From NCBI GenBank assembly GCA_947501105.1, contig CANMUP010000001.1, positions 124,001 to 188,000 of the forward strand: a DNA stretch of 64,000 nucleotides. The letters are read 5' to 3'. The position numbers and the translations under genes are program-made. A model generated the notes under the pieces. That model was not told where the DNA came from. It made no database searches and was given only the letters and a program-made list of their open reading frames with translations. Source of the DNA: an uncultured Flaviramulus sp. GTDB lineage: Bacteria > Bacteroidota > Bacteroidia > Flavobacteriales > Flavobacteriaceae. Shown piece after piece: positions 1 through 64,000 of the stretch (position 1 is the stretch's first letter; every line of letters starts with the position of its first letter).

Positions 1-161
1 TTCTTTACGATAAAAACTATCAAACAAAAATTGAATTTTTAGATCCCGCGATAATCATTGATGTATACGGAAATTATTCTGATGTTACCAAAGTGATGTT
101 TTCTGGTCATTTAGGAAATCAACGAGTTGGAGATTTACTTCCGCTTGATTATGGTTTATAG
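1..161 (+). CDS. C-terminal end of an unidentified protein (cut by window start)
   Basis: The frame beginning at base 3 is open from the window edge to a TAG at 159-161 and encodes about 52 residues ending in PLDYGL. I do not recognise the family. It lies 133 bases before the HlyD-like adaptor gene on the same strand, so it may belong to the same export locus, but the gap contains a possible promoter region and I cannot show cotranscription. Only the last part of the protein is visible. Confidence 0.6.
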   Translation, partial: LYDKNYQTKIEFLDPAIIIDVYGNYSDVTKVMFSGHLGNQRVGDLLPLDYGL

Positions 162-218
162 AACTAACTATAAAAAACACTAATACTCATATTCTCTTAC
201 GAGTATTACCATATACAC

Positions 219-244
219 GCACTTATTACATTGCCTTTTTTTTA
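219..244 (+). repeat. First copy of a 26-base motif shared with 5243-5268
   Basis: The sequence GCACTTATTAC followed by TTG and a T tract occurs here, about 50 bases upstream of the HlyD-like gene, and again at 5243-5268 in the long leader upstream of the outer-membrane protein gene, with two mismatches. It could be a shared promoter or regulator site, or coincidence in AT-rich DNA. No inverted symmetry is visible. Confidence 0.4.
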
Positions 245-294
245 TAACTAATTTCTCGATATTTTCAATCCATGTTTTATATCAAAACATTATT

Positions 295-1461
295 ATGAAA
301 CAAATTTTTCCAAAAGAGATTATTGAAAGTACTATAGAAGTGCATCAATTTAAACATAGCTCAAAAAGCAAAATAATATATAGTACTATTTTAATATCTA
401 TAATTTTAATATTAGGACTACTTCCGTTTATTAAAGTAGACATTTACACTTCTGCAAGAGGTATTATAAAACCAGACAAAGAACGTCTTTCGGTAACATC
501 TTTAAATTCTGGAAAAATTATACAAACTAATTTAAAGAATAATAGTTTAGTAAAAAAAGGCGATACGCTACTAGTCTTAGATAATACCATTATTGATGAA
601 AAGTTAAAACTATCTGAACAACAAATGACCGAAATGCTTCTATTCGTTGAAGACTTATCTTATTTAATAGATTCCAAGTACATCAATATCTCTAAAATTA
701 AAACTCCCAAGTACAAAAAAGATTATCTACTATATAAGCAGAAAATGCACGAACTACAAACTCGATTTAAAAAGTTAAAACAAGATTTTGAGAGAAGTAC
801 ACTGTTGTATAATAAAGAAGTAATTGCTAAAGTAGAATTTGAAAACACAAAATTCGATTATGATTTAGCTGTAAGCAATATTAACCAATTAAAACAGCAA
901 CAATATAATACTTGGCAAGCTAATCTTATTGATTATAAAAATAATTTATTGGAGCTTAAAAGTGCTGTGAAACAATTACTAGATAACAAATCTCAATTTG
1001 TAGTAACGGCACCTATAACTGGTATATTATTAAATGCTAAAAGTTTAGAAACAGGAAGTTTTTTAAGTTCTGGACAGTCTTTTGTAGATATTTCTCCAAA
1101 CACTAATTTATTGGTAGAATGCTCTATCAGTCCGCAAGATATTGGTTTGTTGAAACTAAATAACGAAGTCCATTTTCAAATAGATGCATATAATTATAAT
1201 CAATGGGGTTTAGCCTCAGGAAAAGTTATAGAAATAGGTAAGGACATTGAATTTATAGAAAACACATCAATATTTAAAGTACAATGTTATATTAATGAAA
1301 CCACCTTAAAGCTCAAAAATGGCTTTAAGGGCAAACTAAAAAAGGGGATGACTCTTAATGCACAATTTAAATTAACCGAATGCACGTTGTTTGATTTATT
1401 ATATGATAAAGTAGACGATTGGGTTAACCCGAGTCAAAAAGACATTGTAAGTATTAATTAA
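295..1461 (+). CDS. HlyD-family membrane fusion (periplasmic adaptor) protein
   Basis: This 388-residue protein has the build of an adaptor subunit of a type I secretion or bacteriocin exporter. A short cytoplasmic N terminus is followed by one membrane segment (about residues 27-48), a lipoyl-like half motif, a long coiled-coil-rich stretch (about 90-225), the second lipoyl half (VTAPITGILL) and a beta-barrel-like C-terminal part. Adaptors of this family link an inner-membrane ABC exporter to an outer-membrane channel. The C39 peptidase ABC exporter at 2902-5069 and the double-glycine peptides between them are the obvious partners and cargo. No TolC-like gene is visible in the window. Confidence 0.88.
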   Translation: MKQIFPKEIIESTIEVHQFKHSSKSKIIYSTILISIILILGLLPFIKVDIYTSARGIIKPDKERLSVTSLNSGKIIQTNLKNNSLVKKGDTLLVLDNTIIDEKLKLSEQQMTEMLLFVEDLSYLIDSKYINISKIKTPKYKKDYLLYKQKMHELQTRFKKLKQDFERSTLLYNKEVIAKVEFENTKFDYDLAVSNINQLKQQQYNTWQANLIDYKNNLLELKSAVKQLLDNKSQFVVTAPITGILLNAKSLETGSFLSSGQSFVDISPNTNLLVECSISPQDIGLLKLNNEVHFQIDAYNYNQWGLASGKVIEIGKDIEFIENTSIFKVQCYINETTLKLKNGFKGKLKKGMTLNAQFKLTECTLFDLLYDKVDDWVNPSQKDIVSIN

Positions 1462-1485
1462 TAATCCTCAAATTTCAAACACAGT

Positions 1486-1821
1486 ATGAAAAGCCTGAAA
1501 ACACTAGAACGTTTACAGCAATTGCATCAACGTATTTTACAGGAAAATACAGGGACACCTAAAGAACTAGCTTCTTTTATGAATATTAGTGAACGTTCAT
1601 TATACAGACTTATAGAAAAACTAAAAGACCTTAATGCCTCAATATGTTATAATCGAGTAAGAAACACTTATTATTATGATAAAGATTTTGAGTTAAAAGT
1701 GAGTATTTCGGTTACGGCGTTAAGCCAAGGAGAGATTATAGAGGTATTTGGTGGTAGTTATTTTATAAAGAAAAACACTTTACTGCAAGGCTATGGCAGT
1801 GAGCACGTTTATATTAGCTAA
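1486..1821 (+). CDS. Small HTH-domain protein of the bacteriocin locus
   Basis: This 111-residue protein starts 24 bases after the HlyD gene. Residues about 5-60 form a DeoR/HTH_11-like helix-turn-helix (KELASFMNISERSLYRLIEKL); the rest is a short tail without a recognised sensor domain. It may regulate the neighbouring peptide genes. Small HTH proteins of this size are common beside bacteriocin clusters of Bacteroidota, but the target is not visible here. Confidence 0.7.
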   Translation: MKSLKTLERLQQLHQRILQENTGTPKELASFMNISERSLYRLIEKLKDLNASICYNRVRNTYYYDKDFELKVSISVTALSQGEIIEVFGGSYFIKKNTLLQGYGSEHVYIS

Positions 1822-1894
1822 ATTAAAACTAAAATACTGGACGCAGTAAGGTTAAACGTAACCACTTTTAGTTTTGATATATTATTGTAGGAAA

Positions 1895-1930
1895 CGTCAT
1901 TGCGAGGGAGGTACAACCGAAGCAATCTGT
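1895..1930 (+). repeat. Dispersed intergenic repeat (CGTCATTGCGAG type)
   Basis: The segment starting CGTCATTGCGAGGGAG and ending GAAGCAATCTGT matches a short intergenic repeat seen widely in Flavobacteriaceae genomes. It lies between the HTH gene and the first bacteriocin peptide. A degenerate inverted relative is seen near 14874-14900. Confidence 0.6.
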
Positions 1931-2007
1931 TTATATAGAACTTTAACCCTACAAAAAACAAATGTTTAACAAGTCTGTTTTTTAACAGGCAATTAAAATT
2001 TTATTTT

Positions 2008-2175
2008 ATGACAAATTTAGAAAATTTTGGTGTTCAGGAGTTGAATGCTAAGGAAATTAAAGAAACTGACGGAGGTATAATTCCATTACTAATATTAGCA
2101 TATGCTGTTGATGCACTCATCTTAGGTACTATGGCAGGGTTTTACGTAAGAATGAAAACTAGACATAACCATTAA
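2008..2175 (+). CDS. Double-glycine leader bacteriocin-like peptide 1
   Basis: This 55-residue ORF has a typical class II leader: an acidic amphipathic stretch (LENFGVQELNAKEIKETDGG) ending in Gly-Gly at residues 22-23. After cleavage, a core of about 32 residues remains, with a strongly hydrophobic helix (IIPLLILAYAVDALILG) and a basic tail (RMKTRHNH). This pattern fits the class IIb bacteriocin-type peptides of Bacteroidota processed by C39 peptidase exporters; the exporter and adaptor flank it. The function (toxin or signal) is inferred, not shown. Confidence 0.82.
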   Translation: MTNLENFGVQELNAKEIKETDGGIIPLLILAYAVDALILGTMAGFYVRMKTRHNH

Positions 2176-2186
2176 TATACATAAAA

Positions 2187-2363
2187 ATGAAAAAAAATGT
2201 AATTATAGAATTTGAGGAAATCTCTAATCAAGAATTAAAAGCAATATATGGAGGCTTAAGAATTCCTATAGGGCATCCAATCAGGTTTTTATGGTCATTG
2301 GGTTATGAATTTGGACAATGGTTAGCAGATTCAACCTGTACCCATGAAAGTCATAATAATTAA
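2187..2363 (+). CDS. Double-glycine leader bacteriocin-like peptide 2
   Basis: This 58-residue ORF starts 11 bases after peptide 1. The leader contains FEEISNQELKAIYGG, with the double glycine at residues 22-23. The predicted core of about 35 residues (starting LRIPIGHP) carries aromatic residues and one cysteine near its end (DSTCTHES). The different core and similar leader suggest a two-peptide set exported by the same machinery. The activity is an inference from family and context. Confidence 0.8.
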   Translation: MKKNVIIEFEEISNQELKAIYGGLRIPIGHPIRFLWSLGYEFGQWLADSTCTHESHNN

Positions 2364-2400
2364 TTATTAAAAAGTATTTTATATATTTATTGAACTACCT

Positions 2401-2511
2401 ATGACAAACAATAACAAAATAGAATCAAAAAAACACACAATCATTATGCTTTTAGTGCTATTGTTTGTCATAGGCTTTGTTTTCGGATATTTTTTAAACA
2501 AATTTGTTTAA
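2401..2511 (+). CDS. Small single-pass membrane peptide (possible immunity protein)
   Basis: This 36-residue ORF has a charged N terminus (NNNKIESKKH) and one hydrophobic segment of about 20 residues (IIMLLVLLFVIGFVFGYFL). It follows the two bacteriocin-like peptides on the same strand. Immunity proteins for small bacteriocins are often single membrane segments of this kind, but no family is recognised and the assignment rests on position only. Confidence 0.5.
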   Translation: MTNNNKIESKKHTIIMLLVLLFVIGFVFGYFLNKFV

Positions 2512-2520
2512 ACATAAACT

Positions 2521-2739
2521 ATGAATTGTATAATGATGCATGGCCCTTTATTAATGGTGGAAACTATTTTTTATAAAAAAAGAAAACTATTTCTTGATAA
2601 AATAATTAGAGAGAAATACAAAAAGTCATTGAAAAAAGAAAAAAATCTTTTAAAAAAAATGAAGTTGTTTTTTAAATATAAAATAGAAGTATTTGAAAAT
2701 TTTTATGATTATGATTCTTATTGGAATCTATATTTTTAG
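2521..2739 (+). CDS. Possible Lys-rich 72-residue ORF, function unknown
   Basis: The frame encodes 72 residues, very rich in lysine and phenylalanine from residue 20 on. The first 60 bases also read well in another frame (NYELYNDAWPFINGGNYF, then a stop), so this may be a degraded gene with a shifted frame rather than a real one. I do not recognise it. It fills most of the 390-base gap before the exporter gene. Confidence 0.3.
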   Translation: MNCIMMHGPLLMVETIFYKKRKLFLDKIIREKYKKSLKKEKNLLKKMKLFFKYKIEVFENFYDYDSYWNLYF

Positions 2740-2848
2740 TCTAAGGTATGAAGCAAACATAAGTTACATGATCATGGAGTTTTGAGTTTGCGTTAAAACT
2801 AAACCTTATTTTTTTTAGATTAACAAAATATTTTTGTGTTTTTTCCTT

Positions 2849-2867
2849 ACTGCAAAACAATTGCAGT
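2849..2867 (+). promoter_or_regulatory. Perfect 7-bp inverted repeat before the exporter gene
   Basis: ACTGCAA, a 5-base spacer and TTGCAGT form a hairpin or protein-binding palindrome 34 bases upstream of the exporter start codon. It could be an operator or a leader hairpin; there is no T tract after it, so it is not a terminator. Confidence 0.4.
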
Positions 2868-2901
2868 GAACTCCTCTAATATTGCCATATAAATATAGTT
2901 C

Positions 2902-5069
2902 ATGGCAAAAATTACTATTAAGCAACACGATATCACAGACTGTGGAGCAGCATGTTTAGCATCCATAGCAGCACATTACAACTTACAAATACCAATAGCT
3001 CGAATAAGGCAATATGCGGGTACCGATAAAAAAGGGACTAATATTTTGGGGTTAATAGAGGCAGCACAAAAATTAGGCTTTGAAGCTAAAGGAGTCCGTG
3101 GTGATTTTGAGAGTTTGTTTAAAATACCCAAACCTACTATAGCTCATATTATAGTAAAAGAGCGTTTACACCATTATGTAGTGATCTACGAGGTTACCAA
3201 AACCCATATAGCCATTATGGACCCTGGTACTGGGAAACTACATAAAAAAACGCATGAAGAATTCACCAAAGAATGGACAGGTGTTTTAGTACTATTAATG
3301 CCTCAAGAAAATTTTGTTGTCGGCAACGAAAAAGTTTCTATTTACAAACGTTTTTGGTTTTTATTAAAACCTCATAAGTTTGTTTTAATACAAGCTTTAA
3401 TAGGTGCTATAGTTTATACATTATTAGGGTTTTCTATGTCTATTTACATACAAAAACTAACAGATTTTGTGTTTGTTGGTGGTAATACTAAACTATTAAA
3501 CCTCCTTGGTGTTATCATGGTTTGTTTGTTAGTGTTACAGATTATTATAGGCGTTTTTAAAGATGTATTTTTAATAAAAACCGGCCAGCAAATTGACGCT
3601 CGTTTAATTTTAGGTTACTACAAACATTTACTTAAGTTACCACAACAGTTTTTTGACACCATGCGAGTGGGCGAAATCATTTCTCGTATTAATGATGCAG
3701 TTAAAATACGCACCTTTATAAATGGTGTTTCGTTAAGTTTAACCGTAAATTTTTTAATACTTATATTTTCTTTTGCGTTAATGTTTTTCTATTACTGGAA
3801 ATTAGCTCTTATTATGTTATTGGTTATTCCGCTTTATGCACTCATCTATTTTATCACCAATAAACTCAATAAAAAAACCGAACGCACCATTATGGAACGT
3901 AGTGCCGATTTAGAAAGTCAGCTGGTAGAATCATTAAATTCTGTAGGCACAATAAAACGCTTTGGTTTAGAAAGCTTTGCAAATATTAAAACGGAAACGA
4001 GATTTATCAATTTATTAAAAATTGGTTATAAATCGGCTTTGAATTCTGTGTTTTCAGGAACGAGCTCTAATTTTATCGCACAATTATTTACCGTTATTTT
4101 ATTATGGAGTGGTTCATATTTTGTTATTGAAAGGGAGATAACAGCAGGAGAATTGATGTCCTTTTATGCTATTATAGGTTACTTTACCGGCCCTGTTTCG
4201 AGTTTAATTGGAGCCAATAAACAAATACAAAATGCCCTTATAGCTGCAGACAGATTATTCGAAATTATGGATTTAGAGCGTGAAGAATCAGAAAATAAAA
4301 TTACGCTTACAAACGAAAAAATAGGAAATATTACTTTTAAAAATGTAAACTTTAGGTATGGTACTCGCGTAGAGGTTTTTAAAGATTTTAACTTAACAAT
4401 CCCCAAAGGGAAAATTACTGCTATAGTTGGAGAAAGTGGTTCGGGTAAATCTACATTAATGTCATTGTTACAAAACATTTACCCAATACAAAATGGGCAA
4501 ATTAGTATTGGAGACTTAGATTTAAAATATATTGATACTGAAAGTTTGCGAGAATTAGTAAGTGTTGTGCCTCAAAAAATAGACTTATTTGCAGGTAACG
4601 TTATTGAGAATATTGCAGTAGGAGTGTTTGCTCCTAACATGGAAAAAATAATAGATATTTGTAAATCTATAGGTATTTTAGAGTTTATAGAAACCTTACC
4701 CAATGGATTTGGAACTTATTTAGGAGAAAATGGTGCATCGCTTTCTGGTGGACAAAAACAGCGTATAGCCATTGCTCGAGCTTTATATAAAGACCCCGAA
4801 ATATTAGTTTTAGATGAAGCTACCTCTTCATTAGATAGTATGTCTGAAAATTATATTCAAAAAACAATTAATAGTTTACGAGAAAAAGAAAAACAATTAT
4901 TGTTATTGCTCATAGATTAAGTACAATCATTAATGCCGATAAAATTGTAGTATTAGATAAAGGAAAAGTGTTAGAAGAAGGTTCTCATAAAGACTTGTTT
5001 TCTAAAAAGGGACATTATTTTGATTTGTGGCAGCAACAAATGCCAATTCCAATAAAGGATTTAAACTAA
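2902..5069 (+). pseudogene. C39 peptidase-containing ABC exporter, frameshifted near 4890
   Basis: The gene encodes a bacteriocin-processing exporter. An N-terminal C39 peptidase (catalytic Cys14 in DCGAAC, His near 91 in LHHYVV, Asp in MDPG) removes double-glycine leaders; it is followed by six membrane segments (about 150-440) and an ATPase with Walker A GESGSGKST, signature LSGGQKQR and Walker B VLDEATSSLDS. The first frame stops at 4918-4920 after 672 residues. The remaining C terminus, including the switch-histidine motif AHRLST, continues in the -1-shifted frame from 4893 to the TAA at 5067-5069 and ends in PIPIKDLN. The break lies in a run of five A (about 4889-4893), so one missing base explains it. 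Either a recent inactivating mutation, a sequencing error or frameshifting is possible. Confidence 0.85.
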
Positions 5070-5192
5070 ATTATACTCCTCAACAAAACTCTTAAAATAT
5101 CCTTTAATTTCTTCTCTTACTTTTAAAAAGGCACATGTTTTTGTCATCAGTTCCGACTACTTTTGATATATTAAAAGCATCATAATTAATAT
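5061..5192 (-). pseudogene. Decayed 3' fragment of an arsC-like gene
   Basis: On the minus strand this segment reads, with one frame slip, KVVGTDD then AFLKVREEIKGYFKSFVEEY before a stop at 5061-5063. This matches the end of the intact ArsC at 7757-8185 (KLKGTDEE, AFLKAREEIKNYFEDFVEAH). The reading frame is broken and there is no catalytic N-terminal part, so it is a remnant. Its stop codon abuts the exporter stop, which suggests that a rearrangement boundary lies at about 5060-5070. Confidence 0.72.
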
Positions 5193-5242
5193 TGAAAATA
5201 ACACTTATACACTAAACACCATACGAATATTCATATATTGTT

Positions 5243-5268
5243 GCACTTATTACTTTGTCTTTTTTTTG
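5243..5268 (+). repeat. Second copy of the 26-base motif at 219-244
   Basis: See 219-244. This copy lies about 300 bases upstream of the outer-membrane protein gene, in a stretch (5193-5568) where I see no credible gene, only AT-rich DNA. Confidence 0.4.
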
Positions 5269-5568
5269 TGTGTATTTTCTTTATATCTTTAAATGTGTTG
5301 AAAAAGCAAAGTTTTGTTTCAGTCTATACAAAATGATGTTTTTTAAACGAATGTTGCAACAAATCAGCGCTGATTATTTTTTTCTTAACACTATATTGGT
5401 TTGGGTTTTTAGACTGCCTAAACAAAAAAATAGACTACTCTTATAGACTGTATAGACAAAAAACGCTCAGGTTATTTGTGTGCAGTAACATTACACTTTG
5501 TAAATAACAGTTTCATTTACAGGGCAAAACAACTATTGCTGATTTTTAACCTATTAATATTAACAACA

Positions 5569-6135
5569 ATGAGAACATTAACATTATTTTTCTTTTTTGT
5601 ATTTGCAACACTTTCAACCGTTAACGCCCAAATAACCAAAGGGAATTGGATGATTGGGGGTGGTGCTAATTTTAACTTTGATAAATCTGAAGTAACCAAT
5701 AGTAATGGTTTTACTTCTTCTTCTAGAGTGACTAATTTTCGCATCACACCTGTCATAGGATATTTCGTTAATGACAAATTTGCTTTAGGATTAAGCCCAT
5801 TTTTAGCTTTTTCAAACCCTGAGGGGTCAAATAATAACACTTCTAGCTACGGAGCTGGTCCTTTTGTCAAATATTATTTTCTTAAAACAGAAAACAGAAT
5901 TAATTTGTTTGCACAAACTAGTTATTTTTTAGCTTATACTAAAAATCTGTCTGGAACAGGGAGAAGCTCCTCGTTTGAATTCAAAACGGGCCCTGTATAT
6001 TATTTTAACAGTAGCGTTGGTTTAGAGTTAACTTTAAATTATAAAAACGACAACCTAAATAATAACTCTGGAAGTGAAGGCACTTCAAATAGAATAAGCT
6101 TTAATATTGGATTTCAAGTACATTTAGAAAAATAA
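5569..6135 (+). CDS. Small outer-membrane beta-barrel protein
   Basis: The protein is 188 residues if started at the ATG at 5569, which gives a clean signal peptide (MRTLTLFFFFVFATLSTVNA, cleavage before QITKG). The open frame extends 93 bases upstream, but that part has no signal-like start. The mature part alternates short beta strands (GNWMIGGGANFNF, VIGYFVNDKFALGLSPF) and ends in a strand (ISFNIGFQVHLEK), as in OmpA/OprF-like porin-fold proteins of Bacteroidota. Function unknown beyond outer-membrane location. It precedes the Ig-like secreted protein by 26 bases. Confidence 0.78.
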   Translation: MRTLTLFFFFVFATLSTVNAQITKGNWMIGGGANFNFDKSEVTNSNGFTSSSRVTNFRITPVIGYFVNDKFALGLSPFLAFSNPEGSNNNTSSYGAGPFVKYYFLKTENRINLFAQTSYFLAYTKNLSGTGRSSSFEFKTGPVYYFNSSVGLELTLNYKNDNLNNNSGSEGTSNRISFNIGFQVHLEK

Positions 6136-6161
6136 TTTAGTGTTCTTTAAAACATTAAATT

Positions 6162-7654
6162 ATGAATGCAAAAAATTATTTTCAAGTAATATTTTTTCTT
6201 TTAATCACCTCAAAATCATTTGGGCAAATAACATTATCGTTAGATCAAATTTATTTAAATAGTCAAACAAGTATTGAAAATTGTAGTACAGTAGATTTTG
6301 GCACAACTGTCAATAATAATCTTGTATTTTATTACACATTAGAAAAATCAGTTAATCAAGCAGTTGCTGATGGAACAATTAAAGTTACACTTAAATATAA
6401 TAGCAATTCAATAGGAGCAGTGAAAGCGACTCAATTCGTTTCGTCCGCTAGTTGGAATCTTACAACTCAATATTCTCATACTATTTCGACTAATATTCAA
6501 GCAAGTGACATACAAGTTTCTGGAAGTTCAATTTTACTTGAGTTTATTGAAGGAGGCTTCACTTATAAAAGCTGTGAATATTCATTAATAAAAACACCAA
6601 CATTTACATTATCTCCATCAAGTTTAAGTCTTGCCTGTGGCAATACAAGTACAAGAACATTTACAGTTACACCTGCCAATATTCCAAGTGGTGTTAATGT
6701 AACATATAATTGGAGCTATAGTGGTTGGTCATTAGGTAGTTCTACTACTACTTCAAAAACGCTTCAGCCAATTTCTGATACTACTTTACCTTCTAATGTA
6801 TCGGTTACTCCATATATTGACGGTGTAGCGCAACAAACCAAAACTTGTAATGTTAGTCATTCTATTTTTTCAACGTCAGCTACAATAGAAGGAAGTGGTT
6901 CATTATGTTCAACTGGTACATATTCAATAAATAATCTTCCCAACGGAGTTTCAATTCAATCCATAAGTTCTTCAAACACCAATATTGCCACTGCAAGTTT
7001 GGGTACGAATAACAACATAATGGTCACAAAAGTATCAAATGGCACTATTACGCTTTCTGTAGTTTTACAAAATGCTTGTTCGCAAACGGCTACTAAAACA
7101 AAAAATATACAAGTTGGTGAAAACGCTAATGTGGATGTTACAGGCCTGGAAAATGGTATTGATGCAGGAGGCTCTGTTAATCTCAGCCTGATAAACAGTA
7201 ATGGATGTGGCGAAATATTTTTACAGATGCTTCAAGTGGTTTAACTTTTGACTATGTAGGATTAGATTATGCGGCTTTAAGTTCTACATCTTCAAACTCT
7301 GGTACAGGTTGGATTTATATGAGTATAGCAGGTGGAAATAGTATTTATAAAGAGTTCCCAATAAACACTACACCTCCACCAGTTTTACCAAATGAAAATT
7401 ATATTTCCATAGCACACATTTCAAATGACTATTCCGTTTACCCTTATAGCCAATGGAAAATGGTAAAAGTGTATTATTATGGTAACAGCAGTGATGTGGA
7501 CTATTGGGAGTGGTCTACTAGCCATAGTTACTATGCCAAACCAAACGATGATAGTGTTATTTTCATACCATATTCAAGCAGTAACGTGAGTGTAAGTGTA
7601 AGAGCTTGCAACAGTAATGGTTGTAGCCAATATGTTAACACAGTTATTAATTGA
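6162..7654 (+). pseudogene. Secreted Ig-like/PKD-type protein, frameshifted near 7215
   Basis: The first frame gives 360 residues with a signal peptide (about 1-21), a cysteine-containing N-terminal beta domain and repeats like those of Bacteroidota surface proteins (NVTYNWSYSGWSLGSS, NIATASLGTNNNIMVTK). At a run of five T (7215-7221) the frame shifts: TDASSGLTFDY and the C-terminal part read in another frame to a TAA ending at 7654. Joined, the protein would be about 496 residues. No standard type IX sorting domain is seen at the end. Either the gene is broken or one base was miscalled in the homopolymer. Confidence 0.7.
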
Positions 7655-7756
7655 TTAGGAATATGAACTAAATAGAACAAAGGGCAGCCTGCAAGCTGTA
7701 TATAAATAATAGTAGTTAAGATTTAAACTTTATGTTTGGTTCTTTTCTGCTATTTT

Positions 7757-8185
7757 TTATTGTATTTTAAAATGCGCCTCAACAAAATCCTCAAAATAAT
7801 TTTTTATCTCTTCTCTAGCCTTTAAAAAAGCAGCATGTTTTTCTTCATCAGTTCCTTTTAGTTTTGAAGGGTCATAAAAATTATGGTGTAATCGTAAGGC
7901 ATTTTTACTCGGTATGTAAGGGCAGTTTTCGTTGGCATGATCGCAAACCGTGATAATATAATCAAAATCCACCTCAGCATATTCATCAACATGATTTGAC
8001 GTGTGATGGTCAATGTTTAAACCATCTTCCTTCATAATTGCTAAAGCCCCAGGATTTAATCCGTGAGTTTCAATACCTGCACTATAGACTTTTACTGTTC
8101 TATTATCTAAAAAATGATTTAAATAGCCATGGGCCATTTGGCTTCGACATGAATTTCCTGTACATAATACTAAAATGTTCTTCAT
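7757..8185 (-). CDS. arsC: Arsenate reductase, thioredoxin-coupled type
   Basis: The protein has 142 residues with the phosphatase-like CX5R loop CTGNSCR (Cys8 to Arg14) and the pair of later cysteines in CDHANENC (about residues 82 and 89) that shuttle the disulfide in thioredoxin-linked ArsC. The length is normal. It reduces arsenate to arsenite in the cytoplasm. It is the last gene of the minus-strand group arsR, DUF6428, arsN, arsC, separated from arsN by 80 bases holding two degenerate dispersed repeats. No arsenite efflux gene (arsB or acr3) is in the window. Confidence 0.9.
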   Translation of the reverse strand: MKNILVLCTGNSCRSQMAHGYLNHFLDNRTVKVYSAGIETHGLNPGALAIMKEDGLNIDHHTSNHVDEYAEVDFDYIITVCDHANENCPYIPSKNALRLHHNFYDPSKLKGTDEEKHAAFLKAREEIKNYFEDFVEAHFKIQ

Positions 8186-8189
8186 ATTT

Positions 8190-8262
8190 ATTTTTTATTC
8201 CTACAAAGGCAGGGTCTTTTTTAATTAATCTTTTTATTTAGGTCTCGACTGCGCTCGACCTG
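8190..8262. repeat. Dispersed repeat remnants between arsC and arsN
   Basis: TTCCTACAAAGGCAGGGTCT (about 8199-8218) and GGTCTCGACTGCGCTCGACC (about 8241-8260) resemble two intergenic repeat families common in flavobacterial genomes; the second has an internal GTCGAGCGCAGTCGAG-type inverted repeat. Confidence 0.5.
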
Positions 8263-8265
8263 ACA

Positions 8266-8757
8266 TTATTTTACAATTTTACTTCTTCGTTCTAGAAAAT
8301 GATTGTCGTACCATTTTCCATTTAACTTTCCTATTTTTTCTCTAATGCCAATCGTTCTGAATCCGCACTTTAAATGCAAATTTATACTGGTTTTATTTTC
8401 TGAAAAAATACCAGCTTGTAAGGTCCACAGTCCTTCTTTTTCACTTTCATCAATCAATGCGTTTAACAACTTTTCACCTATATGTTTTCCTCTAAAAGCT
8501 TCAGACACATATACACTTACTTCAGCTACTCCTTTATAAACTTTTCGTTTTGAAACTGGAGATAAAACTGCAAAACCTACTACTTTATCCTCAATAGTTG
8601 CAACTAATCTACAGCATAGCAAATACTTAACATTCCACTGTTTCCAATAGGGACATTCTGTTTCAAAAGTAGCAATTCCAGTAGCAATACCTTCTTTGTA
8701 TATTTCTGAAACAGAATCCCAATCGAATTTTATTAGTGGTCTAACAACAGTTTCCAT
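8266..8757 (-). CDS. GNAT N-acetyltransferase of the ArsN type
   Basis: The start at 8757 (METVVRPL) fits the family and gives 163 residues; the frame is open up to 8781. The protein has the GNAT acetyl-CoA loop (VSEAFRGKHIGEKLLNALI) and the phosphinothricin-acetyltransferase-like N terminus (SEIYKEGIATGIATFETE), as in ArsN proteins linked to ars operons, which acetylate organoarsenical or glutamate-analogue antibiotics. The start overlaps the end of the DUF6428 gene by 17 bases, so the two are cotranscribed. The substrate is inferred from family and context. Confidence 0.8.
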   Translation of the reverse strand: METVVRPLIKFDWDSVSEIYKEGIATGIATFETECPYWKQWNVKYLLCCRLVATIEDKVVGFAVLSPVSKRKVYKGVAEVSVYVSEAFRGKHIGEKLLNALIDESEKEGLWTLQAGIFSENKTSINLHLKCGFRTIGIREKIGKLNGKWYDNHFLERRSKIVK

Positions 8758-9238
8758 CTGGTGAACAACAAGGCTCCTCATTAGCCGAAACTAATTCCTT
8801 TTCTTCAGATACTCCACAAGTGCTTTTTGCTTTACAATCTGTTTTTTCGACAGCTAATTTAATAATTAAGTCGTTATCTCGTATTTCAAAATCATTAACA
8901 AATAATTGTGCCGTATTAAAAGTAGCATTGCTATATTCAAATTTTACTTCGGCATTTAATTCATAAGGTTTCATTGTACCTACCTTTTTAAGAATAGCCA
9001 TAGCTTTGTAAACCGACATGTATTCGGTTTTATCAATTTCATTTGGGCTTTCCCAAAGTTGAATAATAGTTTCTTTCCATGTGTCAGTTTGCGAACCGCA
9101 ATCAACTGAGTCTATTGAAACATGTTTTACTTCAGTAATATGATAATTGGCACCTACTAATGAATTTGGTGCGTATTCAAATAATAAAGACAAATCTTTA
9201 TTTTGTTCTAAAACGCTAAATAATTCTTGTGTTTTCAT
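8741..9238 (-). CDS. DUF6428 family protein with Cys-rich tail
   Basis: This 165-residue protein belongs to a family found beside arsR and arsC in Bacteroidota. Its body (about 1-125) is a compact alpha/beta domain of unknown function; the C terminus adds a cysteine-rich segment (DCKAKSTCG, then CCSPDGNCC) that could bind arsenite or another soft metal. It lies between arsR and arsN in the operon. The metal-binding role is inference. Confidence 0.75.
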   Translation of the reverse strand: MKTQELFSVLEQNKDLSLLFEYAPNSLVGANYHITEVKHVSIDSVDCGSQTDTWKETIIQLWESPNEIDKTEYMSVYKAMAILKKVGTMKPYELNAEVKFEYSNATFNTAQLFVNDFEIRDNDLIIKLAVEKTDCKAKSTCGVSEEKELVSANEEPCCSPDGNCC

Positions 9239-9293
9239 AATTTTTAAATTTATTTATTTTCGTTTGAATGTGCTAATAAATGACCATTACGAT

Positions 9294-9617
9294 CTAGCAG
9301 CAATTTGATTTAGTGGTATTAAAAAAAGTGTTTAATCTATTTTGCAAATCTGTCCATCGCTCTACATTAATACAATAACACATGCTTTTACCTTCTACTT
9401 CGCCGTTTAGCAAACCAATACTTTTTAGTTCTTTTAAATGCTGCGAAATCGTAGCTTGAGCTAACCCTATTTCTTCAACCAAATCGTTACAAATGCATGC
9501 GTTTTGATTGCTTATATATTGCAGGATAGCAACACGAGCTGGGTGCCCTAGTACCTTAAAAAACTGAGCTAAGTCGTTTTGCTGTTCTGTAAATATTTGT
9601 GATTTTGTGATTCCCAT
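9294..9617 (-). CDS. arsR: ArsR-family repressor
   Basis: This 107-residue winged-helix protein contains the ArsR signature: a helix-turn-helix with CICNDLVEEIGLAQATISQHLKELKSIGLL, where the CIC motif at the start of the recognition region resembles the metal-binding ELCVCDL site. The C-terminal NCC may add ligands. It heads the ars operon and its start codon lies 14 bases from a perfect palindrome (9631-9644), a likely autoregulatory operator relieved by arsenite. Confidence 0.87.
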   Translation of the reverse strand: MGITKSQIFTEQQNDLAQFFKVLGHPARVAILQYISNQNACICNDLVEEIGLAQATISQHLKELKSIGLLNGEVEGKSMCYCINVERWTDLQNRLNTFFNTTKSNCC

Positions 9618-9630
9618 ATTGTTACATTTT

Positions 9631-9644
9631 AATATTGCAATATT
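9631..9644. promoter_or_regulatory. Palindromic ArsR operator candidate
   Basis: AATATTGCAATATT is a perfect 14-base palindrome just upstream of arsR. Read on the minus strand it overlaps a TAATATTG element, one mismatch from the flavobacterial -7 box TAnnTTTG, so bound repressor would block the promoter. Confidence 0.65.
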
Positions 9645-9732
9645 ACGATGTTAATTTGAATTAAAAAAGTCAAAACGTTTTTATTTTGACTTTTTTAATT
9701 TTATTTATTGCTTTAACCTTGCTACTGTTTAA

Positions 9733-10182
9733 TTAAAACCATGTTTTTTCACCTACTTGATAAGTATTATAAAACTCTTCGTCAGATTTTGTTAAGTAAA
9801 TAATTCCTTCAATTATACCAATAATCCAAGAAATCCCAGAAGTGATTCCGCAAGTAAAAATACCTAAAACACCTAATACCAATAAAATTATTCCTTCTTT
9901 ATTATAGCCCAAAATAAATTTATGAATTCCTATTGTTCCAAATAAAATACCTATAACACCAACTAGTACTTTCTTATTATCACCTCCTGCTTTACCAAAA
10001 GCTTCTTTAGCTTCATCTGCAAATTCAGATGCAGCCTCTTTAGCATCCTCAGCAAACTCCTTTGCTTTTTCTTTTGCTTCTTCAGCAAATTCTCCTGCTT
10101 TATCGGCTGCTTTTTTTGCGCCTTCTTTTGCATCGCCTAACATATCGTTTAGGTCGTCGCTTAAATTTTTTTCGTCAGACAT
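9733..10182 (-). CDS. TM2-domain membrane protein with amphipathic N-terminal helix
   Basis: This 149-residue protein has an N-terminal Ala/Lys/Glu-rich helix with an 11-residue-like periodicity (KEGAKKAADKAGEFAEEAKE and following, about 12-66), then a TM2 domain: two membrane segments with a conserved short turn (about 72-140; GTIGIHKFILGYNKEGIILL). TM2 proteins are widespread with unclear roles. It stands alone between arsR and the TauE gene. Confidence 0.8.
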   Translation of the reverse strand: MSDEKNLSDDLNDMLGDAKEGAKKAADKAGEFAEEAKEKAKEFAEDAKEAASEFADEAKEAFGKAGGDNKKVLVGVIGILFGTIGIHKFILGYNKEGIILLVLGVLGIFTCGITSGISWIIGIIEGIIYLTKSDEEFYNTYQVGEKTWF

Positions 10183-10292
10183 TATTTTGTTTTTAATATT
10201 ATGGTTAGACTATAAAGTTAATAAATAATTATTAATAACTTCTTAACCTATAGGTATGTAAAATGAAATATTTGTTACAACTGAATGGTATA

Positions 10293-11057
10293 TTATCTAA
10301 ATAACATAACCAATCCTCCAAGAGCTGTAACTATTAAAATAAACCGTCTGTAATTAACATTAGAGATTAACTTAACAATATAAGCGCCCAAGAAAAACCC
10401 AAGAAAAACTACCGGTATTAATACTGAATTTAAGATTAAAGTGTCTTTAGTGACTGTTTTCCAAATTAAAAAATGAAAAGGTAGCTTAAACACATTAACA
10501 ATAAAAAACAACCATGCTGCGGTACCAATAAATTCATTTTTTGGCAATCTAGTTGCTAAAAAATATATGTTTGATATAGGGCCAGCTAAGTTACCCACCA
10601 TCGTTGTAAAGCCAGCTAAAAACCCCAAACTGCTTGAAAACAACTTGCTTTTTGGAATATTTGTAGATTGCCGCTTTTCGGTATAAAACATAATGATCAC
10701 AGACACTATAATAATAATGGCCATTATTTTTTTAAAAAGCACTTCAGAAATATCATTGCCTACCCAAACACCTATTAAAACACCAATAATTACCCATGGC
10801 AATAACTTTCTAATGTATCCCCATTGTGTATGCCTATTGTAGTAAACCACTGCCAAAATATCGGCAGCTATAAGCATAGGTAGTAAAACACCTGTTGATG
10901 CTTTTTCTCCAAAAACAAAAGCCAAAATAATAACAATAATGATGCTTAACCCTTTAACTCCTGCTTTACCGACACCTAACAAAAAAACTGCAAAACTAAT
11001 TGCAGTCCATTGTAATATAGATAAATTATAAGATTGTAAAACTTCTAAATAGTTCAA
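10293..11057 (-). CDS. TauE/SafE-family membrane permease
   Basis: The 254-residue protein has eight predicted membrane segments in two halves and the typical AGxxTMVGNLAGPI motif in the middle. The family exports or imports sulfite and small organosulfonates; the substrate here is unknown. It is a monocistronic-looking minus-strand gene of normal length. Confidence 0.82.
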   Translation of the reverse strand: MNYLEVLQSYNLSILQWTAISFAVFLLGVGKAGVKGLSIIIVIILAFVFGEKASTGVLLPMLIAADILAVVYYNRHTQWGYIRKLLPWVIIGVLIGVWVGNDISEVLFKKIMAIIIIVSVIIMFYTEKRQSTNIPKSKLFSSSLGFLAGFTTMVGNLAGPISNIYFLATRLPKNEFIGTAAWLFFIVNVFKLPFHFLIWKTVTKDTLILNSVLIPVVFLGFFLGAYIVKLISNVNYRRFILIVTALGGLVMLFR

Positions 11058-11090
11058 AAAGCATTTGTTTGAAAAAACGAAATAACGAAT

Positions 11091-11477
11091 TTACAAAAAT
11101 GCGCTATCTATTGGCTCCCAAAGTTCTATTTTATTGCCTTCAGGGTCAACAATCCAGCCAAATTTCCCATATTCATATTCTTCAACTTTTCCAACAATAG
11201 TTACACCTTCCTCTTTTAAAACCGCCAACAACTCATGCAAATTTTCAACTCTGTAATTAAACATAAAGTCTTTTTTAGAGGGCTCATAATATTTGGTGTT
11301 TTCTGCAAAAGGGCTCCATTGTGTGGAGCAATCTTTACCTTCTTTATCTTTCCACCAAAAGGTGCAACCATAATCATCAGTATTAAACCCTAAGTGTTTT
11401 TTATACCAATCTTTAGTGGCTGTTGGGTTTTTGGTTTTAAAAAATAATCCGCCTATTCCTGTTACTCGATTTTTCAT
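11091..11477 (-). CDS. VOC-family (glyoxalase-like) protein
   Basis: This 128-residue protein is a single-chain vicinal-oxygen-chelate domain: two beta-alpha-beta-beta-beta halves, starting GIGGLFFKTKNPTATKDWYKKHLGF and ending DPEGNKIELWEP, where the Glu of IELWEP is a typical metal ligand. The reaction is unknown; such proteins include glyoxalases and resistance proteins. It overlaps the upstream DUF1801 gene by 4 bases (ATGA), so the two are translationally coupled. Confidence 0.8.
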   Translation of the reverse strand: MKNRVTGIGGLFFKTKNPTATKDWYKKHLGFNTDDYGCTFWWKDKEGKDCSTQWSPFAENTKYYEPSKKDFMFNYRVENLHELLAVLKEEGVTIVGKVEEYEYGKFGWIVDPEGNKIELWEPIDSAFL

Positions 11478-11938
11478 TTCTTTCGGTTTTTTATGGCAGA
11501 TTCATAAATATCTATCCACTCATCTGCAGTGATTTTTGCTGTCAACTCTCCTATAAGTTCAAAGGGAATGTCTTCTATTTTCTTTAAACGAATACAACTT
11601 TTACCCATATCTAATTTATACTTACAGCGTTTTGCGTATTCTGATGTAAACCAATCATATATATCCTTTTTAGCATAAATTACCATACTGTATACACCAA
11701 TAAAATTCTTTTGTGATGCTAAATTCATAAACGGTAATGGTTGACTTGTATCGCAATGATAGCCATCTGGATAAACAGAATGTGGTATGACATAACCTAA
11801 CATACCATAATTCATTTGCTCTTGCATGCCTTTTGGAAGGTTGTATAAAATTTGTTGCCTTAATTTTAAAATTGGTTCTTTTCTGTCTTCTGGAAGTTCA
11901 TCCAGATATTGTTGTGGTGATGTTGCTTTAGATTGCAT
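11474..11938 (-). CDS. DUF1801-domain protein
   Basis: This 154-residue protein carries the DUF1801 (YdhG/YjbR-like) fold: a helical N terminus (YLDELPEDRKEPILKLRQQIL), then a beta sheet with YGMLGYVIP and a GKSCIRLKKIEDIP segment. Function unknown. It precedes and overlaps the VOC gene by 4 bases and follows a DUF4199 gene by 6 bases. Confidence 0.78.
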   Translation of the reverse strand: MQSKATSPQQYLDELPEDRKEPILKLRQQILYNLPKGMQEQMNYGMLGYVIPHSVYPDGYHCDTSQPLPFMNLASQKNFIGVYSMVIYAKKDIYDWFTSEYAKRCKYKLDMGKSCIRLKKIEDIPFELIGELTAKITADEWIDIYESAIKNRKK

Positions 11939-11944
11939 AATTTT

Positions 11945-12451
11945 TTATTTACGTTGAAGTATTAACCCTGAAATTAAAGATATAATAAACCCTAAAATTA
12001 CTACTGTTGAAAACATCATGAAAGCCATAAACCCTGGGCTGCCGTAATCCTTCATTTGCTGAATAAGTTCTGCACTTTTAACTTTTAATTCTTCTGGTGA
12101 TAATGTTGCTTCCATCTTTTTTATAGAATAGTCTATATATTCAGATGCAAAGTCGGGGTTTATTTGAGTGGTATAGATATAATCAAACAAAGCCACTCCA
12201 ACAGCAGAGAACAATGCTATAAGCATACCAATAGCAATTGCTTTTCCTAGAGATATGTTGCCACTATTTACTTTATCTCGATAGTGTTTGATCCCGAAGT
12301 ATACAAATAATAAAGAGAGTACCATAGAGGTATACCCGATAAGTTCTCCGTAGTCAAAACTTACTCCCATACCTAATAAGAAAGGTAATCCGAATAATAA
12401 AAATCCGCTTATTAAAGCATAAAGACCGTACTTAATTACTGTGGTTTTCAT
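11945..12451 (-). CDS. DUF4199-domain membrane protein
   Basis: The 168-residue protein has four membrane segments (about 7-27, 38-57, 72-94, 140-163) and a charged loop between the third and fourth. DUF4199 is a Bacteroidota-specific family of unknown function. It leads a short minus-strand operon with the DUF1801 and VOC genes. Confidence 0.8.
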   Translation of the reverse strand: MKTTVIKYGLYALISGFLLFGLPFLLGMGVSFDYGELIGYTSMVLSLLFVYFGIKHYRDKVNSGNISLGKAIAIGMLIALFSAVGVALFDYIYTTQINPDFASEYIDYSIKKMEATLSPEELKVKSAELIQQMKDYGSPGFMAFMMFSTVVILGFIISLISGLILQRK

Positions 12452-12548
12452 TTGTTTTGTATGTATTGATTAGTTAATCAAAAGTAGTAAGATGGCTAGA
12501 TAGAGGGCTCATACTAAAGTACTAAATACATGATACTTTAGTATAATT

Positions 12549-12920
12549 CTATACATGTTGATCGATAAGAATGGTATTTCCATCAGGATCTAGCAAAACT
12601 AGGCTTGCAGGTCCAGTAGTGTTTTCATCTGATTCTCTTTCTAGTTTAATTGACTTGCTTTTTAGATGTTTTTGAATGTCTCGAACATCGGTAAAATTGT
12701 CTAATTTGTTTGCCCTTTCGTCCCAACCTGGATTAAAAGTTAAAATATTATTTTCAAACATACCTTGAAAAAGACCGATTAGTGCATTGCTATTTTTCAT
12801 GATTAAATAATTCATTTCAATAGCTCCGGCAAAGACATTAAACCCAAGGTTTTCGTAAAATAATTTCGACTTATTAATGTCTTTTACACTTAAACTGGCA
12901 GAAAACGCTCCTAATTCCAT
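12549..12920 (-). CDS. Second VOC-family protein
   Basis: This 123-residue single-domain VOC protein (SASLSVKDINKSKLFYENLGF near the start; LLDPDGNTILIDQHV at the end) is unrelated in detail to the one at 11091. Substrate unknown. It stands between the DUF4199 operon and the LuxR-type gene, with gaps of about 80-100 bases on each side. Confidence 0.8.
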   Translation of the reverse strand: MELGAFSASLSVKDINKSKLFYENLGFNVFAGAIEMNYLIMKNSNALIGLFQGMFENNILTFNPGWDERANKLDNFTDVRDIQKHLKSKSIKLERESDENTTGPASLVLLDPDGNTILIDQHV

Positions 12921-12999
12921 AAATTATATTTTTAAGATTAATAATTGGTTTAAAAGTAGTTTATACCCTTTTTTAAGAGTTCATACTAAAGTACAAATT

Positions 13000-13410
13000 T
13001 TAAATAATTTGTAAATTTTTTGCTACTTGCAAAGCTTGAGTGCGACGTTTTGCATTTAATTTAACTAGCAAACTTGAAACGTGAGTTTTTATAGTGCTCT
13101 CTGAAAGGAATAATTTATCGGCAATTTCTTTATTAGATAGCCCTGAAGAAATGTGTTGTAAAACTTCGTATTCTCGATTGGTAATACCCAGCTCTTCAAC
13201 TTTTTTTAAATCTATTTCATGATTAGAAATTGGTGGTGGTTTTTGAGTTTTTTTATTAATAAATAAACCAATACCTAAAAAAACGATTGCAATACCTGCC
13301 ATGATATATTCAATTTGCGTATCGCCACTTATTAAAGTGTATTTACCAAATTGAAATAATAGCAATAAAGCTAAAATTAGTAATGAAAAAACTAAAACGG
13401 TTTTTTTCAT
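13000..13410 (-). CDS. Membrane-anchored LuxR-type HTH regulator
   Basis: The 136-residue protein has two membrane segments in its first 55 residues and a C-terminal GerE/LuxR helix-turn-helix (EELGITNREYEVLQHISSGLSNKEIADKLFLSESTIKTHVSSLL). It has no receiver domain. Small membrane-tethered LuxR-type proteins are frequent in Flavobacteriia; targets are unknown. It follows the 2-hydroxyacid dehydrogenase gene by 9 bases on the minus strand, so the two may be cotranscribed. Confidence 0.8.
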   Translation of the reverse strand: MKKTVLVFSLLILALLLLFQFGKYTLISGDTQIEYIMAGIAIVFLGIGLFINKKTQKPPPISNHEIDLKKVEELGITNREYEVLQHISSGLSNKEIADKLFLSESTIKTHVSSLLVKLNAKRRTQALQVAKNLQII

Positions 13411-13419
13411 GAACGAAAG

Positions 13420-14355
13420 TTAACAAAATTTTGCTTTGATTTTATCTACTATAGTTTGTGCTAGTTTTTCTTTGCTTTCAATAGTCCAACCAGCAACGTG
13501 TGGTGATAATAAAACATTTTCAGAATCAATTAAATATTGAAATGCTTCTGGCATTTCCGAAGAAAACAAGCTCTCGAATGATGCTTTTTCGTATTCTAAA
13601 ACATCTAATCCAGCACCTAAAATTTTACCAGATTGTAATGCCGAAACTAAATCTTTAGTCACTACGCTTTTACCTCGCGCGGTGTTAATTAACCAAAATG
13701 GCTTTTTAAATTGACTAATAAAAGCTTCATCAATCATATTAGTAGTCAAAGGTGTTTCTGGTGTGTGTAAACTTAAAACATCGGCTTGTTGTTGTAACTC
13801 TTTTAATGAAACTTGTTTAGCGTTTTCGTCTGCAACATTATCTTTAATATCGTAACACAAAACTGTTACATCAAAACCGCGTAGTTTTTTTGCAAAGGCT
13901 TTTCCCATATTACCATAGCCTATAAGTCCAATTGTTTTTCCATCAAGTTCGATTCCTCTGTTTTCTTCGCGCAACCATTTCCCTTGTCTTACTTCGCTAT
14001 CTGCTTTATTAAGTTTATTAAAGAGTGACAATAACATTCCTAAAGCATGCTCTCCAACAGCATTTCTGTTTCCTTCTGGAGCAGATATTAAATAGATGTC
14101 TTTGCTTTCGGCATAATCGCAATCGATATTTTCTAAACCTGCTCCAACACGACCTATAAATTTTAGGTTGGTGGCTGCATCAAGAAATGTTTTATCAATT
14201 GAGAAACGGCTACGAATAATAAATCCATCGTATTGATGAATTTTAGCTATAATTTCGTCTTTTGAAGATGTGTAATCTTCATCATTAATAAATCCTAAAT
14301 TATTAAGTTGATTTATTAATAGTTCGTGGTTAGTATCGAGGTGTAAAACTTTCAT
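13420..14355 (-). CDS. D-2-hydroxyacid dehydrogenase (phosphoglycerate dehydrogenase-like)
   Basis: The 311-residue protein shows the NAD-binding fingerprint GLIGYGNMGKAFAKKL (about 140-160), catalytic Arg in INTARGKSVV, a Glu (LDVLEYE) and the catalytic His in SPHVAGWT. It lacks the ACT domain of full-length SerA, so it may be a general 2-hydroxyacid dehydrogenase. The length is normal for the short form. Confidence 0.82.
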   Translation of the reverse strand: MKVLHLDTNHELLINQLNNLGFINDEDYTSSKDEIIAKIHQYDGFIIRSRFSIDKTFLDAATNLKFIGRVGAGLENIDCDYAESKDIYLISAPEGNRNAVGEHALGMLLSLFNKLNKADSEVRQGKWLREENRGIELDGKTIGLIGYGNMGKAFAKKLRGFDVTVLCYDIKDNVADENAKQVSLKELQQQADVLSLHTPETPLTTNMIDEAFISQFKKPFWLINTARGKSVVTKDLVSALQSGKILGAGLDVLEYEKASFESLFSSEMPEAFQYLIDSENVLLSPHVAGWTIESKEKLAQTIVDKIKAKFC

Positions 14356-14370
14356 TTTAAAATATTCAAA

Positions 14371-14404
14371 ACATTATGAGATGCTGAAACAAGTTCAGCA
14401 TGAC
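14371..14404. repeat. Dispersed hairpin repeat (TGCTGAA type)
   Basis: GATGCTGAAACAAGTTCAGC followed by ATGAC is a copy of the widespread intergenic repeat that, on the other strand, starts GTCATGCTGAACTTG. The internal stem TGCTGAA/TTCAGCA has 7 bp. Confidence 0.55.
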
Positions 14405-14409
14405 GAAAA

Positions 14410-14775
14410 TTATATTTTGGGATAATGCGTTTGTGTTTTTTCGTGTTGTACTTTTCCTGTATGGGCTGTATTTAGTTTTTCGAATAATAGCACATGTACT
14501 TCTTCATCGTTTTTTGTACAAGGGTTATGTTCAACACCTTTTGGAACCACGATAATTTCGCCTTCATTTACTACTTCTGTTCGGTCTCTAAATTGCATAT
14601 ATAGCGTTCCTTTTATAACTTGAAAAAGTTCATCTTCATCATCGTGACTATGCCAGACAAATTCTCCTTTTAGTTTTGCTAATATAACTTGCATATCATC
14701 AACTATTGCAATTTGATGTGGATGCCAGTTTTTTGAAAATTTTGAAAACTTATTTTTAATATTGATTGAGTTCAT
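14410..14775 (-). CDS. Cupin-fold protein
   Basis: The 121-residue single-domain cupin has both conserved motifs: HSHDDEDELFQVIKG (about 41-55) with metal-ligand His and Glu residues, and VPKGVEHNP (about 78-86). Small cupins of this form include mannose-6-phosphate isomerase-like and sensor proteins; the substrate is unknown. Stands alone with dispersed repeats on both sides. Confidence 0.8.
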   Translation of the reverse strand: MNSINIKNKFSKFSKNWHPHQIAIVDDMQVILAKLKGEFVWHSHDDEDELFQVIKGTLYMQFRDRTEVVNEGEIIVVPKGVEHNPCTKNDEEVHVLLFEKLNTAHTGKVQHEKTQTHYPKI

Positions 14776-14873
14776 ATTGTAAAATTACGAAGTTTTGCGT
14801 TAGGGATTGAAACGACATCCTTTTTTTGAAAGATGAAAAACACATTTTATTTAGAACTAGAATTTAATAAATA

Positions 14874-14945
14874 GCTACGTCGTTTCTCCTCGCTATGACA
14901 AAAAAAGATATAGTGGAAAGCCCGACCCTTGTGGTAACGCCCAAA
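14874..14945. repeat. Two degenerate dispersed repeats between cupin and mgtE
   Basis: CTACGTCGTTTCTCCTCGCT followed by ATGAC (about 14874-14898) is an inverted relative of the CGTCATTGCGAG repeat. GGAAAGCCCGACCCTTGTGG followed by TAACGCCC (about 14915-14942) is, reverse-complemented, a relative of the GGGCGTT...GGCTTTC repeat at 37080-37160. Confidence 0.5.
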
Positions 14946-14947
14946 TG

Positions 14948-16318
14948 CTAAATACCTAAAATCATTTTTGCAATCCAGAAATAAAGTAAAATACCTAAAA
15001 TATCATTACTTGTTGTTATAAATGGGCCTGTAGCAATGGCTGGATCTATGCCTCGCTTTTCTAAAAATAAAGGAACAAATGTTCCTATTAAGCCAGCGAC
15101 TATTATTACGGCTACTAAGGAAACTGATATAGCAAACGCTGTATTTATTTCACCTTTGATTGCCCAAACAAAAAGGAAAAGAAAAACAGCCAAAATAACC
15201 CCATTTAAGGCAGCTAATAGTGTTTCTTTAATTAATCTGCTATTAACACTTCCTTTTACATCATCGTTAGCTAAACCTTGTACAATAATCGCACTAGATT
15301 GTACTCCTACATTACCCGCCATTGCCGCTATTAAAGGCGTAAAGAAAAATAATACTGCGTATTTATCAAATGTATTTTGAAACCCTTCCATAATTAAAAA
15401 GGCACCAACACCACCAACTAAGCCTAAAAATAGCCAAGGTAATCGTGCTCTGGTAAGTTCTAGAATGCTATCATCAGAATCTACATCACCAGTAATACCT
15501 GCGGCTAATTGGTAATCTTTTTCAGCTTCTTCTTTTAATACATCTACTATATCGTCAATAGTAATTCTACCTAAAAGAACTTCGTTATCGTCTAACACTG
15601 GAATGGCCTCCAAATCATATTTTGCCATCACTTTAGCGACGTCTTCTACATCATCGCGAACATTAACGTAATCTACATTAACCTTAACTATATCTGCTAT
15701 TTTTTGATCGCTTTTTGCAACAATTAAATCTTTTAAAGACAGGCGACCTATAAGTTTTTCTTCCTTATTTACTACATAAATAGAGTGTACACGTGTTACT
15801 TCTTCGGCTTGTCCTCGAATTCTACGCATACAACCAGCAACTGTCCAGGTTTCATAAACTTTTACAAGTTCTTTTGCCATGAGTCCACCAGCAGTATCTT
15901 CATCATAAGCCAAAAGTTCTTGAATCTCTGATTTATGCTCCTCATCTTCAATTTGAGAAATAACGGCTTCTTGTCGTTCTTCAGGAAGCTCTAAAATAAT
16001 ATCTGCGGCATCATCAGTATCTAACTCCTCAACTTCTTCGGCAATTTCTTTTGCTGATAGGTTTTTTAATACTCTTTCCCGTATATCTTCATCGAGCTCC
16101 GTTAAGATATCTGAAGTGGTTTCAGAATCTAAGAGTTTAATAACATAGGTTGCTTCATCCAGATTTACTTCGTCTAGAATTTCGGCAATATCGGCATAGT
16201 GAAACTCATCAAGCAATTTGCGAAGCTCCATATCATCATTTGCTTTGATAAGTTGCTCTACTTGCCCAACAAGCTCTTCTGTTAGCTCAAATTGTATGTT
16301 TTCTTTCTCTTTAGACAT
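14948..16318 (-). CDS. mgtE: Magnesium transporter MgtE
   Basis: Started at 16318 (MSKEKENIQFELTEEL), the protein has 456 residues; the open frame continues 36 bases upstream but that part is made of a dispersed repeat. Domains in order: helical MgtE N domain (about 10-120, repeated acidic motifs such as LDTDDAADIILELPEE), two CBS domains (about 130-255), and a membrane domain with five segments and the pore motif GNVGVQSSAIIVQG. The N and CBS domains sense cytoplasmic magnesium and close the channel. It follows rsmA by 43 bases on the minus strand. Confidence 0.92.
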   Translation of the reverse strand: MSKEKENIQFELTEELVGQVEQLIKANDDMELRKLLDEFHYADIAEILDEVNLDEATYVIKLLDSETTSDILTELDEDIRERVLKNLSAKEIAEEVEELDTDDAADIILELPEERQEAVISQIEDEEHKSEIQELLAYDEDTAGGLMAKELVKVYETWTVAGCMRRIRGQAEEVTRVHSIYVVNKEEKLIGRLSLKDLIVAKSDQKIADIVKVNVDYVNVRDDVEDVAKVMAKYDLEAIPVLDDNEVLLGRITIDDIVDVLKEEAEKDYQLAAGITGDVDSDDSILELTRARLPWLFLGLVGGVGAFLIMEGFQNTFDKYAVLFFFTPLIAAMAGNVGVQSSAIIVQGLANDDVKGSVNSRLIKETLLAALNGVILAVFLFLFVWAIKGEINTAFAISVSLVAVIIVAGLIGTFVPLFLEKRGIDPAIATGPFITTSNDILGILLYFWIAKMILGI

Positions 16319-16361
16319 GAGGTTTCTCGTGGTTGCACACTGTCGAAATGACAAAAGTTAT

Positions 16362-17162
16362 TTATTCTTGAACATCATTTTCAATGAATTGTGTAAGCTC
16401 AATAAAAGCTTCTACACTTAATTGTTCTGGACGTTTGCCAAATATAACATTTGCTTTTAAATTATCAGATAAATTGAAGGTTTTTAAACTATTTCGAAGT
16501 GTTTTTCTGCGCTGTTGAAACGCCGTTTTTACAACTTTAAATAATAGTTTTTCGCTACAAGGTAACGTGTAATTTTCCTTTCTTGTAAGCCTTAAAACAC
16601 CTGAGTCTACTTTTGGAGGCGGGTTAAAAACTGATGGCGGCACTGTAAATAAGTACTCGGCATTATAAAATGCTTGCGTTAATACGGAAAGAATCCCATA
16701 TACTTTTGAGCCTTCCTTTGAACAAATACGCTTCGCGACTTCTTTTTGAAACATCCCAGAGAATTCTGGAATTTGTTCGCGCATTTCTAAAGTTTTAAAA
16801 ACGATTTGAGTTGAAATATTATATGGAAAATTACCAATAATGGCGAAAGAGTCACCTTTAAAGACCTCGTTTAAATCGAATTTTAAAAAATCTTTTTCTA
16901 TAATTCTTGGAGCCAGATTTAGGTAATTTGCTTGTAAATATTCTACCGATTCGGTGTCAATCTCAATAACATAAGTTTCAACATCTTTTTTAAGTAAATA
17001 CTTAGTTAACACACCCATTCCAGGACCAATTTCTAAAACTTTTTTATAGTCTTTTAATGCTAAGGTATCTGCAATTTTTTCTGCAACAGATTCATCATTT
17101 AAAAAATGTTGCCCTAAATACTTTTTTGCTTTTACTTGATGTTGGTTTGGGTTATATGCCAC
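16362..17162 (-). CDS. rsmA: 16S rRNA dimethyladenosine methyltransferase
   Basis: The 266-residue protein carries the SAM-binding motif [15 protein letters not shown] (about 42-56) and the NFPYNIS target-base motif (about 110-116) of KsgA/RsmA enzymes, which dimethylate two adenines in helix 45 of 16S rRNA. The C-terminal domain has the usual [13 protein letters not shown] segment. The length is normal; upstream of mgtE. Confidence 0.94.
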
Positions 17163-17189
17163 GAATTCACGAATGTTTATTAATAAAGA

Positions 17190-17216
17190 CCCTTCGACTG
17201 CACTCAGGGTGACAAA
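17190..17216. repeat. Dispersed repeat remnant upstream of rsmA
   Basis: ACCCTTCGACTGCACTCAGG followed by GTGACAAAA matches the family of TTCGACTGCGCTCAG intergenic repeats of this clade. Related fragments occur at about 16326-16354 and 8241-8260. Confidence 0.5.
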
Positions 17217-17222
17217 ACTAAG

Positions 17223-17546
17223 CTATTTAAAATTTACAGTATACTCATCTACAATTTGTAGCTCAGTTCTAAATGCTAGCATTTTATCTGCAAATTTTTT
17301 CATCCCGTCTGTTCTTAATCTATCTGCATCTTCTCGATAATAAGCGTCTAAAGCTTCTCTCGAATATGATCTATATTGAATAGAATAGGTTTGTCCGCCC
17401 ATATCTTCTTCAACTAAAACCTTGGTTAGTGTTGCTTTTTCAAATTTCCCTGTCCCTAATACTTGTGGAATATGTTCTTTAATCCATGCTAACCATTCGT
17501 CATGGATGCTTTCGTCTATATTTACCGTTACATTGTATATAATCAT
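17223..17546 (-). CDS. DUF4286 family protein
   Basis: This 107-residue ferredoxin-like-fold protein (MIIYNVTVNIDESIHDEWLA, then GQTYSIQYRSYSREALDAYY) belongs to DUF4286, typically next to rsmA in Flavobacteriia. Function unknown; antibiotic-biosynthesis-monooxygenase-like fold suggested by the pattern of strands. Confidence 0.82.
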   Translation of the reverse strand: MIIYNVTVNIDESIHDEWLAWIKEHIPQVLGTGKFEKATLTKVLVEEDMGGQTYSIQYRSYSREALDAYYREDADRLRTDGMKKFADKMLAFRTELQIVDEYTVNFK

Positions 17547-17595
17547 ATTATGAGAATATTATCAGATTTCTTTCTATGCTCAAAATAACATAGAT

Positions 17596-18108
17596 TTATA
17601 AAGTTTTTGCAAATAACAGGAGTTCTTTGTCTTCTTCAAAGGGATTTACTCTTTTTTCGAAAACTAATCCTAGTTTCTCTAATAATTTAATTGAATTATG
17701 ATTCTCTGGATTTGTTATCGCTACAACTTTTTTAAGTTTGAACTCTGATTTAGCAAGCTTCATAATTTCAACTGATGCTTCAAAACCAAAGCCTTTGCCT
17801 TCGTATTCTGGCAAAAAACCAAAACCTACATCTACATCATCTAATTCTTCTCTTTTTATAAGTCCTGCAGTTCCAATTGTTTTATTGCTTTCGGCTTTTA
17901 ATAACACTTTATAAAAGCCAAAACCGTTGTCGTTATAGCTTTTTAAAATCCCTTTTTTAAGATTTTCTTCTGCATCTTTTATAGACCTTATATTTCTATC
18001 GCCAATATATTTTAACCAATGTGGTGTGTTCATTAACTCCACAAAAAAAGGAGCGTCTTGTAAAGTTACTTTTGAAATTAATAATCGTTCAGTTTCTGCA
18101 ATTATCAT
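17596..18108 (-). CDS. GNAT N-acetyltransferase (RimJ/RimL-like)
   Basis: The 170-residue protein has the RimJ/L-type start AETERLLISKVTLQDAPFFVELM and the acetyl-CoA loop YEGKGFGFEASVEIMKLA, with the late NHNSIKLLEKLGLVFE motif. It probably acetylates a small molecule or protein N terminus; the target is unknown. Only 4 bases separate it from the TPR gene upstream on the same strand. Confidence 0.84.
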   Translation of the reverse strand: MIIAETERLLISKVTLQDAPFFVELMNTPHWLKYIGDRNIRSIKDAEENLKKGILKSYNDNGFGFYKVLLKAESNKTIGTAGLIKREELDDVDVGFGFLPEYEGKGFGFEASVEIMKLAKSEFKLKKVVAITNPENHNSIKLLEKLGLVFEKRVNPFEEDKELLLFAKTL

Positions 18109-18112
18109 ATAA

Positions 18113-19888
18113 TTAATTTATAGCGTCTCCACGCAATGCTCTGTATTTTTTTCGTGCTTCAACAAAATAAATACTATCTGCATGGTTAAAAATAATTTGT
18201 TCGTATAAATCTTTTGCTTTTTCTGGTTGATTCAAATGCTTTACATAAATATTCGCTAATCTATAATAGGCATCATCAACTAAAATACCATCTCTATAAT
18301 TGGTAATGATTAGTTCGTAATTAGCTTGAGCTTTATCGAATTCTGATTTTTCTTCAAATAGTTGGGCTTGTTTAAATAAAGCTTGCGCTATTATGGGTTC
18401 TGTTTTATGGTTTTTTAAAATGGTGCCTAGAAGTGAAATCGCTTTGTTATTTTTATTTTGAAACGCTAATAAATCTGCTTTAGAATATAGTTTTAATGCT
18501 GTTTGTAATGAATCTTCATATTTATTATCAGTAATCAATAATTTTAAATCGAGTGCATCATTAGCTATAAGTTGCGATGTTGAAGCTTTTAAAATTTTAA
18601 GCTGTGATTCAGCCCATTTAAAATCACCTTTATAATAACTTGCCTTGGCTACTTTATAGCGTGCCTCTTGCGAGAGTGTGCTGTTTTTTAAATTGCGTTG
18701 TATTTGTGTGTAATAAATTAAGGCTTTATTAAATTTTTCTTGAAGGACTAAAATATCACCCAATTCCAGTTTAACCTCAGCTTTTTCAAATTCGGTTAAT
18801 GGTAATTTTAATGTAGTTTCTAAAAAATCAATAGCATCATTAGTTTCATTCTTATAAAATGCTAAAAAATGTGCATAAGCAACTTGCAATTTCAAGGTTT
18901 GTGGAAACATTCCGAATTCTTTAAATAACTCTAAATATTTATTATTTATAGCATCGTAATTGTCTGCTAGACTTACTTTTGTTTCAAGTTGCAAAAGGCT
19001 ATAATGGGCATTAAGTTGAGTTTCTAAATCTTGAGCAATTTCAATTAAAAATGTGTAGACCTCTTTAGCAACTTCGTTATAGTTTTCATTTACAGCAATA
19101 TTTGCTAACTCTCCAATTCTATTTAAACTTTCTGGTCGTCTGCTAAAAATTGCTTTTTCTTGTATAAATGCTTTTTTAAAATCTTTTTGCTGAATAAATA
19201 GCCAACTCAACATTTCATTCCAAAGTAAATTGGGCTCTTGTTGAGATTTTTTTAGTAGAATTTTTTTAAATAATATATTATTCTCATTCGCACTATTTTC
19301 ACTTATAAAATCGTTAATATGCCTTTTAATGTTATTCAATGACACTGGGTTTTTTTCGGCAAATTCGATATAACTAACAAACATTTTCTCAACATTTCCC
19401 TGCTCTCCATATATCTTGGCTAATTGAAACTTAAAATTTAATTCTGGCTTTAAAACCATCGCCTTTTCATAAACCGTAATGGTTTCATTTAATAAGGTAT
19501 GGTTTTGAAAACCTCGTGCTACAGAAAATGCATTATTAACATTATCGTCTAAACTATTTATAGCTTTTTGATAATATAGGCTAGCATTTACTAAATCGTT
19601 TTTAAGCTGATAATTGTATCCTAACTCAACAAAAAAAGCGGGGTATTTTATTCTGTTTATTAATTTTAAAAGAAACTCTTCGGCTTCATTATACTGCTCT
19701 AATTGTTGATGCGCAGTTACAAGCTGGTTAATATAATTTATGTTTGAAGGCGATTTTGCGTATAGTTTTTTATACTCGTAAAGTGCTTTTTCAAAATCTC
19801 CTTTATTAAAATAATCTTTTGCCAATGCATCGTCCTGCGAAAACAGGCTTGTAGAAAAAAGTAAACATAAAATAAAAAGAATCCTCAT
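18113..19888 (-). CDS. Tetratricopeptide-repeat periplasmic or lipoprotein-like protein
   Basis: The 591-residue protein starts with a signal peptide (MRILFILCLLFSTSLFS, then QDD) and is made almost wholly of TPR-type helical repeats, for example DYFNKGDFEKALYEYKKLYA and YYRLANIYVKHLNQPEKAKD near the ends. It probably acts as a scaffold in the envelope. The partner is not known. It is followed by a GNAT gene 4 bases downstream. Confidence 0.8.
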   Translation of the reverse strand: MRILFILCLLFSTSLFSQDDALAKDYFNKGDFEKALYEYKKLYAKSPSNINYINQLVTAHQQLEQYNEAEEFLLKLINRIKYPAFFVELGYNYQLKNDLVNASLYYQKAINSLDDNVNNAFSVARGFQNHTLLNETITVYEKAMVLKPELNFKFQLAKIYGEQGNVEKMFVSYIEFAEKNPVSLNNIKRHINDFISENSANENNILFKKILLKKSQQEPNLLWNEMLSWLFIQQKDFKKAFIQEKAIFSRRPESLNRIGELANIAVNENYNEVAKEVYTFLIEIAQDLETQLNAHYSLLQLETKVSLADNYDAINNKYLELFKEFGMFPQTLKLQVAYAHFLAFYKNETNDAIDFLETTLKLPLTEFEKAEVKLELGDILVLQEKFNKALIYYTQIQRNLKNSTLSQEARYKVAKASYYKGDFKWAESQLKILKASTSQLIANDALDLKLLITDNKYEDSLQTALKLYSKADLLAFQNKNNKAISLLGTILKNHKTEPIIAQALFKQAQLFEEKSEFDKAQANYELIITNYRDGILVDDAYYRLANIYVKHLNQPEKAKDLYEQIIFNHADSIYFVEARKKYRALRGDAIN

Positions 19889-20025
19889 TATGTAAATATA
19901 ACAAATGTGCCAATTAGAAATTGTTGAACTTATCTTAAATTTTTATGAGATCCCGATTTTCTTCTGGATTAATTCAACTAACTAATTTATATTCGCTTGA
20001 AAATTCTATAAATTAGAGTTTCATT

Positions 20026-20055
20026 AAAAAAAAATGCCCGAATAAAATTCGGGCA
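20026..20055 (-). terminator. Rho-independent terminator of the 41-residue peptide gene
   Basis: TGCCCGAAT, a 3-base loop and ATTCGGGCA form a perfect 9-bp stem; on the minus strand it is followed by a run of T. It ends transcription of the small gene at 20200-20325. The rest of 19889-20502 shows no other gene. Confidence 0.85.
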
Positions 20056-20199
20056 CTAACCAACCAACAATAAGTTTTCTATTAACGCCTGTTAATTTAA
20101 AAACAATATTATACAAGATTGGGGACAGCCTTAAATTCTCAATAATTGAATAGAGAATGACTATTTTAAGAGAAAAATTAGTTTTGAGTAAGCAAACCT

Positions 20200-20325
20200 T
20201 TATCTATTTACTACTGCTGCTGTGGTATTATTTTCAGTTTTAGATATTTCGAAATCTGAAAATAAAACTTTACCAGCAACCAAAACTAACGCAATTAAAA
20301 GCACTAAGCGTTTAATATTTTTCAT
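20200..20325 (-). CDS. Short secreted or membrane peptide of 41 residues
   Basis: The ORF (too short for routine calling) starts MKNIKRLVLLIALVLVAGKV, a clean N-terminal hydrophobic segment, and ends in a polar tail rich in Thr and Asn. A strong terminator follows about 145 bases downstream. Peptides of this shape occur in Flavobacteriia, but I recognise no family. The reading frame, start and terminator together support a real gene. Confidence 0.55.
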   Translation of the reverse strand: MKNIKRLVLLIALVLVAGKVLFSDFEISKTENNTTAAVVNR

Positions 20326-20502
20326 GGTAGGTTAAGTTTATTTTTTTGGTTGGAGCTAACTTCTAAAATATATTTCGAATAGCAAAAGAAATCAATACAA
20401 AATCGTTAAACGGCATGATTTTTTTACGTTTAATCGAATTAAAAGAGTAGATTTTTTGTTTTTTGTAAGTTTTAGACTTCTTTTTGTGTTTTTACAACTT
20501 AA

Positions 20503-21774
20503 CTAATCAATCATTGAAAACCCTGTATAAGATTGCAATACTTCCGGAATTACAATTCCATCTTTAGTTTGATAGTTTTCCAAAATTCCAGCAAGTACTC
20601 TAGGTAATGCTAAAGAACTTCCGTTTAAAGTGTGAGCAAATTCATTCTTACCATCACTATTTTTAAAACGTAATTTTAAGCGATTAGCTTGAAAAGTTTC
20701 GAAGTTAGATATAGAAGATATTTCTAACCATCTGTCTTGTGCTGTAGAAAATACTTCGAAATCGTAAGTTAAGGCTGATGTAAAACCTAAATCTCCACCA
20801 CAAAGTTTTAAAATTCTGTATGGTAATTTTAGTTCTTGCAAAATGGTTTTTACATGGTTGACCATGCCATCTAAAGCATTATAAGATTGTGCTGGATGCT
20901 CAACTCGTAAAATTTCAACCTTATCAAATTGATGTAATCTGTTTAAGCCTCTTACGTGTGCACCATAGCTTCCTGCTTCACGACGGAAACACGGTGTATA
21001 GCCTGTAATGCTTACAGGTAATTCGTTTTCACTTAAAACAACATCTCTAAAAATATTGGTTCCTGGTACTTCGGCAGTTGGTATTAAGTATAAGTTATCT
21101 TCAGTAACATGATACATTTGCCCTTCTTTATCTGGTAATTGTCCAGTACCAAAACCAGAAGCTTCATTTACTAAATGCGGTAATTGGTATTCAGTATAAC
21201 CAGCAGCGGTATTTTTATCTAAAAAATAGGCAATTAAAGCACGTTGTAATCTTGCTCCTTTGCCTTTATAAACAGGAAATCCTGCTCCAGTAATTTTATT
21301 ACCTAGCTCAAAATCTATAATATCATATTTTTTAGCTAATTCCCAGTGCGGTAATGCATCATCATGTAAAACTGGTATGTCTCCTTCTATAAAAACTTCT
21401 TCGTTATCTTCATCTGTATTTCCTGAAGGAACGATTTCATTTGGGACATTTGGGATTTTATATAATAACTGATTTAATGCCTCAACTTTATTGCTAAGTG
21501 ATTCATTAAGTTCTTTAGATTTATCTTTTAATTGACTTGTTTTTTCTTTTAAAACATTTGCTTTTTCAGCTTCACCAGACTTATATAAATTTCCTATTTC
21601 TTTAGATAGAGCATTTGATTCTGCTAAGGTATTATCCAATTCCGTTTGCAACCTTTTTCTGTCTTCATCAAAAAGAATAACCTCATCAATCATTTGAGTA
21701 GCATCAATATTTCTTTTTGCTAATCGTGCAATTACCAAATCTTTGTTTTCTCTAATAAAAGGGACTTGTAACAT
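20503..21774 (-). CDS. serS: Serine-tRNA ligase
   Basis: The 423-residue enzyme has the N-terminal antiparallel coiled-coil arm (about 30-100) that binds the long variable arm of tRNA-Ser, and the class II catalytic core with motif 2 CFRREAGSYG and motif 3 NGSSLALPRVLAGILENYQ. It charges tRNA-Ser with serine. The normal length and intact motifs indicate a functional housekeeping gene. Confidence 0.95.
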   Translation of the reverse strand: MLQVPFIRENKDLVIARLAKRNIDATQMIDEVILFDEDRKRLQTELDNTLAESNALSKEIGNLYKSGEAEKANVLKEKTSQLKDKSKELNESLSNKVEALNQLLYKIPNVPNEIVPSGNTDEDNEEVFIEGDIPVLHDDALPHWELAKKYDIIDFELGNKITGAGFPVYKGKGARLQRALIAYFLDKNTAAGYTEYQLPHLVNEASGFGTGQLPDKEGQMYHVTEDNLYLIPTAEVPGTNIFRDVVLSENELPVSITGYTPCFRREAGSYGAHVRGLNRLHQFDKVEILRVEHPAQSYNALDGMVNHVKTILQELKLPYRILKLCGGDLGFTSALTYDFEVFSTAQDRWLEISSISNFETFQANRLKLRFKNSDGKNEFAHTLNGSSLALPRVLAGILENYQTKDGIVIPEVLQSYTGFSMID

Positions 21775-21818
21775 GAGTAAAAAATTTAAGCGACAAATTT
21801 AATGAATTACATATATAA

Positions 21819-23135
21819 TCACTGCTCTTTTGATAGTAAAATCCAATCGCTATGTTTAAAATAATTCCAAGAAACGTTAGCTATATCAACATCTGGATTT
21901 ATAAGTTGCTTATACGGTTTACCATTAACACTTACTTTACAGTTTACATAAACCGAAACATCTTGTCCGTCTTTTCTAAATTGTTCCTTTAATTGTTGCG
22001 AAAACTGCCAAATAGCATCTGGCTTTGTACTTACTATTCGCTTTTGTTTCACGGTTAAATAATCATCTAAATTAACCATATAACTATTTCCAGTTGCTTT
22101 ATTTTCAATTCTATAGGTTGCTGTTCCGCTTTTGGTTCTAAGCATCATGCGCCACGAAAGTCTGTGGCCTTCTTCTGTCCAAAGCACATCACCTTTAATA
22201 AAATAATGTCGTAGTGGCAATCCTATTTGAAATAAAAAATATATAGAAAATAATGCAATTAGAGGTGTTTTATATTTTGGAATAATAACCTCATCACTAT
22301 TATAAAAGGGTTTCTTTTTTAAAAATAAATTTTGAATGGTTTTAGAATTGAAAAAGAACAATGTAAAAGCTAATGCTAAATATGGAAAAATGCCAATTTG
22401 AAAAACAAAGGAATTGAATAAGTGAAAGAAAATAGATATTATAAACGCCCATTTTCTAGTTGGTTTAAACAATAATAACGGAATGATTAAGCCGTCAAAC
22501 AAAACACCTCCATACGCTAAAACATAATGCAACCATTTTTGCTGAAGAAATTCACCAACTAAAATATAGTTTTGTTTACCCCTCATGAGTAACTCCACAA
22601 CATTGGCGTTTAACCAATCTGGATATATTTTTGCTACCGAGGCATAAGTGTAAACAATGAATAATTGAAGCACAAAAACCAAACTGCACCACCGTGGCAT
22701 TGAATACCGCTTTATTTTTGGGTTTTGTTTTACATCAATCGATGCATAAGTATTTGCGGGCAGAAAAACCATAATACTACTTATAAGCATTAATAAATAA
22801 TAATGATTGTTATACGATGATTTTTGCATTAGATAAGTTGCTGCCCACATCATTGTAAAACCTAAAATACCCACCCTATATTTGTATCCTAACATAATAC
22901 ACAAGGCAAACATTCCCATAATTATATAATACAAATACATCCAATTATCTGGTAGCGGTTGCAACCATTCGAAACCTATGAACGAAAATGTAAATTGAGA
23001 ATCGATAAAAACGCGTTTTACCCAACCTGTAAAAATAGCACCAACCGATTCTAGAAAACAAAGTAATCCGAAAACTATTCTAAAAACTATTAAAGCAGAA
23101 TTATCAATATGTTTAAATAAAAATCTATTTAACAT
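21819..23135 (-). CDS. HTTM-domain membrane protein
   Basis: The 438-residue protein has the horizontally transferred transmembrane domain related to vitamin K-dependent gamma-carboxylase: several membrane segments and the motif RWCSLVFVLQLFIVYTYASVAKIYPDWL. A soluble C-terminal part follows (about 310-438). Bacterial HTTM proteins have no settled function. The start overlaps the ribF end by 11 bases, indicating cotranscription. Confidence 0.8.
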   Translation of the reverse strand: MLNRFLFKHIDNSALIVFRIVFGLLCFLESVGAIFTGWVKRVFIDSQFTFSFIGFEWLQPLPDNWMYLYYIIMGMFALCIMLGYKYRVGILGFTMMWAATYLMQKSSYNNHYYLLMLISSIMVFLPANTYASIDVKQNPKIKRYSMPRWCSLVFVLQLFIVYTYASVAKIYPDWLNANVVELLMRGKQNYILVGEFLQQKWLHYVLAYGGVLFDGLIIPLLLFKPTRKWAFIISIFFHLFNSFVFQIGIFPYLALAFTLFFFNSKTIQNLFLKKKPFYNSDEVIIPKYKTPLIALFSIYFLFQIGLPLRHYFIKGDVLWTEEGHRLSWRMMLRTKSGTATYRIENKATGNSYMVNLDDYLTVKQKRIVSTKPDAIWQFSQQLKEQFRKDGQDVSVYVNCKVSVNGKPYKQLINPDVDIANVSWNYFKHSDWILLSKEQ

Positions 23136-24063
23136 GATGTTTTGCTATGTAAGCTAGTGCGGTTTCTTTATCTTTTGCTAATTGTGCTTTTAAAGCATCA
23201 ACTGATTCAAATTTTTGTTCGTCTCGAATACGTTCATGCAAATCTATTTGAATGGTTTTCTTGTATATATCTTTATTAAAATTAAAAAAATGAACTTCGA
23301 CACTTTCCGTATTACCATCAACAGTTGGGTTAACACCAATGTTTAGCATGCCAAATATTTTATCATCATTAATCACTGAACTTACAATATAAGATCCATA
23401 TTTAGGAATAAGTTTATAATCTTCTTTAACTTTTATATTGGCAGTAGAAAACCCTAATTGTCTACCTAACCCTTTACCTTCAATTACAGTTCCTGTAATC
23501 ATAAAAGCATATCCTAAAAACGCATTAGCTTTAGCTATATCGCCCTCGTTAAGAGCCTTTCTTATTTTTGTAGAACTTACTGCAACATCGTTTATATCTT
23601 GAGCCGAAATTTCTTCGACTTCAAAATCATAAGTTTTTCCAAATCGTTTTAAATCTTCAATATTGGCGTTTCGGTTTCTACCAAATCTGTGGTCGTAACC
23701 TATAATTACTTTTTTAGCATGTAGCTTATCTACCAGAATTTGTTTAACAAAATCTTCGGCTGAAAGTCTTGAAAATTCTTTAGTGAACTTTTTAATAAGC
23801 AAGTAATCTAACCCTAATGCGTCTAATATAGCATGACGTTCATCAATAGTATTTATTAATTTTATTGTAGAGTCCTTTTGCAACACCATACGCGGATGCG
23901 GAAAAAAAGTTAGAATAACAGATTTTAATCCTTTTAACTTCCCAGCATTAATTAAGCGTTTAACAATTTTTTGATGCCCGATGTGGACTCCGTCAAAAGT
24001 GCCAATGGTTACAACAGCTGGCTCTTTTGATTTATAAGTTTCAATTTTCTTAGTTCTGTCCAT
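23125..24063 (-). CDS. ribF: Bifunctional riboflavin kinase/FAD synthetase
   Basis: The 312-residue protein joins an N-terminal FMN adenylyltransferase (GTFDGVHIGHQKIV, about 21-34; GYDHRFGRNRNA, about 125) to a C-terminal riboflavin kinase domain (GKGLGRQLGFSTANI, about 200; NIGVNPTVDG). It makes FMN and FAD in the cytoplasm. The length is normal. No FMN riboswitch is visible upstream; the next gene is divergent. Confidence 0.94.
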   Translation of the reverse strand: MDRTKKIETYKSKEPAVVTIGTFDGVHIGHQKIVKRLINAGKLKGLKSVILTFFPHPRMVLQKDSTIKLINTIDERHAILDALGLDYLLIKKFTKEFSRLSAEDFVKQILVDKLHAKKVIIGYDHRFGRNRNANIEDLKRFGKTYDFEVEEISAQDINDVAVSSTKIRKALNEGDIAKANAFLGYAFMITGTVIEGKGLGRQLGFSTANIKVKEDYKLIPKYGSYIVSSVINDDKIFGMLNIGVNPTVDGNTESVEVHFFNFNKDIYKKTIQIDLHERIRDEQKFESVDALKAQLAKDKETALAYIAKHHVK

Positions 24064-24144
24064 TTAACGAATAAAATTGCATGTTTCGTCCTAAAAATTT
24101 AGATTTGTTATCAATTCAATAAAAAATTACCCAAAAATATCTTT

Positions 24145-27100
24145 ATGAAAGCAAAACTACATTATGTTTTATCAATAGCAATATTTTTGTTTGTATTTTC
24201 AGCTTCAGCTCAAAATTCTACATGGAAGAAAATAGAAAATATTGATAACTCTGGGGATTTATCAAAACTTAACTTAGACAACAGTAAAGTACATTTATTT
24301 AAGCTTGACCCCTCTTTATTAAATAAAGATATTTTATCAACCCCTTTAAGAAGTGCTTCAAAAAAAACATCAAATAAAATAATTAGTATCCCTGGATTAC
24401 ATGGGGAACTTGAAAGCTTCATCCTTTATGAAGCACCCGTTTTTGCTCCTGAACTTGCGGCAAAGTACCCAAACATAAAATCGTATGTGGGTATTAATAC
24501 AAAAGACTCTAAAACACGTTTAAGGATGAGTGTTTCTCCTCAAGGAGTTCAGACTATGATATCTTATGTTGATAAACCAACTGTATTTATGCAACCTGTT
24601 AGAAAAGGTTCTGATGAATATGTTTTATATGAAAAGCATTCAAAGAATAGATTAACAGACAGTTTTGAATGTAAAACCATTGACGAGTTAAATGAAACCT
24701 TAAATAAGTCCAATAAATCATTCGCAAATGAAGGTGGAGCAAATAATCAAACTTTACAAAAGTTTAGAATAGCTGTATCTGTAACTGGAGAATATACTGC
24801 ATATCACGGTGGTAATCTTGCAGGAGCTTTGGCTGCCATAAACGCAAGTTTAACACGTGTAAATCAAGTTTTTGAAACTGATATGGCTGTAACTTTTGAG
24901 CTTATTGCAACCAATAATTTGGTTATTTATACAAATGCAGCTTCTGACCCTTATTCTGATGCTAATATTGGGACAGATTCAAGTAATTCTAATAACACAA
25001 ATGGTTGGAGTTTGCAAGTTCAAAACACATTAACAAGTGTTCTTGGTAACGGAGCTTATGACATTGGTCATTTATTTGGCGCCGCTGGTGGCGGCGGAAA
25101 CGCAGGCTGTATAGGTTGTGTCTGCAGAAATGATACCGGTAGCTCAACTGACAAAAACAAAGGCAGTGCTTATACATCTCCTTCAAACGGTGTTCCAGAA
25201 GGTGATACTTTTGATATAGATTATGTAGCACATGAGATAGGGCATCAAATGGGAGCAAACCATACTTGGGCTTTTAACTCTGAAGGAACTGGAGTTAATT
25301 CTGAACCTGGTAGTGGGACAACCATAATGGGTTATGCAGGAATTACAGGTGCTAATAATGTGGCTTTAAATAGTGATGATTATTTTCATTATCACAGTAT
25401 AAAACAAATATTAGATAATTTAGTAACAAAAAGTTGTCAAACGACTGAGCCTATTACTAACAACCCACCTGTTGCTGATGCTGGAAATGATTATAATATC
25501 CCAAAAGGTACTGCATATATTTTAAAAGGTGCAGCTACAGATGCTGATGGTGGTGACAATCTAACTTATTGCTGGGAGCAAATAGATAGCGGTATAACTA
25601 ATAATCAAAATTTTGGACCAACTTTAAACTTTGGCTCGATGAACCGATCATTACCACCTTCTGGTTCTACAGATAGATATATTCCAAAGCTTTCTAGTGT
25701 TTTAGCTGGTAACACAACACAATCAGGCCCTACATTGGGAAGTGATTGGGAGACCGTTTCTACAGTTGCTAGAACCTTAAATTGGGCATTAACTGTTAGA
25801 GATAGGGCACCTGCTTCTGCAACTGGAGGACAAACCAGTTATGATAGAATGCAAATAATGGTTCAAGATGTTACTCCTTTTACAGTGAAAAACCCTGTTT
25901 CTTGGACTCAAGGTACAAATCAAACTATTGAATGGGTTGTTGGGCAAACTACAAATGGAACTATAAACTGCCAAAATGTAAATATCAAACTCTCTACAAA
26001 CGGTTCCAAATTTCCAATCACTATTGCAACAAATACTCCTAATGATGGATCTTATACTTATGCAGTACCGGTAATGGCAAATACAACCAATGCAAGAATA
26101 TTAGTTGAAGCTGCTGATAATATTTTTTATGACGTTTCTGATTTTGATTTTTCTATTTCTACTAATCCAGATTTTTTTGTAGCTAATGAAGTTTTAACCC
26201 CAGTTACTTGTGGAGCTACAACTGCAACCTTTACTTTTGATTATGTTGCAGCTAATGGTTTTAACGAAAGTACTACATTTAGTGCTTCAGGAAACCCTGG
26301 AGCGTCAACAGTAGCGTTCTCTCCAACTAGTAGAACCATTTCTGGCCCTGTTACTATGACTATATCTAACTTAGGTGCTGTAGCCCAAAATGATTACACT
26401 ATAAATATAATAACAACACCAACAGTAACTCCTGCTAAAAATAGAAATTTTGCTTTTCCGTTTTTTAATGGCAATTGCATCTCAGTTGGAAGCACATCTT
26501 ATAGTACAGGCACAACCTTAGTGCAATTTAATACTATTAATCAAGCTTCTGCAAAGCCTTCTGGTTATAGTGATTACATGTCAAGCCCAACAGATGTAAA
26601 CAGAAACAGCTCATACAATTTAACAGTTAATGCAAATACCGATGGTAATTTTACAACTGCCACAAAGGCCTGGATAGATTGGAATCAAAACTGTAGTTTT
26701 GATGATGCAGGTGAAGAATATAATTTAGGTGACGCTACCAATACTTCTGATGGTGTAACTGGTAATTCTCCTCTTTCAATCACAATACCCAACGGTGCTG
26801 CTTTAGGCAATACTATTATGAGAGTGTCTACAAAATTTAAAGACGATGGTTTACCTACTTCTTGTGATAATGGTTTTGATGGAGAGGTTGAAGATTACGC
26901 TATTAACGTACAAACATCATTATCGGTTGAAGAATTTGGTTTTGATAATTTTGCTGTTTTCCCAAATCCAAACAAAGGTGAGTTTACTATAAAACTAAAT
27001 AGTTCACTATCTAGTAATGTTAATGTAGAAGTTTATGATTTACGAGGAAGGAAAATTTATAAAAAGAGATACAAAAATGCTGGCGATTTTAATGAGCAAA

Positions 27101-27189
27101 TAAATTTAAACAATGTACAATCTGGAATGTATATTTTAAATGTAAGCGATGATAAACGAAAATCTACTAAAAAGATAATTGTTGAATAA
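24145..27189 (+). CDS. Secreted reprolysin-like zinc metalloprotease with type IX sorting signal
   Basis: This 1014-residue protein has a signal peptide (about 1-22), a propeptide-like region, and a metzincin domain with the zinc motif HEIGHQMGANHTW (about 371-383) and a later Met-turn candidate TIMGYAG. Several beta domains follow, including a GEVED-type domain (FDGEVEDYAI, about 915), and a C-terminal type IX secretion sorting domain (FAVFPNPNKGEFTIKL to the end). It is probably exported by the gliding/type IX machinery and attached to or released from the cell surface. Divergent from ribF. Confidence 0.88.
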   Translation: MKAKLHYVLSIAIFLFVFSASAQNSTWKKIENIDNSGDLSKLNLDNSKVHLFKLDPSLLNKDILSTPLRSASKKTSNKIISIPGLHGELESFILYEAPVFAPELAAKYPNIKSYVGINTKDSKTRLRMSVSPQGVQTMISYVDKPTVFMQPVRKGSDEYVLYEKHSKNRLTDSFECKTIDELNETLNKSNKSFANEGGANNQTLQKFRIAVSVTGEYTAYHGGNLAGALAAINASLTRVNQVFETDMAVTFELIATNNLVIYTNAASDPYSDANIGTDSSNSNNTNGWSLQVQNTLTSVLGNGAYDIGHLFGAAGGGGNAGCIGCVCRNDTGSSTDKNKGSAYTSPSNGVPEGDTFDIDYVAHEIGHQMGANHTWAFNSEGTGVNSEPGSGTTIMGYAGITGANNVALNSDDYFHYHSIKQILDNLVTKSCQTTEPITNNPPVADAGNDYNIPKGTAYILKGAATDADGGDNLTYCWEQIDSGITNNQNFGPTLNFGSMNRSLPPSGSTDRYIPKLSSVLAGNTTQSGPTLGSDWETVSTVARTLNWALTVRDRAPASATGGQTSYDRMQIMVQDVTPFTVKNPVSWTQGTNQTIEWVVGQTTNGTINCQNVNIKLSTNGSKFPITIATNTPNDGSYTYAVPVMANTTNARILVEAADNIFYDVSDFDFSISTNPDFFVANEVLTPVTCGATTATFTFDYVAANGFNESTTFSASGNPGASTVAFSPTSRTISGPVTMTISNLGAVAQNDYTINIITTPTVTPAKNRNFAFPFFNGNCISVGSTSYSTGTTLVQFNTINQASAKPSGYSDYMSSPTDVNRNSSYNLTVNANTDGNFTTATKAWIDWNQNCSFDDAGEEYNLGDATNTSDGVTGNSPLSITIPNGAALGNTIMRVSTKFKDDGLPTSCDNGFDGEVEDYAINVQTSLSVEEFGFDNFAVFPNPNKGEFTIKLNSSLSSNVNVEVYDLRGRKIYKKRYKNAGDFNEQINLNNVQSGMYILNVSDDKRKSTKKIIVE

Positions 27190-27191
27190 AT

Positions 27192-27223
27192 AAAAAAGGG
27201 GAGGTAAAATCTCCTCTTTTTTA
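27192..27223. terminator. Bidirectional terminator between protease and pth
   Basis: A hairpin with arms GGGGAG and CTCCTC (one GU pair) is flanked by A and T runs, so it can end transcription from both convergent genes. Confidence 0.75.
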
Positions 27224-27847
27224 TTTTCCATTAAAGGTATTCATAGTATTATTTATTCCTGCTAAAGCAAAAGATTTTATTAGCTCTAACGATTTATTTA
27301 AGCGTTCAGTTAGTTTTTCATTTTCATCATCTGTCCATTCTCCTAACACATAATCCACCTGTCTTCCTTTACTAAAAATGTCACTTATTCCGAATCTAAA
27401 ACGATTGTATTTTGTAGTATTTAGTTTGTCTTGAATGTCCTTTAATCCATTATGTCCACCATCGCTTCCTTTAGTTTTTAAACGAATACTTCCAAAGGGT
27501 AAATTCAAATCATCTGTAATTACTAATACATTCTCTAAAGGAATTTTCTCTTTAGTTAACCAATATAAAACTGCTTTTCCACTTAAATTCATATAAGTAC
27601 TTGGTTTTAAAAAGATAAAGGTTCTTCCTTTTAGTTTATAGATTGCAATGTCTCCTAATTTTTGGGTTTCAAAAGTGATTTCTTCAGTTTTAGCAAAATA
27701 GTCTAAAATTTTAAACCCAATGTTGTGTCTAGTATTTTGATACTTTTCTCCAATATTACCTAAACCAACTATTAAATACTTCTTCATAGAATCTATATCT
27801 TCTATATGTTTTTTCTTTTTAAATAATCTGAATAAAAATTTACACAT
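27221..27847 (-). CDS. pth: Peptidyl-tRNA hydrolase
   Basis: The frame gives 208 residues; an internal ATG at 27787 (MKKYLIVGLGNIG) gives the classical 188-residue enzyme, and the first 20 residues are a basic extension also seen in some relatives. Catalytic residues are visible: Asn in NTRHNIGF, His in the same motif, and Asp in TDDLNLPFG. Pth frees tRNA from peptidyl-tRNA dropped by ribosomes. It lies downstream of rplY, behind that gene's terminator. Confidence 0.92.
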   Translation of the reverse strand: MCKFLFRLFKKKKHIEDIDSMKKYLIVGLGNIGEKYQNTRHNIGFKILDYFAKTEEITFETQKLGDIAIYKLKGRTFIFLKPSTYMNLSGKAVLYWLTKEKIPLENVLVITDDLNLPFGSIRLKTKGSDGGHNGLKDIQDKLNTTKYNRFRFGISDIFSKGRQVDYVLGEWTDDENEKLTERLNKSLELIKSFALAGINNTMNTFNGK

Positions 27848-27871
27848 AAAAGTTTGTTTGTGTAAAAATAA

Positions 27872-27904
27872 AAAAGCATCCTGAATAAAACAGGATGCTT
27901 TTTA
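27872..27904 (-). terminator. Terminator after rplY
   Basis: AAAAGCATCCTG, a 7-base loop and CAGGATGCTTTT form a strong stem with T runs on the minus strand, just after the rplY stop. Confidence 0.85.
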
Positions 27905-27926
27905 TATTAAATCTAGAATATGTTAT

Positions 27927-28580
27927 CTATTCTTGAGCTGCAGCTCCTTCAGCTGGTGCATCAGCACTTGCTGCTTCAGCTCCTTCTGCTCCTTCAGCTA
28001 ATTCTTCTTCTTCTTCCTCTTCATCTTCAATTGCTACTCTTGAAGTTTTAATTTGACATACCACTGTATTATCAGAATGTAAAAAAGTGTAGTTCTCACT
28101 TGGCAATTCACCAACCGCAACTTTGTCACCAATTTTTAAAGGTGTAATATCTACCTCTATAAAATCTGGTAAGTTGGCAGGAAGTGCTTTAATACGTAGT
28201 TTACGATTGTTTCTTCTTAAAACACCACCATTTTTAACACCTTTTGAGTTTCCTACAAGTTGAACAGGAATGTTTAAAGCAATTTCTTTGTCTTCAAATA
28301 ATTGATAGAAATCTACGTGTAAAATTCTGTCTGTTACAGGATGAAATTGAATGTCTTGAAGTACTGCGTTTAAAGTTTCTCCATTAGCTAGTGCAATCAC
28401 AACTGTATGCGCATTTGGCGTGTATACAAGTTTAGAGAAAGCTAATTCTGGTGCAGAGAAATGCACTGGTTTATCTCCTCCGTATAATACGCAAGGAACC
28501 TGACCAGCATTACGTAAGGCTTTTGTTGCTTTTTTGCCCACGCTTTCTCTTTGAGATCCGTTGATTGTAATTGATTTCAT
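27927..28580 (-). CDS. rplY: Ribosomal protein L25/Ctc
   Basis: The 217-residue protein has the 5S-rRNA-binding L25 domain ([27 protein letters not shown], about 8-34), the TL5-type C-terminal domain ([21 protein letters not shown]) and an acidic Glu/Ala-rich tail typical for Bacteroidota. It binds 5S rRNA in the large ribosomal subunit. It follows prs by 26 bases on the same strand, the usual order. Confidence 0.94.
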
Positions 28581-28606
28581 TTTCTATTTATATATTAATT
28601 ATTAAT

Positions 28607-29548
28607 TTACATTACAAATTGAGAACTAATCGATTTATTATGATGCACTTTATGCATAACATTTGCAAACAAATCTGCACAGCTCAAAACCTTTATTTTA
28701 CTACTTTCTTGTTGTAGCGGGATTGAATCTGTTACTATTAATTCTTCTAATTTTGAGTTTTCTAATTTTTCATAAGCATTCCCAGACAATATAGGATGTG
28801 TACAAATGGCTCTTACACTTAAAGCGCCTCTTTCCATCATTAAATCTGCAGCTTTAGTTAAAGTTCCTGCTGTATCTACCATATCATCAACTAACACCAC
28901 ATTTTTACCTTCAACATTACCAATTAATTCCATATGCGAAATAACATTAGCTTTAGCTCGTTGTTTGTAACAAATCACTACATCACTTCCTAATGCTTTA
29001 GAATATGCATAAGCTCTTTTAGAACCACCCATATCTGGCGAAGCAATGGTTAAATTATCTAAGCCAAGGCTTTTTAAGTATGGTAAAAATATAGTTGATG
29101 CAAACAAATGATCTACAGGTTTTTCAAAAAATCCTTGTATTTGATCTGCGTGCAAATCCATTGTAATAATTCGAGTTGCTCCTGCTGCTTCTAACATTTT
29201 TGCTACTAACTTTGCAGCAATAGGAACTCTAGGTTTATCTTTTCTGTCTTGTCTTGCCCAACCAAAGTATGGCATCACTGCCGTAATATGTCTTGCTGAT
29301 GCTCTTTTAGCAGCATCAATCATTAATAACAATTCCATCAAATTTTCAGAACTTGGATTTGTTGATCCAATAATAAAAATTCGAGTACCTCTTATTGATT
29401 CCTCATAAGAAGGTTGAAACTCCCCATCGCTATAGGTAGAAGTGATTACACTTCCTAAATCTTCTCCATAAGCCTTAGCTATTTTTTGTGCTAAAGTTGT
29501 ACTTTGAGTACATGCAAATATCTTGGCTCGGGTTTTAATTTTTGTCAT
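28607..29548 (-). CDS. prs: Ribose-phosphate pyrophosphokinase
   Basis: The 313-residue enzyme makes PRPP from ribose-5-phosphate and ATP for nucleotide, His and Trp synthesis. Motifs: flexible-loop region YFGWARQDRKDKPR, PRPP loop VVLVDDMVDTAGTL, and the KRASARHITAVMPYF segment. The length is standard. Upstream of rplY, probably one operon. Confidence 0.95.
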   Translation of the reverse strand: MTKIKTRAKIFACTQSTTLAQKIAKAYGEDLGSVITSTYSDGEFQPSYEESIRGTRIFIIGSTNPSSENLMELLLMIDAAKRASARHITAVMPYFGWARQDRKDKPRVPIAAKLVAKMLEAAGATRIITMDLHADQIQGFFEKPVDHLFASTIFLPYLKSLGLDNLTIASPDMGGSKRAYAYSKALGSDVVICYKQRAKANVISHMELIGNVEGKNVVLVDDMVDTAGTLTKAADLMMERGALSVRAICTHPILSGNAYEKLENSKLEELIVTDSIPLQQESSKIKVLSCADLFANVMHKVHHNKSISSQFVM

Positions 29549-29693
29549 AACTAACTACTTGCTAATGAGTCGAAAAAGGTTACTTATTTTTAATGAGGTG
29601 CAAATTTAGGGATTTATTTGAATTCCAAAAGGATAAAAGCGACTATTTTAATAGTTAGGAGTAAAAATATTTTATATTTTTGCTGTCCAAAAT

Positions 29694-29775
29694 GCTCAAG
29701 TGGCGGAATTGGTAGACGCGCTGGATTCAAAATCCAGTTTCTTCGGAAGTGTGGGTTCGATTCCCACCTTGAGTA
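29694..29775 (+). tRNA. tRNA-Leu (anticodon CAA)
   Basis: A solitary, well-formed class II tRNA: acceptor GCTCAAG/CTTGAGT, anticodon stem CTGGA/TCCAG with loop TTCAAAA, short variable arm TTTCTTCGGAAG, T arm GTGGG TTCGATT CCCAC. CCA is not encoded. It lies 80 bases before the WYL gene end and looks like a housekeeping gene, unlike the divergent array at 39.1-41.0 kb. Confidence 0.95.
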
Positions 29776-29862
29776 CAAATAAAATTCGTAATACAATTAA
29801 TTATTGATTGTTTACGGATTTTTGTTTTTATTGTTTGTACGATTGAATGATTTTTTTTGAGA

Positions 29863-30870
29863 TTAATCTTCGTAAAACCTTGCTGCTTTTTCTAACTTTT
29901 GTTTCATTCGCTTTCTCAATCGTTCAGGTTTAATAACTTCAATGGAGTCTCCAAAACCTAAAATCATACGTTCCAATTCAAAATTGATTTGCACAAAAAT
30001 ATTGAATACAATACCGTTGTCTGTCTTTTTTATAATTCTCTGAGAGCTGTGAAAAGGTTTAGTTATTACATAAGGTGCATTGTGTCTGTCTACCCTAAAT
30101 TGGATACGTTCTGCTCGGATATTTGAAACCGTTACTCCAATAACGTCTTTATAAAAAGTGTCTCCATTAAAATTCTCATCTAAATAAGGAATAGATGTAT
30201 CGTAGTCCATTTTTATAATCCTATCTAGAGCAAAAGTTAAAACAGGTTTTTTTGTGGACGTTTTACCAACTAAAAACCAGCGATTATTAAACTCTTTTAG
30301 AATAAATGGATGGAATATTATCTCTGAAGGGTTACGTGCTTTAAATGATTGGTATGTAATGCGTAGCACAATTTTTTTGATAATAGCTTGATATAAAACA
30401 TCTAAATGTTCTAATCCTTTTAGTTTTTCGTTCTTATCCAAATGGATGATAGCGGACTGATGTGTCTTTTCTGTATAAACCTTATCCTCTAAACGTTGTA
30501 TAATACCTCCTAGTTCTGAGAACAAAGAAAAATCTTTAAACTGTTTTAGCATTTCAACAGTTTCAGAAAGCACATTCATGTCGTTTTCATTTAGCGGAAT
30601 ATTCGTTATAGAATAGTCTTCGTCTTCGTATTTATAGAACTTCTTATCGTATACAACTATTGGAGCGTTATATCCTAGTTTGTCACTACGCATCATTTGA
30701 ATATCTAGTTGAACAGTACGTTTACTAACATTAACTTCTCTTCCTTCATATTCATAAAGTGTATCAGAACACGCTTCAATTAAATCATCTAAAGTCCATT
30801 GTCGATAGTTATTTTGCAGACATTTATCAATGGTTTTATATCTGATTAGTGCATTTTTGTTTAAAGCCAT
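29863..30870 (-). CDS. WYL-domain transcriptional regulator of the RNA-repair island
   Basis: Started at 30870 (MALNKNALIRYKTIDKC) the protein has 335 residues; the frame is open for 204 more bases but the operator and promoter lie there. It has an N-terminal helix-turn-helix (about 1-75), then a WYL domain (about 140-225; IIFHPFILKEFNNRWFLVG) and a C-terminal WCX-like part. WYL domains bind nucleic-acid or nucleotide ligands and such regulators often control DNA or RNA damage and defence genes. It is divergent from the DUF6331-rtcB operon, with the inverted repeat 30909-30927 between them. Confidence 0.87.
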   Translation of the reverse strand: MALNKNALIRYKTIDKCLQNNYRQWTLDDLIEACSDTLYEYEGREVNVSKRTVQLDIQMMRSDKLGYNAPIVVYDKKFYKYEDEDYSITNIPLNENDMNVLSETVEMLKQFKDFSLFSELGGIIQRLEDKVYTEKTHQSAIIHLDKNEKLKGLEHLDVLYQAIIKKIVLRITYQSFKARNPSEIIFHPFILKEFNNRWFLVGKTSTKKPVLTFALDRIIKMDYDTSIPYLDENFNGDTFYKDVIGVTVSNIRAERIQFRVDRHNAPYVITKPFHSSQRIIKKTDNGIVFNIFVQINFELERMILGFGDSIEVIKPERLRKRMKQKLEKAARFYED

Positions 30871-30908
30871 GAATATAATTTTATTGAAAAATAAGAAATA
30901 TTTTAATC

Positions 30909-30927
30909 TACGCAAAATCATTGCGCA
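30909..30927. promoter_or_regulatory. WYL-regulon operator, copy A
   Basis: TACGCAAAATCATTGCGCA is an imperfect inverted repeat in the divergent gap between the WYL gene and DUF6331-rtcB. The same site occurs at 38411-38429 and 41649-41667. In all three, exactly 11 bases separate the repeat from a TATTTG box (here 30939-30944). The common spacing argues for a real operator-promoter unit. Confidence 0.75.
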
Positions 30928-30987
30928 CATAGATGAAATATTTGTATCGGAATTATAAATAAGTCTTTTAAAAGGCTTTAAAGCAAT

Positions 30988-31015
30988 ACTCCGTCGAACG
31001 AAGAGTCGGCGGAGT
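30988..31015 (+). promoter_or_regulatory. Leader hairpin before DUF6331-rtcB
   Basis: ACTCCGTCG and CGGCGGAGT pair over 9 bp (one GU) around a 10-base loop, 13 bases before the start codon. Few T follow it, so it is more likely an RNA-stability or attenuation structure, or a copy of a dispersed hairpin repeat, than a full terminator. Confidence 0.5.
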
Positions 31016-31028
31016 TTAAAAAAGAGCA

Positions 31029-33364
<2,336 letters not shown>

Positions 33365-33390
<26 letters not shown>

Positions 33391-33973
33391 ACTAAAAGAA
33401 AAAGTCTTTTCTGTTTTGTTGAAAAAATTGGAAATTGATGAATTTGAAAGCTGGCTTTATAATCAAAAAAGCATTATAAATTCCATTGAGGAAGAAGCGT
33501 TTATCTATGATCTAATTACTATAAATTATAAAGAAGAAAACGCTATTTCCATTTTACAGGAGGTAGCGTTTAAAAAATTCCTACACGAAGAGTACATAAT
33601 TCTTCTTATTGGAATAAATTGTAAAAAAATGCTAGCGCTTAATCAATGGGATAGTATTTATAAATTATTTAATGAGATCCTTAGTTTTTTTGATTATGAT
33701 AAAGACTATTTCTTAATGTGGAGTTTTTATTCAATTAACTCAAGAATCGACTTAATCGATATTGGTTATGAAACGAAAACTAATATAACTAATGAAGTAA
33801 AAGAGCTCTCTCTTCAAATAGTAAACCAACTAAAAGAATGCAATACTGCTAGTGAAAAAATTAAGTTTTTAGTTGAAGGGTTTGAAAATGATCTTCCGAA
33901 GAAAGACGTATTAGTCAAAGAATCTTTTATTAAGGAAATTATCCATAAAAAATGGTATGAATTTTGGAAATAG
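33365..33973 (+). CDS. Unknown helical protein, end of the rtcB1 operon
   Basis: The 202-residue protein (MIKTEVLNKLKEKVFSVLLK at the start) is predicted all-helical, soluble, Lys/Glu-rich, with no recognised motif. Its start overlaps the previous gene by 26 bases. It is the last gene before a new promoter at 33984-34015. Its low similarity to any known family and strong codon AT bias resemble the accessory genes around it. Confidence 0.65.
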
Positions 33974-33983
33974 TAAATAAAAT

Positions 33984-34015
33984 TTGGAGTCTAATCATAT
34001 TTTCCTGCATCTTTG
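33984..34015 (+). promoter_or_regulatory. Promoter for the S24-like gene
   Basis: TTG at 33984-33986 and CATCTTTG at 34008-34015 are 21 bases apart, matching the flavobacterial -33/-7 pattern. Transcription would begin at about 34022, ahead of the ATG at 34101. Confidence 0.6.
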
Positions 34016-34100
34016 CACCAGTTCATTGAAATTGTTCTTTTGAAAATTTTATGGGATATGTAATTCAATAGTGAGTTACATAACTTTTAAAATTATAAAT

Positions 34101-34397
34101 ATGAATTGGAAAATTCAGAAACTAAGTAATGGAGAGACCATTATTTCAAAAGAACCCGGTAATTCTATGTTGCCTATTTTAAAATCTAAACAACCAGTAA
34201 GACTTGCTCCTATTAGTTGGGAAGATTGCGAAGTAGGAGATATTGTTTATTGTAAAGTTCGTGGAAACTGCTTTACACATCTTGTAAAAGGTAAAAACAA
34301 TAAACGTGGTTTGCTTATTGGCAACAATCATGGTAGAATTAACGGATGGACAAAAAATGTATATGGAAAAGCAGTAGAAATATTGCCAATGTCATAG
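34101..34397 (+). CDS. S24/S26 peptidase-fold protein
   Basis: The ATG at 34101 (MNWKIQKLSNGETII) gives 98 residues; a further ATG lies at 34071. The fold pattern of LexA/UmuD and signal peptidases is visible: EPGNSMLPILKSKQPV with the Ser of GNSM, WEDCEVGDIVYCKVRGN, THLVKG, and LLIGNNHGRINGWT. There is no DNA-binding domain and a catalytic Lys is not obvious, so it may be a sensor or inactive protease. It stands between the rtcB1 operon and the first attenuator-like leader and may be cotranscribed with that leader. Confidence 0.65.
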   Translation: MNWKIQKLSNGETIISKEPGNSMLPILKSKQPVRLAPISWEDCEVGDIVYCKVRGNCFTHLVKGKNNKRGLLIGNNHGRINGWTKNVYGKAVEILPMS

Positions 34398-34438
34398 ACA
34401 TTTCTAATATAAAAGATGATAAAACAAAGTTTAAACCT

Positions 34439-34504
34439 ATGAGTGATGTATTAATTAAACATAAAAAGGGTGCTGAAAAGCTATTTCTGTTGTATATGAC
34501 ATAG
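34439..34504 (+). CDS. Short leader ORF (21 residues), attenuator 1
   Basis: The ORF begins MSDVLIKHKKGAEKLF and ends 32 bases before a strong terminator. Bases 34468-34474 (GGGTGCT, codons 10-12) can pair with AGCGTCC (34538-34544) in the 5' arm of that terminator. It resembles the leader ORF at 38483-38602, which shares KKGA and the same kind of terminator. A leader-peptide role is inferred. Confidence 0.5.
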   Translation: MSDVLIKHKKGAEKLFLLYMT

Positions 34505-34536
34505 CGAAAAAACTTTAAAAAGATATAAAATCTAAA

Positions 34537-34566
34537 AAGCGTCCAAGAAATTGGACGCTTTTTTTA
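34537..34566 (+). terminator. Terminator of attenuator 1
   Basis: AAGCGTCCAA and TTGGACGCTT form a perfect 10-bp stem with a 4-base loop, followed by a T run. Its 5' arm can alternatively pair with 34468-34474. It is nearly the same as the terminator at 38639-38671. Confidence 0.85.
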
Positions 34567-34642
34567 TAATTCTTTTTTCTGATTTGAAAAATGTGAGTTT
34601 AAAGCTAAATATCAGCCTAACAAATAGTTATAAAAGATAACT

Positions 34643-34762
34643 ATTATCCGTATAACACGGACAGGAATTCTATTGTCTAAATTTAACATAACAAACTGAT
34701 TATCAGTAAAATAAATTTAAATTTTTCTTGTGAAATTTAAAAAAGGGTTATAGGTTTGCACC
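34643..34762 (+). promoter_or_regulatory. Conserved promoter block upstream of the RtcB2-PrfH operon (copy 1)
   Basis: This block of about 118 bp is repeated with high identity at 38770-38887. It contains the inverted repeat TCCGT-ATAAC-ACGGA (34647-34661), a TGATTATCA palindrome, and a promoter with TTG (34728-34730), 20 bases, and TAGGTTTG (34751-34758), a full match to the flavobacterial consensus. It drives the leader ORF 34798-34881. Confidence 0.8.
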
Positions 34763-34797
34763 GCAATAAAGCACAAACAATTTAAAAAGAAGCAATA

Positions 34798-34881
34798 ATG
34801 TTATTTATCAAATTACATACTACCATGCAGAGAGAACCAGGTTCTATTGTGCATACGCTTCGAGACTACTTTCCTTATTAA
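34798..34881 (+). CDS. Leader peptide ORF (27 residues) before the RtcB2-PrfH operon
   Basis: The ORF begins about 33 bases after the expected transcription start and encodes 27 residues using 16 different amino acids (missing Ala, Cys, Asn, Trp). Its bases 34858-34867 (CTTCGAGACT) can pair, with one bulge, with AGTCCGAAG (about 34907-34915) in the following terminator. I read it as a translated leader of an attenuator: a ribosome that reaches the stop covers this segment, a stalled one leaves it free. Confidence 0.6.
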   Translation: MLFIKLHTTMQREPGSIVHTLRDYFPY

Positions 34882-34913
34882 ATAGATTACATCTATCATA
34901 TTAAAAGAGTCCG

Positions 34914-34938
34914 AAGCCCAAAAGTTTCGGGCTTTTTT
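34914..34938 (+). terminator. Terminator of the RtcB2-PrfH leader
   Basis: AAGCCC, a 9-base loop and GGGCTT followed by T form an intrinsic terminator only about 15 bases before the next gene. Upstream CCGAA overlaps its 5' arm and takes part in the alternative pairing with the leader ORF. Confidence 0.75.
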
Positions 34939-34953
34939 GTATGCCCATAATTT

Positions 34954-35700
34954 GTGTACACAAAAGAGTTTCAGAGGCACATTAAAAAAATAAAACAATG
35001 GCAGTTGAAACCAAAACACATAAAACAGCAAAGAGAAAAAGAGATACGCCAAATTTATAAACGGTGGAGAGAAATAGTAACAGAAAATAAGGCACTAGGC
35101 TATATAAAATTAGTAAAACCTGTTCGTCACGGTTGGTTTAAAGAAATTATAATTACTCACAAAGTAGAACGCTACAAGAACAAAGCAGCTATTTTAGAAG
35201 TATATGATAAAGTTGAAAAACGCTTTTGGGGAAGAACCAAAGAAGAAGCCAATGAACATTGGTTTCAACAAACCTCAAAGTATTTCATTTATAAAGATTT
35301 TCCAACCATAAGCAAAAAACAGTTTAACAAGCTAAGTTTTAAAGCACAATGCATGTGCACACCATTCTATTATAAAACTGAACGCAAAAAACAAAAGCTT
35401 AGATTCTATATAAAAATTCCAAAAGGAGCTTATAGAGTTAAATATACAAGAGCTTATGTAACACATTCCAAGCGGATTGATCCTGCATTAGAACGCGAAG
35501 ATGCATTGTTAGACCAACAGCTTTTAAAATCTGGTTATTATAATCTTGCTCAAAAAAGATGGAGTTGGAGACATCGCCACTATTGGAATAAGTTGGTGCA
35601 CAAAAAAGAAAAGCAAAAAACAAAAGTAAATCTCAATGCTCTAAAAGCAATTAGTATTGAAGATATTATAAACGAAAACATATTATGGGAAATAAACTAA
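34954..35700 (+). CDS. Unknown basic protein before rtcB2
   Basis: The 248-residue protein starts with GTG (MYTKEFQRHIKKIKQW); no in-frame ATG fits better. It is very basic and rich in aromatic residues (KQRW, RFWGRT, HWFQQTSKYF, WSWRHRHYWNKLVHKK), with a long Lys/Arg/Trp pattern suggesting binding to RNA or the ribosome. I do not recognise a family. It follows the leader terminator directly and its end overlaps the rtcB2 start by 16 bases, so it is translated with the ligase. Confidence 0.7.
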   Translation: MYTKEFQRHIKKIKQWQLKPKHIKQQREKEIRQIYKRWREIVTENKALGYIKLVKPVRHGWFKEIIITHKVERYKNKAAILEVYDKVEKRFWGRTKEEANEHWFQQTSKYFIYKDFPTISKKQFNKLSFKAQCMCTPFYYKTERKKQKLRFYIKIPKGAYRVKYTRAYVTHSKRIDPALEREDALLDQQLLKSGYYNLAQKRWSWRHRHYWNKLVHKKEKQKTKVNLNALKAISIEDIINENILWEIN

Positions 35701-37076
35701 AAGGGAAAGACTTAATAAAATTAGGCTTCCCTAAAAATAACAGTATCAATATTGCTTTAGGGCAAATCAATCGATACCGAAAAAGAGAAAAGAAAGAGCG
35801 AATCTTGGAAGAAGCAAAAGAAGTATTACTTAATCCAGAAAAGTTTCAAGGTAATGCCATTTGGGGAAAAGTAGCAGAAGGTTTAGTGAAACCCGTTGAA
35901 GTTAAGTTTCATAAACTAAAAAATACTAGAGCACCTTTTACCATTTATGGCGAGAATGAAATTGATGAACAAGCGAAATATCAGTTATATGATGCTTTAA
36001 AATTACCAATAGCTGTTGCTGGAGCTTTAATGCCAGATGCACATGTAGGTTATGGCTTACCAATTGGTGGTGTTTTAGCAACAGAAAATGCAGTAATCCC
36101 TTATGGTGTTGGTGTAGATATTGGCTGTAGAATGTGTTTAACAATCTACCCAATAAAAGCATCTTACCTAAAAGGAAAACAGCATCAACTGGAGAATATC
36201 TTGTCTAATCATACCAAATTTGGAATGTATGAAACACATGATAAAAAACATGATCATGAGGTTTTTGACAGACAAGAGTTTCAAGATATTCCTTTGTTAA
36301 GAAGGCTAAAAATAAAAGCTTTCAAACAATTAGGAACCTCAGGAGGAGGCAATCATTTTGTGGAATTTGGAAAAGTGACAATTACAGATATTAATAATGA
36401 ATGGAATCTAAATGTAGGCGAATATATCGGAATATTATCACATAGTGGTTCAAGAGGATTAGGTGCAAACATTGCAAAACATTACACCTATTTGGCAACG
36501 AAACAATGTCCATTACCTAAAAATGTTCAGCACTTAGCTTGGTTAGATTTAAACACACATGATGGACAAGAATATTGGTTGGCAATGAATTTAGCTGGCG
36601 ATTACGCCAAGGCATGTCATGATGATATTCATTATCGCATAGGCAAATTATTAGGCGTTAAAGCAGTAGCAAAAATTGAGAATCATCACAATTTTGCTTG
36701 GAAGGAAACTATAAACGGTACAGCATGTATTGTACATCGTAAAGGAGCAACACCAGCTTCAAGAGGTGAACTAGGAATTATACCTGGGTCTATGACTGCG
36801 CCAGGGTTTATTGTTAGAGGCTTAGGGAATACCGAGAGTTTAAACTCAGCGTCTCATGGAGCAGGACGTTTACACTCACGTAGAAAGTGCAAAGAAAAAT
36901 TCACTAAAAGTGATGTAAAAAAGCAATTAATAATGCATGACGTGACCCTTATTGGCGGAGGTATAGATGAAGCACCAATGGCTTATAAGGACATTAAAAA
37001 AGTAATGAATAATCAGCAAGAATTGGTAGAAGTTTTAGGAACTTTTACACCAAAAATTGTAAGAATGGATAAATAG
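35685..37076 (+). CDS. rtcB: RtcB-family RNA ligase, paralogue 2
   Basis: The 463-residue ligase has all motifs in standard form: MPDAHVGYGLPIGGV, GVDIGCRM (metal-binding Cys), GGGNHFVEFG, SHSGSRGLG, ENHHNFAW and the guanylated His in SHGAGRLHSR. It pairs with the PrfH gene 94 bases downstream, a combination known as the RtcB2-PrfH module, in which PrfH frees ribosomes cut in the 16S decoding centre and RtcB reseals the rRNA. It is distinct from paralogue 1 in sequence. Confidence 0.94.
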   Translation: MGNKLKGKDLIKLGFPKNNSINIALGQINRYRKREKKERILEEAKEVLLNPEKFQGNAIWGKVAEGLVKPVEVKFHKLKNTRAPFTIYGENEIDEQAKYQLYDALKLPIAVAGALMPDAHVGYGLPIGGVLATENAVIPYGVGVDIGCRMCLTIYPIKASYLKGKQHQLENILSNHTKFGMYETHDKKHDHEVFDRQEFQDIPLLRRLKIKAFKQLGTSGGGNHFVEFGKVTITDINNEWNLNVGEYIGILSHSGSRGLGANIAKHYTYLATKQCPLPKNVQHLAWLDLNTHDGQEYWLAMNLAGDYAKACHDDIHYRIGKLLGVKAVAKIENHHNFAWKETINGTACIVHRKGATPASRGELGIIPGSMTAPGFIVRGLGNTESLNSASHGAGRLHSRRKCKEKFTKSDVKKQLIMHDVTLIGGGIDEAPMAYKDIKKVMNNQQELVEVLGTFTPKIVRMDK

Positions 37077-37079
37077 TAA

Positions 37080-37160
37080 TTGTTGGGCGTTCCCCGTTGG
37101 GTCAGGCTTTCGGTAGTCGCTCTCTGCGAGGAGCTCCAACAATAACTCAATCCTTAACGC
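37080..37160 (+). repeat. Dispersed repeat between rtcB2 and prfH
   Basis: The gap holds a copy of the GGGCGTT...GGTCAGGCTTTCGG repeat (TTGTTGGGCGTTCCCCGTTG then a GCTCTCTGCGAGGAGCTCC hairpin and CAATCCTTAACGC), widespread in Bacteroidota intergenic DNA. A degenerate relative is near 14915-14942. Confidence 0.65.
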
Positions 37161-37170
37161 AAATAGAAAA

Positions 37171-37860
37171 ATGAAAACAATACAAATAACATCAGGTAGA
37201 GGGCCTATTGAATGTTGCTGGGTTGTAGCTCAAGTTTTAAAGCATCTCATTAATGATATAAAAGAAGCTAAAATAAAATATATGCTTTTGCAAAGAGAAC
37301 TTGGTGTAGAAAACGGAACGTTACAATCTGCAACAATTCAATTGCAAGGAAAAGAGTTGGAATCTTTTTTAAGCAATTGGTTGGGTACTGTGCAATGGAT
37401 AGGGAAATCGTCATTTCGAAAATTTCATAAGCGTAAAAACTGGTTTATAGGCATCTATGAAATTGAAGCAACAGAAGAAACACTTTTAAATGAAAACGAC
37501 ATAACATTTCAAGCCATAAGAAGCTCAGGAGCAGGAGGCCAACATGTCAATAAAGTAAGTTCAGCCATTAGAGCAACGCATACAAAAACGGGTATACAAG
37601 TTTTGGTGATGGATAGCAGATCGCAACATCAAAATAAAAAAATAGCTATAAAACGATTACAGGAAAAAGTAGCAGAATTTAATACTGAACAATTAAAAGC
37701 ATCGGTTCAAAATCAATGGGGAAATCATCTTAATTTAGAAAGAGGGAACCCAGTACGTGTTTTTAAAGGACCCGATTTTAAAACACAGAAAGCAACTAAA
37801 GACTATAAGTCTAAACGACAAGAATTAAAAAACAATTTAAGACAACAAAAATGGGATTAA
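37171..37860 (+). CDS. prfH: Release-factor-like protein PrfH
   Basis: The 229-residue protein is a class I release-factor relative with the peptidyl-tRNA hydrolysis motif SGAGGQHVNKVSSAIRATH (GGQ at about 125-127) and the basic C-terminal stretch of RF domain 3. It lacks the stop-codon recognition domain and is far shorter than RF1 or RF2 (about 360). PrfH acts on ribosomes with a damaged decoding centre and is found with RtcB2. Its stop region overlaps the next gene start by 10 bases. Confidence 0.9.
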   Translation: MKTIQITSGRGPIECCWVVAQVLKHLINDIKEAKIKYMLLQRELGVENGTLQSATIQLQGKELESFLSNWLGTVQWIGKSSFRKFHKRKNWFIGIYEIEATEETLLNENDITFQAIRSSGAGGQHVNKVSSAIRATHTKTGIQVLVMDSRSQHQNKKIAIKRLQEKVAEFNTEQLKASVQNQWGNHLNLERGNPVRVFKGPDFKTQKATKDYKSKRQELKNNLRQQKWD

Positions 37861-38402
37861 CATTAGCAGACAGTTACTACTTAAAAGCAAAAGCCGCAAC
37901 AGGTGGTTTTTGTAGTGACTGGGAAGAAGTCTGTGAAGCTTTAAACTATGCACTTTCATATGACGAAAATCATTGTGCTTCACTTTGCTTATTGGCAGAA
38001 ATCTATGCAAAGCATTTATCAATGCCAGATAAAGCATTCGAGTGTTTTGATAAAGTAATTGCTATTGATACTAATTATGACGATGTCTACCCAATGTATA
38101 TTAAATACCTTATCTGGAATAACAAGATAGATAGAGCAAAAAAATTAGTAGACTTTTCGCAAACTATAGAGACTATAAGTAAAGCCGAAATAAATTGGCT
38201 GTCTTCTTATATAGAAGAAACATTAGGGAATTATAAAACCTGTTTAAAACATTTAAAAGAAGCAAAGAAGCATTGTTATAATGATCATTATTATGATTTT
38301 ATGAATGATGAACAAAAGCGGATTGAAAAGAAAATGAAATTAGAAGGAAAACAAAACACACCTAAGAAAACTAAAAAACACAAAAAGAAGAAAAAGAAAT
38401 AA
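37851..38402 (+). CDS. TPR-like protein with poly-Lys tail, coupled to prfH
   Basis: The 183-residue protein has helical repeats (about 5-140; ADSYYLKAKAATGGF, CASLCLLAEIYAKHLSMPDKAFECFDKVIAID) and ends in a lysine-rich tail (KKTKKHKKKKKK) likely to bind nucleic acid or the ribosome. It overlaps prfH by 10 bases. The family is not named to my knowledge in this context. It ends 8 bases before WYL operator B. Confidence 0.7.
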   Translation: MGLTLADSYYLKAKAATGGFCSDWEEVCEALNYALSYDENHCASLCLLAEIYAKHLSMPDKAFECFDKVIAIDTNYDDVYPMYIKYLIWNNKIDRAKKLVDFSQTIETISKAEINWLSSYIEETLGNYKTCLKHLKEAKKHCYNDHYYDFMNDEQKRIEKKMKLEGKQNTPKKTKKHKKKKKK

Positions 38403-38410
38403 TCACTTAC

Positions 38411-38429
38411 TACGTAAAAACAATGCGTA
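38411..38429. promoter_or_regulatory. WYL-regulon operator, copy B
   Basis: TACGTAAAAACAATGCGTA matches operators A and C and lies 11 bases before TATTTG (38441-38446), the same spacing. It precedes the 39-residue leader ORF and the tRNA array. Confidence 0.75.
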
Positions 38430-38442
38430 GTTTCATTAAATA

Positions 38443-38473
38443 TTTGCGTTGTAAAATTAAAACAGCATATTTG
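38443..38473 (+). promoter_or_regulatory. Promoter after operator B
   Basis: TTTG at 38443-38446 and CATATTTG at 38466-38473 are 19 bases apart, a good flavobacterial -33/-7 pair. Transcription would start at about 38480, immediately at the leader ORF, or the TATTTG may itself act as a -7 element as in copies A and C. Confidence 0.5.
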
Positions 38474-38482
38474 CAAAACAAA

Positions 38483-38602
38483 ATGAGAACAAAACAGATA
38501 CATATTCAACCGAAATCACGCTTTAGTGAATGTGATTATAGAAGAGCATTAAATGTAATGCCACTTTATAAAAAGGGCGCTATGTATCTATTTAAAGAAT
38601 AA
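38483..38602 (+). CDS. Leader peptide ORF (39 residues) using 19 amino acids, first attenuator before the tRNA array
   Basis: The ORF begins MRTKQIHIQPKSRFSECDYR and contains every amino acid except Trp. Its bases 38575-38581 (GGGCGCT) can pair with AGCGTTC (about 38640-38646) in the 5' arm of the terminator 38639-38671, with two GU pairs. It shares KKGA near the end with the 21-residue ORF at 34439. It follows operator B and a promoter. A sensing role for the peptide is inferred. Confidence 0.6.
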   Translation: MRTKQIHIQPKSRFSECDYRRALNVMPLYKKGAMYLFKE

Positions 38603-38638
38603 ATTTTGAGATAAAAACACACTTATAAATAGTAATAC

Positions 38639-38671
38639 AAGCGTTCAATAAAAAAATTGGACGCTTTTTTT
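38639..38671 (+). terminator. Terminator of the first leader before the tRNA array
   Basis: AAGCGTTCAA and TTGGACGCTT form a 10-bp stem (one GU) followed by T. Nearly the same as the terminator at 34537-34566, so the two leader units are paralogous. Confidence 0.85.
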
Positions 38672-38769
38672 ATGAATTTTTTTAAAAATAAAATGAAAAG
38701 TTAAGCAAGCATAAAAAATAGCAAATAATTGATAAACAACAGGGAGACAGACTATTGTAAAAAATGACG

Positions 38770-38887
38770 ATTATCCGTAAAAAACGGACAGGGATTATAT
38801 TGTCTAAAATCAACATAACTATTTGATTATCAATAAATTAAATTAAAAATTTTCTTGTGTAATTCAAAAAAGGGTTTCATATTTGCA
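38770..38887 (+). promoter_or_regulatory. Conserved promoter block upstream of the tRNA array (copy 2)
   Basis: Second copy of the block at 34643-34762: inverted repeat TCCGT-AAAAA-ACGGA (38774-38788), TTGTCTAAA, a TGATTATCA palindrome, TTG (38855-38857), 20 bases, and CATATTTG (38878-38885). It drives the 41-residue leader ORF and, on read-through, the tRNA array. Confidence 0.8.
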
Positions 38888-38909
38888 TCATCAAATTATT
38901 TAAACAATA

Positions 38910-39035
38910 ATGCAAAATTATTTACAACATATAATTCAAAAAAATCTCTGGTTTCGCTCGCCGAAACATAATATGGTCGCATTTAGTTGTGATGAGAGAT
39001 TTATAAAATATAATAGGAAGGTTATAGATACATAA
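38910..39035 (+). CDS. Leader peptide ORF (41 residues) using 19 amino acids, directly before the tRNA array
   Basis: The ORF begins MQNYLQHIIQKNLWFRSPKH and contains every amino acid except Gly. Its last codons include GGAAGGT (39016-39022), perfectly complementary over 7 bases to ACCTTCC (39065-39071), which overlaps the 5' arm of the terminator. A ribosome finishing the ORF would cover GGAAGGT and allow termination; stalling earlier would free it to form the antiterminator. This is the clearest case of the four leaders. Confidence 0.65.
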   Translation: MQNYLQHIIQKNLWFRSPKHNMVAFSCDERFIKYNRKVIDT

Positions 39036-39059
39036 GTTGATGTATTTATAGATTTAAAG

Positions 39060-39093
39060 AAAGCACCTTCCGTAAAAAGAGGTGCTTTTTTTT
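39060..39093 (+). terminator. Terminator at the head of the tRNA array, with overlapping antiterminator
   Basis: AAGCACCT (39061-39068), an 11-base loop and AGGTGCTT (39080-39087), then eight T. The 5' arm overlaps ACCTTCC, the partner of GGAAGGT in the leader ORF. The first tRNA begins 28 bases after the T run. Confidence 0.88.
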
Positions 39094-39120
39094 ATGGTGT
39101 GTATTGAAATAGAAAAAAAT

Positions 39121-39193
39121 TGACGTGTAGCTTAGTTGGTAGAGCAAGGTACTTTTAATGCCGAGGTCGTGAGTTCGATCCTCACCGCGTCAA
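39121..39193 (+). tRNA. tRNA-Lys (TTT), array position 1
   Basis: Acceptor TGACGTG/CGCGTCA, loop CTTTTAA, T arm GTGAG TTCGATC CTCAC. The top anticodon-stem pair (27-43) is a mismatch. Confidence 0.88.
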
Positions 39194-39199
39194 CAAAAC

Positions 39200-39341
39200 G
39201 GAAGGGCAATCAGATAGGTGACTGAAGCAATCTTGAAATGAGTTAGCGAATTCAACGAAATTGATTAAACAAATTATTAACGCTTGAGTTAAAATTGTTG
39301 AGTTTTAATAGGCCTTGTGAGTTCGATTCCCTCTCCTTCCG
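39200..39341 (+). tRNA. tRNA-Ser (TGA) interrupted in the anticodon loop, array position 2
   Basis: Acceptor GGAAGGG/TCCTTCC; anticodon stem GCAAT (39227-39231) pairs with ATTGT (39294-39298), loop CTTGAAA (39232-39238). A 55-nt insert (39239-39293) sits at the 3' side of the loop; without it the tRNA is 87 nt, the normal length for Ser with its long variable arm. The insert begins and ends with TGAGTTA. The T stem is weak (3 of 5 pairs). Confidence 0.75.
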
Positions 39342-39346
39342 CAAAA

Positions 39347-39419
39347 CTAAGAGGATAACGATGGATAGTTTACTCGCCTTGGACGCGAGAGGTTGCAGGT
39401 TCGAATCCTGTCTCTTAGA
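39347..39419 (+). tRNA. tRNA-Pro (TGG), array position 3
   Basis: Acceptor CTAAGAG/CTCTTAG, anticodon stem CTCGC/GCGAG with loop CTTGGAC, T arm GCAGG TTCGAAT CCTGT. The D arm is weak. A degenerate relative is at 41787-41859. Confidence 0.85.
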
Positions 39420-39435
39420 CAGGACGGAACGTTAA

Positions 39436-39458
39436 AAAAATGTCTAGTAGACATTTTT
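39436..39458 (+). other. 10-bp hairpin in the spacer between Pro and Ser tRNAs
   Basis: AAAAATGTCT-AGT-AGACATTTTT is a perfect hairpin that could act as a processing or termination signal. The following bases 39468-39491 (GCCAGATGGCGTGGTGGAAT) resemble the 5' end of a tRNA-Leu, possibly a broken tRNA; no matching 3' half is evident. Confidence 0.4.
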
Positions 39459-39507
39459 AGTGAACGTGCCAGATGGCGTGGTGGAATAAACCATCAAAGA
39501 CATATAT

Positions 39508-39594
39508 GGAGAGTAGGTAAATACTGGTTTGTTACGCTTGCCTGCTAAGCAAGTCCGCCATATGGCGGTGAAGGTTCAATTCCTTTGCTCTCCG
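39508..39594 (+). tRNA. tRNA-Ser (GCT), array position 4
   Basis: Acceptor GGAGAGT/GCTCTCC, anticodon stem CTTGC/GCAAG with loop CTGCTAA, variable arm CCGCC-ATAT-GGCGG. 87 nt, complete. Confidence 0.92.
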
Positions 39595-39602
39595 CAATAA
39601 TT

Positions 39603-39675
39603 GGGGATGTAGTTTACCTAGCTAAAACGGCACATTTGCAATGTGCAGAACGGAGTGCAAGTCTCCGCGACTCCA
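39603..39675 (+). tRNA. tRNA-Ala (TGC), array position 5
   Basis: Anticodon stem GCACA/TGTGC with loop TTTGCAA; T arm CGGAG/CTCCG with an unusual loop TGCAAGT lacking the TTC. Acceptor GGGGATG/CGACTCC has one mismatch. Confidence 0.85.
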
Positions 39676-39682
39676 CAATAAA

Positions 39683-39754
39683 GATACTGTAGCTCAAAGG
39701 TAGAGCAGTTGGTTGTTAACCATCAGGTTATAGGTTCGAATCCTATTGGTATCA
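39683..39754 (+). tRNA. tRNA-Asn (GTT), array position 6
   Basis: Acceptor GATACTG/TGGTATC; loop TTGTTAA; T arm ATAGG TTCGAAT CCTAT. The anticodon stem has one T-T mismatch. Confidence 0.88.
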
Positions 39755-39763
39755 CAAAAAAAA

Positions 39764-39836
39764 GACAAGGTGGCTGAATGGTTAAAGCATTGGTCTGCAA
39801 CACCAATTTTTATGAGTTCGACTCTCATCCTTGTCT
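39764..39836 (+). tRNA. tRNA-Cys (GCA), array position 7
   Basis: Acceptor GACAAGG/CCTTGTC, anticodon stem TTGGT/ACCAA with loop CTGCAAC, T arm TGAG TTCGACT CTCA. Complete. Confidence 0.92.
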
Positions 39837-39844
39837 CAAATTAT

Positions 39845-39927
39845 GGAAGTGTTGAGCAATTGGTTGGCTCGCCAGACTGTAAATCTGGTCTCTTTTGAGC
39901 TTGTAGGTTCGAGTCCTACTACTTCCA
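39845..39927 (+). tRNA. tRNA-Tyr (GTA), array position 8
   Basis: Class II tRNA: acceptor GGAAGTG/TACTTCC, anticodon stem CCAGA/TCTGG with loop CTGTAAA, variable arm, T arm GTAGG TTCGAGT CCTAC. Confidence 0.93.
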
Positions 39928-39933
39928 CATCAA

Positions 39934-40055
39934 ACATCTATGGTGTAAAGGATAGTACTAAAGATTTAGCTCACTCATTTTATTTTAAATGAAGGTGTTC
40001 GTGAATGCAAAGCATTTCTAATCTTTCAGTCTAAGTTCGAATCTTAGTAGATGTA
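39934..40055 (+). tRNA. tRNA-Arg (TCT) interrupted in the anticodon loop, array position 9
   Basis: Acceptor ACATCTA/TAGATGT (7 perfect pairs), T arm CTAAG TTCGAAT CTTAG, anticodon stem AAAGA (39960-39964)/TCTTT (40022-40026). Removing 50 nt (39968-40017, or 39965-40014 because TTT is at both ends) restores the loop TTTCTAA and a 72-nt tRNA. The insert starts TTTAGCTCAC and ends in a 22-nt motif (39997-40018) also found, inverted, in position 12. Confidence 0.8.
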
Positions 40056-40062
40056 CAAAAAT

Positions 40063-40134
40063 GGTTCATTGGGGTAATGGCTATCCTTCCCGACTGTCTC
40101 TTGGGAGATACGAGTTCGATTCTCGTATGAACCG
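40063..40134 (+). tRNA. tRNA-Asp (GTC), array position 10
   Basis: Acceptor GGTTCAT/ATGAACC, anticodon stem CCCGA/TTGGG with loop CTGTCTC, T arm ACGAG TTCGATT CTCGT. Confidence 0.9.
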
Positions 40135-40141
40135 CAAAAAT

Positions 40142-40213
40142 GCTCTATTAGCATAATGGTTAGTGCATCCGGCTTTCTACCGGAAGACAAGGGTTCGATT
40201 CCCTTATAGAGTA
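40142..40213 (+). tRNA. tRNA-Glu (TTC), array position 11
   Basis: Acceptor GCTCTAT/ATAGAGT, anticodon stem TCCGG/CCGGA with loop CTTTCTA, T arm AAGGG TTCGATT CCCTT. Complete. Confidence 0.93.
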
Positions 40214-40218
40214 CAAAT

Positions 40219-40343
40219 TGAGGTATAGCTCAGTGGAAGAGCTTCACGCTTACATCGTGAAAGTCACAGGTTCGAAATGCTTCGCATTCACGAACTCGTA
40301 TGAAAAGAAAATAGGATAATGTGAGCTAACCCTATTACCTCAA
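40219..40343 (+). tRNA. tRNA-Val (TAC) interrupted in the T loop, array position 12
   Basis: Acceptor TGAGGTA/TACCTCA, anticodon stem TCACG/CGTGA with loop CTTACAT. T stem ACAGG (40266-40270) pairs 4 of 5 with CCTAT (40331-40335), but 60 nt instead of 7 lie between them. Bases 40274-40295 and 40321-40329 are the reverse complement of the two ends of the insert in position 9. Removing about 53 nt gives 72 nt. Confidence 0.75.
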
Positions 40344-40348
40344 CATTT

Positions 40349-40421
40349 TGAGATGTAGCTTAAACGGTAGAGCACCGCCCTCATAAGGCGGATTGTTCAG
40401 GTTCGATTCCTGGCATCTCAA
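40349..40421 (+). tRNA. tRNA-Met (CAT), array position 13
   Basis: Acceptor TGAGATG/CATCTCA, anticodon stem CCGCC/GGCGG with loop CTCATAA, T arm TCAGG TTCGATT CCTGG. Elongator, initiator or lysidine-Ile type cannot be decided by eye. Confidence 0.9.
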
Positions 40422-40426
40422 CAAAA

Positions 40427-40500
40427 GCAGGAATGGCGAAATTGGTATACGCTCTTGTTTTAGAAACAAGGTTTTGAGAGTTCGAGTCTCTCTTCCTGTA
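40427..40500 (+). tRNA. tRNA-Leu (TAG), array position 14
   Basis: Acceptor GCAGGAA/TTCCTGT, anticodon stem CTTGT/ACAAG with loop TTTAGAA, T arm GAGAG TTCGAGT CTCTC. The variable region is unusually short for Leu (74 nt in all). Confidence 0.85.
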
Positions 40501-40505
40501 CTTAT

Positions 40506-40620
40506 GCTTCGCTGGCCAAACTGGAAAAGTTATCGCGTAAAAACATTGTTTTTACAAAGATACCGAACGAAGTTCCATTTTAAGCGTTGTGATTTCTTGG
40601 TTCGAATCCAAGGCGAAGTA
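40506..40620 (+). tRNA. Interrupted tRNA of uncertain identity, array position 15
   Basis: The acceptor GCTTCGC/GCGAAGT and T arm CTTGG TTCGAAT CCAAG are perfect, but 115 nt lie in the gene. The central part holds a hairpin GTAAAAA-CATTG-TTTTTAC and then GAAC-GAA-GTTC, so an insert of about 30-42 nt is likely. Depending on how it is removed the anticodon may be TTT (Lys) or another; I leave it open. Confidence 0.6.
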
Positions 40621-40625
40621 CAAAT

Positions 40626-40698
40626 AAGCTTATGGTGTAATTGGATAACACTCCAGAATACGACTCTGGGAATACGGGTTCGAATCCTGTTAGGCTTA
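40626..40698 (+). tRNA. tRNA-Arg (ACG), array position 16
   Basis: Acceptor AAGCTTA/TAGGCTT (one GT pair), D stem GTGT/ACAC, anticodon stem CCAGA/TCTGG with loop ATACGAC, T arm ACGGG TTCGAAT CCTGT. Confidence 0.9.
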
Positions 40699-40704
40699 CA
40701 AATT

Positions 40705-40775
40705 TAATCTGTGATGTAAAGGAAGCATACAGGAATTTGACTCCTGAAGTATAGGTTCGAGTCCTATCGGATTAA
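40705..40775 (+). tRNA. tRNA-Gln (TTG), array position 17
   Basis: Acceptor TAATCTG/CGGATTA, anticodon stem CAGGA/TCCTG with loop ATTTGAC, T arm ATAGG TTCGAGT CCTAT. The D arm is short. Confidence 0.88.
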
Positions 40776-40781
40776 CAAAAT

Positions 40782-40854
40782 TGTGATATAGCTTAATTGG
40801 TAAAGCGCTCACCTGATACGTGAGTAGATGAAAGTTCGACTCTTTCTGTCACAA
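40782..40854 (+). tRNA. tRNA-Ile (GAT), array position 18
   Basis: Acceptor TGTGATA/TGTCACA, anticodon stem CTCAC/GTGAG with loop CTGATAC, T arm GAAAG TTCGACT CTTTC. Confidence 0.92.
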
Positions 40855-40860
40855 CAAAAT

Positions 40861-40932
40861 GGTGGCTTTAGTTTATGTGGCAAAATACCTCACTGTGAAT
40901 GAGGAAAATAGGGTTCGAATCCCAAAGTCACC
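40861..40932 (+). tRNA. tRNA-His (GTG), array position 19
   Basis: Encoded G at -1, acceptor GTGGCTT/AAGTCAC with C73, anticodon stem CCTCA/TGAGG with loop CTGTGAA. The T stem is weak at its base. Confidence 0.85.
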
Positions 40933-40939
40933 CAAAAAA

Positions 40940-41012
40940 GGAACAATAGCAAAGCAGGTCTATGCGTCGGGTTGAAGCTCCGAAGATACTGGTTCAAGTC
41001 CAGTTTGTTCCT
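40940..41012 (+). tRNA. tRNA-Phe (GAA), array position 20
   Basis: Acceptor GGAACAA/TTGTTCC, anticodon stem TCGGG/TCCGA with loop TTGAAGC, T arm CTGG TTCAAGT CCAG. Last tRNA before the YkuK gene, 33 bases away. Confidence 0.88.
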
Positions 41013-41045
41013 CAGTATAAATGTTTAAGTAAAAAATGAGTAATC

Positions 41046-41531
41046 ATGAAAATTGCACAACAAAAATGGAGGAATTTTAGTGGTAAAATGTTTAATCTAC
41101 CTATTACAGATATTATAGAAAATGCCATTATAAAAGAACAAAAGGCAGGGCACCGCCTAAAGGTTTGTGTAGGTTCAGATTCTCAAGCGTATAAATCTCA
41201 CATAGAGTATGCAACTGTAATTGTTGTACTTCGAGAAGGAAAAGGTGGTTTTATGTTTATGACAAACTACAGCGGCACAAAACACATTGGTATTAAAGAA
41301 CGTATGCTTAAAGAGGTAACAATGTCTGTTGAAACAGCATATAGCGTGTGTCATATTTTAGATGAATATAATGTTGAACTGGAAGTGCATGTCGATATTA
41401 ATACAAATCCTAAGTTTGAATCTAATGTGGCTCTTAAAGATGCAATGAGCTATATTTTGGGAATGGGCTTTGTTTTTAAGGCTAAACCTTATGCTTTTGC
41501 AAGTTCGTCATGCGCAGATAAGGTGGTGTAA
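41046..41531 (+). CDS. RNase H-like YkuK-family protein
   Basis: The 161-residue protein matches the YkuK (DUF458) family with a predicted RNase H-like fold: an acidic strand VCVGSDSQAYKSHIEYATVIVV with the first Asp, a central ERMLKEVTMSVETAY helix, and EVHVDINTNPKFESN with further acidic residues. Members are thought to be nucleases, with no settled substrate. It directly follows the tRNA array and probably shares its transcript, so a role in tRNA maturation, turnover or insert removal is possible but unproven. Confidence 0.78.
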   Translation: MKIAQQKWRNFSGKMFNLPITDIIENAIIKEQKAGHRLKVCVGSDSQAYKSHIEYATVIVVLREGKGGFMFMTNYSGTKHIGIKERMLKEVTMSVETAYSVCHILDEYNVELEVHVDINTNPKFESNVALKDAMSYILGMGFVFKAKPYAFASSSCADKVV

Positions 41532-41543
41532 AGTACTTCCCTG

Positions 41544-41614
41544 AGGAATAGATCCCTGTTCCTAGTTAATGAATTCTGCTGGGTTTTACTTTAGTTCAAG
41601 ATCTGGCAGAATTC
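41544..41614 (+). other. Two hairpins after the YkuK gene
   Basis: AGGAA/TTCCT (41544-41563) and the strong GAATTCTGC/GCAGAATTC stem (41571-41614). Neither has a T run. The second contains CTGGCAGA, also found in the hairpin at 41734-41759, so they may be copies of one structured element. Confidence 0.5.
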
Positions 41615-41648
41615 TAAATTAAAAGGATTTGAATAAAATAATTTTTAA

Positions 41649-41667
41649 TACGCAAAAACATTGCGTA
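41649..41667. promoter_or_regulatory. WYL-regulon operator, copy C
   Basis: TACGCAAAAACATTGCGTA, with TATTTG at 41679-41684, 11 bases on. The following bases also match copy A (TATTTGTA, then AATTA and AATAAGT at the same spacing), so A and C are near-identical promoters. No protein gene follows; the transcript would carry a hairpin and two tRNA-like sequences. Confidence 0.72.
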
Positions 41668-41733
41668 ATAGCATAAAATATTTGTAGAGTAATTAGCAAT
41701 AAGTTTTTTGGAACCAGACTTTGCAAGTAGCGT

Positions 41734-41759
41734 TCTGCCAGACCATAGAAACTGGCAGA
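41734..41759 (+). other. Leader hairpin after operator C
   Basis: TCTGCCAG/CTGGCAGA, 8 perfect pairs with a 10-base loop, about 50 bases after the expected transcription start of promoter C. Confidence 0.55.
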
Positions 41760-41786
41760 GCATAATAAAATATTCTAAATATTATC

Positions 41787-41859
41787 TGAGAAGATAACAA
41801 TTAGTTATTTACTCACCTTGGTCGTGAGAGTTTGTAGATTCTATTCCTGTTTGTTTCAT
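41787..41859 (+). pseudogene. Degenerate tRNA-Pro-like sequence
   Basis: The anticodon arm CTCAC CTTGGTC GTGAG (TGG) and the preceding AGTTATTTA are clearly related to the array tRNA-Pro at 39347, but the T arm (TGTAG ATTCTAT TCCTG) and acceptor are poor. Either a decayed copy or a tRNA-shaped RNA from promoter C. Confidence 0.6.
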
Positions 41860-41866
41860 AATTTAG

Positions 41867-41938
41867 GGGAATAGTTTAATGTATAAAATTTTGTGATACA
41901 ACCCAATGATGCGAGTTCGAATCTTGCTATTCCTACCA
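41867..41938 (+). tRNA. tRNA-like sequence with encoded CCA, anticodon unclear
   Basis: Acceptor GGGAATA/TATTCCT followed by A and CCA, T arm GCGAG TTCGAAT CTTGC are good. The anticodon arm region (TTTTGTGATACAACCC) does not form a normal 5-bp stem, so the identity is unclear and it may be a pseudogene or a decoy-like RNA. It is the only tRNA here with CCA in the DNA. Between it and 42078 nothing else is seen. Confidence 0.5.
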
Positions 41939-42077
41939 AATTTAATAATTAACTAATAATAAGGGGACAATACCAAAATATAGTTAGAGCAAGTTAGTTT
42001 ATAAATTATCTAGTCAATTCAAAAGTTATTCTGTAAAAAACGTGTAAATAGATTTGGTTAGTATAGACTTAATTATA

Positions 42078-44774
42078 TTATTTCGATTTTGAATAAACCA
42101 ACCCTTCAACATTATTCTTTTTAACTGGCAATAATAAACTAAATACATAGCCTCCTATAACGCAAACAGGAATAGCAATTAGCGGATAAATATAGAAGTT
42201 AATTGGAGTATTGTACTTCACAAAAGCCAACACCAAAATACTTAGTAATGCTCCAATTAAAGTGCCTTTCCAATTTGATTTTTTTACAAAAATCCCAAGC
42301 ATAAACACACCTGCAATAGCGCTACCAAAAAGACCCACAATTTCTTGGAATAAGAAAAATAAAGATTGAACTGGAAATGTTGCCATAATACAGGCAACAA
42401 CAGTTCCTAAAACCCCAACAATAACCGTAGTCAATTTAGCTAGTTTTAAACCACTGGCTTCAGTATACGATTTGTAAAAACGCTTATAAAAATCTACAGT
42501 TACAACAGTAGAAACACTATGCATACTACTATCTAAACTTGACATTGATGCTGAAAAAATGCCTGCGATTACTAAACCTGCAATTCCTGGAGGTAAATGA
42601 TTAGTAATAAATAAAGGGAACACGCCATCATTTTTCATCCCAACCGATAAAAACTCTGGATGTTCTTTAAAATATACATATAAAAATGCCCCCATAGTGA
42701 ATATTAGTAAGCCAGATGGGATTGCAATTATGCCATTAAGCCAAATGCTTTTTCGGGCTTCTTTCTCACTAGATGTTGTCATATACCTTTGCACAACGGC
42801 TTGATCTGTTGTATATGGTGCAAAATTAGCAGCAAAAGTTCCAAGGAATAATGACCATGTAACGACTTCAGTTAAACTAAATCTAAAATCTAACATTTGC
42901 ATTTTTCCATCATTGTAGGCAGTTTCAAAAATATACCCAACATCTCCAATTTCAATAGCAATAAAAATCAAACCAATTAAAAGCCCTCCCATCAATACTA
43001 TAACCTGTACAACATCAGTCCAAATAACGGCTTCCATTCCTCCCATATAAGTGTACAAAATTGCAAGTATTCCCATTATGATAATGGCCAAATAAATATC
43101 TATACCCACTACTGTAGCAATTGCTAGTGCTGGAAGATATACTACAATACCCATTCTTGCAAGTTGAAATAATACGAATGATATACTACCAAACATTCTA
43201 ACTGTAATATTGAAGCGTTTTTCGAGATACTCATAGGCTGTAGTAACTTTTAGCTTTCTAAAGAATGGTAAATAGAAAGACACAACAATTGGTACAATTA
43301 AAAGTATAGTGAAATAACCTAAAAACACTTGCCAATCAAAAGCATACGCTAAAGCTGGGTGTGCTAAATAAGTAATAGCACTAAGCATGGTGGCATAAAT
43401 ACTTAAGCCTGCTGCCCACCAAGGAATTCTTCCTCCGCCAAGGAAATAATCATTTGTAGTTTTATTTTTTCTTGAAAAATACCACCCCATCCAAATCATT
43501 ACTATTAAGTAAGCGATAAGTGTCATATAATTTAACCAACCAAAACTTGCCTTTTGGGGCTTTTGAGTAGCCATTGTTATTGTGTTTGTTCTAACTCCTG
43601 GCTGTATTTCTCCACCAGGAATAACAATAGCATCACCCCATTTAATAGCGTTAGTAACAACTTGAGTTTTATCAGGAAGTTGCCCCTTATTACTCCAAGT
43701 GTCAGTAATTGTATGATATGCCCAAATGGTTTTGGAAAAACATGTGCTTTTAAACAACTGTTTTTCTACCCTTGATAGTGAATCAACTATAGCTAAGCTT
43801 TGCTCCGTTAAGCTGTCACTTATTTTTAAGGCTTTTATTTTATTCCAAAGTTTCATTCTAGCAGCAAGGTGTTGCTTCTCGCCTCCTGCGCCTCCGTAAA
43901 TAATGATATGTGATGCTCCCATTTTGATAGCTGGAGCTGCCGCTATATATCCTTTCTCTATTCCTGGGGTATGGTTATTGGGAACTGGGTTTTTTTGAAT
44001 CCAAGATTCTTTCTTTGTATCATACTCATAAACATCTGATAGCATTTTATGAGTTTTTTTTGATTCTGGGTTATAGCTTAAACCACTGAAAACATATAGA
44101 GATTCGTAATTCCTTCCATTTCCTTGTCCAACAACAACTGCTTGCAATCTATTTTCACCAGGGAAATCTTGAAGTCGCTGCCAAGTATATTGTTTTCGGT
44201 TTAAGGTTTCAGTCAAATTAAATGATAAAAAGTTAGAAGTTGCTGCTGCTCCTTTTATTTCTTGTCCTCCCACCAAATACACCATGTCTCCAATAATACT
44301 ACCTCCCATACTCGACAAAGCAATAGGCATTGGAGGTAAATCTTCTCGCTCTATCGTTTTGCTTTTTGGATTCCATTTTAACAAGAATACATCGTTATAA
44401 ACGCCATCTTCATTATCCCCACCGATACACAACAATCCTTTTGGTGTTGAAATAGATACGCCGTAGGCTAAACTTTTAGGTAATTTCAAATCATCATTTT
44501 GAATCCATTGCAAAGAATCTTTGCTCTTCTCTAATACATAAATTGAATTTTGCCATACTTTTTTTCCACCTTCCCAAACTGGTTCGTTTGGGAAATTAGC
44601 CCCACCAGCGATTATTAAAGCGTTATTATGGATTCCTGTGAACGAACCATTAAGTCCAATTTTATTAGGAATACTTTGAGGTGTTGACCAGTCAAATATT
44701 TCAGTTATTTTTTGAGCTTGGATTACTAAAACACAACAAAAGCTAAGTAAGAATGTATAAAAGTATTTTATCAT
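42078..44774 (-). CDS. Sialic acid mutarotase fused to an SSS-family sodium symporter
   Basis: This 898-residue protein joins two functions. Residues about 1-390 are a signal peptide and a Kelch beta-propeller like N-acetylneuraminate epimerase NanM/YjhT (GIHNNALIIAGGANFPNEPVWEGG; several VYLVGG-type blades). Residues about 400-890 are a sodium:solute symporter with 13-14 membrane segments (NDYFLGGGRIPWWAAGLSIYATMLSAITY). The propeller would sit in the periplasm and interconvert alpha and beta sialic acid for uptake by the linked symporter. Last gene of the six-gene minus-strand operon that starts at 50915. Confidence 0.87.
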   Translation of the reverse strand: MIKYFYTFLLSFCCVLVIQAQKITEIFDWSTPQSIPNKIGLNGSFTGIHNNALIIAGGANFPNEPVWEGGKKVWQNSIYVLEKSKDSLQWIQNDDLKLPKSLAYGVSISTPKGLLCIGGDNEDGVYNDVFLLKWNPKSKTIEREDLPPMPIALSSMGGSIIGDMVYLVGGQEIKGAAATSNFLSFNLTETLNRKQYTWQRLQDFPGENRLQAVVVGQGNGRNYESLYVFSGLSYNPESKKTHKMLSDVYEYDTKKESWIQKNPVPNNHTPGIEKGYIAAAPAIKMGASHIIIYGGAGGEKQHLAARMKLWNKIKALKISDSLTEQSLAIVDSLSRVEKQLFKSTCFSKTIWAYHTITDTWSNKGQLPDKTQVVTNAIKWGDAIVIPGGEIQPGVRTNTITMATQKPQKASFGWLNYMTLIAYLIVMIWMGWYFSRKNKTTNDYFLGGGRIPWWAAGLSIYATMLSAITYLAHPALAYAFDWQVFLGYFTILLIVPIVVSFYLPFFRKLKVTTAYEYLEKRFNITVRMFGSISFVLFQLARMGIVVYLPALAIATVVGIDIYLAIIIMGILAILYTYMGGMEAVIWTDVVQVIVLMGGLLIGLIFIAIEIGDVGYIFETAYNDGKMQMLDFRFSLTEVVTWSLFLGTFAANFAPYTTDQAVVQRYMTTSSEKEARKSIWLNGIIAIPSGLLIFTMGAFLYVYFKEHPEFLSVGMKNDGVFPLFITNHLPPGIAGLVIAGIFSASMSSLDSSMHSVSTVVTVDFYKRFYKSYTEASGLKLAKLTTVIVGVLGTVVACIMATFPVQSLFFLFQEIVGLFGSAIAGVFMLGIFVKKSNWKGTLIGALLSILVLAFVKYNTPINFYIYPLIAIPVCVIGGYVFSLLLPVKKNNVEGLVYSKSK

Positions 44775-44813
44775 AACTATATTATATCTATAAACAGCAA
44801 AATGTCATGCAAA

Positions 44814-45587
44814 TTATTCATACATATCATTTAAGTCGGCTTTGTTTAGTTCATCCAAAAAGGAAGCAATTTTTTTAGTTACATCTTCAAAAAATCGCTC
44901 TCCCTTTTCCTTAGTGGCTTTTTGAGGGTTACCAACACCTGTGTCTTTTGTAACAGAAGTCCATTGGCGTTGCGCAGAAACCCAGCCTTCTTTTAGTCCT
45001 TTAATTTTGAATTTTTTATCACTGCCATCACCAGCTTGTTCAAGTGGTAAAACTAAATCGGGAGTTAAATGCATAATTGTAGCTGTTTCTAATTCGCCAG
45101 CATGATCACCAGGTTCATCAAAATAAGCTTTAGATTCAACCGTTTGCCACCAATTTATTGAGCAAACAAAAACTTTAGGAAATTCAGCAGATAGTTCTCG
45201 TATTATTTGCTTAAAACTATTACCGCCATGTGCATTTACAATTACCAATTTATTAATGCTTTGAATATTTAACACATGCACTAAATCTTTTAAAAGCGCA
45301 TATTGTGTACTTGGGTTCATATTAAGACATAACGAAACATCTAACTGCCCTGTATTTACACCAAAAGGCACATTGGGAAGTACTATAACCTTTGAATTAT
45401 TATTCCATGCTTGTCTAGCTGATTCATTTGCTACTGATTCAGCAATTATATTATCTGTTGCGTATGGTAAATGATAATTATGAGCCTCTGTAGCTCCCCA
45501 AGGCAAAACTGCCACTTTAAACTTTTCTTTCTTTACAGCTTTCCAATTGGTTTCGGCTAATACATAAGGTCTTGGTTTTGCATCCAT
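44814..45587 (-). CDS. Creatininase-family amidohydrolase
   Basis: The 257-residue protein has the creatininase metal-binding motifs: WGATEAHNYHLPYATDN (the usual E and H ligands), VIVNAHGGNS and DEPGDHAGELETATIMHL. These enzymes open cyclic amides; the substrate is unknown, but in this operon a sialic-acid lactam or related N-acyl compound is conceivable. It lies 11 bases from the esterase gene upstream and 39 from the transporter. Confidence 0.83.
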   Translation of the reverse strand: MDAKPRPYVLAETNWKAVKKEKFKVAVLPWGATEAHNYHLPYATDNIIAESVANESARQAWNNNSKVIVLPNVPFGVNTGQLDVSLCLNMNPSTQYALLKDLVHVLNIQSINKLVIVNAHGGNSFKQIIRELSAEFPKVFVCSINWWQTVESKAYFDEPGDHAGELETATIMHLTPDLVLPLEQAGDGSDKKFKIKGLKEGWVSAQRQWTSVTKDTGVGNPQKATKEKGERFFEDVTKKIASFLDELNKADLNDMYE

Positions 45588-45598
45588 AGTTTATAAAA

Positions 45599-47683
45599 TT
45601 ATTCGATAAGGTTTGAAAAAGTTGAAGCAGGTAAATGGTATATGTTTACTAAATTCCCTTTTGTAAAAGATGAATACCCATATTTTACAAATCTTGGGTT
45701 TTTAATTTTTTCAGACCAAACTAATAGTCTGTCATCTTTAATTTCAGAATCAGCTATTACAAACACTTTATCTTCTCCAGCAATTTCTATGTCTTTTATT
45801 GTTGAATCATCTACCGTTTTTAAACCTTCTCCATGTTTAAAATGTACTTGTAACTTATTATTTATCACATTTACATAATCTAATAATGGGCCAGAGTAAG
45901 TAATTTGTTTATTGTATAATTTTGCCAAAGCCACTTTGGCTAACCGTTCTCCAATAATCCATTTTTGTTTTGGGTGAACATCGGTTTTATGACCAACATC
46001 AGAAGATACTGCCATTCCTGTATTATTAATGGATAAAAGTTTACGTTGTGAGTCTCTAAATGCTCCCCAATTACGCCTATCTATGCTACTTAATTGCACA
46101 TAATAAAAAGGCATTTCTAGTTTTTTAAAATGAATACGCCAATCTTTAACCAACATTTTAAATAATCTTGAATGCAAATCTACATGTTCAGCATTTGATT
46201 CTCCTTGATACCAAATAACACCTTTAAAATTAAAGTTCTTAAGTGGCTCTATTCCTGTGTCGAACAAAAAAGTAGGGTCATAAGGGTGTCTAGCATTTAA
46301 GGTTTTATTAAATCCGAAATTTTCAGATTTACGTTGAGAAATCCAAGAATCAATTAATGGATTTTCCCACGAATCGTTAAGCATGTTAATTGTTTCATGT
46401 GTTAGCTCCATACTTTCTCTGCTTATCCAACTTTGTGTTGGCGAACCTCCAACAGCATTACAAATAATTCCGATAGGGACATTTAATTCTTTTTGAAGTC
46501 TATATGCATAGGCATAAGCTACTGCAGAAAAATTTTCGAATACTGCATCATTACTATGGCTCCAACCTGAATATTTAAAATAATCATCCGTATTATTAAA
46601 TGCTAAATCTTCTTTAGTAAAAGCGCGGCCATTTAACACTCTTGGATCCATTGAAAACAAGAAAACATTTGAATTAAGTGAGTCTTTTAAAATGGTTTTT
46701 GCCGACTGCATTTCATGTACTTTAAAATCCATGTTAGACTGACCCGATGCTAGCCAAACCTCTCCAATATAAACGGTATTAAAAGTGATGTTTTCAGATA
46801 ATTTAGATTGAATTTTAAATTGATATGGTCCGCCAGCTTTCATAGCCGGTATTGTAATTTTCCAATTGGCATTTTTAGCAACTATTGTTGATGCTTCTTG
46901 ATTGTTTAAAACTACAGTAATAACGTCATTAGCATTTGCAGTACCACTAATAAGAATAGGTTCGTCACGTTGGAACACCATATTCTCACCATAAAACTTA
47001 GGCAATTTTAAACCGTTACAATCTCCAGTAATTGCACCATAAGCTTTTTTAGCAATTATTGTAATTCCATCTTTTGTTGGATGTAAATTATCAGGAAAAT
47101 ATTCTGGAAAACGATATAAAGGTTCATGTAGATTAATTAAATCTACTTTTGCTGTTTTTGATATCGTTTCAATTTTATTTTGGATCTCTTTAAAATTTTC
47201 TCTCATACCTTCCTCAAACCAATGGTGTCCTGAAAAAGTAGGTGTCATTTTGCATACAATTACCTTTGGTTTTGAAGGCAAGTTTTTATAAATAGAAATC
47301 ATATCCAAATAATCGTCTATAAACTCATCCTTATATTTTGGCCAATTGTTATTGCCTTGATCGTTAAGACCTAAATGAATTATAACGATGTTCGGAAGAA
47401 AGTCTTGCGATTGTTTAAATTCCTTTTTAGTCCAATATGGTTTGTGTCCATTTTTAAGCATTGTAGCTCCAGAAAAACCAAAATTAACAACCTCATATTT
47501 ATTACCAAGTAGCTCTTGTAATTGTGCGGGATAAGAATTAAGAGTTCTATCTTTTATTCCAGCACCATAAGTAACCGAATTACCAATGCAAGCTACTTTT
47601 ATTCTTTGAGCAGAAATTTCTGAAAATACCATTAAAACAATTATTCCAAAAAGGATTCTTTTTTTAATGTTGGTCGTCTTCAT
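45599..47683 (-). CDS. Two-domain sialate O-acetylesterase (SGNH plus NanS-like)
   Basis: The 694-residue secreted protein has a signal peptide (about 1-25), an SGNH-hydrolase domain (about 26-215; CIGNSVTYGAG block I, HLGLNDQG block III, DNLHPTKDG block V), and a sialate O-acetylesterase domain (about 225-690; GEVWLASGQSNMDF and GVIWYQGESNAEH, with Ser and His candidates). It removes O-acetyl groups that block sialidase and lyase action on sialic acids. In operon with sialidase and the transporter. Confidence 0.87.
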   Translation of the reverse strand: MKTTNIKKRILFGIIVLMVFSEISAQRIKVACIGNSVTYGAGIKDRTLNSYPAQLQELLGNKYEVVNFGFSGATMLKNGHKPYWTKKEFKQSQDFLPNIVIIHLGLNDQGNNNWPKYKDEFIDDYLDMISIYKNLPSKPKVIVCKMTPTFSGHHWFEEGMRENFKEIQNKIETISKTAKVDLINLHEPLYRFPEYFPDNLHPTKDGITIIAKKAYGAITGDCNGLKLPKFYGENMVFQRDEPILISGTANANDVITVVLNNQEASTIVAKNANWKITIPAMKAGGPYQFKIQSKLSENITFNTVYIGEVWLASGQSNMDFKVHEMQSAKTILKDSLNSNVFLFSMDPRVLNGRAFTKEDLAFNNTDDYFKYSGWSHSNDAVFENFSAVAYAYAYRLQKELNVPIGIICNAVGGSPTQSWISRESMELTHETINMLNDSWENPLIDSWISQRKSENFGFNKTLNARHPYDPTFLFDTGIEPLKNFNFKGVIWYQGESNAEHVDLHSRLFKMLVKDWRIHFKKLEMPFYYVQLSSIDRRNWGAFRDSQRKLLSINNTGMAVSSDVGHKTDVHPKQKWIIGERLAKVALAKLYNKQITYSGPLLDYVNVINNKLQVHFKHGEGLKTVDDSTIKDIEIAGEDKVFVIADSEIKDDRLLVWSEKIKNPRFVKYGYSSFTKGNLVNIYHLPASTFSNLIE

Positions 47684-47701
47684 AATTCAAAAAACTTCAA
47701 C

Positions 47702-48586
47702 TTACTTGTTAGAACTATATATTAATGGGAAAAATTTACCTTCCATTTTATTTCCTTTTTTTATTACAGGAACTCCAGATAAAAGCTCATTATCTGAATT
47801 GCTTAAAGTGCCATCGACAAATACATTAAGCACAAAAGCTCTTCTGCTATTTTCTGATTTATTTTCGTAGGAACCATGAACCATAAGCGGATGATGAAAG
47901 GTTGCGTATCCTTTTTTTAATTCAATTAATCGTGGTTTAAACTCTACTTTTTGCTCTTCTGAAAGAAATTGTAAAAGACCATTCATGTCTCCTGCAATTT
48001 CTGGTGCTTGCAACAATCCCCATTTATGGCTTTTTGGAATATAATGTAAACAACCATTATCTATAGTTGCATCATCTAACGCTGTCCAACACGTTAAGTG
48101 TTGCATCTTAACGGTTCGTGTCCAATAAGAATAATCTTGATGCCATGCGACAACACCCCCGTGTTCTGCAGGTTTATAAAATAATTGATCATGCCAAAAC
48201 CGTACAGATTTATTACCTAACAATTGACTTGCAGCCATAACAAAAGCTGGATTCCAAAGTACATCGTGAAATGCTTCAGTAATACGCCAATGCCCTAAAG
48301 AATGAAATAAAATCTCATCAGGATTAGCAGATTCGTTTGAATGAAATTCGTAGAATAAATGATGTGCAGGGTGTTGTGGATTTACAATTTCTGCTAACTC
48401 TTTATTTAAAACATCAACTTGCCAATCTTCCAAAAGTTTTATACCAGAAACATAACCAAATTCATTATAATATTCAATTTGCTCATCACTTAACTTGTAT
48501 TGTTCCCATTCTTCATCAGATTGGGGCTGTTTAAAAATATTAGAAATTGATTTATGATAATCCGCTAAGTCTTTAATAGCATTCAT
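47702..48586 (-). CDS. Phytanoyl-CoA dioxygenase (PhyH) family protein
   Basis: The 294-residue non-haem iron 2-oxoglutarate oxygenase-like protein shows the facial triad: HQDYSYW (His and Asp) and the later His in FHHPLMVHGSYENKS with Arg nearby. The family hydroxylates diverse small molecules. Its place between esterase and sialidase is unusual and suggests modification of a sialic acid or glycan; this is inference. 18 bases from the esterase, 11 from the sialidase gene. Confidence 0.82.
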   Translation of the reverse strand: MNAIKDLADYHKSISNIFKQPQSDEEWEQYKLSDEQIEYYNEFGYVSGIKLLEDWQVDVLNKELAEIVNPQHPAHHLFYEFHSNESANPDEILFHSLGHWRITEAFHDVLWNPAFVMAASQLLGNKSVRFWHDQLFYKPAEHGGVVAWHQDYSYWTRTVKMQHLTCWTALDDATIDNGCLHYIPKSHKWGLLQAPEIAGDMNGLLQFLSEEQKVEFKPRLIELKKGYATFHHPLMVHGSYENKSENSRRAFVLNVFVDGTLSNSDNELLSGVPVIKKGNKMEGKFFPLIYSSNK

Positions 48587-48597
48587 AATGTGATGCT

Positions 48598-49728
48598 TTA
48601 AGGTTTTATATATTTATCACTTCCATCGGTTAACCAATTTAATGAAAAACTTATAAACTCATTTTTTTTATAATCATCCTTTTCAAAAAAGAGCCCGATA
48701 TCGCCATTTTTTAGAATGGTTAATGATGAATATGCCGATGACCCAGTGTAAATAGTCTTGCCTTTACTCCATGTTTTTCCTTCATCATAACTAATACGCA
48801 CAGTCATGTTTACACGTCCTTTTACAGATTTTGCATTAGAAAAAAGTAATCGATTTTTCTTGGAACCATATTCTTTTAATGTATATCTAATTATGCTAGC
48901 ATTACATGCAGGATCTTCAAGTTGAGTTTCTTGTTTTGTTACCCAAGTTTTTCCTTCATCATTAGAAATATGAACATATCTAGTTCCTTTTTTATTATTA
49001 ACTCTAGCATTAACCATCCAACTTCCGTCTGCCAACTCAACAACTTTTGATTCGTTTGCTGGTGTTATTGGCGTATTTATAAGATACCATGTTTTTCCAT
49101 GGTCATCGCTTCCAAAAAGATGCATCCCACTATCTAAATTTACCATACAATGAAGCAACTTACCTGTTTTGGTCTGAATACCTCGTCCAGAGGTTATAAA
49201 TTTAAAATCGTTATGCCATTCTGGTTTTGCTATTTGTGAAGTAATATCCTCTGGTTTGCTCCAAGTTTTTCCATTATCTGAGCTCTTCATAACATGAAAG
49301 TAGTAGACATCTTTTGCGGTATCTAAATTCATGTAGTTATAGAACAGAAAAATTTCACCAGTAATTTTATCTACTATCATTGAAGGGTCTGAAGCCGATT
49401 TTCCTTCTGGGAAATCAATCACAGTTTCTATTGGCGTCCACGTTTTACCATTATCGCTACTTCTTCGCATAACAATATTAATATCATCACTACCTCTTAA
49501 ATCATTACAAGAAGGAACCCTTTCGTCAATAGTAGCCAATAAATCGCCATTTGGTGCGGTTACGATTGCAGGTATCCTATAACAAGACACACCTTCTTCC
49601 ATGCCTGTGTTGAATAGCGACACAAACTCAGGTTTTTCATCAATTAAATCTTCATTATCAGTTTTTACATTCCCTTTGCATGAGCAAAATAATATAACTA
49701 TTGTAAGTGCAATACAGTTTTTTATCAT
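48598..49728 (-). CDS. Exo-alpha-sialidase, lipoprotein
   Basis: The 376-residue protein starts with a lipoprotein signal (LTIVILFCSCKGN, lipobox Cys at about 17) and a six-blade propeller with the YRIPAIV motif (about 50), the catalytic Arg cluster, and five Asp boxes (SSDNGKTW twice, SDDHGKTW, SNDEGKTW, SYDEGKTW). It releases terminal sialic acid from glycans at the outer surface. Its start overlaps the AGE gene end by 4 bases. Confidence 0.92.
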   Translation of the reverse strand: MIKNCIALTIVILFCSCKGNVKTDNEDLIDEKPEFVSLFNTGMEEGVSCYRIPAIVTAPNGDLLATIDERVPSCNDLRGSDDINIVMRRSSDNGKTWTPIETVIDFPEGKSASDPSMIVDKITGEIFLFYNYMNLDTAKDVYYFHVMKSSDNGKTWSKPEDITSQIAKPEWHNDFKFITSGRGIQTKTGKLLHCMVNLDSGMHLFGSDDHGKTWYLINTPITPANESKVVELADGSWMVNARVNNKKGTRYVHISNDEGKTWVTKQETQLEDPACNASIIRYTLKEYGSKKNRLLFSNAKSVKGRVNMTVRISYDEGKTWSKGKTIYTGSSAYSSLTILKNGDIGLFFEKDDYKKNEFISFSLNWLTDGSDKYIKP

Positions 49729-50915
49729 GTTCTTTTTTTTATATTTAAGTTTTTATGTGTTGTTGATTCAATTTTTTCAAAAGATTTCCAACATTGATAC
49801 ATAGCTCTTGGCACATGAAAGCAACCTTTCCATTTACCTCCTTTTAAATCTAACAAAACTTCGCCTTGCCTATTAAGATATCCAAACCACTCGCCATTTT
49901 TTGGATCGGAAAAATGTTTCCAAGAGTAATCATGCACTTTCTCATACCAGTTCCAAACATCCTTCCTTTTTGTTTGTGCAAAAGCTTTAGATAAAGCTAC
50001 TAAAGATTCTAAATGGACCCACCAAAGTTTTTGATCCCATTCCAATTGTTGTGGTGGTTTTCCTTTAGCATCCATAAAATAGAAAACACCCCCAAATTGT
50101 TTATCCCAGCTGTATTCTAAAATTGAAATAATCGTATCTGTAGCTTTATTTATTAATGCTATATCGTTTCTTCTTATTCCAATATCTATCATAAACCACA
50201 TAGCTTCAATTCCATGACCTGGATTTAGAAGGCGCCCGTTAAATGAATCTTCCAAAGAACCATCTTGTTTTACGAACTCATAAATTAATCCTGATTCTTT
50301 GTCTAAAAAAATCTCCATGATTTCATAAATACTATTATCAATGGTCTTTTCTATCTCATCTTTATCTAGAACATCTTCTAATTCTATAACTAAATTTGAC
50401 AAAATCATAGGTAAGGCAAAACTTTTTAAAGGGCGGTTACCAGTTGACTTCTCGTAAATTCCCTTTGGATTGTTTTGTTTTTTTAAAATATTGAAATATG
50501 TTTTAATAGCAAGTTGCTTAACACTTTCATCACCAGAAGCCACAGCATACTGACTAAAAGCCATAGCTGCAAAACAATCTGAAAAAATATTATAAGGTTG
50601 GATTAAAGGTTCACCTTTTTTGGAGGCAGAAAAGTAAAAATTTCCTTCTTCAGTCATTCCCTTATCTTTAATAAAATCTATACCATGCTTAGCAATTTCT
50701 AACCATTTTTGTTTTGGCTCCACTTGATTATACAGCATAGAAAATGTCCATGCCTGCCTGCCTTGTAACCACATGAACTTATCTTCATCATATACTTTTC
50801 CATACCTATCTATACATGTAAAATACCCTCCAAAATCTTTATCAATAGAATAGTTTTCCCAAAAGAGGATGACATCTTCTAAAAGTGTAGATTTGTATAA
50901 ATTTGAGAATTTCAT
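49725..50915 (-). CDS. AGE-family N-acylglucosamine 2-epimerase
   Basis: The 396-residue (alpha/alpha)6-barrel protein (GYFTCIDRYGKVYDEDKFMWLQGRQAWTFSML near the start; RLLNPGHGIEAMWFMID with the active-site His; WWVHLESLVAL) converts N-acetylmannosamine to N-acetylglucosamine, the step after the sialic acid lyase. First gene of the operon AGE, sialidase, PhyH, esterase, creatininase, transporter. An operator-like repeat lies 12 bases upstream. Confidence 0.88.
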   Translation of the reverse strand: MKFSNLYKSTLLEDVILFWENYSIDKDFGGYFTCIDRYGKVYDEDKFMWLQGRQAWTFSMLYNQVEPKQKWLEIAKHGIDFIKDKGMTEEGNFYFSASKKGEPLIQPYNIFSDCFAAMAFSQYAVASGDESVKQLAIKTYFNILKKQNNPKGIYEKSTGNRPLKSFALPMILSNLVIELEDVLDKDEIEKTIDNSIYEIMEIFLDKESGLIYEFVKQDGSLEDSFNGRLLNPGHGIEAMWFMIDIGIRRNDIALINKATDTIISILEYSWDKQFGGVFYFMDAKGKPPQQLEWDQKLWWVHLESLVALSKAFAQTKRKDVWNWYEKVHDYSWKHFSDPKNGEWFGYLNRQGEVLLDLKGGKWKGCFHVPRAMYQCWKSFEKIESTTHKNLNIKKRT

Positions 50916-50926
50916 TAGATTTTATA

Positions 50927-50942
50927 TGTATTACATAATACA
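50927..50942. promoter_or_regulatory. FadR/GntR operator candidate, copy 1
   Basis: TGTATTA-CA-TAATACA is an inverted repeat with 7-bp arms upstream of the AGE operon, in the divergent gap to the regulator gene. The ACATAATACA half recurs at 52743-52752 before the lyase gene. Confidence 0.7.
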
Positions 50943-51052
50943 AATTTAATGAATTTTATTTGTATATTATTCTTTTATTTTTAGGTCAAATTAAAATTAT
51001 TAAATTAGCCAACACCTTTCAATAATTCAAATCTCTTAAGACTTAATACTCG

Positions 51053-51808
51053 ATGAGCTCTAAAAAGTATTTAAAAAAAATTAAGCCATTACAAAACTTA
51101 TCATTAGTTGATAAGGTAGAGCTTAGGATTGTAGAATTCATCAAAGAAAATGATTTGTCTCCTGGTGATTCTATTCCCAAAGAATTAGAATTTGCAGAGG
51201 CTTTAGGAGTAAGTAGAACAGCCGTAAGAGAGGCAGTGCTAAGGCTAAGAACATTAGGGTTAGTAGAATCGAAGAAACATCGAGGTATGATTTTAACACG
51301 TCCAGATGTTATGAATAATATTGAGCGTGTACTAGACCCGAAGCTATTAGGAAATGTTGCATTAAGAAATCTTTTTGAATTAAGATTAATTTTAGAAATG
51401 GGAATGGCGGATATAATTTTTGCAAGAAAGACCAAAAAAGACATTGAAGAATTAGAGAAAATTGTTGAAAAAGAAGAAGCAGAAGAAATTAACGAGACAA
51501 GTTTTAGCTTAGATAAAGAAATTGCGTTTCATGGTAAACTTTATGATATGTCTAAAAATGTTACTCTACAACGTTTCCATGTTATGTTACTTCCCATTTT
51601 TGAGTTTGTACACGAGCAAAAAGGGGGTGTTCCTAAACATTATAAGTATACTGGAGATAAATTTATTTCTCACAGAGATTTATTAGATAATATTAAGGTT
51701 GGCACTCCAGAAACTTTCAGAAATGCTATGCGACGCCATTTAGAGCCTCATTTTGATTATATTATAAACTTAATGGAAAATGGTGAATTAAATAGCATTG
51801 ACAATTAG
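51053..51808 (+). CDS. FadR/GntR-family regulator of the sialic acid locus
   Basis: The 251-residue protein has an N-terminal winged helix (RIVEFIKENDLSPGDSIPKELEFAEALGVSRTAVREAVLRL, about 26-66) and a C-terminal FCD ligand domain (about 95-235) with metal-binding His (HGKLY, HRDLL, RRHLEPH). FCD domains bind sugar acids and organic acids, so a sialic acid breakdown product is the likely effector. It is divergent from the AGE operon and convergent with the lyase. Confidence 0.86.
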   Translation: MSSKKYLKKIKPLQNLSLVDKVELRIVEFIKENDLSPGDSIPKELEFAEALGVSRTAVREAVLRLRTLGLVESKKHRGMILTRPDVMNNIERVLDPKLLGNVALRNLFELRLILEMGMADIIFARKTKKDIEELEKIVEKEEAEEINETSFSLDKEIAFHGKLYDMSKNVTLQRFHVMLLPIFEFVHEQKGGVPKHYKYTGDKFISHRDLLDNIKVGTPETFRNAMRRHLEPHFDYIINLMENGELNSIDN

Positions 51809-51823
51809 TTATTTAGTTTTTAT

Positions 51824-52732
51824 CTATTTACTAAACATTTTACTTAGCCCTATATTATCTAGTTCATCCTTAATACTTACAAATTCGTCATCTGATAAAG
51901 TTATATGCGGAAATCTACTAGGGCCACAATCTACCCCCAATATTTTCATAAACCCTTTTGCTACTCCATTATACCCTCCTTTACTGTCTAAAAACTCAAC
52001 AAACTCTATAGCCTTGGATTGTAAATTTTGAGCTTCTGACATTTGACCTTCTTCAAAAAGACGTTTTATTTTATAATACAATGGCGCCAAATGATTGTAT
52101 GTGCTGCCTACCCAACCAGTTGCTCCCATTGGTAAACTGTTTATAAATAACTCATCAAAACCAAAAAGGATGTTATACTTACTGTTACAGGCCTTCTTAC
52201 TATGTTGGTAATCAATTAGGTTATTATTAGTAAACTTAATTCCGGCTAAATTTGGTATTTCATTTTCGGCTTTTTCTAAAAATTTATTCATAATCAAATT
52301 TGCTCCAGATAATACAGGAATATGATAATAATAAAATGGGAGATTAGGTGCACAAGATGCAACTTCTTTACAATAATGAATTAACTTCTCAATAGTATTA
52401 AGTTTGAAATAATATGGAGCCAATACAGAAATAGCATCCACTTTGTCTGCAGCAAATTTAGCTAGCTTCTTAGCTTCACGTAGACTTGTGTGTCCAACAT
52501 GATCTATTAAATACAAATTTTCTGATTTATTTTGAGACCAAGCCAAGGTAATCTCCTTACGCTCTTCTGAAGACAATGATACAAAATCACCAGTAGATCC
52601 ATTCATAAACACCCCTGACACCTTATTTCGAATTAAAAATTCACTGTATTGCTTAATTTTGGAAGTATTTATTGAGCCATTTGGATACATAGGCGTATAA
52701 ACAGCAGCTATTAAGTTTTCTATTTTCACCAT
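51824..52732 (-). CDS. N-acetylneuraminate lyase (DapA family)
   Basis: The 302-residue TIM-barrel protein has the family loop MNGSTGDFVSLSSEER (about 44-60), the catalytic Tyr in FYYYHIPVLSG (about 137) and the Schiff-base Lys in LAGIKFTNNN (about 165). It splits sialic acid into N-acetylmannosamine and pyruvate. DapA relatives can differ in substrate, but sialidase, epimerase and transporter around it make this role likely. It lies 40 bases after the PQQ-like gene on the same strand with its own operator. Confidence 0.87.
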   Translation of the reverse strand: MVKIENLIAAVYTPMYPNGSINTSKIKQYSEFLIRNKVSGVFMNGSTGDFVSLSSEERKEITLAWSQNKSENLYLIDHVGHTSLREAKKLAKFAADKVDAISVLAPYYFKLNTIEKLIHYCKEVASCAPNLPFYYYHIPVLSGANLIMNKFLEKAENEIPNLAGIKFTNNNLIDYQHSKKACNSKYNILFGFDELFINSLPMGATGWVGSTYNHLAPLYYKIKRLFEEGQMSEAQNLQSKAIEFVEFLDSKGGYNGVAKGFMKILGVDCGPSRFPHITLSDDEFVSIKDELDNIGLSKMFSK

Positions 52733-52750
52733 ATTATGTTATACATAATA
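52732..52750. promoter_or_regulatory. FadR/GntR operator candidate, copy 2
   Basis: TATTATGT-TAT-ACATAATA is a perfect inverted repeat touching the lyase start codon. It shares ACATAATACA with copy 1 at 50927. It would control the lyase separately from the genes upstream. Confidence 0.7.
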
Positions 52751-52772
52751 CAATAATACAATAATAATTATA

Positions 52773-54362
52773 TTATTTTCCTATGCAAACGATCTCTTTC
52801 ATAGTTCTATGATAAATATTTCCGTTTGCAAAGCTTAATGAATTAACTGTCCATGTTTTCCCTTTTTCTCCTAAATCATTTATAGCTACAATTGCAGATT
52901 CGTCAAATTTCTCAGCATTACTATCGATAACATAAACAACACCTAAAGCATTTGTAAAATAAATATAGTTATTAATCATAGTTGGAGATCCTAAAAAGCA
53001 TTTTTGAAACCCTCCTCCTCTTGTTCTATTATCAGAAGAGTGTAATTGCCCTTGAGAATTTAATCCATCGTTTGATTGTTTTTCCCAAACAAAACCACCT
53101 TTTTCATTTATTTCTTCAGGAACTTCGAGATACTCCGTATTTCCGTTAATCATATTGTGCCTCTTAATAAATGGTGTGTAAAGCCCCATAAAATAAACAT
53201 CATTCTCAACTTGAATGTTGCAATGATAATGGTAATGATATTTGTTTCCAAAATCTTTAATTTCTACATTTTTTAAAAGCTTATATTTTTTAGATAAGGT
53301 ATCATATTTATTAATATTAACAGTACTCATATTATTTTGATCGATTAACTCTCCTGTTTTTGTGTCAATAGTTATATGTGATTTACCTTCATAAAACCAT
53401 GATGCTTTTTCCTTATTCCAATGCTGTGTGCTTAAAGCTCCCCAGCCAGAAATATTATTTTCTTCTTTTGGCTCCCAGTTCCATAGCGCGTCTCCTTGAT
53501 TCTCATCATCTAAATTAATTAGGCTCAAACCAACTGGTCGTTCTGGCACACTATGAGGTCCTCCTCTACCAATTAGTATCGCAGGTTTGCCATCATGGGT
53601 TTCTCCTAATATTGGAGTATTGTAGTTAGTTACTGCTTCTTTAGTTACCCATACTCTTTTTCCTGTTATTTTATCAAAAGCGTGTAGGTAGTTCCATTCT
53701 ATAGTTCTAATAGAATCATTTTTTTTAGCAGGCTCTACATTTAAAATCAAATCCTCAAAAAGGATAGAATCAAACTGTTTATTAAAGGGCCGATTTGGTG
53801 TAACAGGAATTGGTTGCCATGTGCGTTCCCAAATTAAATTACCACTCATTAAAAAACAAGCCATACCTCCACTAGCATTAATTGCCCAAACATACTTCCC
53901 ATCTGTCATTGGAGTTGGTGTAGTTGCATCACTAAAACCATAATTATACTCACTTTCAATGGTTCCTTTTACAGTTTTACTCCATAAGGTTTCCCCATTA
54001 TTTGCATTTAAACAAAGTAAAATTATGTCTTTACTAGAAGCCCCTCCTTTAAGCTCAGAATCTTTGGAGTATTTAGGATCATCATTAGGTGGGTTAATAG
54101 TAAAAAATATTTTATCATCCCAAACAGCAATCCCACTTTGACCTCCTTCTGGTAGTGATTTTTTCCATTTTATATTCTCTCCTGTTCTAACTGACCATTT
54201 GGTTGGGACTTTTAAAGTTGTTTCAACTTTCCAACTACCATCTGGACCTCCAGACATTGGCCATTGATTTTCACTTCCATCTACTGTAACTACATTTTTT
54301 TTTGAAGTACTACAGGAAATTAAGACCCCACAACAAAATATTAATTTAAAAAGCAGCTTCAT
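52773..54362 (-). CDS. PQQ-like beta-propeller lipoprotein
   Basis: The 529-residue protein has a lipoprotein signal (LIFCCGVLISCSTSK) and repeated beta-propeller blades of the quinoprotein type (WPMSGGPDGSWKVETTLKVP; LLCLNANNGETLWSKTVKG; WVTKEAVTNYNTPILG; GVVYVIDSNAEKFD). It lacks clear PQQ-ligand residues, so it may bind a ligand rather than oxidise it. It follows the cytochrome gene by 10 bases, suggesting that the two act together. Confidence 0.78.
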   Translation of the reverse strand: MKLLFKLIFCCGVLISCSTSKKNVVTVDGSENQWPMSGGPDGSWKVETTLKVPTKWSVRTGENIKWKKSLPEGGQSGIAVWDDKIFFTINPPNDDPKYSKDSELKGGASSKDIILLCLNANNGETLWSKTVKGTIESEYNYGFSDATTPTPMTDGKYVWAINASGGMACFLMSGNLIWERTWQPIPVTPNRPFNKQFDSILFEDLILNVEPAKKNDSIRTIEWNYLHAFDKITGKRVWVTKEAVTNYNTPILGETHDGKPAILIGRGGPHSVPERPVGLSLINLDDENQGDALWNWEPKEENNISGWGALSTQHWNKEKASWFYEGKSHITIDTKTGELIDQNNMSTVNINKYDTLSKKYKLLKNVEIKDFGNKYHYHYHCNIQVENDVYFMGLYTPFIKRHNMINGNTEYLEVPEEINEKGGFVWEKQSNDGLNSQGQLHSSDNRTRGGGFQKCFLGSPTMINNYIYFTNALGVVYVIDSNAEKFDESAIVAINDLGEKGKTWTVNSLSFANGNIYHRTMKEIVCIGK

Positions 54363-54372
54363 TTTATATTTT

Positions 54373-55392
54373 TTAGTTTAATAAATACTTTGGTTCTTTT
54401 ATATAATCTTCAGGGATTTCTCCAGAAAGTGTACTTAGAAATAGTTGAATTTTTAAGGCTTCTTCTTTATTTATCTCTAATCCTCTTTCATGTCTTCCCA
54501 TTAATTTTACAGCACTCCACAGTTCTCTAGCGGAAGCATCATGAAAATACGGAGCGGTTTTTTCAACATTTCTTAAAGGAGCAACCCTAAAAAACATTTT
54601 GTATGCAGATATTTTTTTTACTCTATAATATCCTAAATCTTTCTTGTTTGGCCACTCTTCAGCAATTCCTAATTTCTGAATCATTTGACCACCAAAGTTA
54701 GAACCTGTATGACAAGAATAACAGCTTTTTGAGTTAAAAACATGCCCTCCTTCAATCTCTTCTTTTGATAAAGCATTATCATTTCCTTTAATAAATAAAT
54801 CAATTGGTGCTGGTGTTGTTAATCCCTTGATAAAAGCTTTCAACGCATCAACTATATTATCAACGGAAATAGCTTTATCGCTTTCTGGGAAGGCAGACTC
54901 AAACAAGATATTATAATCTGATACTTCTTCAAGTCGCTTTACAATTGCACTTTCATCATTCACGTTCATTTCATAAACATTTATAAGTGACTGCTTTAAT
55001 TTTTTATTTAAACTAGTAATACCTCCATCTGCATTATACATAGAGAGAGTCGCTACGTTATAAATAGTTGGAACATCTCTAAATGTATTTCCCTTGTCTT
55101 TTTCTTTAAGAAAAAAAGTGCCATTTGTTCCGTTCTTTTTTAAATCATGACAACTATTACAAGAGATTGTACTGTTTGAAGAAAGCCTTTTATCAAAATA
55201 TAAATGCCTACCTAAATCAATCTTTTTTTTACTATCATTAAGATACTGGCTATCCTGTTCAACAGGAACAAAATATGGCATTAGTATTTCTCTTAAACTT
55301 TGAGGGTTTTCATTTAGATTAGATTGACTGATTGCCTGAAAAGACAAACAAATAACAAAAAACAAAAATGTAAAAGCCTTATTAGAATACAT
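54373..55392 (-). CDS. Di-haem cytochrome c peroxidase-like protein
   Basis: The 339-residue periplasmic protein has a signal peptide (about 1-23) and two haem-binding motifs, CNSCHDL (about 77) and CYSCHTG (about 225), as in MauG and CcpA-type proteins, with the FYDKRLS/DVPTIYNVA segments of that family. It may reduce peroxide or carry electrons for a partner; no blue copper protein is nearby. Tightly upstream of the propeller gene. Confidence 0.85.
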   Translation of the reverse strand: MYSNKAFTFLFFVICLSFQAISQSNLNENPQSLREILMPYFVPVEQDSQYLNDSKKKIDLGRHLYFDKRLSSNSTISCNSCHDLKKNGTNGTFFLKEKDKGNTFRDVPTIYNVATLSMYNADGGITSLNKKLKQSLINVYEMNVNDESAIVKRLEEVSDYNILFESAFPESDKAISVDNIVDALKAFIKGLTTPAPIDLFIKGNDNALSKEEIEGGHVFNSKSCYSCHTGSNFGGQMIQKLGIAEEWPNKKDLGYYRVKKISAYKMFFRVAPLRNVEKTAPYFHDASARELWSAVKLMGRHERGLEINKEEALKIQLFLSTLSGEIPEDYIKEPKYLLN

Positions 55393-55501
55393 TTAAATAT
55401 TTAAGCTGTTTTTAATTTACTAAGTACACTAGATTTTTCTGATTATATTGTTCAACTCGTATAAAATACTGCATTATTGTTACACTCAATTTTTGTTCTT
55501 A

Positions 55502-56788
55502 TTATGTTTTTCGATTAGAAAATTTTTCAATTTTTAAACCATAAAACACCAAAATAATAAATGGAATAAGTGTACAGATATATGAAATGTTTATCGAAGT
55601 TTTATCAATAACAAAGCCTTGAACTGGGTTCATAATTCCTACAGCAATAATTGTCATAATAAGGCCAGAGGCTCCTATCTTAGTTTCAACAGAAGATAAG
55701 CCCTGTAATCCAATACCATAAATAGTTGGAAATAATAATGACACACATCCACATACTAAAATTAAACATATCCCACCTATGTTTCCTGGAAACAAAATGG
55801 CACAGATAGTAAAAAAGACAGCAAGACTAGACATGATTGCAAGAAGCTTACTTGGTTTAATAAATTTCATTAGCCATGTGCATACAAAACGCATTATCAT
55901 AAAAAGAAAAACTCCATATGCTAAGAGTCCTCCTGCGCGTCCACCTTTAACCAATTCGCCAGCCTCTGTATAATATTCTTTTAGATAAGGAATAATAAAA
56001 GCAAAAGTTCCAAACTGAGCAGCCATAGCACAAAAAAGTGCAGCTATTGAAAATAAGTAACGTCGTTTTTTAAGGTTTTTACCAAATACAGTAAAGAAGT
56101 TTTCGTTGTCATCATCCTTATAAGCAGGCATTTTAGTAACACTAAAAATGACTAAAAAAACCACTGCGATAATTGCAATATAGCTATATGGTGAAGCAAG
56201 AATTGCTAATTCCTCAGTTTGCAAAGCTGCTAATTGTTTTACCGTCATGTCAACTTTATCTTCAGTACTTTTTAGGTTGCTCAAAATAGCTTGTCCGGCT
56301 ATAATTGTTCCAATCCAAGATCCAAAAGGAAAAAATGATTGAGCAAGGTTTAACCTTTGCACTGCGGTTTTTTCGTCACCCATTGCAATAATATATGGGT
56401 TTGCAGACGTTTCTAAAAACGAAATTCCTGTTGCTAAAGTAAAAAGTGCGACTAAAAAATAATTGTATTCCTGAGCTTGACTTGCTGGAATAAATAGGTA
56501 TGCACCAATAGCATACAATATAATACCAACCATTATTGTGGTTTTATAACTCGTTTTTTTAACTAAAAATGCGGCTGGTATTGCCCAAACAAAGTATGCA
56601 CCATAAAAAGCGGCCTGTACAAGTGAAGCTTGTAAGTTGCTCATTCCTTTAAAAATATCTTTAAATGCAGAAATGAGTGGCTCTGTCATACTGCCAGGAA
56701 CGCCCCAAGCAAAAAATAAGAATGTGACAAGCACAAATGGTAATAACAGTTTCTTACTTACTATTGGCGCAGTCTTTTGGTTGGTCAT
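55502..56788 (-). CDS. Sugar MFS transporter (FucP/NagP-like)
   Basis: The 428-residue protein has 12 membrane segments and the FucP-family pattern (LFFAWGVPGSMTEPLISAFKDIF; LETSANPYIIAMGDEKTAVQRLNLAQSFFPFGSWIG). Members import fucose, N-acetylglucosamine or other hexoses with protons. It may carry an amino sugar released from sialoglycans; the substrate is not shown. Between the DUF1552 and cytochrome genes, 109 bases from the latter. Confidence 0.86.
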   Translation of the reverse strand: MTNQKTAPIVSKKLLLPFVLVTFLFFAWGVPGSMTEPLISAFKDIFKGMSNLQASLVQAAFYGAYFVWAIPAAFLVKKTSYKTTIMVGIILYAIGAYLFIPASQAQEYNYFLVALFTLATGISFLETSANPYIIAMGDEKTAVQRLNLAQSFFPFGSWIGTIIAGQAILSNLKSTEDKVDMTVKQLAALQTEELAILASPYSYIAIIAVVFLVIFSVTKMPAYKDDDNENFFTVFGKNLKKRRYLFSIAALFCAMAAQFGTFAFIIPYLKEYYTEAGELVKGGRAGGLLAYGVFLFMIMRFVCTWLMKFIKPSKLLAIMSSLAVFFTICAILFPGNIGGICLILVCGCVSLLFPTIYGIGLQGLSSVETKIGASGLIMTIIAVGIMNPVQGFVIDKTSINISYICTLIPFIILVFYGLKIEKFSNRKT

Positions 56789-56815
56789 ATAAATTTAAAA
56801 AAATGAAATTATAAA

Positions 56816-58165
56816 TTAAGATAAGATTTTAGGTAATTCCCCAGTGCTATCACCAAATGATTCTGTTTCAACACCAAGTTTGTTTAGCATGCTTACAAAT
56901 AAATTGGCCATATGTACATGTTTAGGATCAAAAACCTCATATGAGCCATGTTTAACACCTAGCTTTGATCCTCCAGCAAGAACCAGCGGATAGTTGTTTG
57001 CATTATGTGTAGAACAACAAGCACTTCCGTATAATACTAAAGTGTTATCTAATAAAGAACCATGCTCGTCATATGTGTTTTCCATTCTATCTAAGAAATA
57101 AGCAAACTGTTTAGACATCCATTGGTCGTACTTTCCTAGACGTTCTTGATATCCTGTTTTTCTATCGTGAGTCATACCATGGTGACCTGATAAATTTAAA
57201 GTTAGTTTAGGAAAAGCATCAAAAAGCCCCATACCATCTTCACGCCCCATCATAAATGTCATTACTCTTGTTAAATCGGTTTGTAGACCAAGTATCATCA
57301 AATCCAATGTTGAACGTAAATACGCTTCAGGATTCACAGTAGCATCTACATTCAAATTGATATAAGAGGCATCAAATTCCTTCATTGGAATGTCCAACCA
57401 CTTTTCATTTCTTTTTACTTGCTCTTCTATTGAATTTAAAGAAGACATGTATTCATCTAACTTTGCATTATCATTATAACCCAACTGCTTTTTAAGACGT
57501 TTACTATCTTCCAAAACTAAGTCTACAATTTTTTTGTCTTGTTGCAGGCTTTTGCGTCTTTCTGCAGATGTAGCTCCTCCCGTTGGGGAAAAATAGCGCT
57601 CGAAGATTTCTCTTTGTCTGTGTTCTGAAGGAATAGCTTTCCCTGTTGAATCAAATGACAAAGTTGAAGCTCTTGATTTGTAACCAACACCACCGTCTGT
57701 AGACAATGTTAATGATGGTATTCTTGTATACTTAGATAATTTTTGAGCCGCAACTTGATCGACAGAAATTGTATTTAAATACTTATCACCTCTTAAATCT
57801 CCTCCAGTAAGGAATGTATCTCCCGCCATATGACCTAAAACATTTCGGCTATTAGGGTGACTTAAACCACCTAGCACCGATAACTTTTTTCGATAAGGGT
57901 CTAATGGCGCTAATGAATTTGTAAACTTATAGTTTGTTCCTGTTGTATGCGGAAACCAATGCCATTGTGCATTTTTAGAATCTACCCCAGGAGACATACT
58001 AACACCATTAGGGAAATACAAAATACAAAGTCTTTTAGGCGCTTTGGGAGCAGCAAAACTTGTTAGTGTTCCCATACCCATACATTCCAAATAAGGCAAC
58101 ATGCAAGCTGCACCTACACCTTTTATAAATGTTCTACGATCTAAATGCCATGATTTTTTACCCAT
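56816..58165 (-). CDS. DUF1552 family protein with Tat-like signal
   Basis: The 449-residue protein starts with a twin-arginine-like signal (WHLDRRTFIKGVGAACMLPYLECMGMG) and then the DUF1552 domain (PKRLCILYFPNGVSMSPG; LSVLGGLSHPNSRNVLGH; SGHHGMTHDRKTGYQERLGKYDQWM), a sulfatase/alkaline-phosphatase-like fold of unknown function. In Planctomycetes and some Bacteroidota it is always next to a DUF1592 cytochrome protein, as here (5 bases). Confidence 0.85.
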   Translation of the reverse strand: MGKKSWHLDRRTFIKGVGAACMLPYLECMGMGTLTSFAAPKAPKRLCILYFPNGVSMSPGVDSKNAQWHWFPHTTGTNYKFTNSLAPLDPYRKKLSVLGGLSHPNSRNVLGHMAGDTFLTGGDLRGDKYLNTISVDQVAAQKLSKYTRIPSLTLSTDGGVGYKSRASTLSFDSTGKAIPSEHRQREIFERYFSPTGGATSAERRKSLQQDKKIVDLVLEDSKRLKKQLGYNDNAKLDEYMSSLNSIEEQVKRNEKWLDIPMKEFDASYINLNVDATVNPEAYLRSTLDLMILGLQTDLTRVMTFMMGREDGMGLFDAFPKLTLNLSGHHGMTHDRKTGYQERLGKYDQWMSKQFAYFLDRMENTYDEHGSLLDNTLVLYGSACCSTHNANNYPLVLAGGSKLGVKHGSYEVFDPKHVHMANLFVSMLNKLGVETESFGDSTGELPKILS

Positions 58166-58170
58166 ATCTA

Positions 58171-61100
58171 TTAATTTTTGGCTATAGTATTCTTTTCACT
58201 AGCTATCTTTTTTAAAAAAGAATTGCTTTTTATAATTTCCTCTAAAACTGTTTTAAACTTATAGTCGTTAGCTTTCACTTTCTCAACAATACTGTTCAAC
58301 TCTTTTTCGTCCGAAAAACTTACATCTCTTCCTAAGGCATAAGCAAACAAATGTTCTACTACCGATTTGGTAAACTCATCTTTCTTTTTTGTTAAAAGGT
58401 ACTCTTTAATACCTGTAATGCCTTCAACTTCGGTGCCATCTGGTAATTTAGATTTTGAATCTATAAGGTTTCCTTTGTATGCTTTTCGAAATCTTCCTAC
58501 CGCATCATAGTTTTCAAAAGCGACACCGTAAGGGTCAATTTTTAAATGACAATCGATACAAGATACTTTATTTCTGTGTAATTCCAACTGTTCTTTTAGC
58601 GTTAAGTTCTCAAAACCAGGAGTTTCCGGGTCCAATTCTGGAACATTTGGAGGTGGAGGTGGAGGTGCATCACCTAGAATTTTTTCTTTTAACCATACAG
58701 CCCGTTTTATAGGGTGAGCTTGAACACCATCAGAATGGCCTGTTAAAAATGCACCCTGTGATAATAAGCCCCCTCGGTTTTCCTCTCTTGGAATAGCAAC
58801 TGGTCGAAATTGATTTCCAACTACACCATCTATTCCATAAAACTCTGCTAAATTTTGATTTAACATGGCAAAATCTGAGTCGATAAAATTTAAAATGCTC
58901 TTATTTTCCTTTAGTATATAGTGAATAAAATTATAGGTTTCTTTAGCCATATCTGCCTTGACAAATCGAGTAAAATCAGGATATAAATTAACATCAATAT
59001 TAATGCTCTTTAACCTATCTACTCGTAACCATTCGTAAGCAAAAGCTTCAATCATTTTTAAAGTCTTTGGGCTTTCAATCATTCTGTCTATTTGACTTGA
59101 TAGCTCATTTTTAAGCATTCCTAAAGAGGCTAGTTCAGTTAATTTCTCATCAGGTGGCGAATTCCATAAAAAATAAGCCATTTTAGCTCCCAAGAAAAAA
59201 TCATCATTAAACATTTTTGGTCCTGATCTTTCTGATTCTAATAGGTATAAAAAGTTAGGTGAACATAAAATAGCTACCAAAACCTCCTTAACACTATCTT
59301 CGTAAACCACAAAATCATCTTTTATTGTGTTCCAAAAATTAAAATAACGCTCTAGTTCGCCATCTACTAACGGACGCCTAAAAGCCTTTTCCATAAACTT
59401 CTTAAGGACTTCAGCAGTATAAACTTGGTAGTTGTTTTTATTAGGTGAATCAAAAAATATAGCGGAGTGACTTTTTGTAGGCCAAATAGGGTTATAAGGC
59501 GTTTCTAATTCTATAGATTTAATTAATAACGCAGGGCCATTCTCTTTTTTGTTTTTCACCAAATGATTGTTCCACAAGCCAACTATCATGGTATTCGAAA
59601 ATGGTTCTGTCTCTAAAGGGTCGTAAACAGGAACAGGTAAGTTTTCTAACTGACCTTTAAATTCAAAAGTTTTAAAATCTCCTGCTTCAGAAGTTACTTC
59701 TTTACTTACATCAAAAGTTTGGTAATCCATCCCATCATCTGTTCTAGTTGCAACAAATGCTTTTATAGATGGAACTAAATCTTTATATTGACTTTGATTC
59801 TTTTCAACCTCTTGTTTAAGCGCTTTAGGTATCTCACTATCTTCGGGCAATGGTGTAAACCTTATGTTTTTATAGCCTACAAAGAAACTGCCACCTATCA
59901 TAATTTTATATTTCCCCTTTCGTAAATAGGCTAAAGTAACTGGGGTTACTATTTCAGCTTCATTTTCTAAATCCTTGGGCATTTGTAAACGCTCTTCAAT
60001 TTTATTAAATCTATCAATCCTTAAAAGAAATGACGGCATATTTTCTTGAGACAAGTATGGGTGTACCAAATCTACTTGATAAAAGCTGTCTTTTGGAATT
60101 TTAATTTCAAAGCGCGAAGATGTTACTGAATCAATTCTAACAGGAACTAACAAACTATCCTTAAAAACTAAATTACTATTCTCTTCACTATTTATTGCTA
60201 AAAGATTAATCGTGTTAGGTGTTACCTTTGCTGGTTTATTTTCTCTTAACTCGATTAAGCCTTCACTCCTTGTAATGCCATAACCCTTAGAAGCATTAAC
60301 CCTTAATACAAAGGTCCCATTTCTTGGATAATTGTTCTTTATCAACATTTTAGCATTTGGTGATGGCCCTTGCCATGATCGTGGAGGCACATCTTTATGA
60401 GGAAGCGCTGAATATAAAATCATGCCAGCATCCTCAACGGCGTATCTATCACTGGCTGAGCCTCTCATATCTACTCCTATTCGCTTTTTTATTGAATCTG
60501 TTATGTCAAAATTAACACCATCATTATCATAAAGGTCTACCCTAAAATCTTCATGCTTAACAGCTACCGATTGAAAACCGCCAAACTCTGCAGCTACTTT
60601 ATCTTCTCCTATACCTTTACCAAAAGTGATTTTATATTTTTTTGATTTTGGTTTTGGTCCACTTACAATAGCTTTGTCTAAAGCTTCGCGAGCTATTTTT
60701 TGATAATAATCAATATGCAATGATGATATTTGAAGCACATCGCCGTTATTAGAAAAGCCCATTTTAGATTTCCCGTCATCAGGTAAAACATTTCCAAAGT
60801 TTATTGGTAATTCTAATAATTGATTAAGCGTATTAGTGTATTGAGATTTTGTTAAACGCCTTGTAACACTTTTATTAGTTTCACTTTTTTCATCTGCTGC
60901 ATGCTCTAAAGAATTAGTAATCCAATCAACAACCATCCTACGCTCTTCTTTTGTTAATTGCGGTTTTTTCTTTGGAGGCATATTTCCTGCATTAATCTCA
61001 TCTAGAGCCGAATGCCATTTTTCTGCATCCCCTCCGTTTACCATATTCCAGTTTAATATATCTAAACGAGTATCCCCTTTTTGCTTTGTTGGTCCATGAC

Positions 61101-62166
61101 ATTGATAACAATACTTATCTAATATTGGCTGAATCTCATTAACATATTTTAAAGATGATTCTGTTGGTTCTGTTGACAACAAGCTTTCGTTTAATGCAAA
61201 TGCGTGTTCTTCTTTTTCGTTTTCAGCCTTAGCTTCCTGCCTTTCTAGCTCAGCGACTTGCTGTTTCAACTCTGGCTTAACACTATCTAATGAGCGAGTT
61301 ATCCAATTTATAATACTATTTTGTTCTTTATCTGTTAAAGGTTCTTCCTCTTCTGGAGGCATATTTCCTTCACTAATTTCTTTTAAAACATTTTTCCAAA
61401 CTTTAACATTTTTAGCACTTATCATTTTCCATCCAACATTATCTAATCGCAAATCGCCTTTTTGTTTATTGGCATTATGACAATCAAAACAATTACTACT
61501 CATAATAGGATGAATCGTATCTGCAAACACAAATGCTTCATTTATTTCATTAGTGTTTTTTGTATTATTAGATTCTTTTAATTCTTTAATAGAAGAAAGT
61601 ATCGATTCTGCTTCGGTTTTTTCAACTCCAAAAAAATCTTTCAATCCTTCTGGCATGTCCTTAGTTAAGTAATTAGCTCCATGCGTTAATGTTCCTCCGT
61701 AATGTCCCGTAAAAGAAAGAAGCGCCACGTTTATAACTAAAATCCATTGATACACTTTTACGTAATTCTTAGATTTTGAATACGCCCATAAACGAAAAAC
61801 TAATAACCATACGCACAGCAAAGCCGTAAACCAACCTAACCATTTATGAAAAGCTAAAACTTCATCGTTATAACCTCCAGTTGAGGCTAGAAAAAAACCA
61901 AATATAACAGCAGGTATTAAGCTAATTGCGCTAAACCATAATAACACTTTATTAGCGTTATCTAAATTTAATTGAGGCTTGATAATGTTTATAATTTCTA
62001 AAAAGAATACACCTATTAATGCGCCTATAGGCAAATGAAGAATTAATGGGTGAAAGTTTCCAAAAAAGGCTATTACATCATTAGTTTCTTTAGGGTTTAT
62101 TGGTATTAATACTAATATCAATAAAATTAAAGTATAACTGCTCGCAAATATTATGGTTTTTTTCAA
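58171..62166 (-). CDS. Large DUF1592 membrane-anchored cytochrome c protein
   Basis: The 1331-residue protein has an N-terminal membrane domain (about 10-165, DUF2231-like with several segments, FHPLILHLPIGALIG), two planctomycete-type cytochrome c motifs CFDCHNANKQKGDLRLD (about 230) and CYQCHGPTKQKGDTRLD (about 355), then DUF1587, DUF1592 and related domains, a third CIDCH (about 1220) and DUF1585-like end. It is a periplasmic electron-transfer or oxidase-like protein. The pairing with DUF1552 is well known; the substrate is not. It follows an unusual gap of about 216 bases. Confidence 0.85.
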   Translation of the reverse strand: MKKTIIFASSYTLILLILVLIPINPKETNDVIAFFGNFHPLILHLPIGALIGVFFLEIINIIKPQLNLDNANKVLLWFSAISLIPAVIFGFFLASTGGYNDEVLAFHKWLGWFTALLCVWLLVFRLWAYSKSKNYVKVYQWILVINVALLSFTGHYGGTLTHGANYLTKDMPEGLKDFFGVEKTEAESILSSIKELKESNNTKNTNEINEAFVFADTIHPIMSSNCFDCHNANKQKGDLRLDNVGWKMISAKNVKVWKNVLKEISEGNMPPEEEEPLTDKEQNSIINWITRSLDSVKPELKQQVAELERQEAKAENEKEEHAFALNESLLSTEPTESSLKYVNEIQPILDKYCYQCHGPTKQKGDTRLDILNWNMVNGGDAEKWHSALDEINAGNMPPKKKPQLTKEERRMVVDWITNSLEHAADEKSETNKSVTRRLTKSQYTNTLNQLLELPINFGNVLPDDGKSKMGFSNNGDVLQISSLHIDYYQKIAREALDKAIVSGPKPKSKKYKITFGKGIGEDKVAAEFGGFQSVAVKHEDFRVDLYDNDGVNFDITDSIKKRIGVDMRGSASDRYAVEDAGMILYSALPHKDVPPRSWQGPSPNAKMLIKNNYPRNGTFVLRVNASKGYGITRSEGLIELRENKPAKVTPNTINLLAINSEENSNLVFKDSLLVPVRIDSVTSSRFEIKIPKDSFYQVDLVHPYLSQENMPSFLLRIDRFNKIEERLQMPKDLENEAEIVTPVTLAYLRKGKYKIMIGGSFFVGYKNIRFTPLPEDSEIPKALKQEVEKNQSQYKDLVPSIKAFVATRTDDGMDYQTFDVSKEVTSEAGDFKTFEFKGQLENLPVPVYDPLETEPFSNTMIVGLWNNHLVKNKKENGPALLIKSIELETPYNPIWPTKSHSAIFFDSPNKNNYQVYTAEVLKKFMEKAFRRPLVDGELERYFNFWNTIKDDFVVYEDSVKEVLVAILCSPNFLYLLESERSGPKMFNDDFFLGAKMAYFLWNSPPDEKLTELASLGMLKNELSSQIDRMIESPKTLKMIEAFAYEWLRVDRLKSINIDVNLYPDFTRFVKADMAKETYNFIHYILKENKSILNFIDSDFAMLNQNLAEFYGIDGVVGNQFRPVAIPREENRGGLLSQGAFLTGHSDGVQAHPIKRAVWLKEKILGDAPPPPPPNVPELDPETPGFENLTLKEQLELHRNKVSCIDCHLKIDPYGVAFENYDAVGRFRKAYKGNLIDSKSKLPDGTEVEGITGIKEYLLTKKKDEFTKSVVEHLFAYALGRDVSFSDEKELNSIVEKVKANDYKFKTVLEEIIKSNSFLKKIASEKNTIAKN

Positions 62167-62382
62167 AAAAATTACATCGTTGATTAACTACCGCAATTTA
62201 GCTGACAACCAACTTGTTCGCAAATACTAAAAATACTAGAGATAATATTATTTTTGCTTTAGCGTAGTTTTTTTTGTTAAATAAGTAGTTTTCCTATTAT
62301 ATAGTCGTGTATAACTGGGTCATATCGATGGCAGAAGATCTAAAAAAGCATTATCATTAAATAAGGCTTTAGTGCTAATTCT

Positions 62383-62829
62383 TTACTCGTCCTTTCTTCT
62401 TAAATATTGCATCACGCCTGAATTCAGTTGAAAGTCTAAATCTGATACAAATGAAGTTACCTTACTGTCGGGAAAACAACTGTTTATATTTGTTATCACT
62501 CTAATGATATTTTTGTAATAATTAATCAACAGATTATTATTAGCATCTACTGATTGTTGCTTACACCAATCTAAATAATCAGTAGCTTCGTTTAACAATT
62601 CTAATTCTCTAAATACTAAAACAAAATTCAATAATGGCTTTGCATTATCAAGATCGTTATACTCATCATTCACCTGAATTATAAAGAATTGGTTTTGTAT
62701 TTTTAGTTTTAAGGGTACAAAAGAATCAGATATAATGGGGTGCAAAATTGTTTCAATGGTAACATCATTAGAATTCAAAAAATTATGAATATCATTAATT
62801 TCTGAGTACTTTTTCCCTTCAAATTTCAT
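62383..62829 (-). CDS. Unknown 148-residue protein
   Basis: The protein (MKFEGKKYSEINDIHNFLNS at the start) is a small alpha/beta soluble protein with no signal, membrane segment or recognised motif; residues about 80-125 are helical. It lies between the DUF1592 gene and the FGE-like gene with gaps of 216 and 152 bases, where I see no other gene. I cannot assign a function. Confidence 0.6.
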   Translation of the reverse strand: MKFEGKKYSEINDIHNFLNSNDVTIETILHPIISDSFVPLKLKIQNQFFIIQVNDEYNDLDNAKPLLNFVLVFRELELLNEATDYLDWCKQQSVDANNNLLINYYKNIIRVITNINSCFPDSKVTSFVSDLDFQLNSGVMQYLRRKDE

Positions 62830-62981
62830 ATTTCGTTATTAAATTAACATAAATAAAATTAGGTAGTATCCTATGGGTTGCAAAAAGAATACTTGCTCAA
62901 CAAAATTATGCGATAATGGCAAGAACTAAACTATTTATGGCAGTGCGGGTAGTGGAGAATATAACACTATGGGTGATTAAA

Positions 62982-64000
62982 TTATTTATTATTAATCATA
63001 TCTAAAGTGACAACTGTTCTAAATCCAATATGCTCAGATGAAGAATCTGTACTAGACCCCATCCTTGATGAAACTCTGTAACTAGCACAATACGTATAGC
63101 TACATAAAAACGAACCTCCCTTTATAACTTTTTCTTGAACATATGGATTGCTAGGATTGTATGCTTTATTAGCGCCTTTAGGGTTAATTGTTGGTGTATT
63201 TGCCGAGGCTAGTTCTTTATAATAATTGACATTATACCAATCTGTAGTCCATTCCCAAACGTTACCAGCCATATCATATAAACCAAAACTATTTGGTGGA
63301 TATGATTTTACTGGCGCGCTCCTTTCGTAACCATCTTCTAAAGTATTAAACACAGGAAATTCACCCTCCCAACTGTTAGCTTTTTTAGATAATAAACTAA
63401 TGTCATCACCCCAAAAGTAAGTTGTGTTTACTTTTTTTGCTCTAGCGGCGTATTCCCATTCTGCTTCAGTTGGTAATCGTCTTCCTGCCCATTTACAATA
63501 GGCCTGAGCATCTTCATAAGAAATATGGGTAACTGGATAGTTTTCTTTTCCTTCTAGGGATGAATTAACACCACTTGGGTGTTTCCAGTTTACACCAATT
63601 GCCCATCGCCACCACTGTGAAAAATCATATAGATTAGGAACTGAAGTTTTTGTTTTTTTAAACATTAAAGACCCTGGTTGTAAAATAGTATCGTGAGGTT
63701 TTGGTGTTCCTTCAGGCAATTGTTTTTTCATCTCCTCCCAATCAATTTCCCTTTCAGCTATAGTTATATAACCCGTTTCATCAACAAATTTTGAAAACTG
63801 AGCATTGGTTACTTCTGTTATATCCATAAAAAACCCATCTACACTTACTTCGTGTTGTGGTTTTTCATGCATCATAGCTATTTCATCGTGAGGAACAGCT
63901 CCTTGTAAAAAAGACCCTGCAGGAATCCAAAGCATCCCTTTTGGCGGCTTATTAATTATACTATCTATTTTACTAGCCTGTATATTGCTATTGTTTATTT
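62982..64000 (-). CDS. Formylglycine-generating-enzyme-like (SUMF1) protein, cut by the window end
   Basis: The visible part is at least 339 residues, because the frame stays open upstream of the first ATG at 63935 to base 64000 (reading INKPPKG before MLWIPAGSF), so the start lies beyond the window. It carries the FGE/SUMF1 fold: MLWIPAGSFLQGAVPHDE, DITEVTNAQFSKFV, GRRLPTEAEWEYAARA, DMAGNVWEWTTDWY and a Cys-containing GGSFLCSYTYCASYR, similar to active enzymes. It may activate sulfatases or act as a lectin-like protein; no sulfatase is seen in the window. Confidence 0.83.
   Translation of the reverse strand, partial: INNSNIQASKIDSIINKPPKGMLWIPAGSFLQGAVPHDEIAMMHEKPQHEVSVDGFFMDITEVTNAQFSKFVDETGYITIAEREIDWEEMKKQLPEGTPKPHDTILQPGSLMFKKTKTSVPNLYDFSQWWRWAIGVNWKHPSGVNSSLEGKENYPVTHISYEDAQAYCKWAGRRLPTEAEWEYAARAKKVNTTYFWGDDISLLSKKANSWEGEFPVFNTLEDGYERSAPVKSYPPNSFGLYDMAGNVWEWTTDWYNVNYYKELASANTPTINPKGANKAYNPSNPYVQEKVIKGGSFLCSYTYCASYRVSSRMGSSTDSSSEHIGFRTVVTLDMINNK

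Follow-up and report, generated by a model that had tools for sequence, protein, structure and literature searches.

Operator C in a flavobacterial RNA-repair island probably heads the remnant of a stable-RNA unit

The sequence behind operator C in the RNA-repair island of an uncultured Flaviramulus sp. is probably the remnant of a stable-RNA unit, a reading to which we give a probability of roughly three in four. Its island combines RNA-repair genes and a tRNA array with a WYL regulator; the switch of the unit appears intact, and the tRNA-Pro and tRNA-Arg behind it appear to be decaying. Hereafter, the window denotes the whole stretch analysed, 64,000 nucleotides of contig CANMUP010000001.1 (assembly GCA_947501105.1, positions 124,001 to 188,000). 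The original prediction, made from these letters, was that operator C drives a non-coding transcript with tRNA-like parts. The window copy seems mostly a fossil, and it leads to a conserved arrangement in sister islands: operators of a single family precede RtcB, PrfH-linked tRNA arrays, a Y-RNA-like permuted tRNA module that neighbours slipin and, in four of the islands, GOLLD. Comparison of these islands supports the view that an operator shared with RtcB precedes non-coding RNA with conserved tRNA-like folds.

Results

The RNA-repair island occupies about 29.9 to 41.96 kb of the window, and its genes follow the order WYL regulator, DUF6331 protein, RtcB1, marker protein, RtcB2, PrfH, TPR-like protein, tRNA array and RNase H-like protein (PF04308). 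The WYL-domain regulator (29863-30870, minus strand; Pfam WYL and WCX above cut-off) is divergent from operator A (30909-30927), which lies in front of the RtcB1 operon; operator A and the other genes, operators, leader elements and tRNA-like pieces of the island described below are on the plus strand. Both RtcB1 (31334-32710) and RtcB2 (35685-37073) match Pfam RtcB, and RtcB2 adjoins the release factor PrfH (37171-37857, TIGR03072 above cut-off). Operator B (38411-38429) precedes a small ORF located 5' of the tRNA array (39121-41013), which holds 16 tRNAs called by ARAGORN and several tRNA-like genes with inserts. Operator C lies downstream of the RNase H-like gene (41046-41528, Pfam match). 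The marker protein belongs to no Pfam family, and the TPR-like protein stays below the Pfam cut-offs.

Operators A, B and C are three copies of one palindrome. With at most two mismatches, the 4.19-Mb genome contains these three sites and a fourth at C4:307732; when three mismatches are allowed, 21 matches are found, compared with 20 for the reversed control. The additional site (positions 1501-1519 of locus L006, genome G000) has two mismatches and lies outside the island. From the gene neighbourhood and the conservation of the operators, the WYL regulator is the candidate binder of all three.

Several other elements were noticed in the window. A direct repeat of 174 nt (34587-34760 and 38714-38887, 76% identical) lies upstream of short ORFs, and a Flavo-1 RNA scores above the gathering score at 14792-14931. 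Two more tRNA-like stretches with large inserts, at 39201-39342 and 40502-40622, received no ARAGORN call. An insert roughly 60 nt long recurs in similar form in tRNA genes of the window (39929-40055 and 40220-40344) and of the loci L024 (14772), L038 (18544), L031 (12470), L053 (16466) and L054 (16084). When located in the anticodon region, it carries TTAGCTCAC and GTTCGTGAATGC..GCATTTC, whereas the copies in T-loops resemble that sequence reversed and complemented. Judged by eye, a single small element seems to have inserted in both orientations.

Operator C, TACGCAAAAACATTGCGTA, was found with its promoter at the predicted site, 41649-41667. Promoters of Bacteroidetes consist of a -33 and a -7 element. 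The TTG of the -33 region (41661-41663) is contained in the 3' arm of operator C, and the TTTG of the -7 element follows at 41681-41684, a sequence kept in the sister units. Transcription would be expected to start around 41690. Since operator C holds the -33 TTG and is followed by the -7 TTTG, a bound protein should block the polymerase.

Behind the promoter, the predicted hairpin GTTCTGCCAG/CTGGCAGAGC is present, with its arms at 41732-41741 and 41752-41761. Together with a preceding GTAG motif it forms the leader hairpin P2 (41725-41762). Two elements can be added to the original prediction, a stem P1 (AAGTTT/AGACTT, 41701-41706 and 41716-41721, with one G-U pair) and a degenerate, A/T-rich boxA-like tail (41767-41783), which reads AAAATATTCTAAATATT in the window compared with AAAAGTTCTTTAAAATATT in L048. 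As predicted, no protein gene follows, the longest plus-strand ORF starting within 41690-42080 having 29 codons. A search of 41500-42120 revealed no terminator-like site. When 41691-41938 is folded as a single sequence, the hairpin forms and two separate cloverleafs do not. The hairpin covariance model, whose training set includes the window row, gives the window copy 43.4 bits (E 5e-10 over 845 kb). A hairpin of the same family is located at 30981-31016 in the leader of the predicted RtcB1 transcript, with 37.0 bits for model R2, of which it is a training row.

Compared with the consensus of nine sister units, the window operator agrees in 18 of 19 columns (own range of the sisters, 15-19), and the promoter (23/26), P1 (23/28) and P2 (26/32) likewise fall within the range of the sisters. 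By this alignment the operator, promoter and leader hairpin of the window are not decayed. A simply dead unit should have decayed there too, and their integrity within the sister range therefore counts against one. The boxA tail agrees in 14 of 20 columns; six sisters do better (18/21 to 19/20), and L052, L053 and L054 do worse.

A second hairpin, GAATTCTGCTGG..TCTGGCAGAATTC, lies at 41571-41615, downstream of the RNase H-like gene and ahead of operator C. It has TCTGGCAGA in common with the leader hairpin and is perhaps an old copy or a terminator.

The sister islands were collected through the marker protein, which matched in 11 of the 397 genomes of the family, two of these matches being weak, and gave 40 named loci. 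From 102 operator matches, we picked 23 C-type units by eye, representing 21 sources; L018-L021 were taken as the same as L023, L027, L046 and L060 and not counted twice. At all nine loci where the RNase H-like gene was found, the window included, the C-type operator lies 30-1115 nt downstream of it, with a small ORF coming first in L024. A fuller C unit consists of the operator, the hairpin, often an rRNA-type boxA, and then intact tRNAs and/or large structured RNAs. Intact tRNA-Tyr and/or tRNA-Pro follow the leader in L028, L030, L037, L048 and L053.

Using 22 leaders, 14 from C-type units and eight from RtcB1-type (A) units, we examined the covariation of the leader hairpin. All 220 cells are paired, and nine of the ten pairs have changed on both sides. 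The covariation score is 0.753, compared with 0.368 for shuffled and at most 0.18 for slid alignments. Two measures are weaker: 15 of 500 shuffles reached the observed count of two-sided pair changes, and 188 of 500 the observed count of pair types. Nine of the 23 C leaders (two each of L029 and L038, and those of L033, L040, L042, L050 at 10646, and L059) were left out of the alignment, their hairpin being different, shorter or missing. Among the RtcB1 genes, all 18 that could be assessed have an operator within 600 nt upstream, L032 and L036 at the locus edge being excluded from this count. The hairpin heads eight of these 18 RtcB1 leaders; the other ten are without this form and were left out of the alignment. 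It was also seen before RNA modules inside other units (L050 at 11823, L024 at 16940, L121 at 9780 and L126 at 10141).

A further element of the C units is a boxA pattern, GTTC[AT]TT[AGT]A, within 420 nt of the operator. It is present in 16/23 C units and 0/18 RtcB1 units, with 0.047 occurrences expected per 400 nt; examples in sister units are AAAAGTTCTTTAAAATATT and AAAGTTCATTGAAATAA. We found no 16S rRNA in the own genome, so the comparison with ribosomal leaders was made in relatives, where the same element precedes the 16S rRNA in 13 of 20 cases by the strict and in 17 of 20 by a looser pattern. We take it to be an rRNA-type antitermination signal. The pattern of the rRNA leaders of the family is not present in the window copy, where the boxA-like tail resembles a broken boxA. 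Apart from the window copy, six sister C units are without the pattern, among them L053, L057 and L060, which have RNAs downstream. Hence, the absence of boxA alone is weak evidence of decay.

These data bear on whether a transcription unit is present at all. An operator-like palindrome might lie by chance beside unrelated tRNA debris, since the site at C4:307732 shows that an equally close match with two mismatches exists outside the island. However, this explanation sits badly with the constant position behind the RNase H-like gene, with the covarying leader hairpin and with a boxA in most C units, and we consider it highly improbable.

Downstream of the leader, the window contains two tRNA-like pieces. 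The first (41786-41858) is, as the original prediction had it, a degenerate tRNA-Pro-like sequence; it aligns with the tRNA-Pro(TGG) of sister units and arrays, from which it differs by 15 substitutions and a 2-nt insertion. Thirteen of the 15 substitutions are GC to AT and none is AT to GC. The second (41865-41938) is 85% identical to the island tRNA-Arg(ACG) of L023, its 3' half being identical. At 41865-41935 it matches the Rfam tRNA family with 35.3 bits (gathering score 29), and the encoded CCA follows directly at 41936-41938. That CCA had been predicted correctly, whereas the statement that a normal anticodon stem is missing has to be amended, as a stem with four of five pairs and one mismatch exists. 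The encoded CCA looks accidental, since the discriminator base is followed by CCA in none of the 16 tRNAs of the array and by CA in 15 of them. The Pro-like piece gave no Rfam match at E<=1, and a scan of 41530-42080 at the same threshold returned only the tRNA at 41865-41935 and neither YrlA (RF02553) nor GOLLD. ARAGORN called neither piece, and neither combines a score above the Rfam cut-off with an ARAGORN call.

A functional tRNA has an intact anticodon arm, a TTCRA T-loop and GG in the D-loop, a set that neither window piece retains. In the Pro-like piece, the T-loop has become TTCTA instead of TTCGA, the D-loop reads AG instead of GG, and the G53-C61 pair is now an A53-C61 mismatch. Its anticodon stem keeps all five pairs, one of them by a change from G-C to A-T on both sides, together with the TGG loop. 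The Arg-like piece has GT in the D-loop, the mismatch in its anticodon stem and, after a 1-nt deletion, an anticodon loop of 6 nt. When neutral change was simulated with the same substitutions, a mean of 14.8 of 20 pairs survived for the Pro-like piece, which keeps 17 (P=0.114; the ancestor was a consensus typed by eye), and a mean of 16.9 of 21 for the Arg-like piece, which keeps 19 (P=0.113). The kept pairs are above the neutral mean without being significant, so that weak constraint may still act on both pieces. Among 22 sister units, each read over 760 nt, no such pair of Pro-like and Arg-like pieces was seen. Alignment and neutral simulation support best that the two are decayed copies of the island tRNAs Pro(TGG) and Arg(ACG), one of the options that the original prediction had offered.

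It had also suggested that the window RNA could be a decoy or sensor for anticodon nucleases or RtcB. With the positions for tertiary contacts lost, pairing no better than chance and the pair missing from the sister units read, this idea finds no support in the window copy; we rejected it as the best reading once the neutral simulation had been run and the pieces had been aligned with intact tRNAs of the islands. In its more general form, the transcript would be a functional short tRNA mimic that serves as a decoy for anticodon nucleases or is bound by RtcB or by the WYL protein, its tRNA bodies reflecting remodelling and not decay. Such a mimic would account for the intact operator, promoter and hairpin and for the kept anticodon stem and loop of the Pro-like piece. 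Moreover, conserved tRNA-like RNAs are encoded in the sister islands, and competitive inhibition of an anticodon nuclease is raised as a possibility for Salmonella YrlA in the passages considered of PMC7790460. However, the retention of pairs does not exceed the neutral expectation, the substitutions of the Pro-like piece are strongly biased, both bodies have lost typical features, a single-sequence fold is without the two cloverleafs, and the sister units read hold no such pair. We regard a functional mimic in the window as unlikely.

The leader itself might be all that matters: operator C would then yield a short hairpin RNA or act as an additional site to titrate the WYL protein, with neutral filler behind the hairpin. 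An intact operator and hairpin in front of decayed tRNAs would agree with this, as would the hairpin at the head of RtcB1 transcripts and before RNA modules in L050, L024, L121 and L126. In contrast, no stand-alone leader was seen in the sister units read, and no terminator-like site was seen within 41500-42120 of the window. This explanation appears decidedly unlikely to us, and a decaying remnant of a stable-RNA unit remains the preferred one.

Behind the C leaders of the sister islands we found three types of conserved non-coding blocks, type I in 8, type II in 16 and type III in 4 of 41 sources. None of the three, nor a slipin gene, is present in the window. From synteny, rather than from a scar, we infer that the window unit has lost the Y-RNA-like RNA and slipin. 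Type I, located at 16493-16698 in L060 and found in seven other loci, is a tRNA-like RNA (CCTCTTTAGC..AAGAGGTAC) that carries a conserved insertion some 130 nt long; its copies in L050 and L052 match no Rfam family at the gathering score.

Some C units have a different content. Those of L029 (14659-16452), L027 (18009-19799), L033, L038 and L059 contain tRNAs with an insert ending in GTTCCTAT, as well as further GTTCCTAT stretches. The same units encode a conserved protein of 592-598 aa, the frame of which is broken in L040. It has no Pfam match (L019 copy) and no NCBIfam match (L029 copy), and the AlphaFold2 model of the 598-aa form, with a mean pLDDT of 40.5, is unusable. The gene that follows in L029, L033, L038 and L059 presumably encodes an exonuclease, judging from its start.

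Type II contains a circularly permuted tRNA-like module in all 16 sequences. The order of its parts is half of the anticodon stem, a variable part, the T-arm, a closed acceptor hairpin, the D-arm and the other half of the anticodon stem. The module covaries: 95.8% of the cells are paired, two-sided changes are seen in 14 of its 21 pairs, and the score is 0.498, compared with 0.189 for shuffled alignments. The Rfam model of YrlA lands on the modules of L048, L049, L050 and L052 with 27.6-41 bits. Its gathering score is 69, and none of these sister units reaches it. In the own genome, no match of the module exceeds 28.4 bits. Across the family, matches at E<=1e-8 occur in 118/397 genomes, a count that is probably too high, as the model also picks up junctions of tandem tRNAs, with up to 46 bits in known loci; at least 60 bits are reached in 33/397 genomes among the matches listed.

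A slipin gene follows the permuted module in 32 of 34 loci (15/17, 16/16 and 1/1). The exceptions are L038, where the locus ends too early, and L062, which has RlaP next. For the set of 16, 16 of 20 listed module loci were fetched, and G079 gave the single further locus; G177 is the contig of L021/L060, and G362 and G336 were left out. Conserved structure in related islands, for which the original prediction had suggested a covariance search, exists for the leader hairpin and for the permuted, slipin-linked RNA; a counterpart of the Pro/Arg pair of the window was not seen in the sister units read.

A partnership with Ro60 was considered and is unlikely to be the rule. TROVE (Ro60) was found in one of 20 module-bearing genomes, G079, about 2.6 kb downstream and behind an operator of its own with three mismatches; the other 19 genomes tested and the own genome gave no match. 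A functional tRNA arising from the permuted module by circularisation through RtcB was considered too. By eye, no conserved U33 follows the half anticodon stem, which makes the module likelier a mimic than a functional tRNA. In the type II RNAs of L024, L048, L060 and others, the permuted module is followed by a second T-arm, acceptor hairpin and D-arm. One or two complete anticodon arms come next, and their anticodons vary (CAT, TTT, GAA and CAA, as read by eye). These arms could display anticodons to nucleases, and it is possible that the tRNA-like RNAs of the sister islands act as decoys.

Type III is a divergent GOLLD (RF02032) located beside the tRNA array in the C units of L049, L050, L052 and L054. 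The matches are full-length with E<=1e-30, and their 117, 121.3, 121.5 and 135.3 bits are below the gathering score of 150. A search with nhmmer using L052 suggests that, among 16 further loci, L121, L125 and L130 also contain GOLLD.

Discussion

Overall, our data point to a conserved type of unit of which the window holds a decaying copy. Operator C would be the third operator of the WYL-associated RNA-repair and tRNA-array island, and the fuller unit of related Flavobacteriaceae would comprise operator, promoter, structured leader, often a boxA, tRNAs or large RNAs including the Y-RNA-like module, and slipin. We propose that the WYL protein covers the -33 region and keeps the promoter shut. 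RNA damage or translation stress may provide the signal that releases the C promoter together with the RtcB1 operon, and antitermination at boxA would then allow the polymerase to make a long untranslated RNA. The fuller unit might supply spare tRNAs as well as an RNA that mimics tRNA and helps in repair. In the genome studied here, the switch would yield at most a short, probably non-functional RNA.

A more far-reaching alternative is that the C-type units form the RNA arm of a WYL-controlled regulon. Multi-headed tRNA mimics, in some cases with GOLLD, would be co-induced with RtcB and slipin and serve as decoys or scaffolds in the handling of damaged tRNAs, and the short RNA of the window, a reduced form with an intact hairpin and parts derived from tRNAs, would still take part. 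Each mimic would combine a permuted body that is open at the anticodon stem with a second body bearing complete anticodon arms. As a whole, we consider this reading rather unlikely, and we retain the remnant as our explanation of the window. Because the operator family stands before GOLLD and Y-RNA-like RNAs, these RNAs gain an RNA-repair setting with a candidate switch, and their roles could be tested in culturable marine bacteria. Flavivirga amylovorans (L024), Winogradskyella undariae (L048) and Lacinutrix algicola (L030) are cultured relatives that carry the fuller unit. Among the titles and abstract openings searched, none was found to describe this combination, and reviews on RNA repair may contain an earlier description.

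Several known systems share parts of this arrangement. The PrfH (RFH)-RtcB systems of PMC6514570 resemble the island in combining PrfH, RtcB and a TPR protein, and a nucleotidyltransferase-like gene is found in sister islands. Unlike here, the main text of that article does not contain the term 'tRNA genes', and the passages considered name no non-coding RNA.

In Anabaena, the trn operon is under the control of the repressor TrcR, according to PMC10272220. As in our islands, an array of extra tRNAs, rtcB and slipin are involved, and there a single repressor is released by translation stress. TrcR is described there as a ribbon-helix-helix protein, whereas the candidate regulator here is a WYL protein; the terms WYL, GOLLD, Y RNA and YrlA do not occur in PMC10272220. 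The sister islands share tRNA array, rtcB, slipin and common operators as gene content, and a TrcR-like regulon may be supposed by analogy.

The rsr-yrlBA-rtcBA locus of Salmonella, as presented in PMC7790460, likewise joins RtcB to non-coding RNAs, one of which has a tRNA-like domain. There the components are co-expressed. The activator is RtcR in Salmonella, where a WYL protein is the candidate here, and Ro60 takes part there, where slipin is the usual neighbour here. Unlike YrlA (RF02553), the permuted module of the sister islands is followed by a second tRNA-like module and scores below the gathering score.

GOLLD is described as an RNA of unknown function in the passages considered of PMC12286853. 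The GOLLD of the sister islands adjoins a tRNA array, as does the one in a mycobacterial tRNA cluster according to the relevant parts of PMC6582537. Unlike the known GOLLD RNAs in the portions of these two articles considered, it scores below the gathering score and lies behind the operator of an RNA-repair island.
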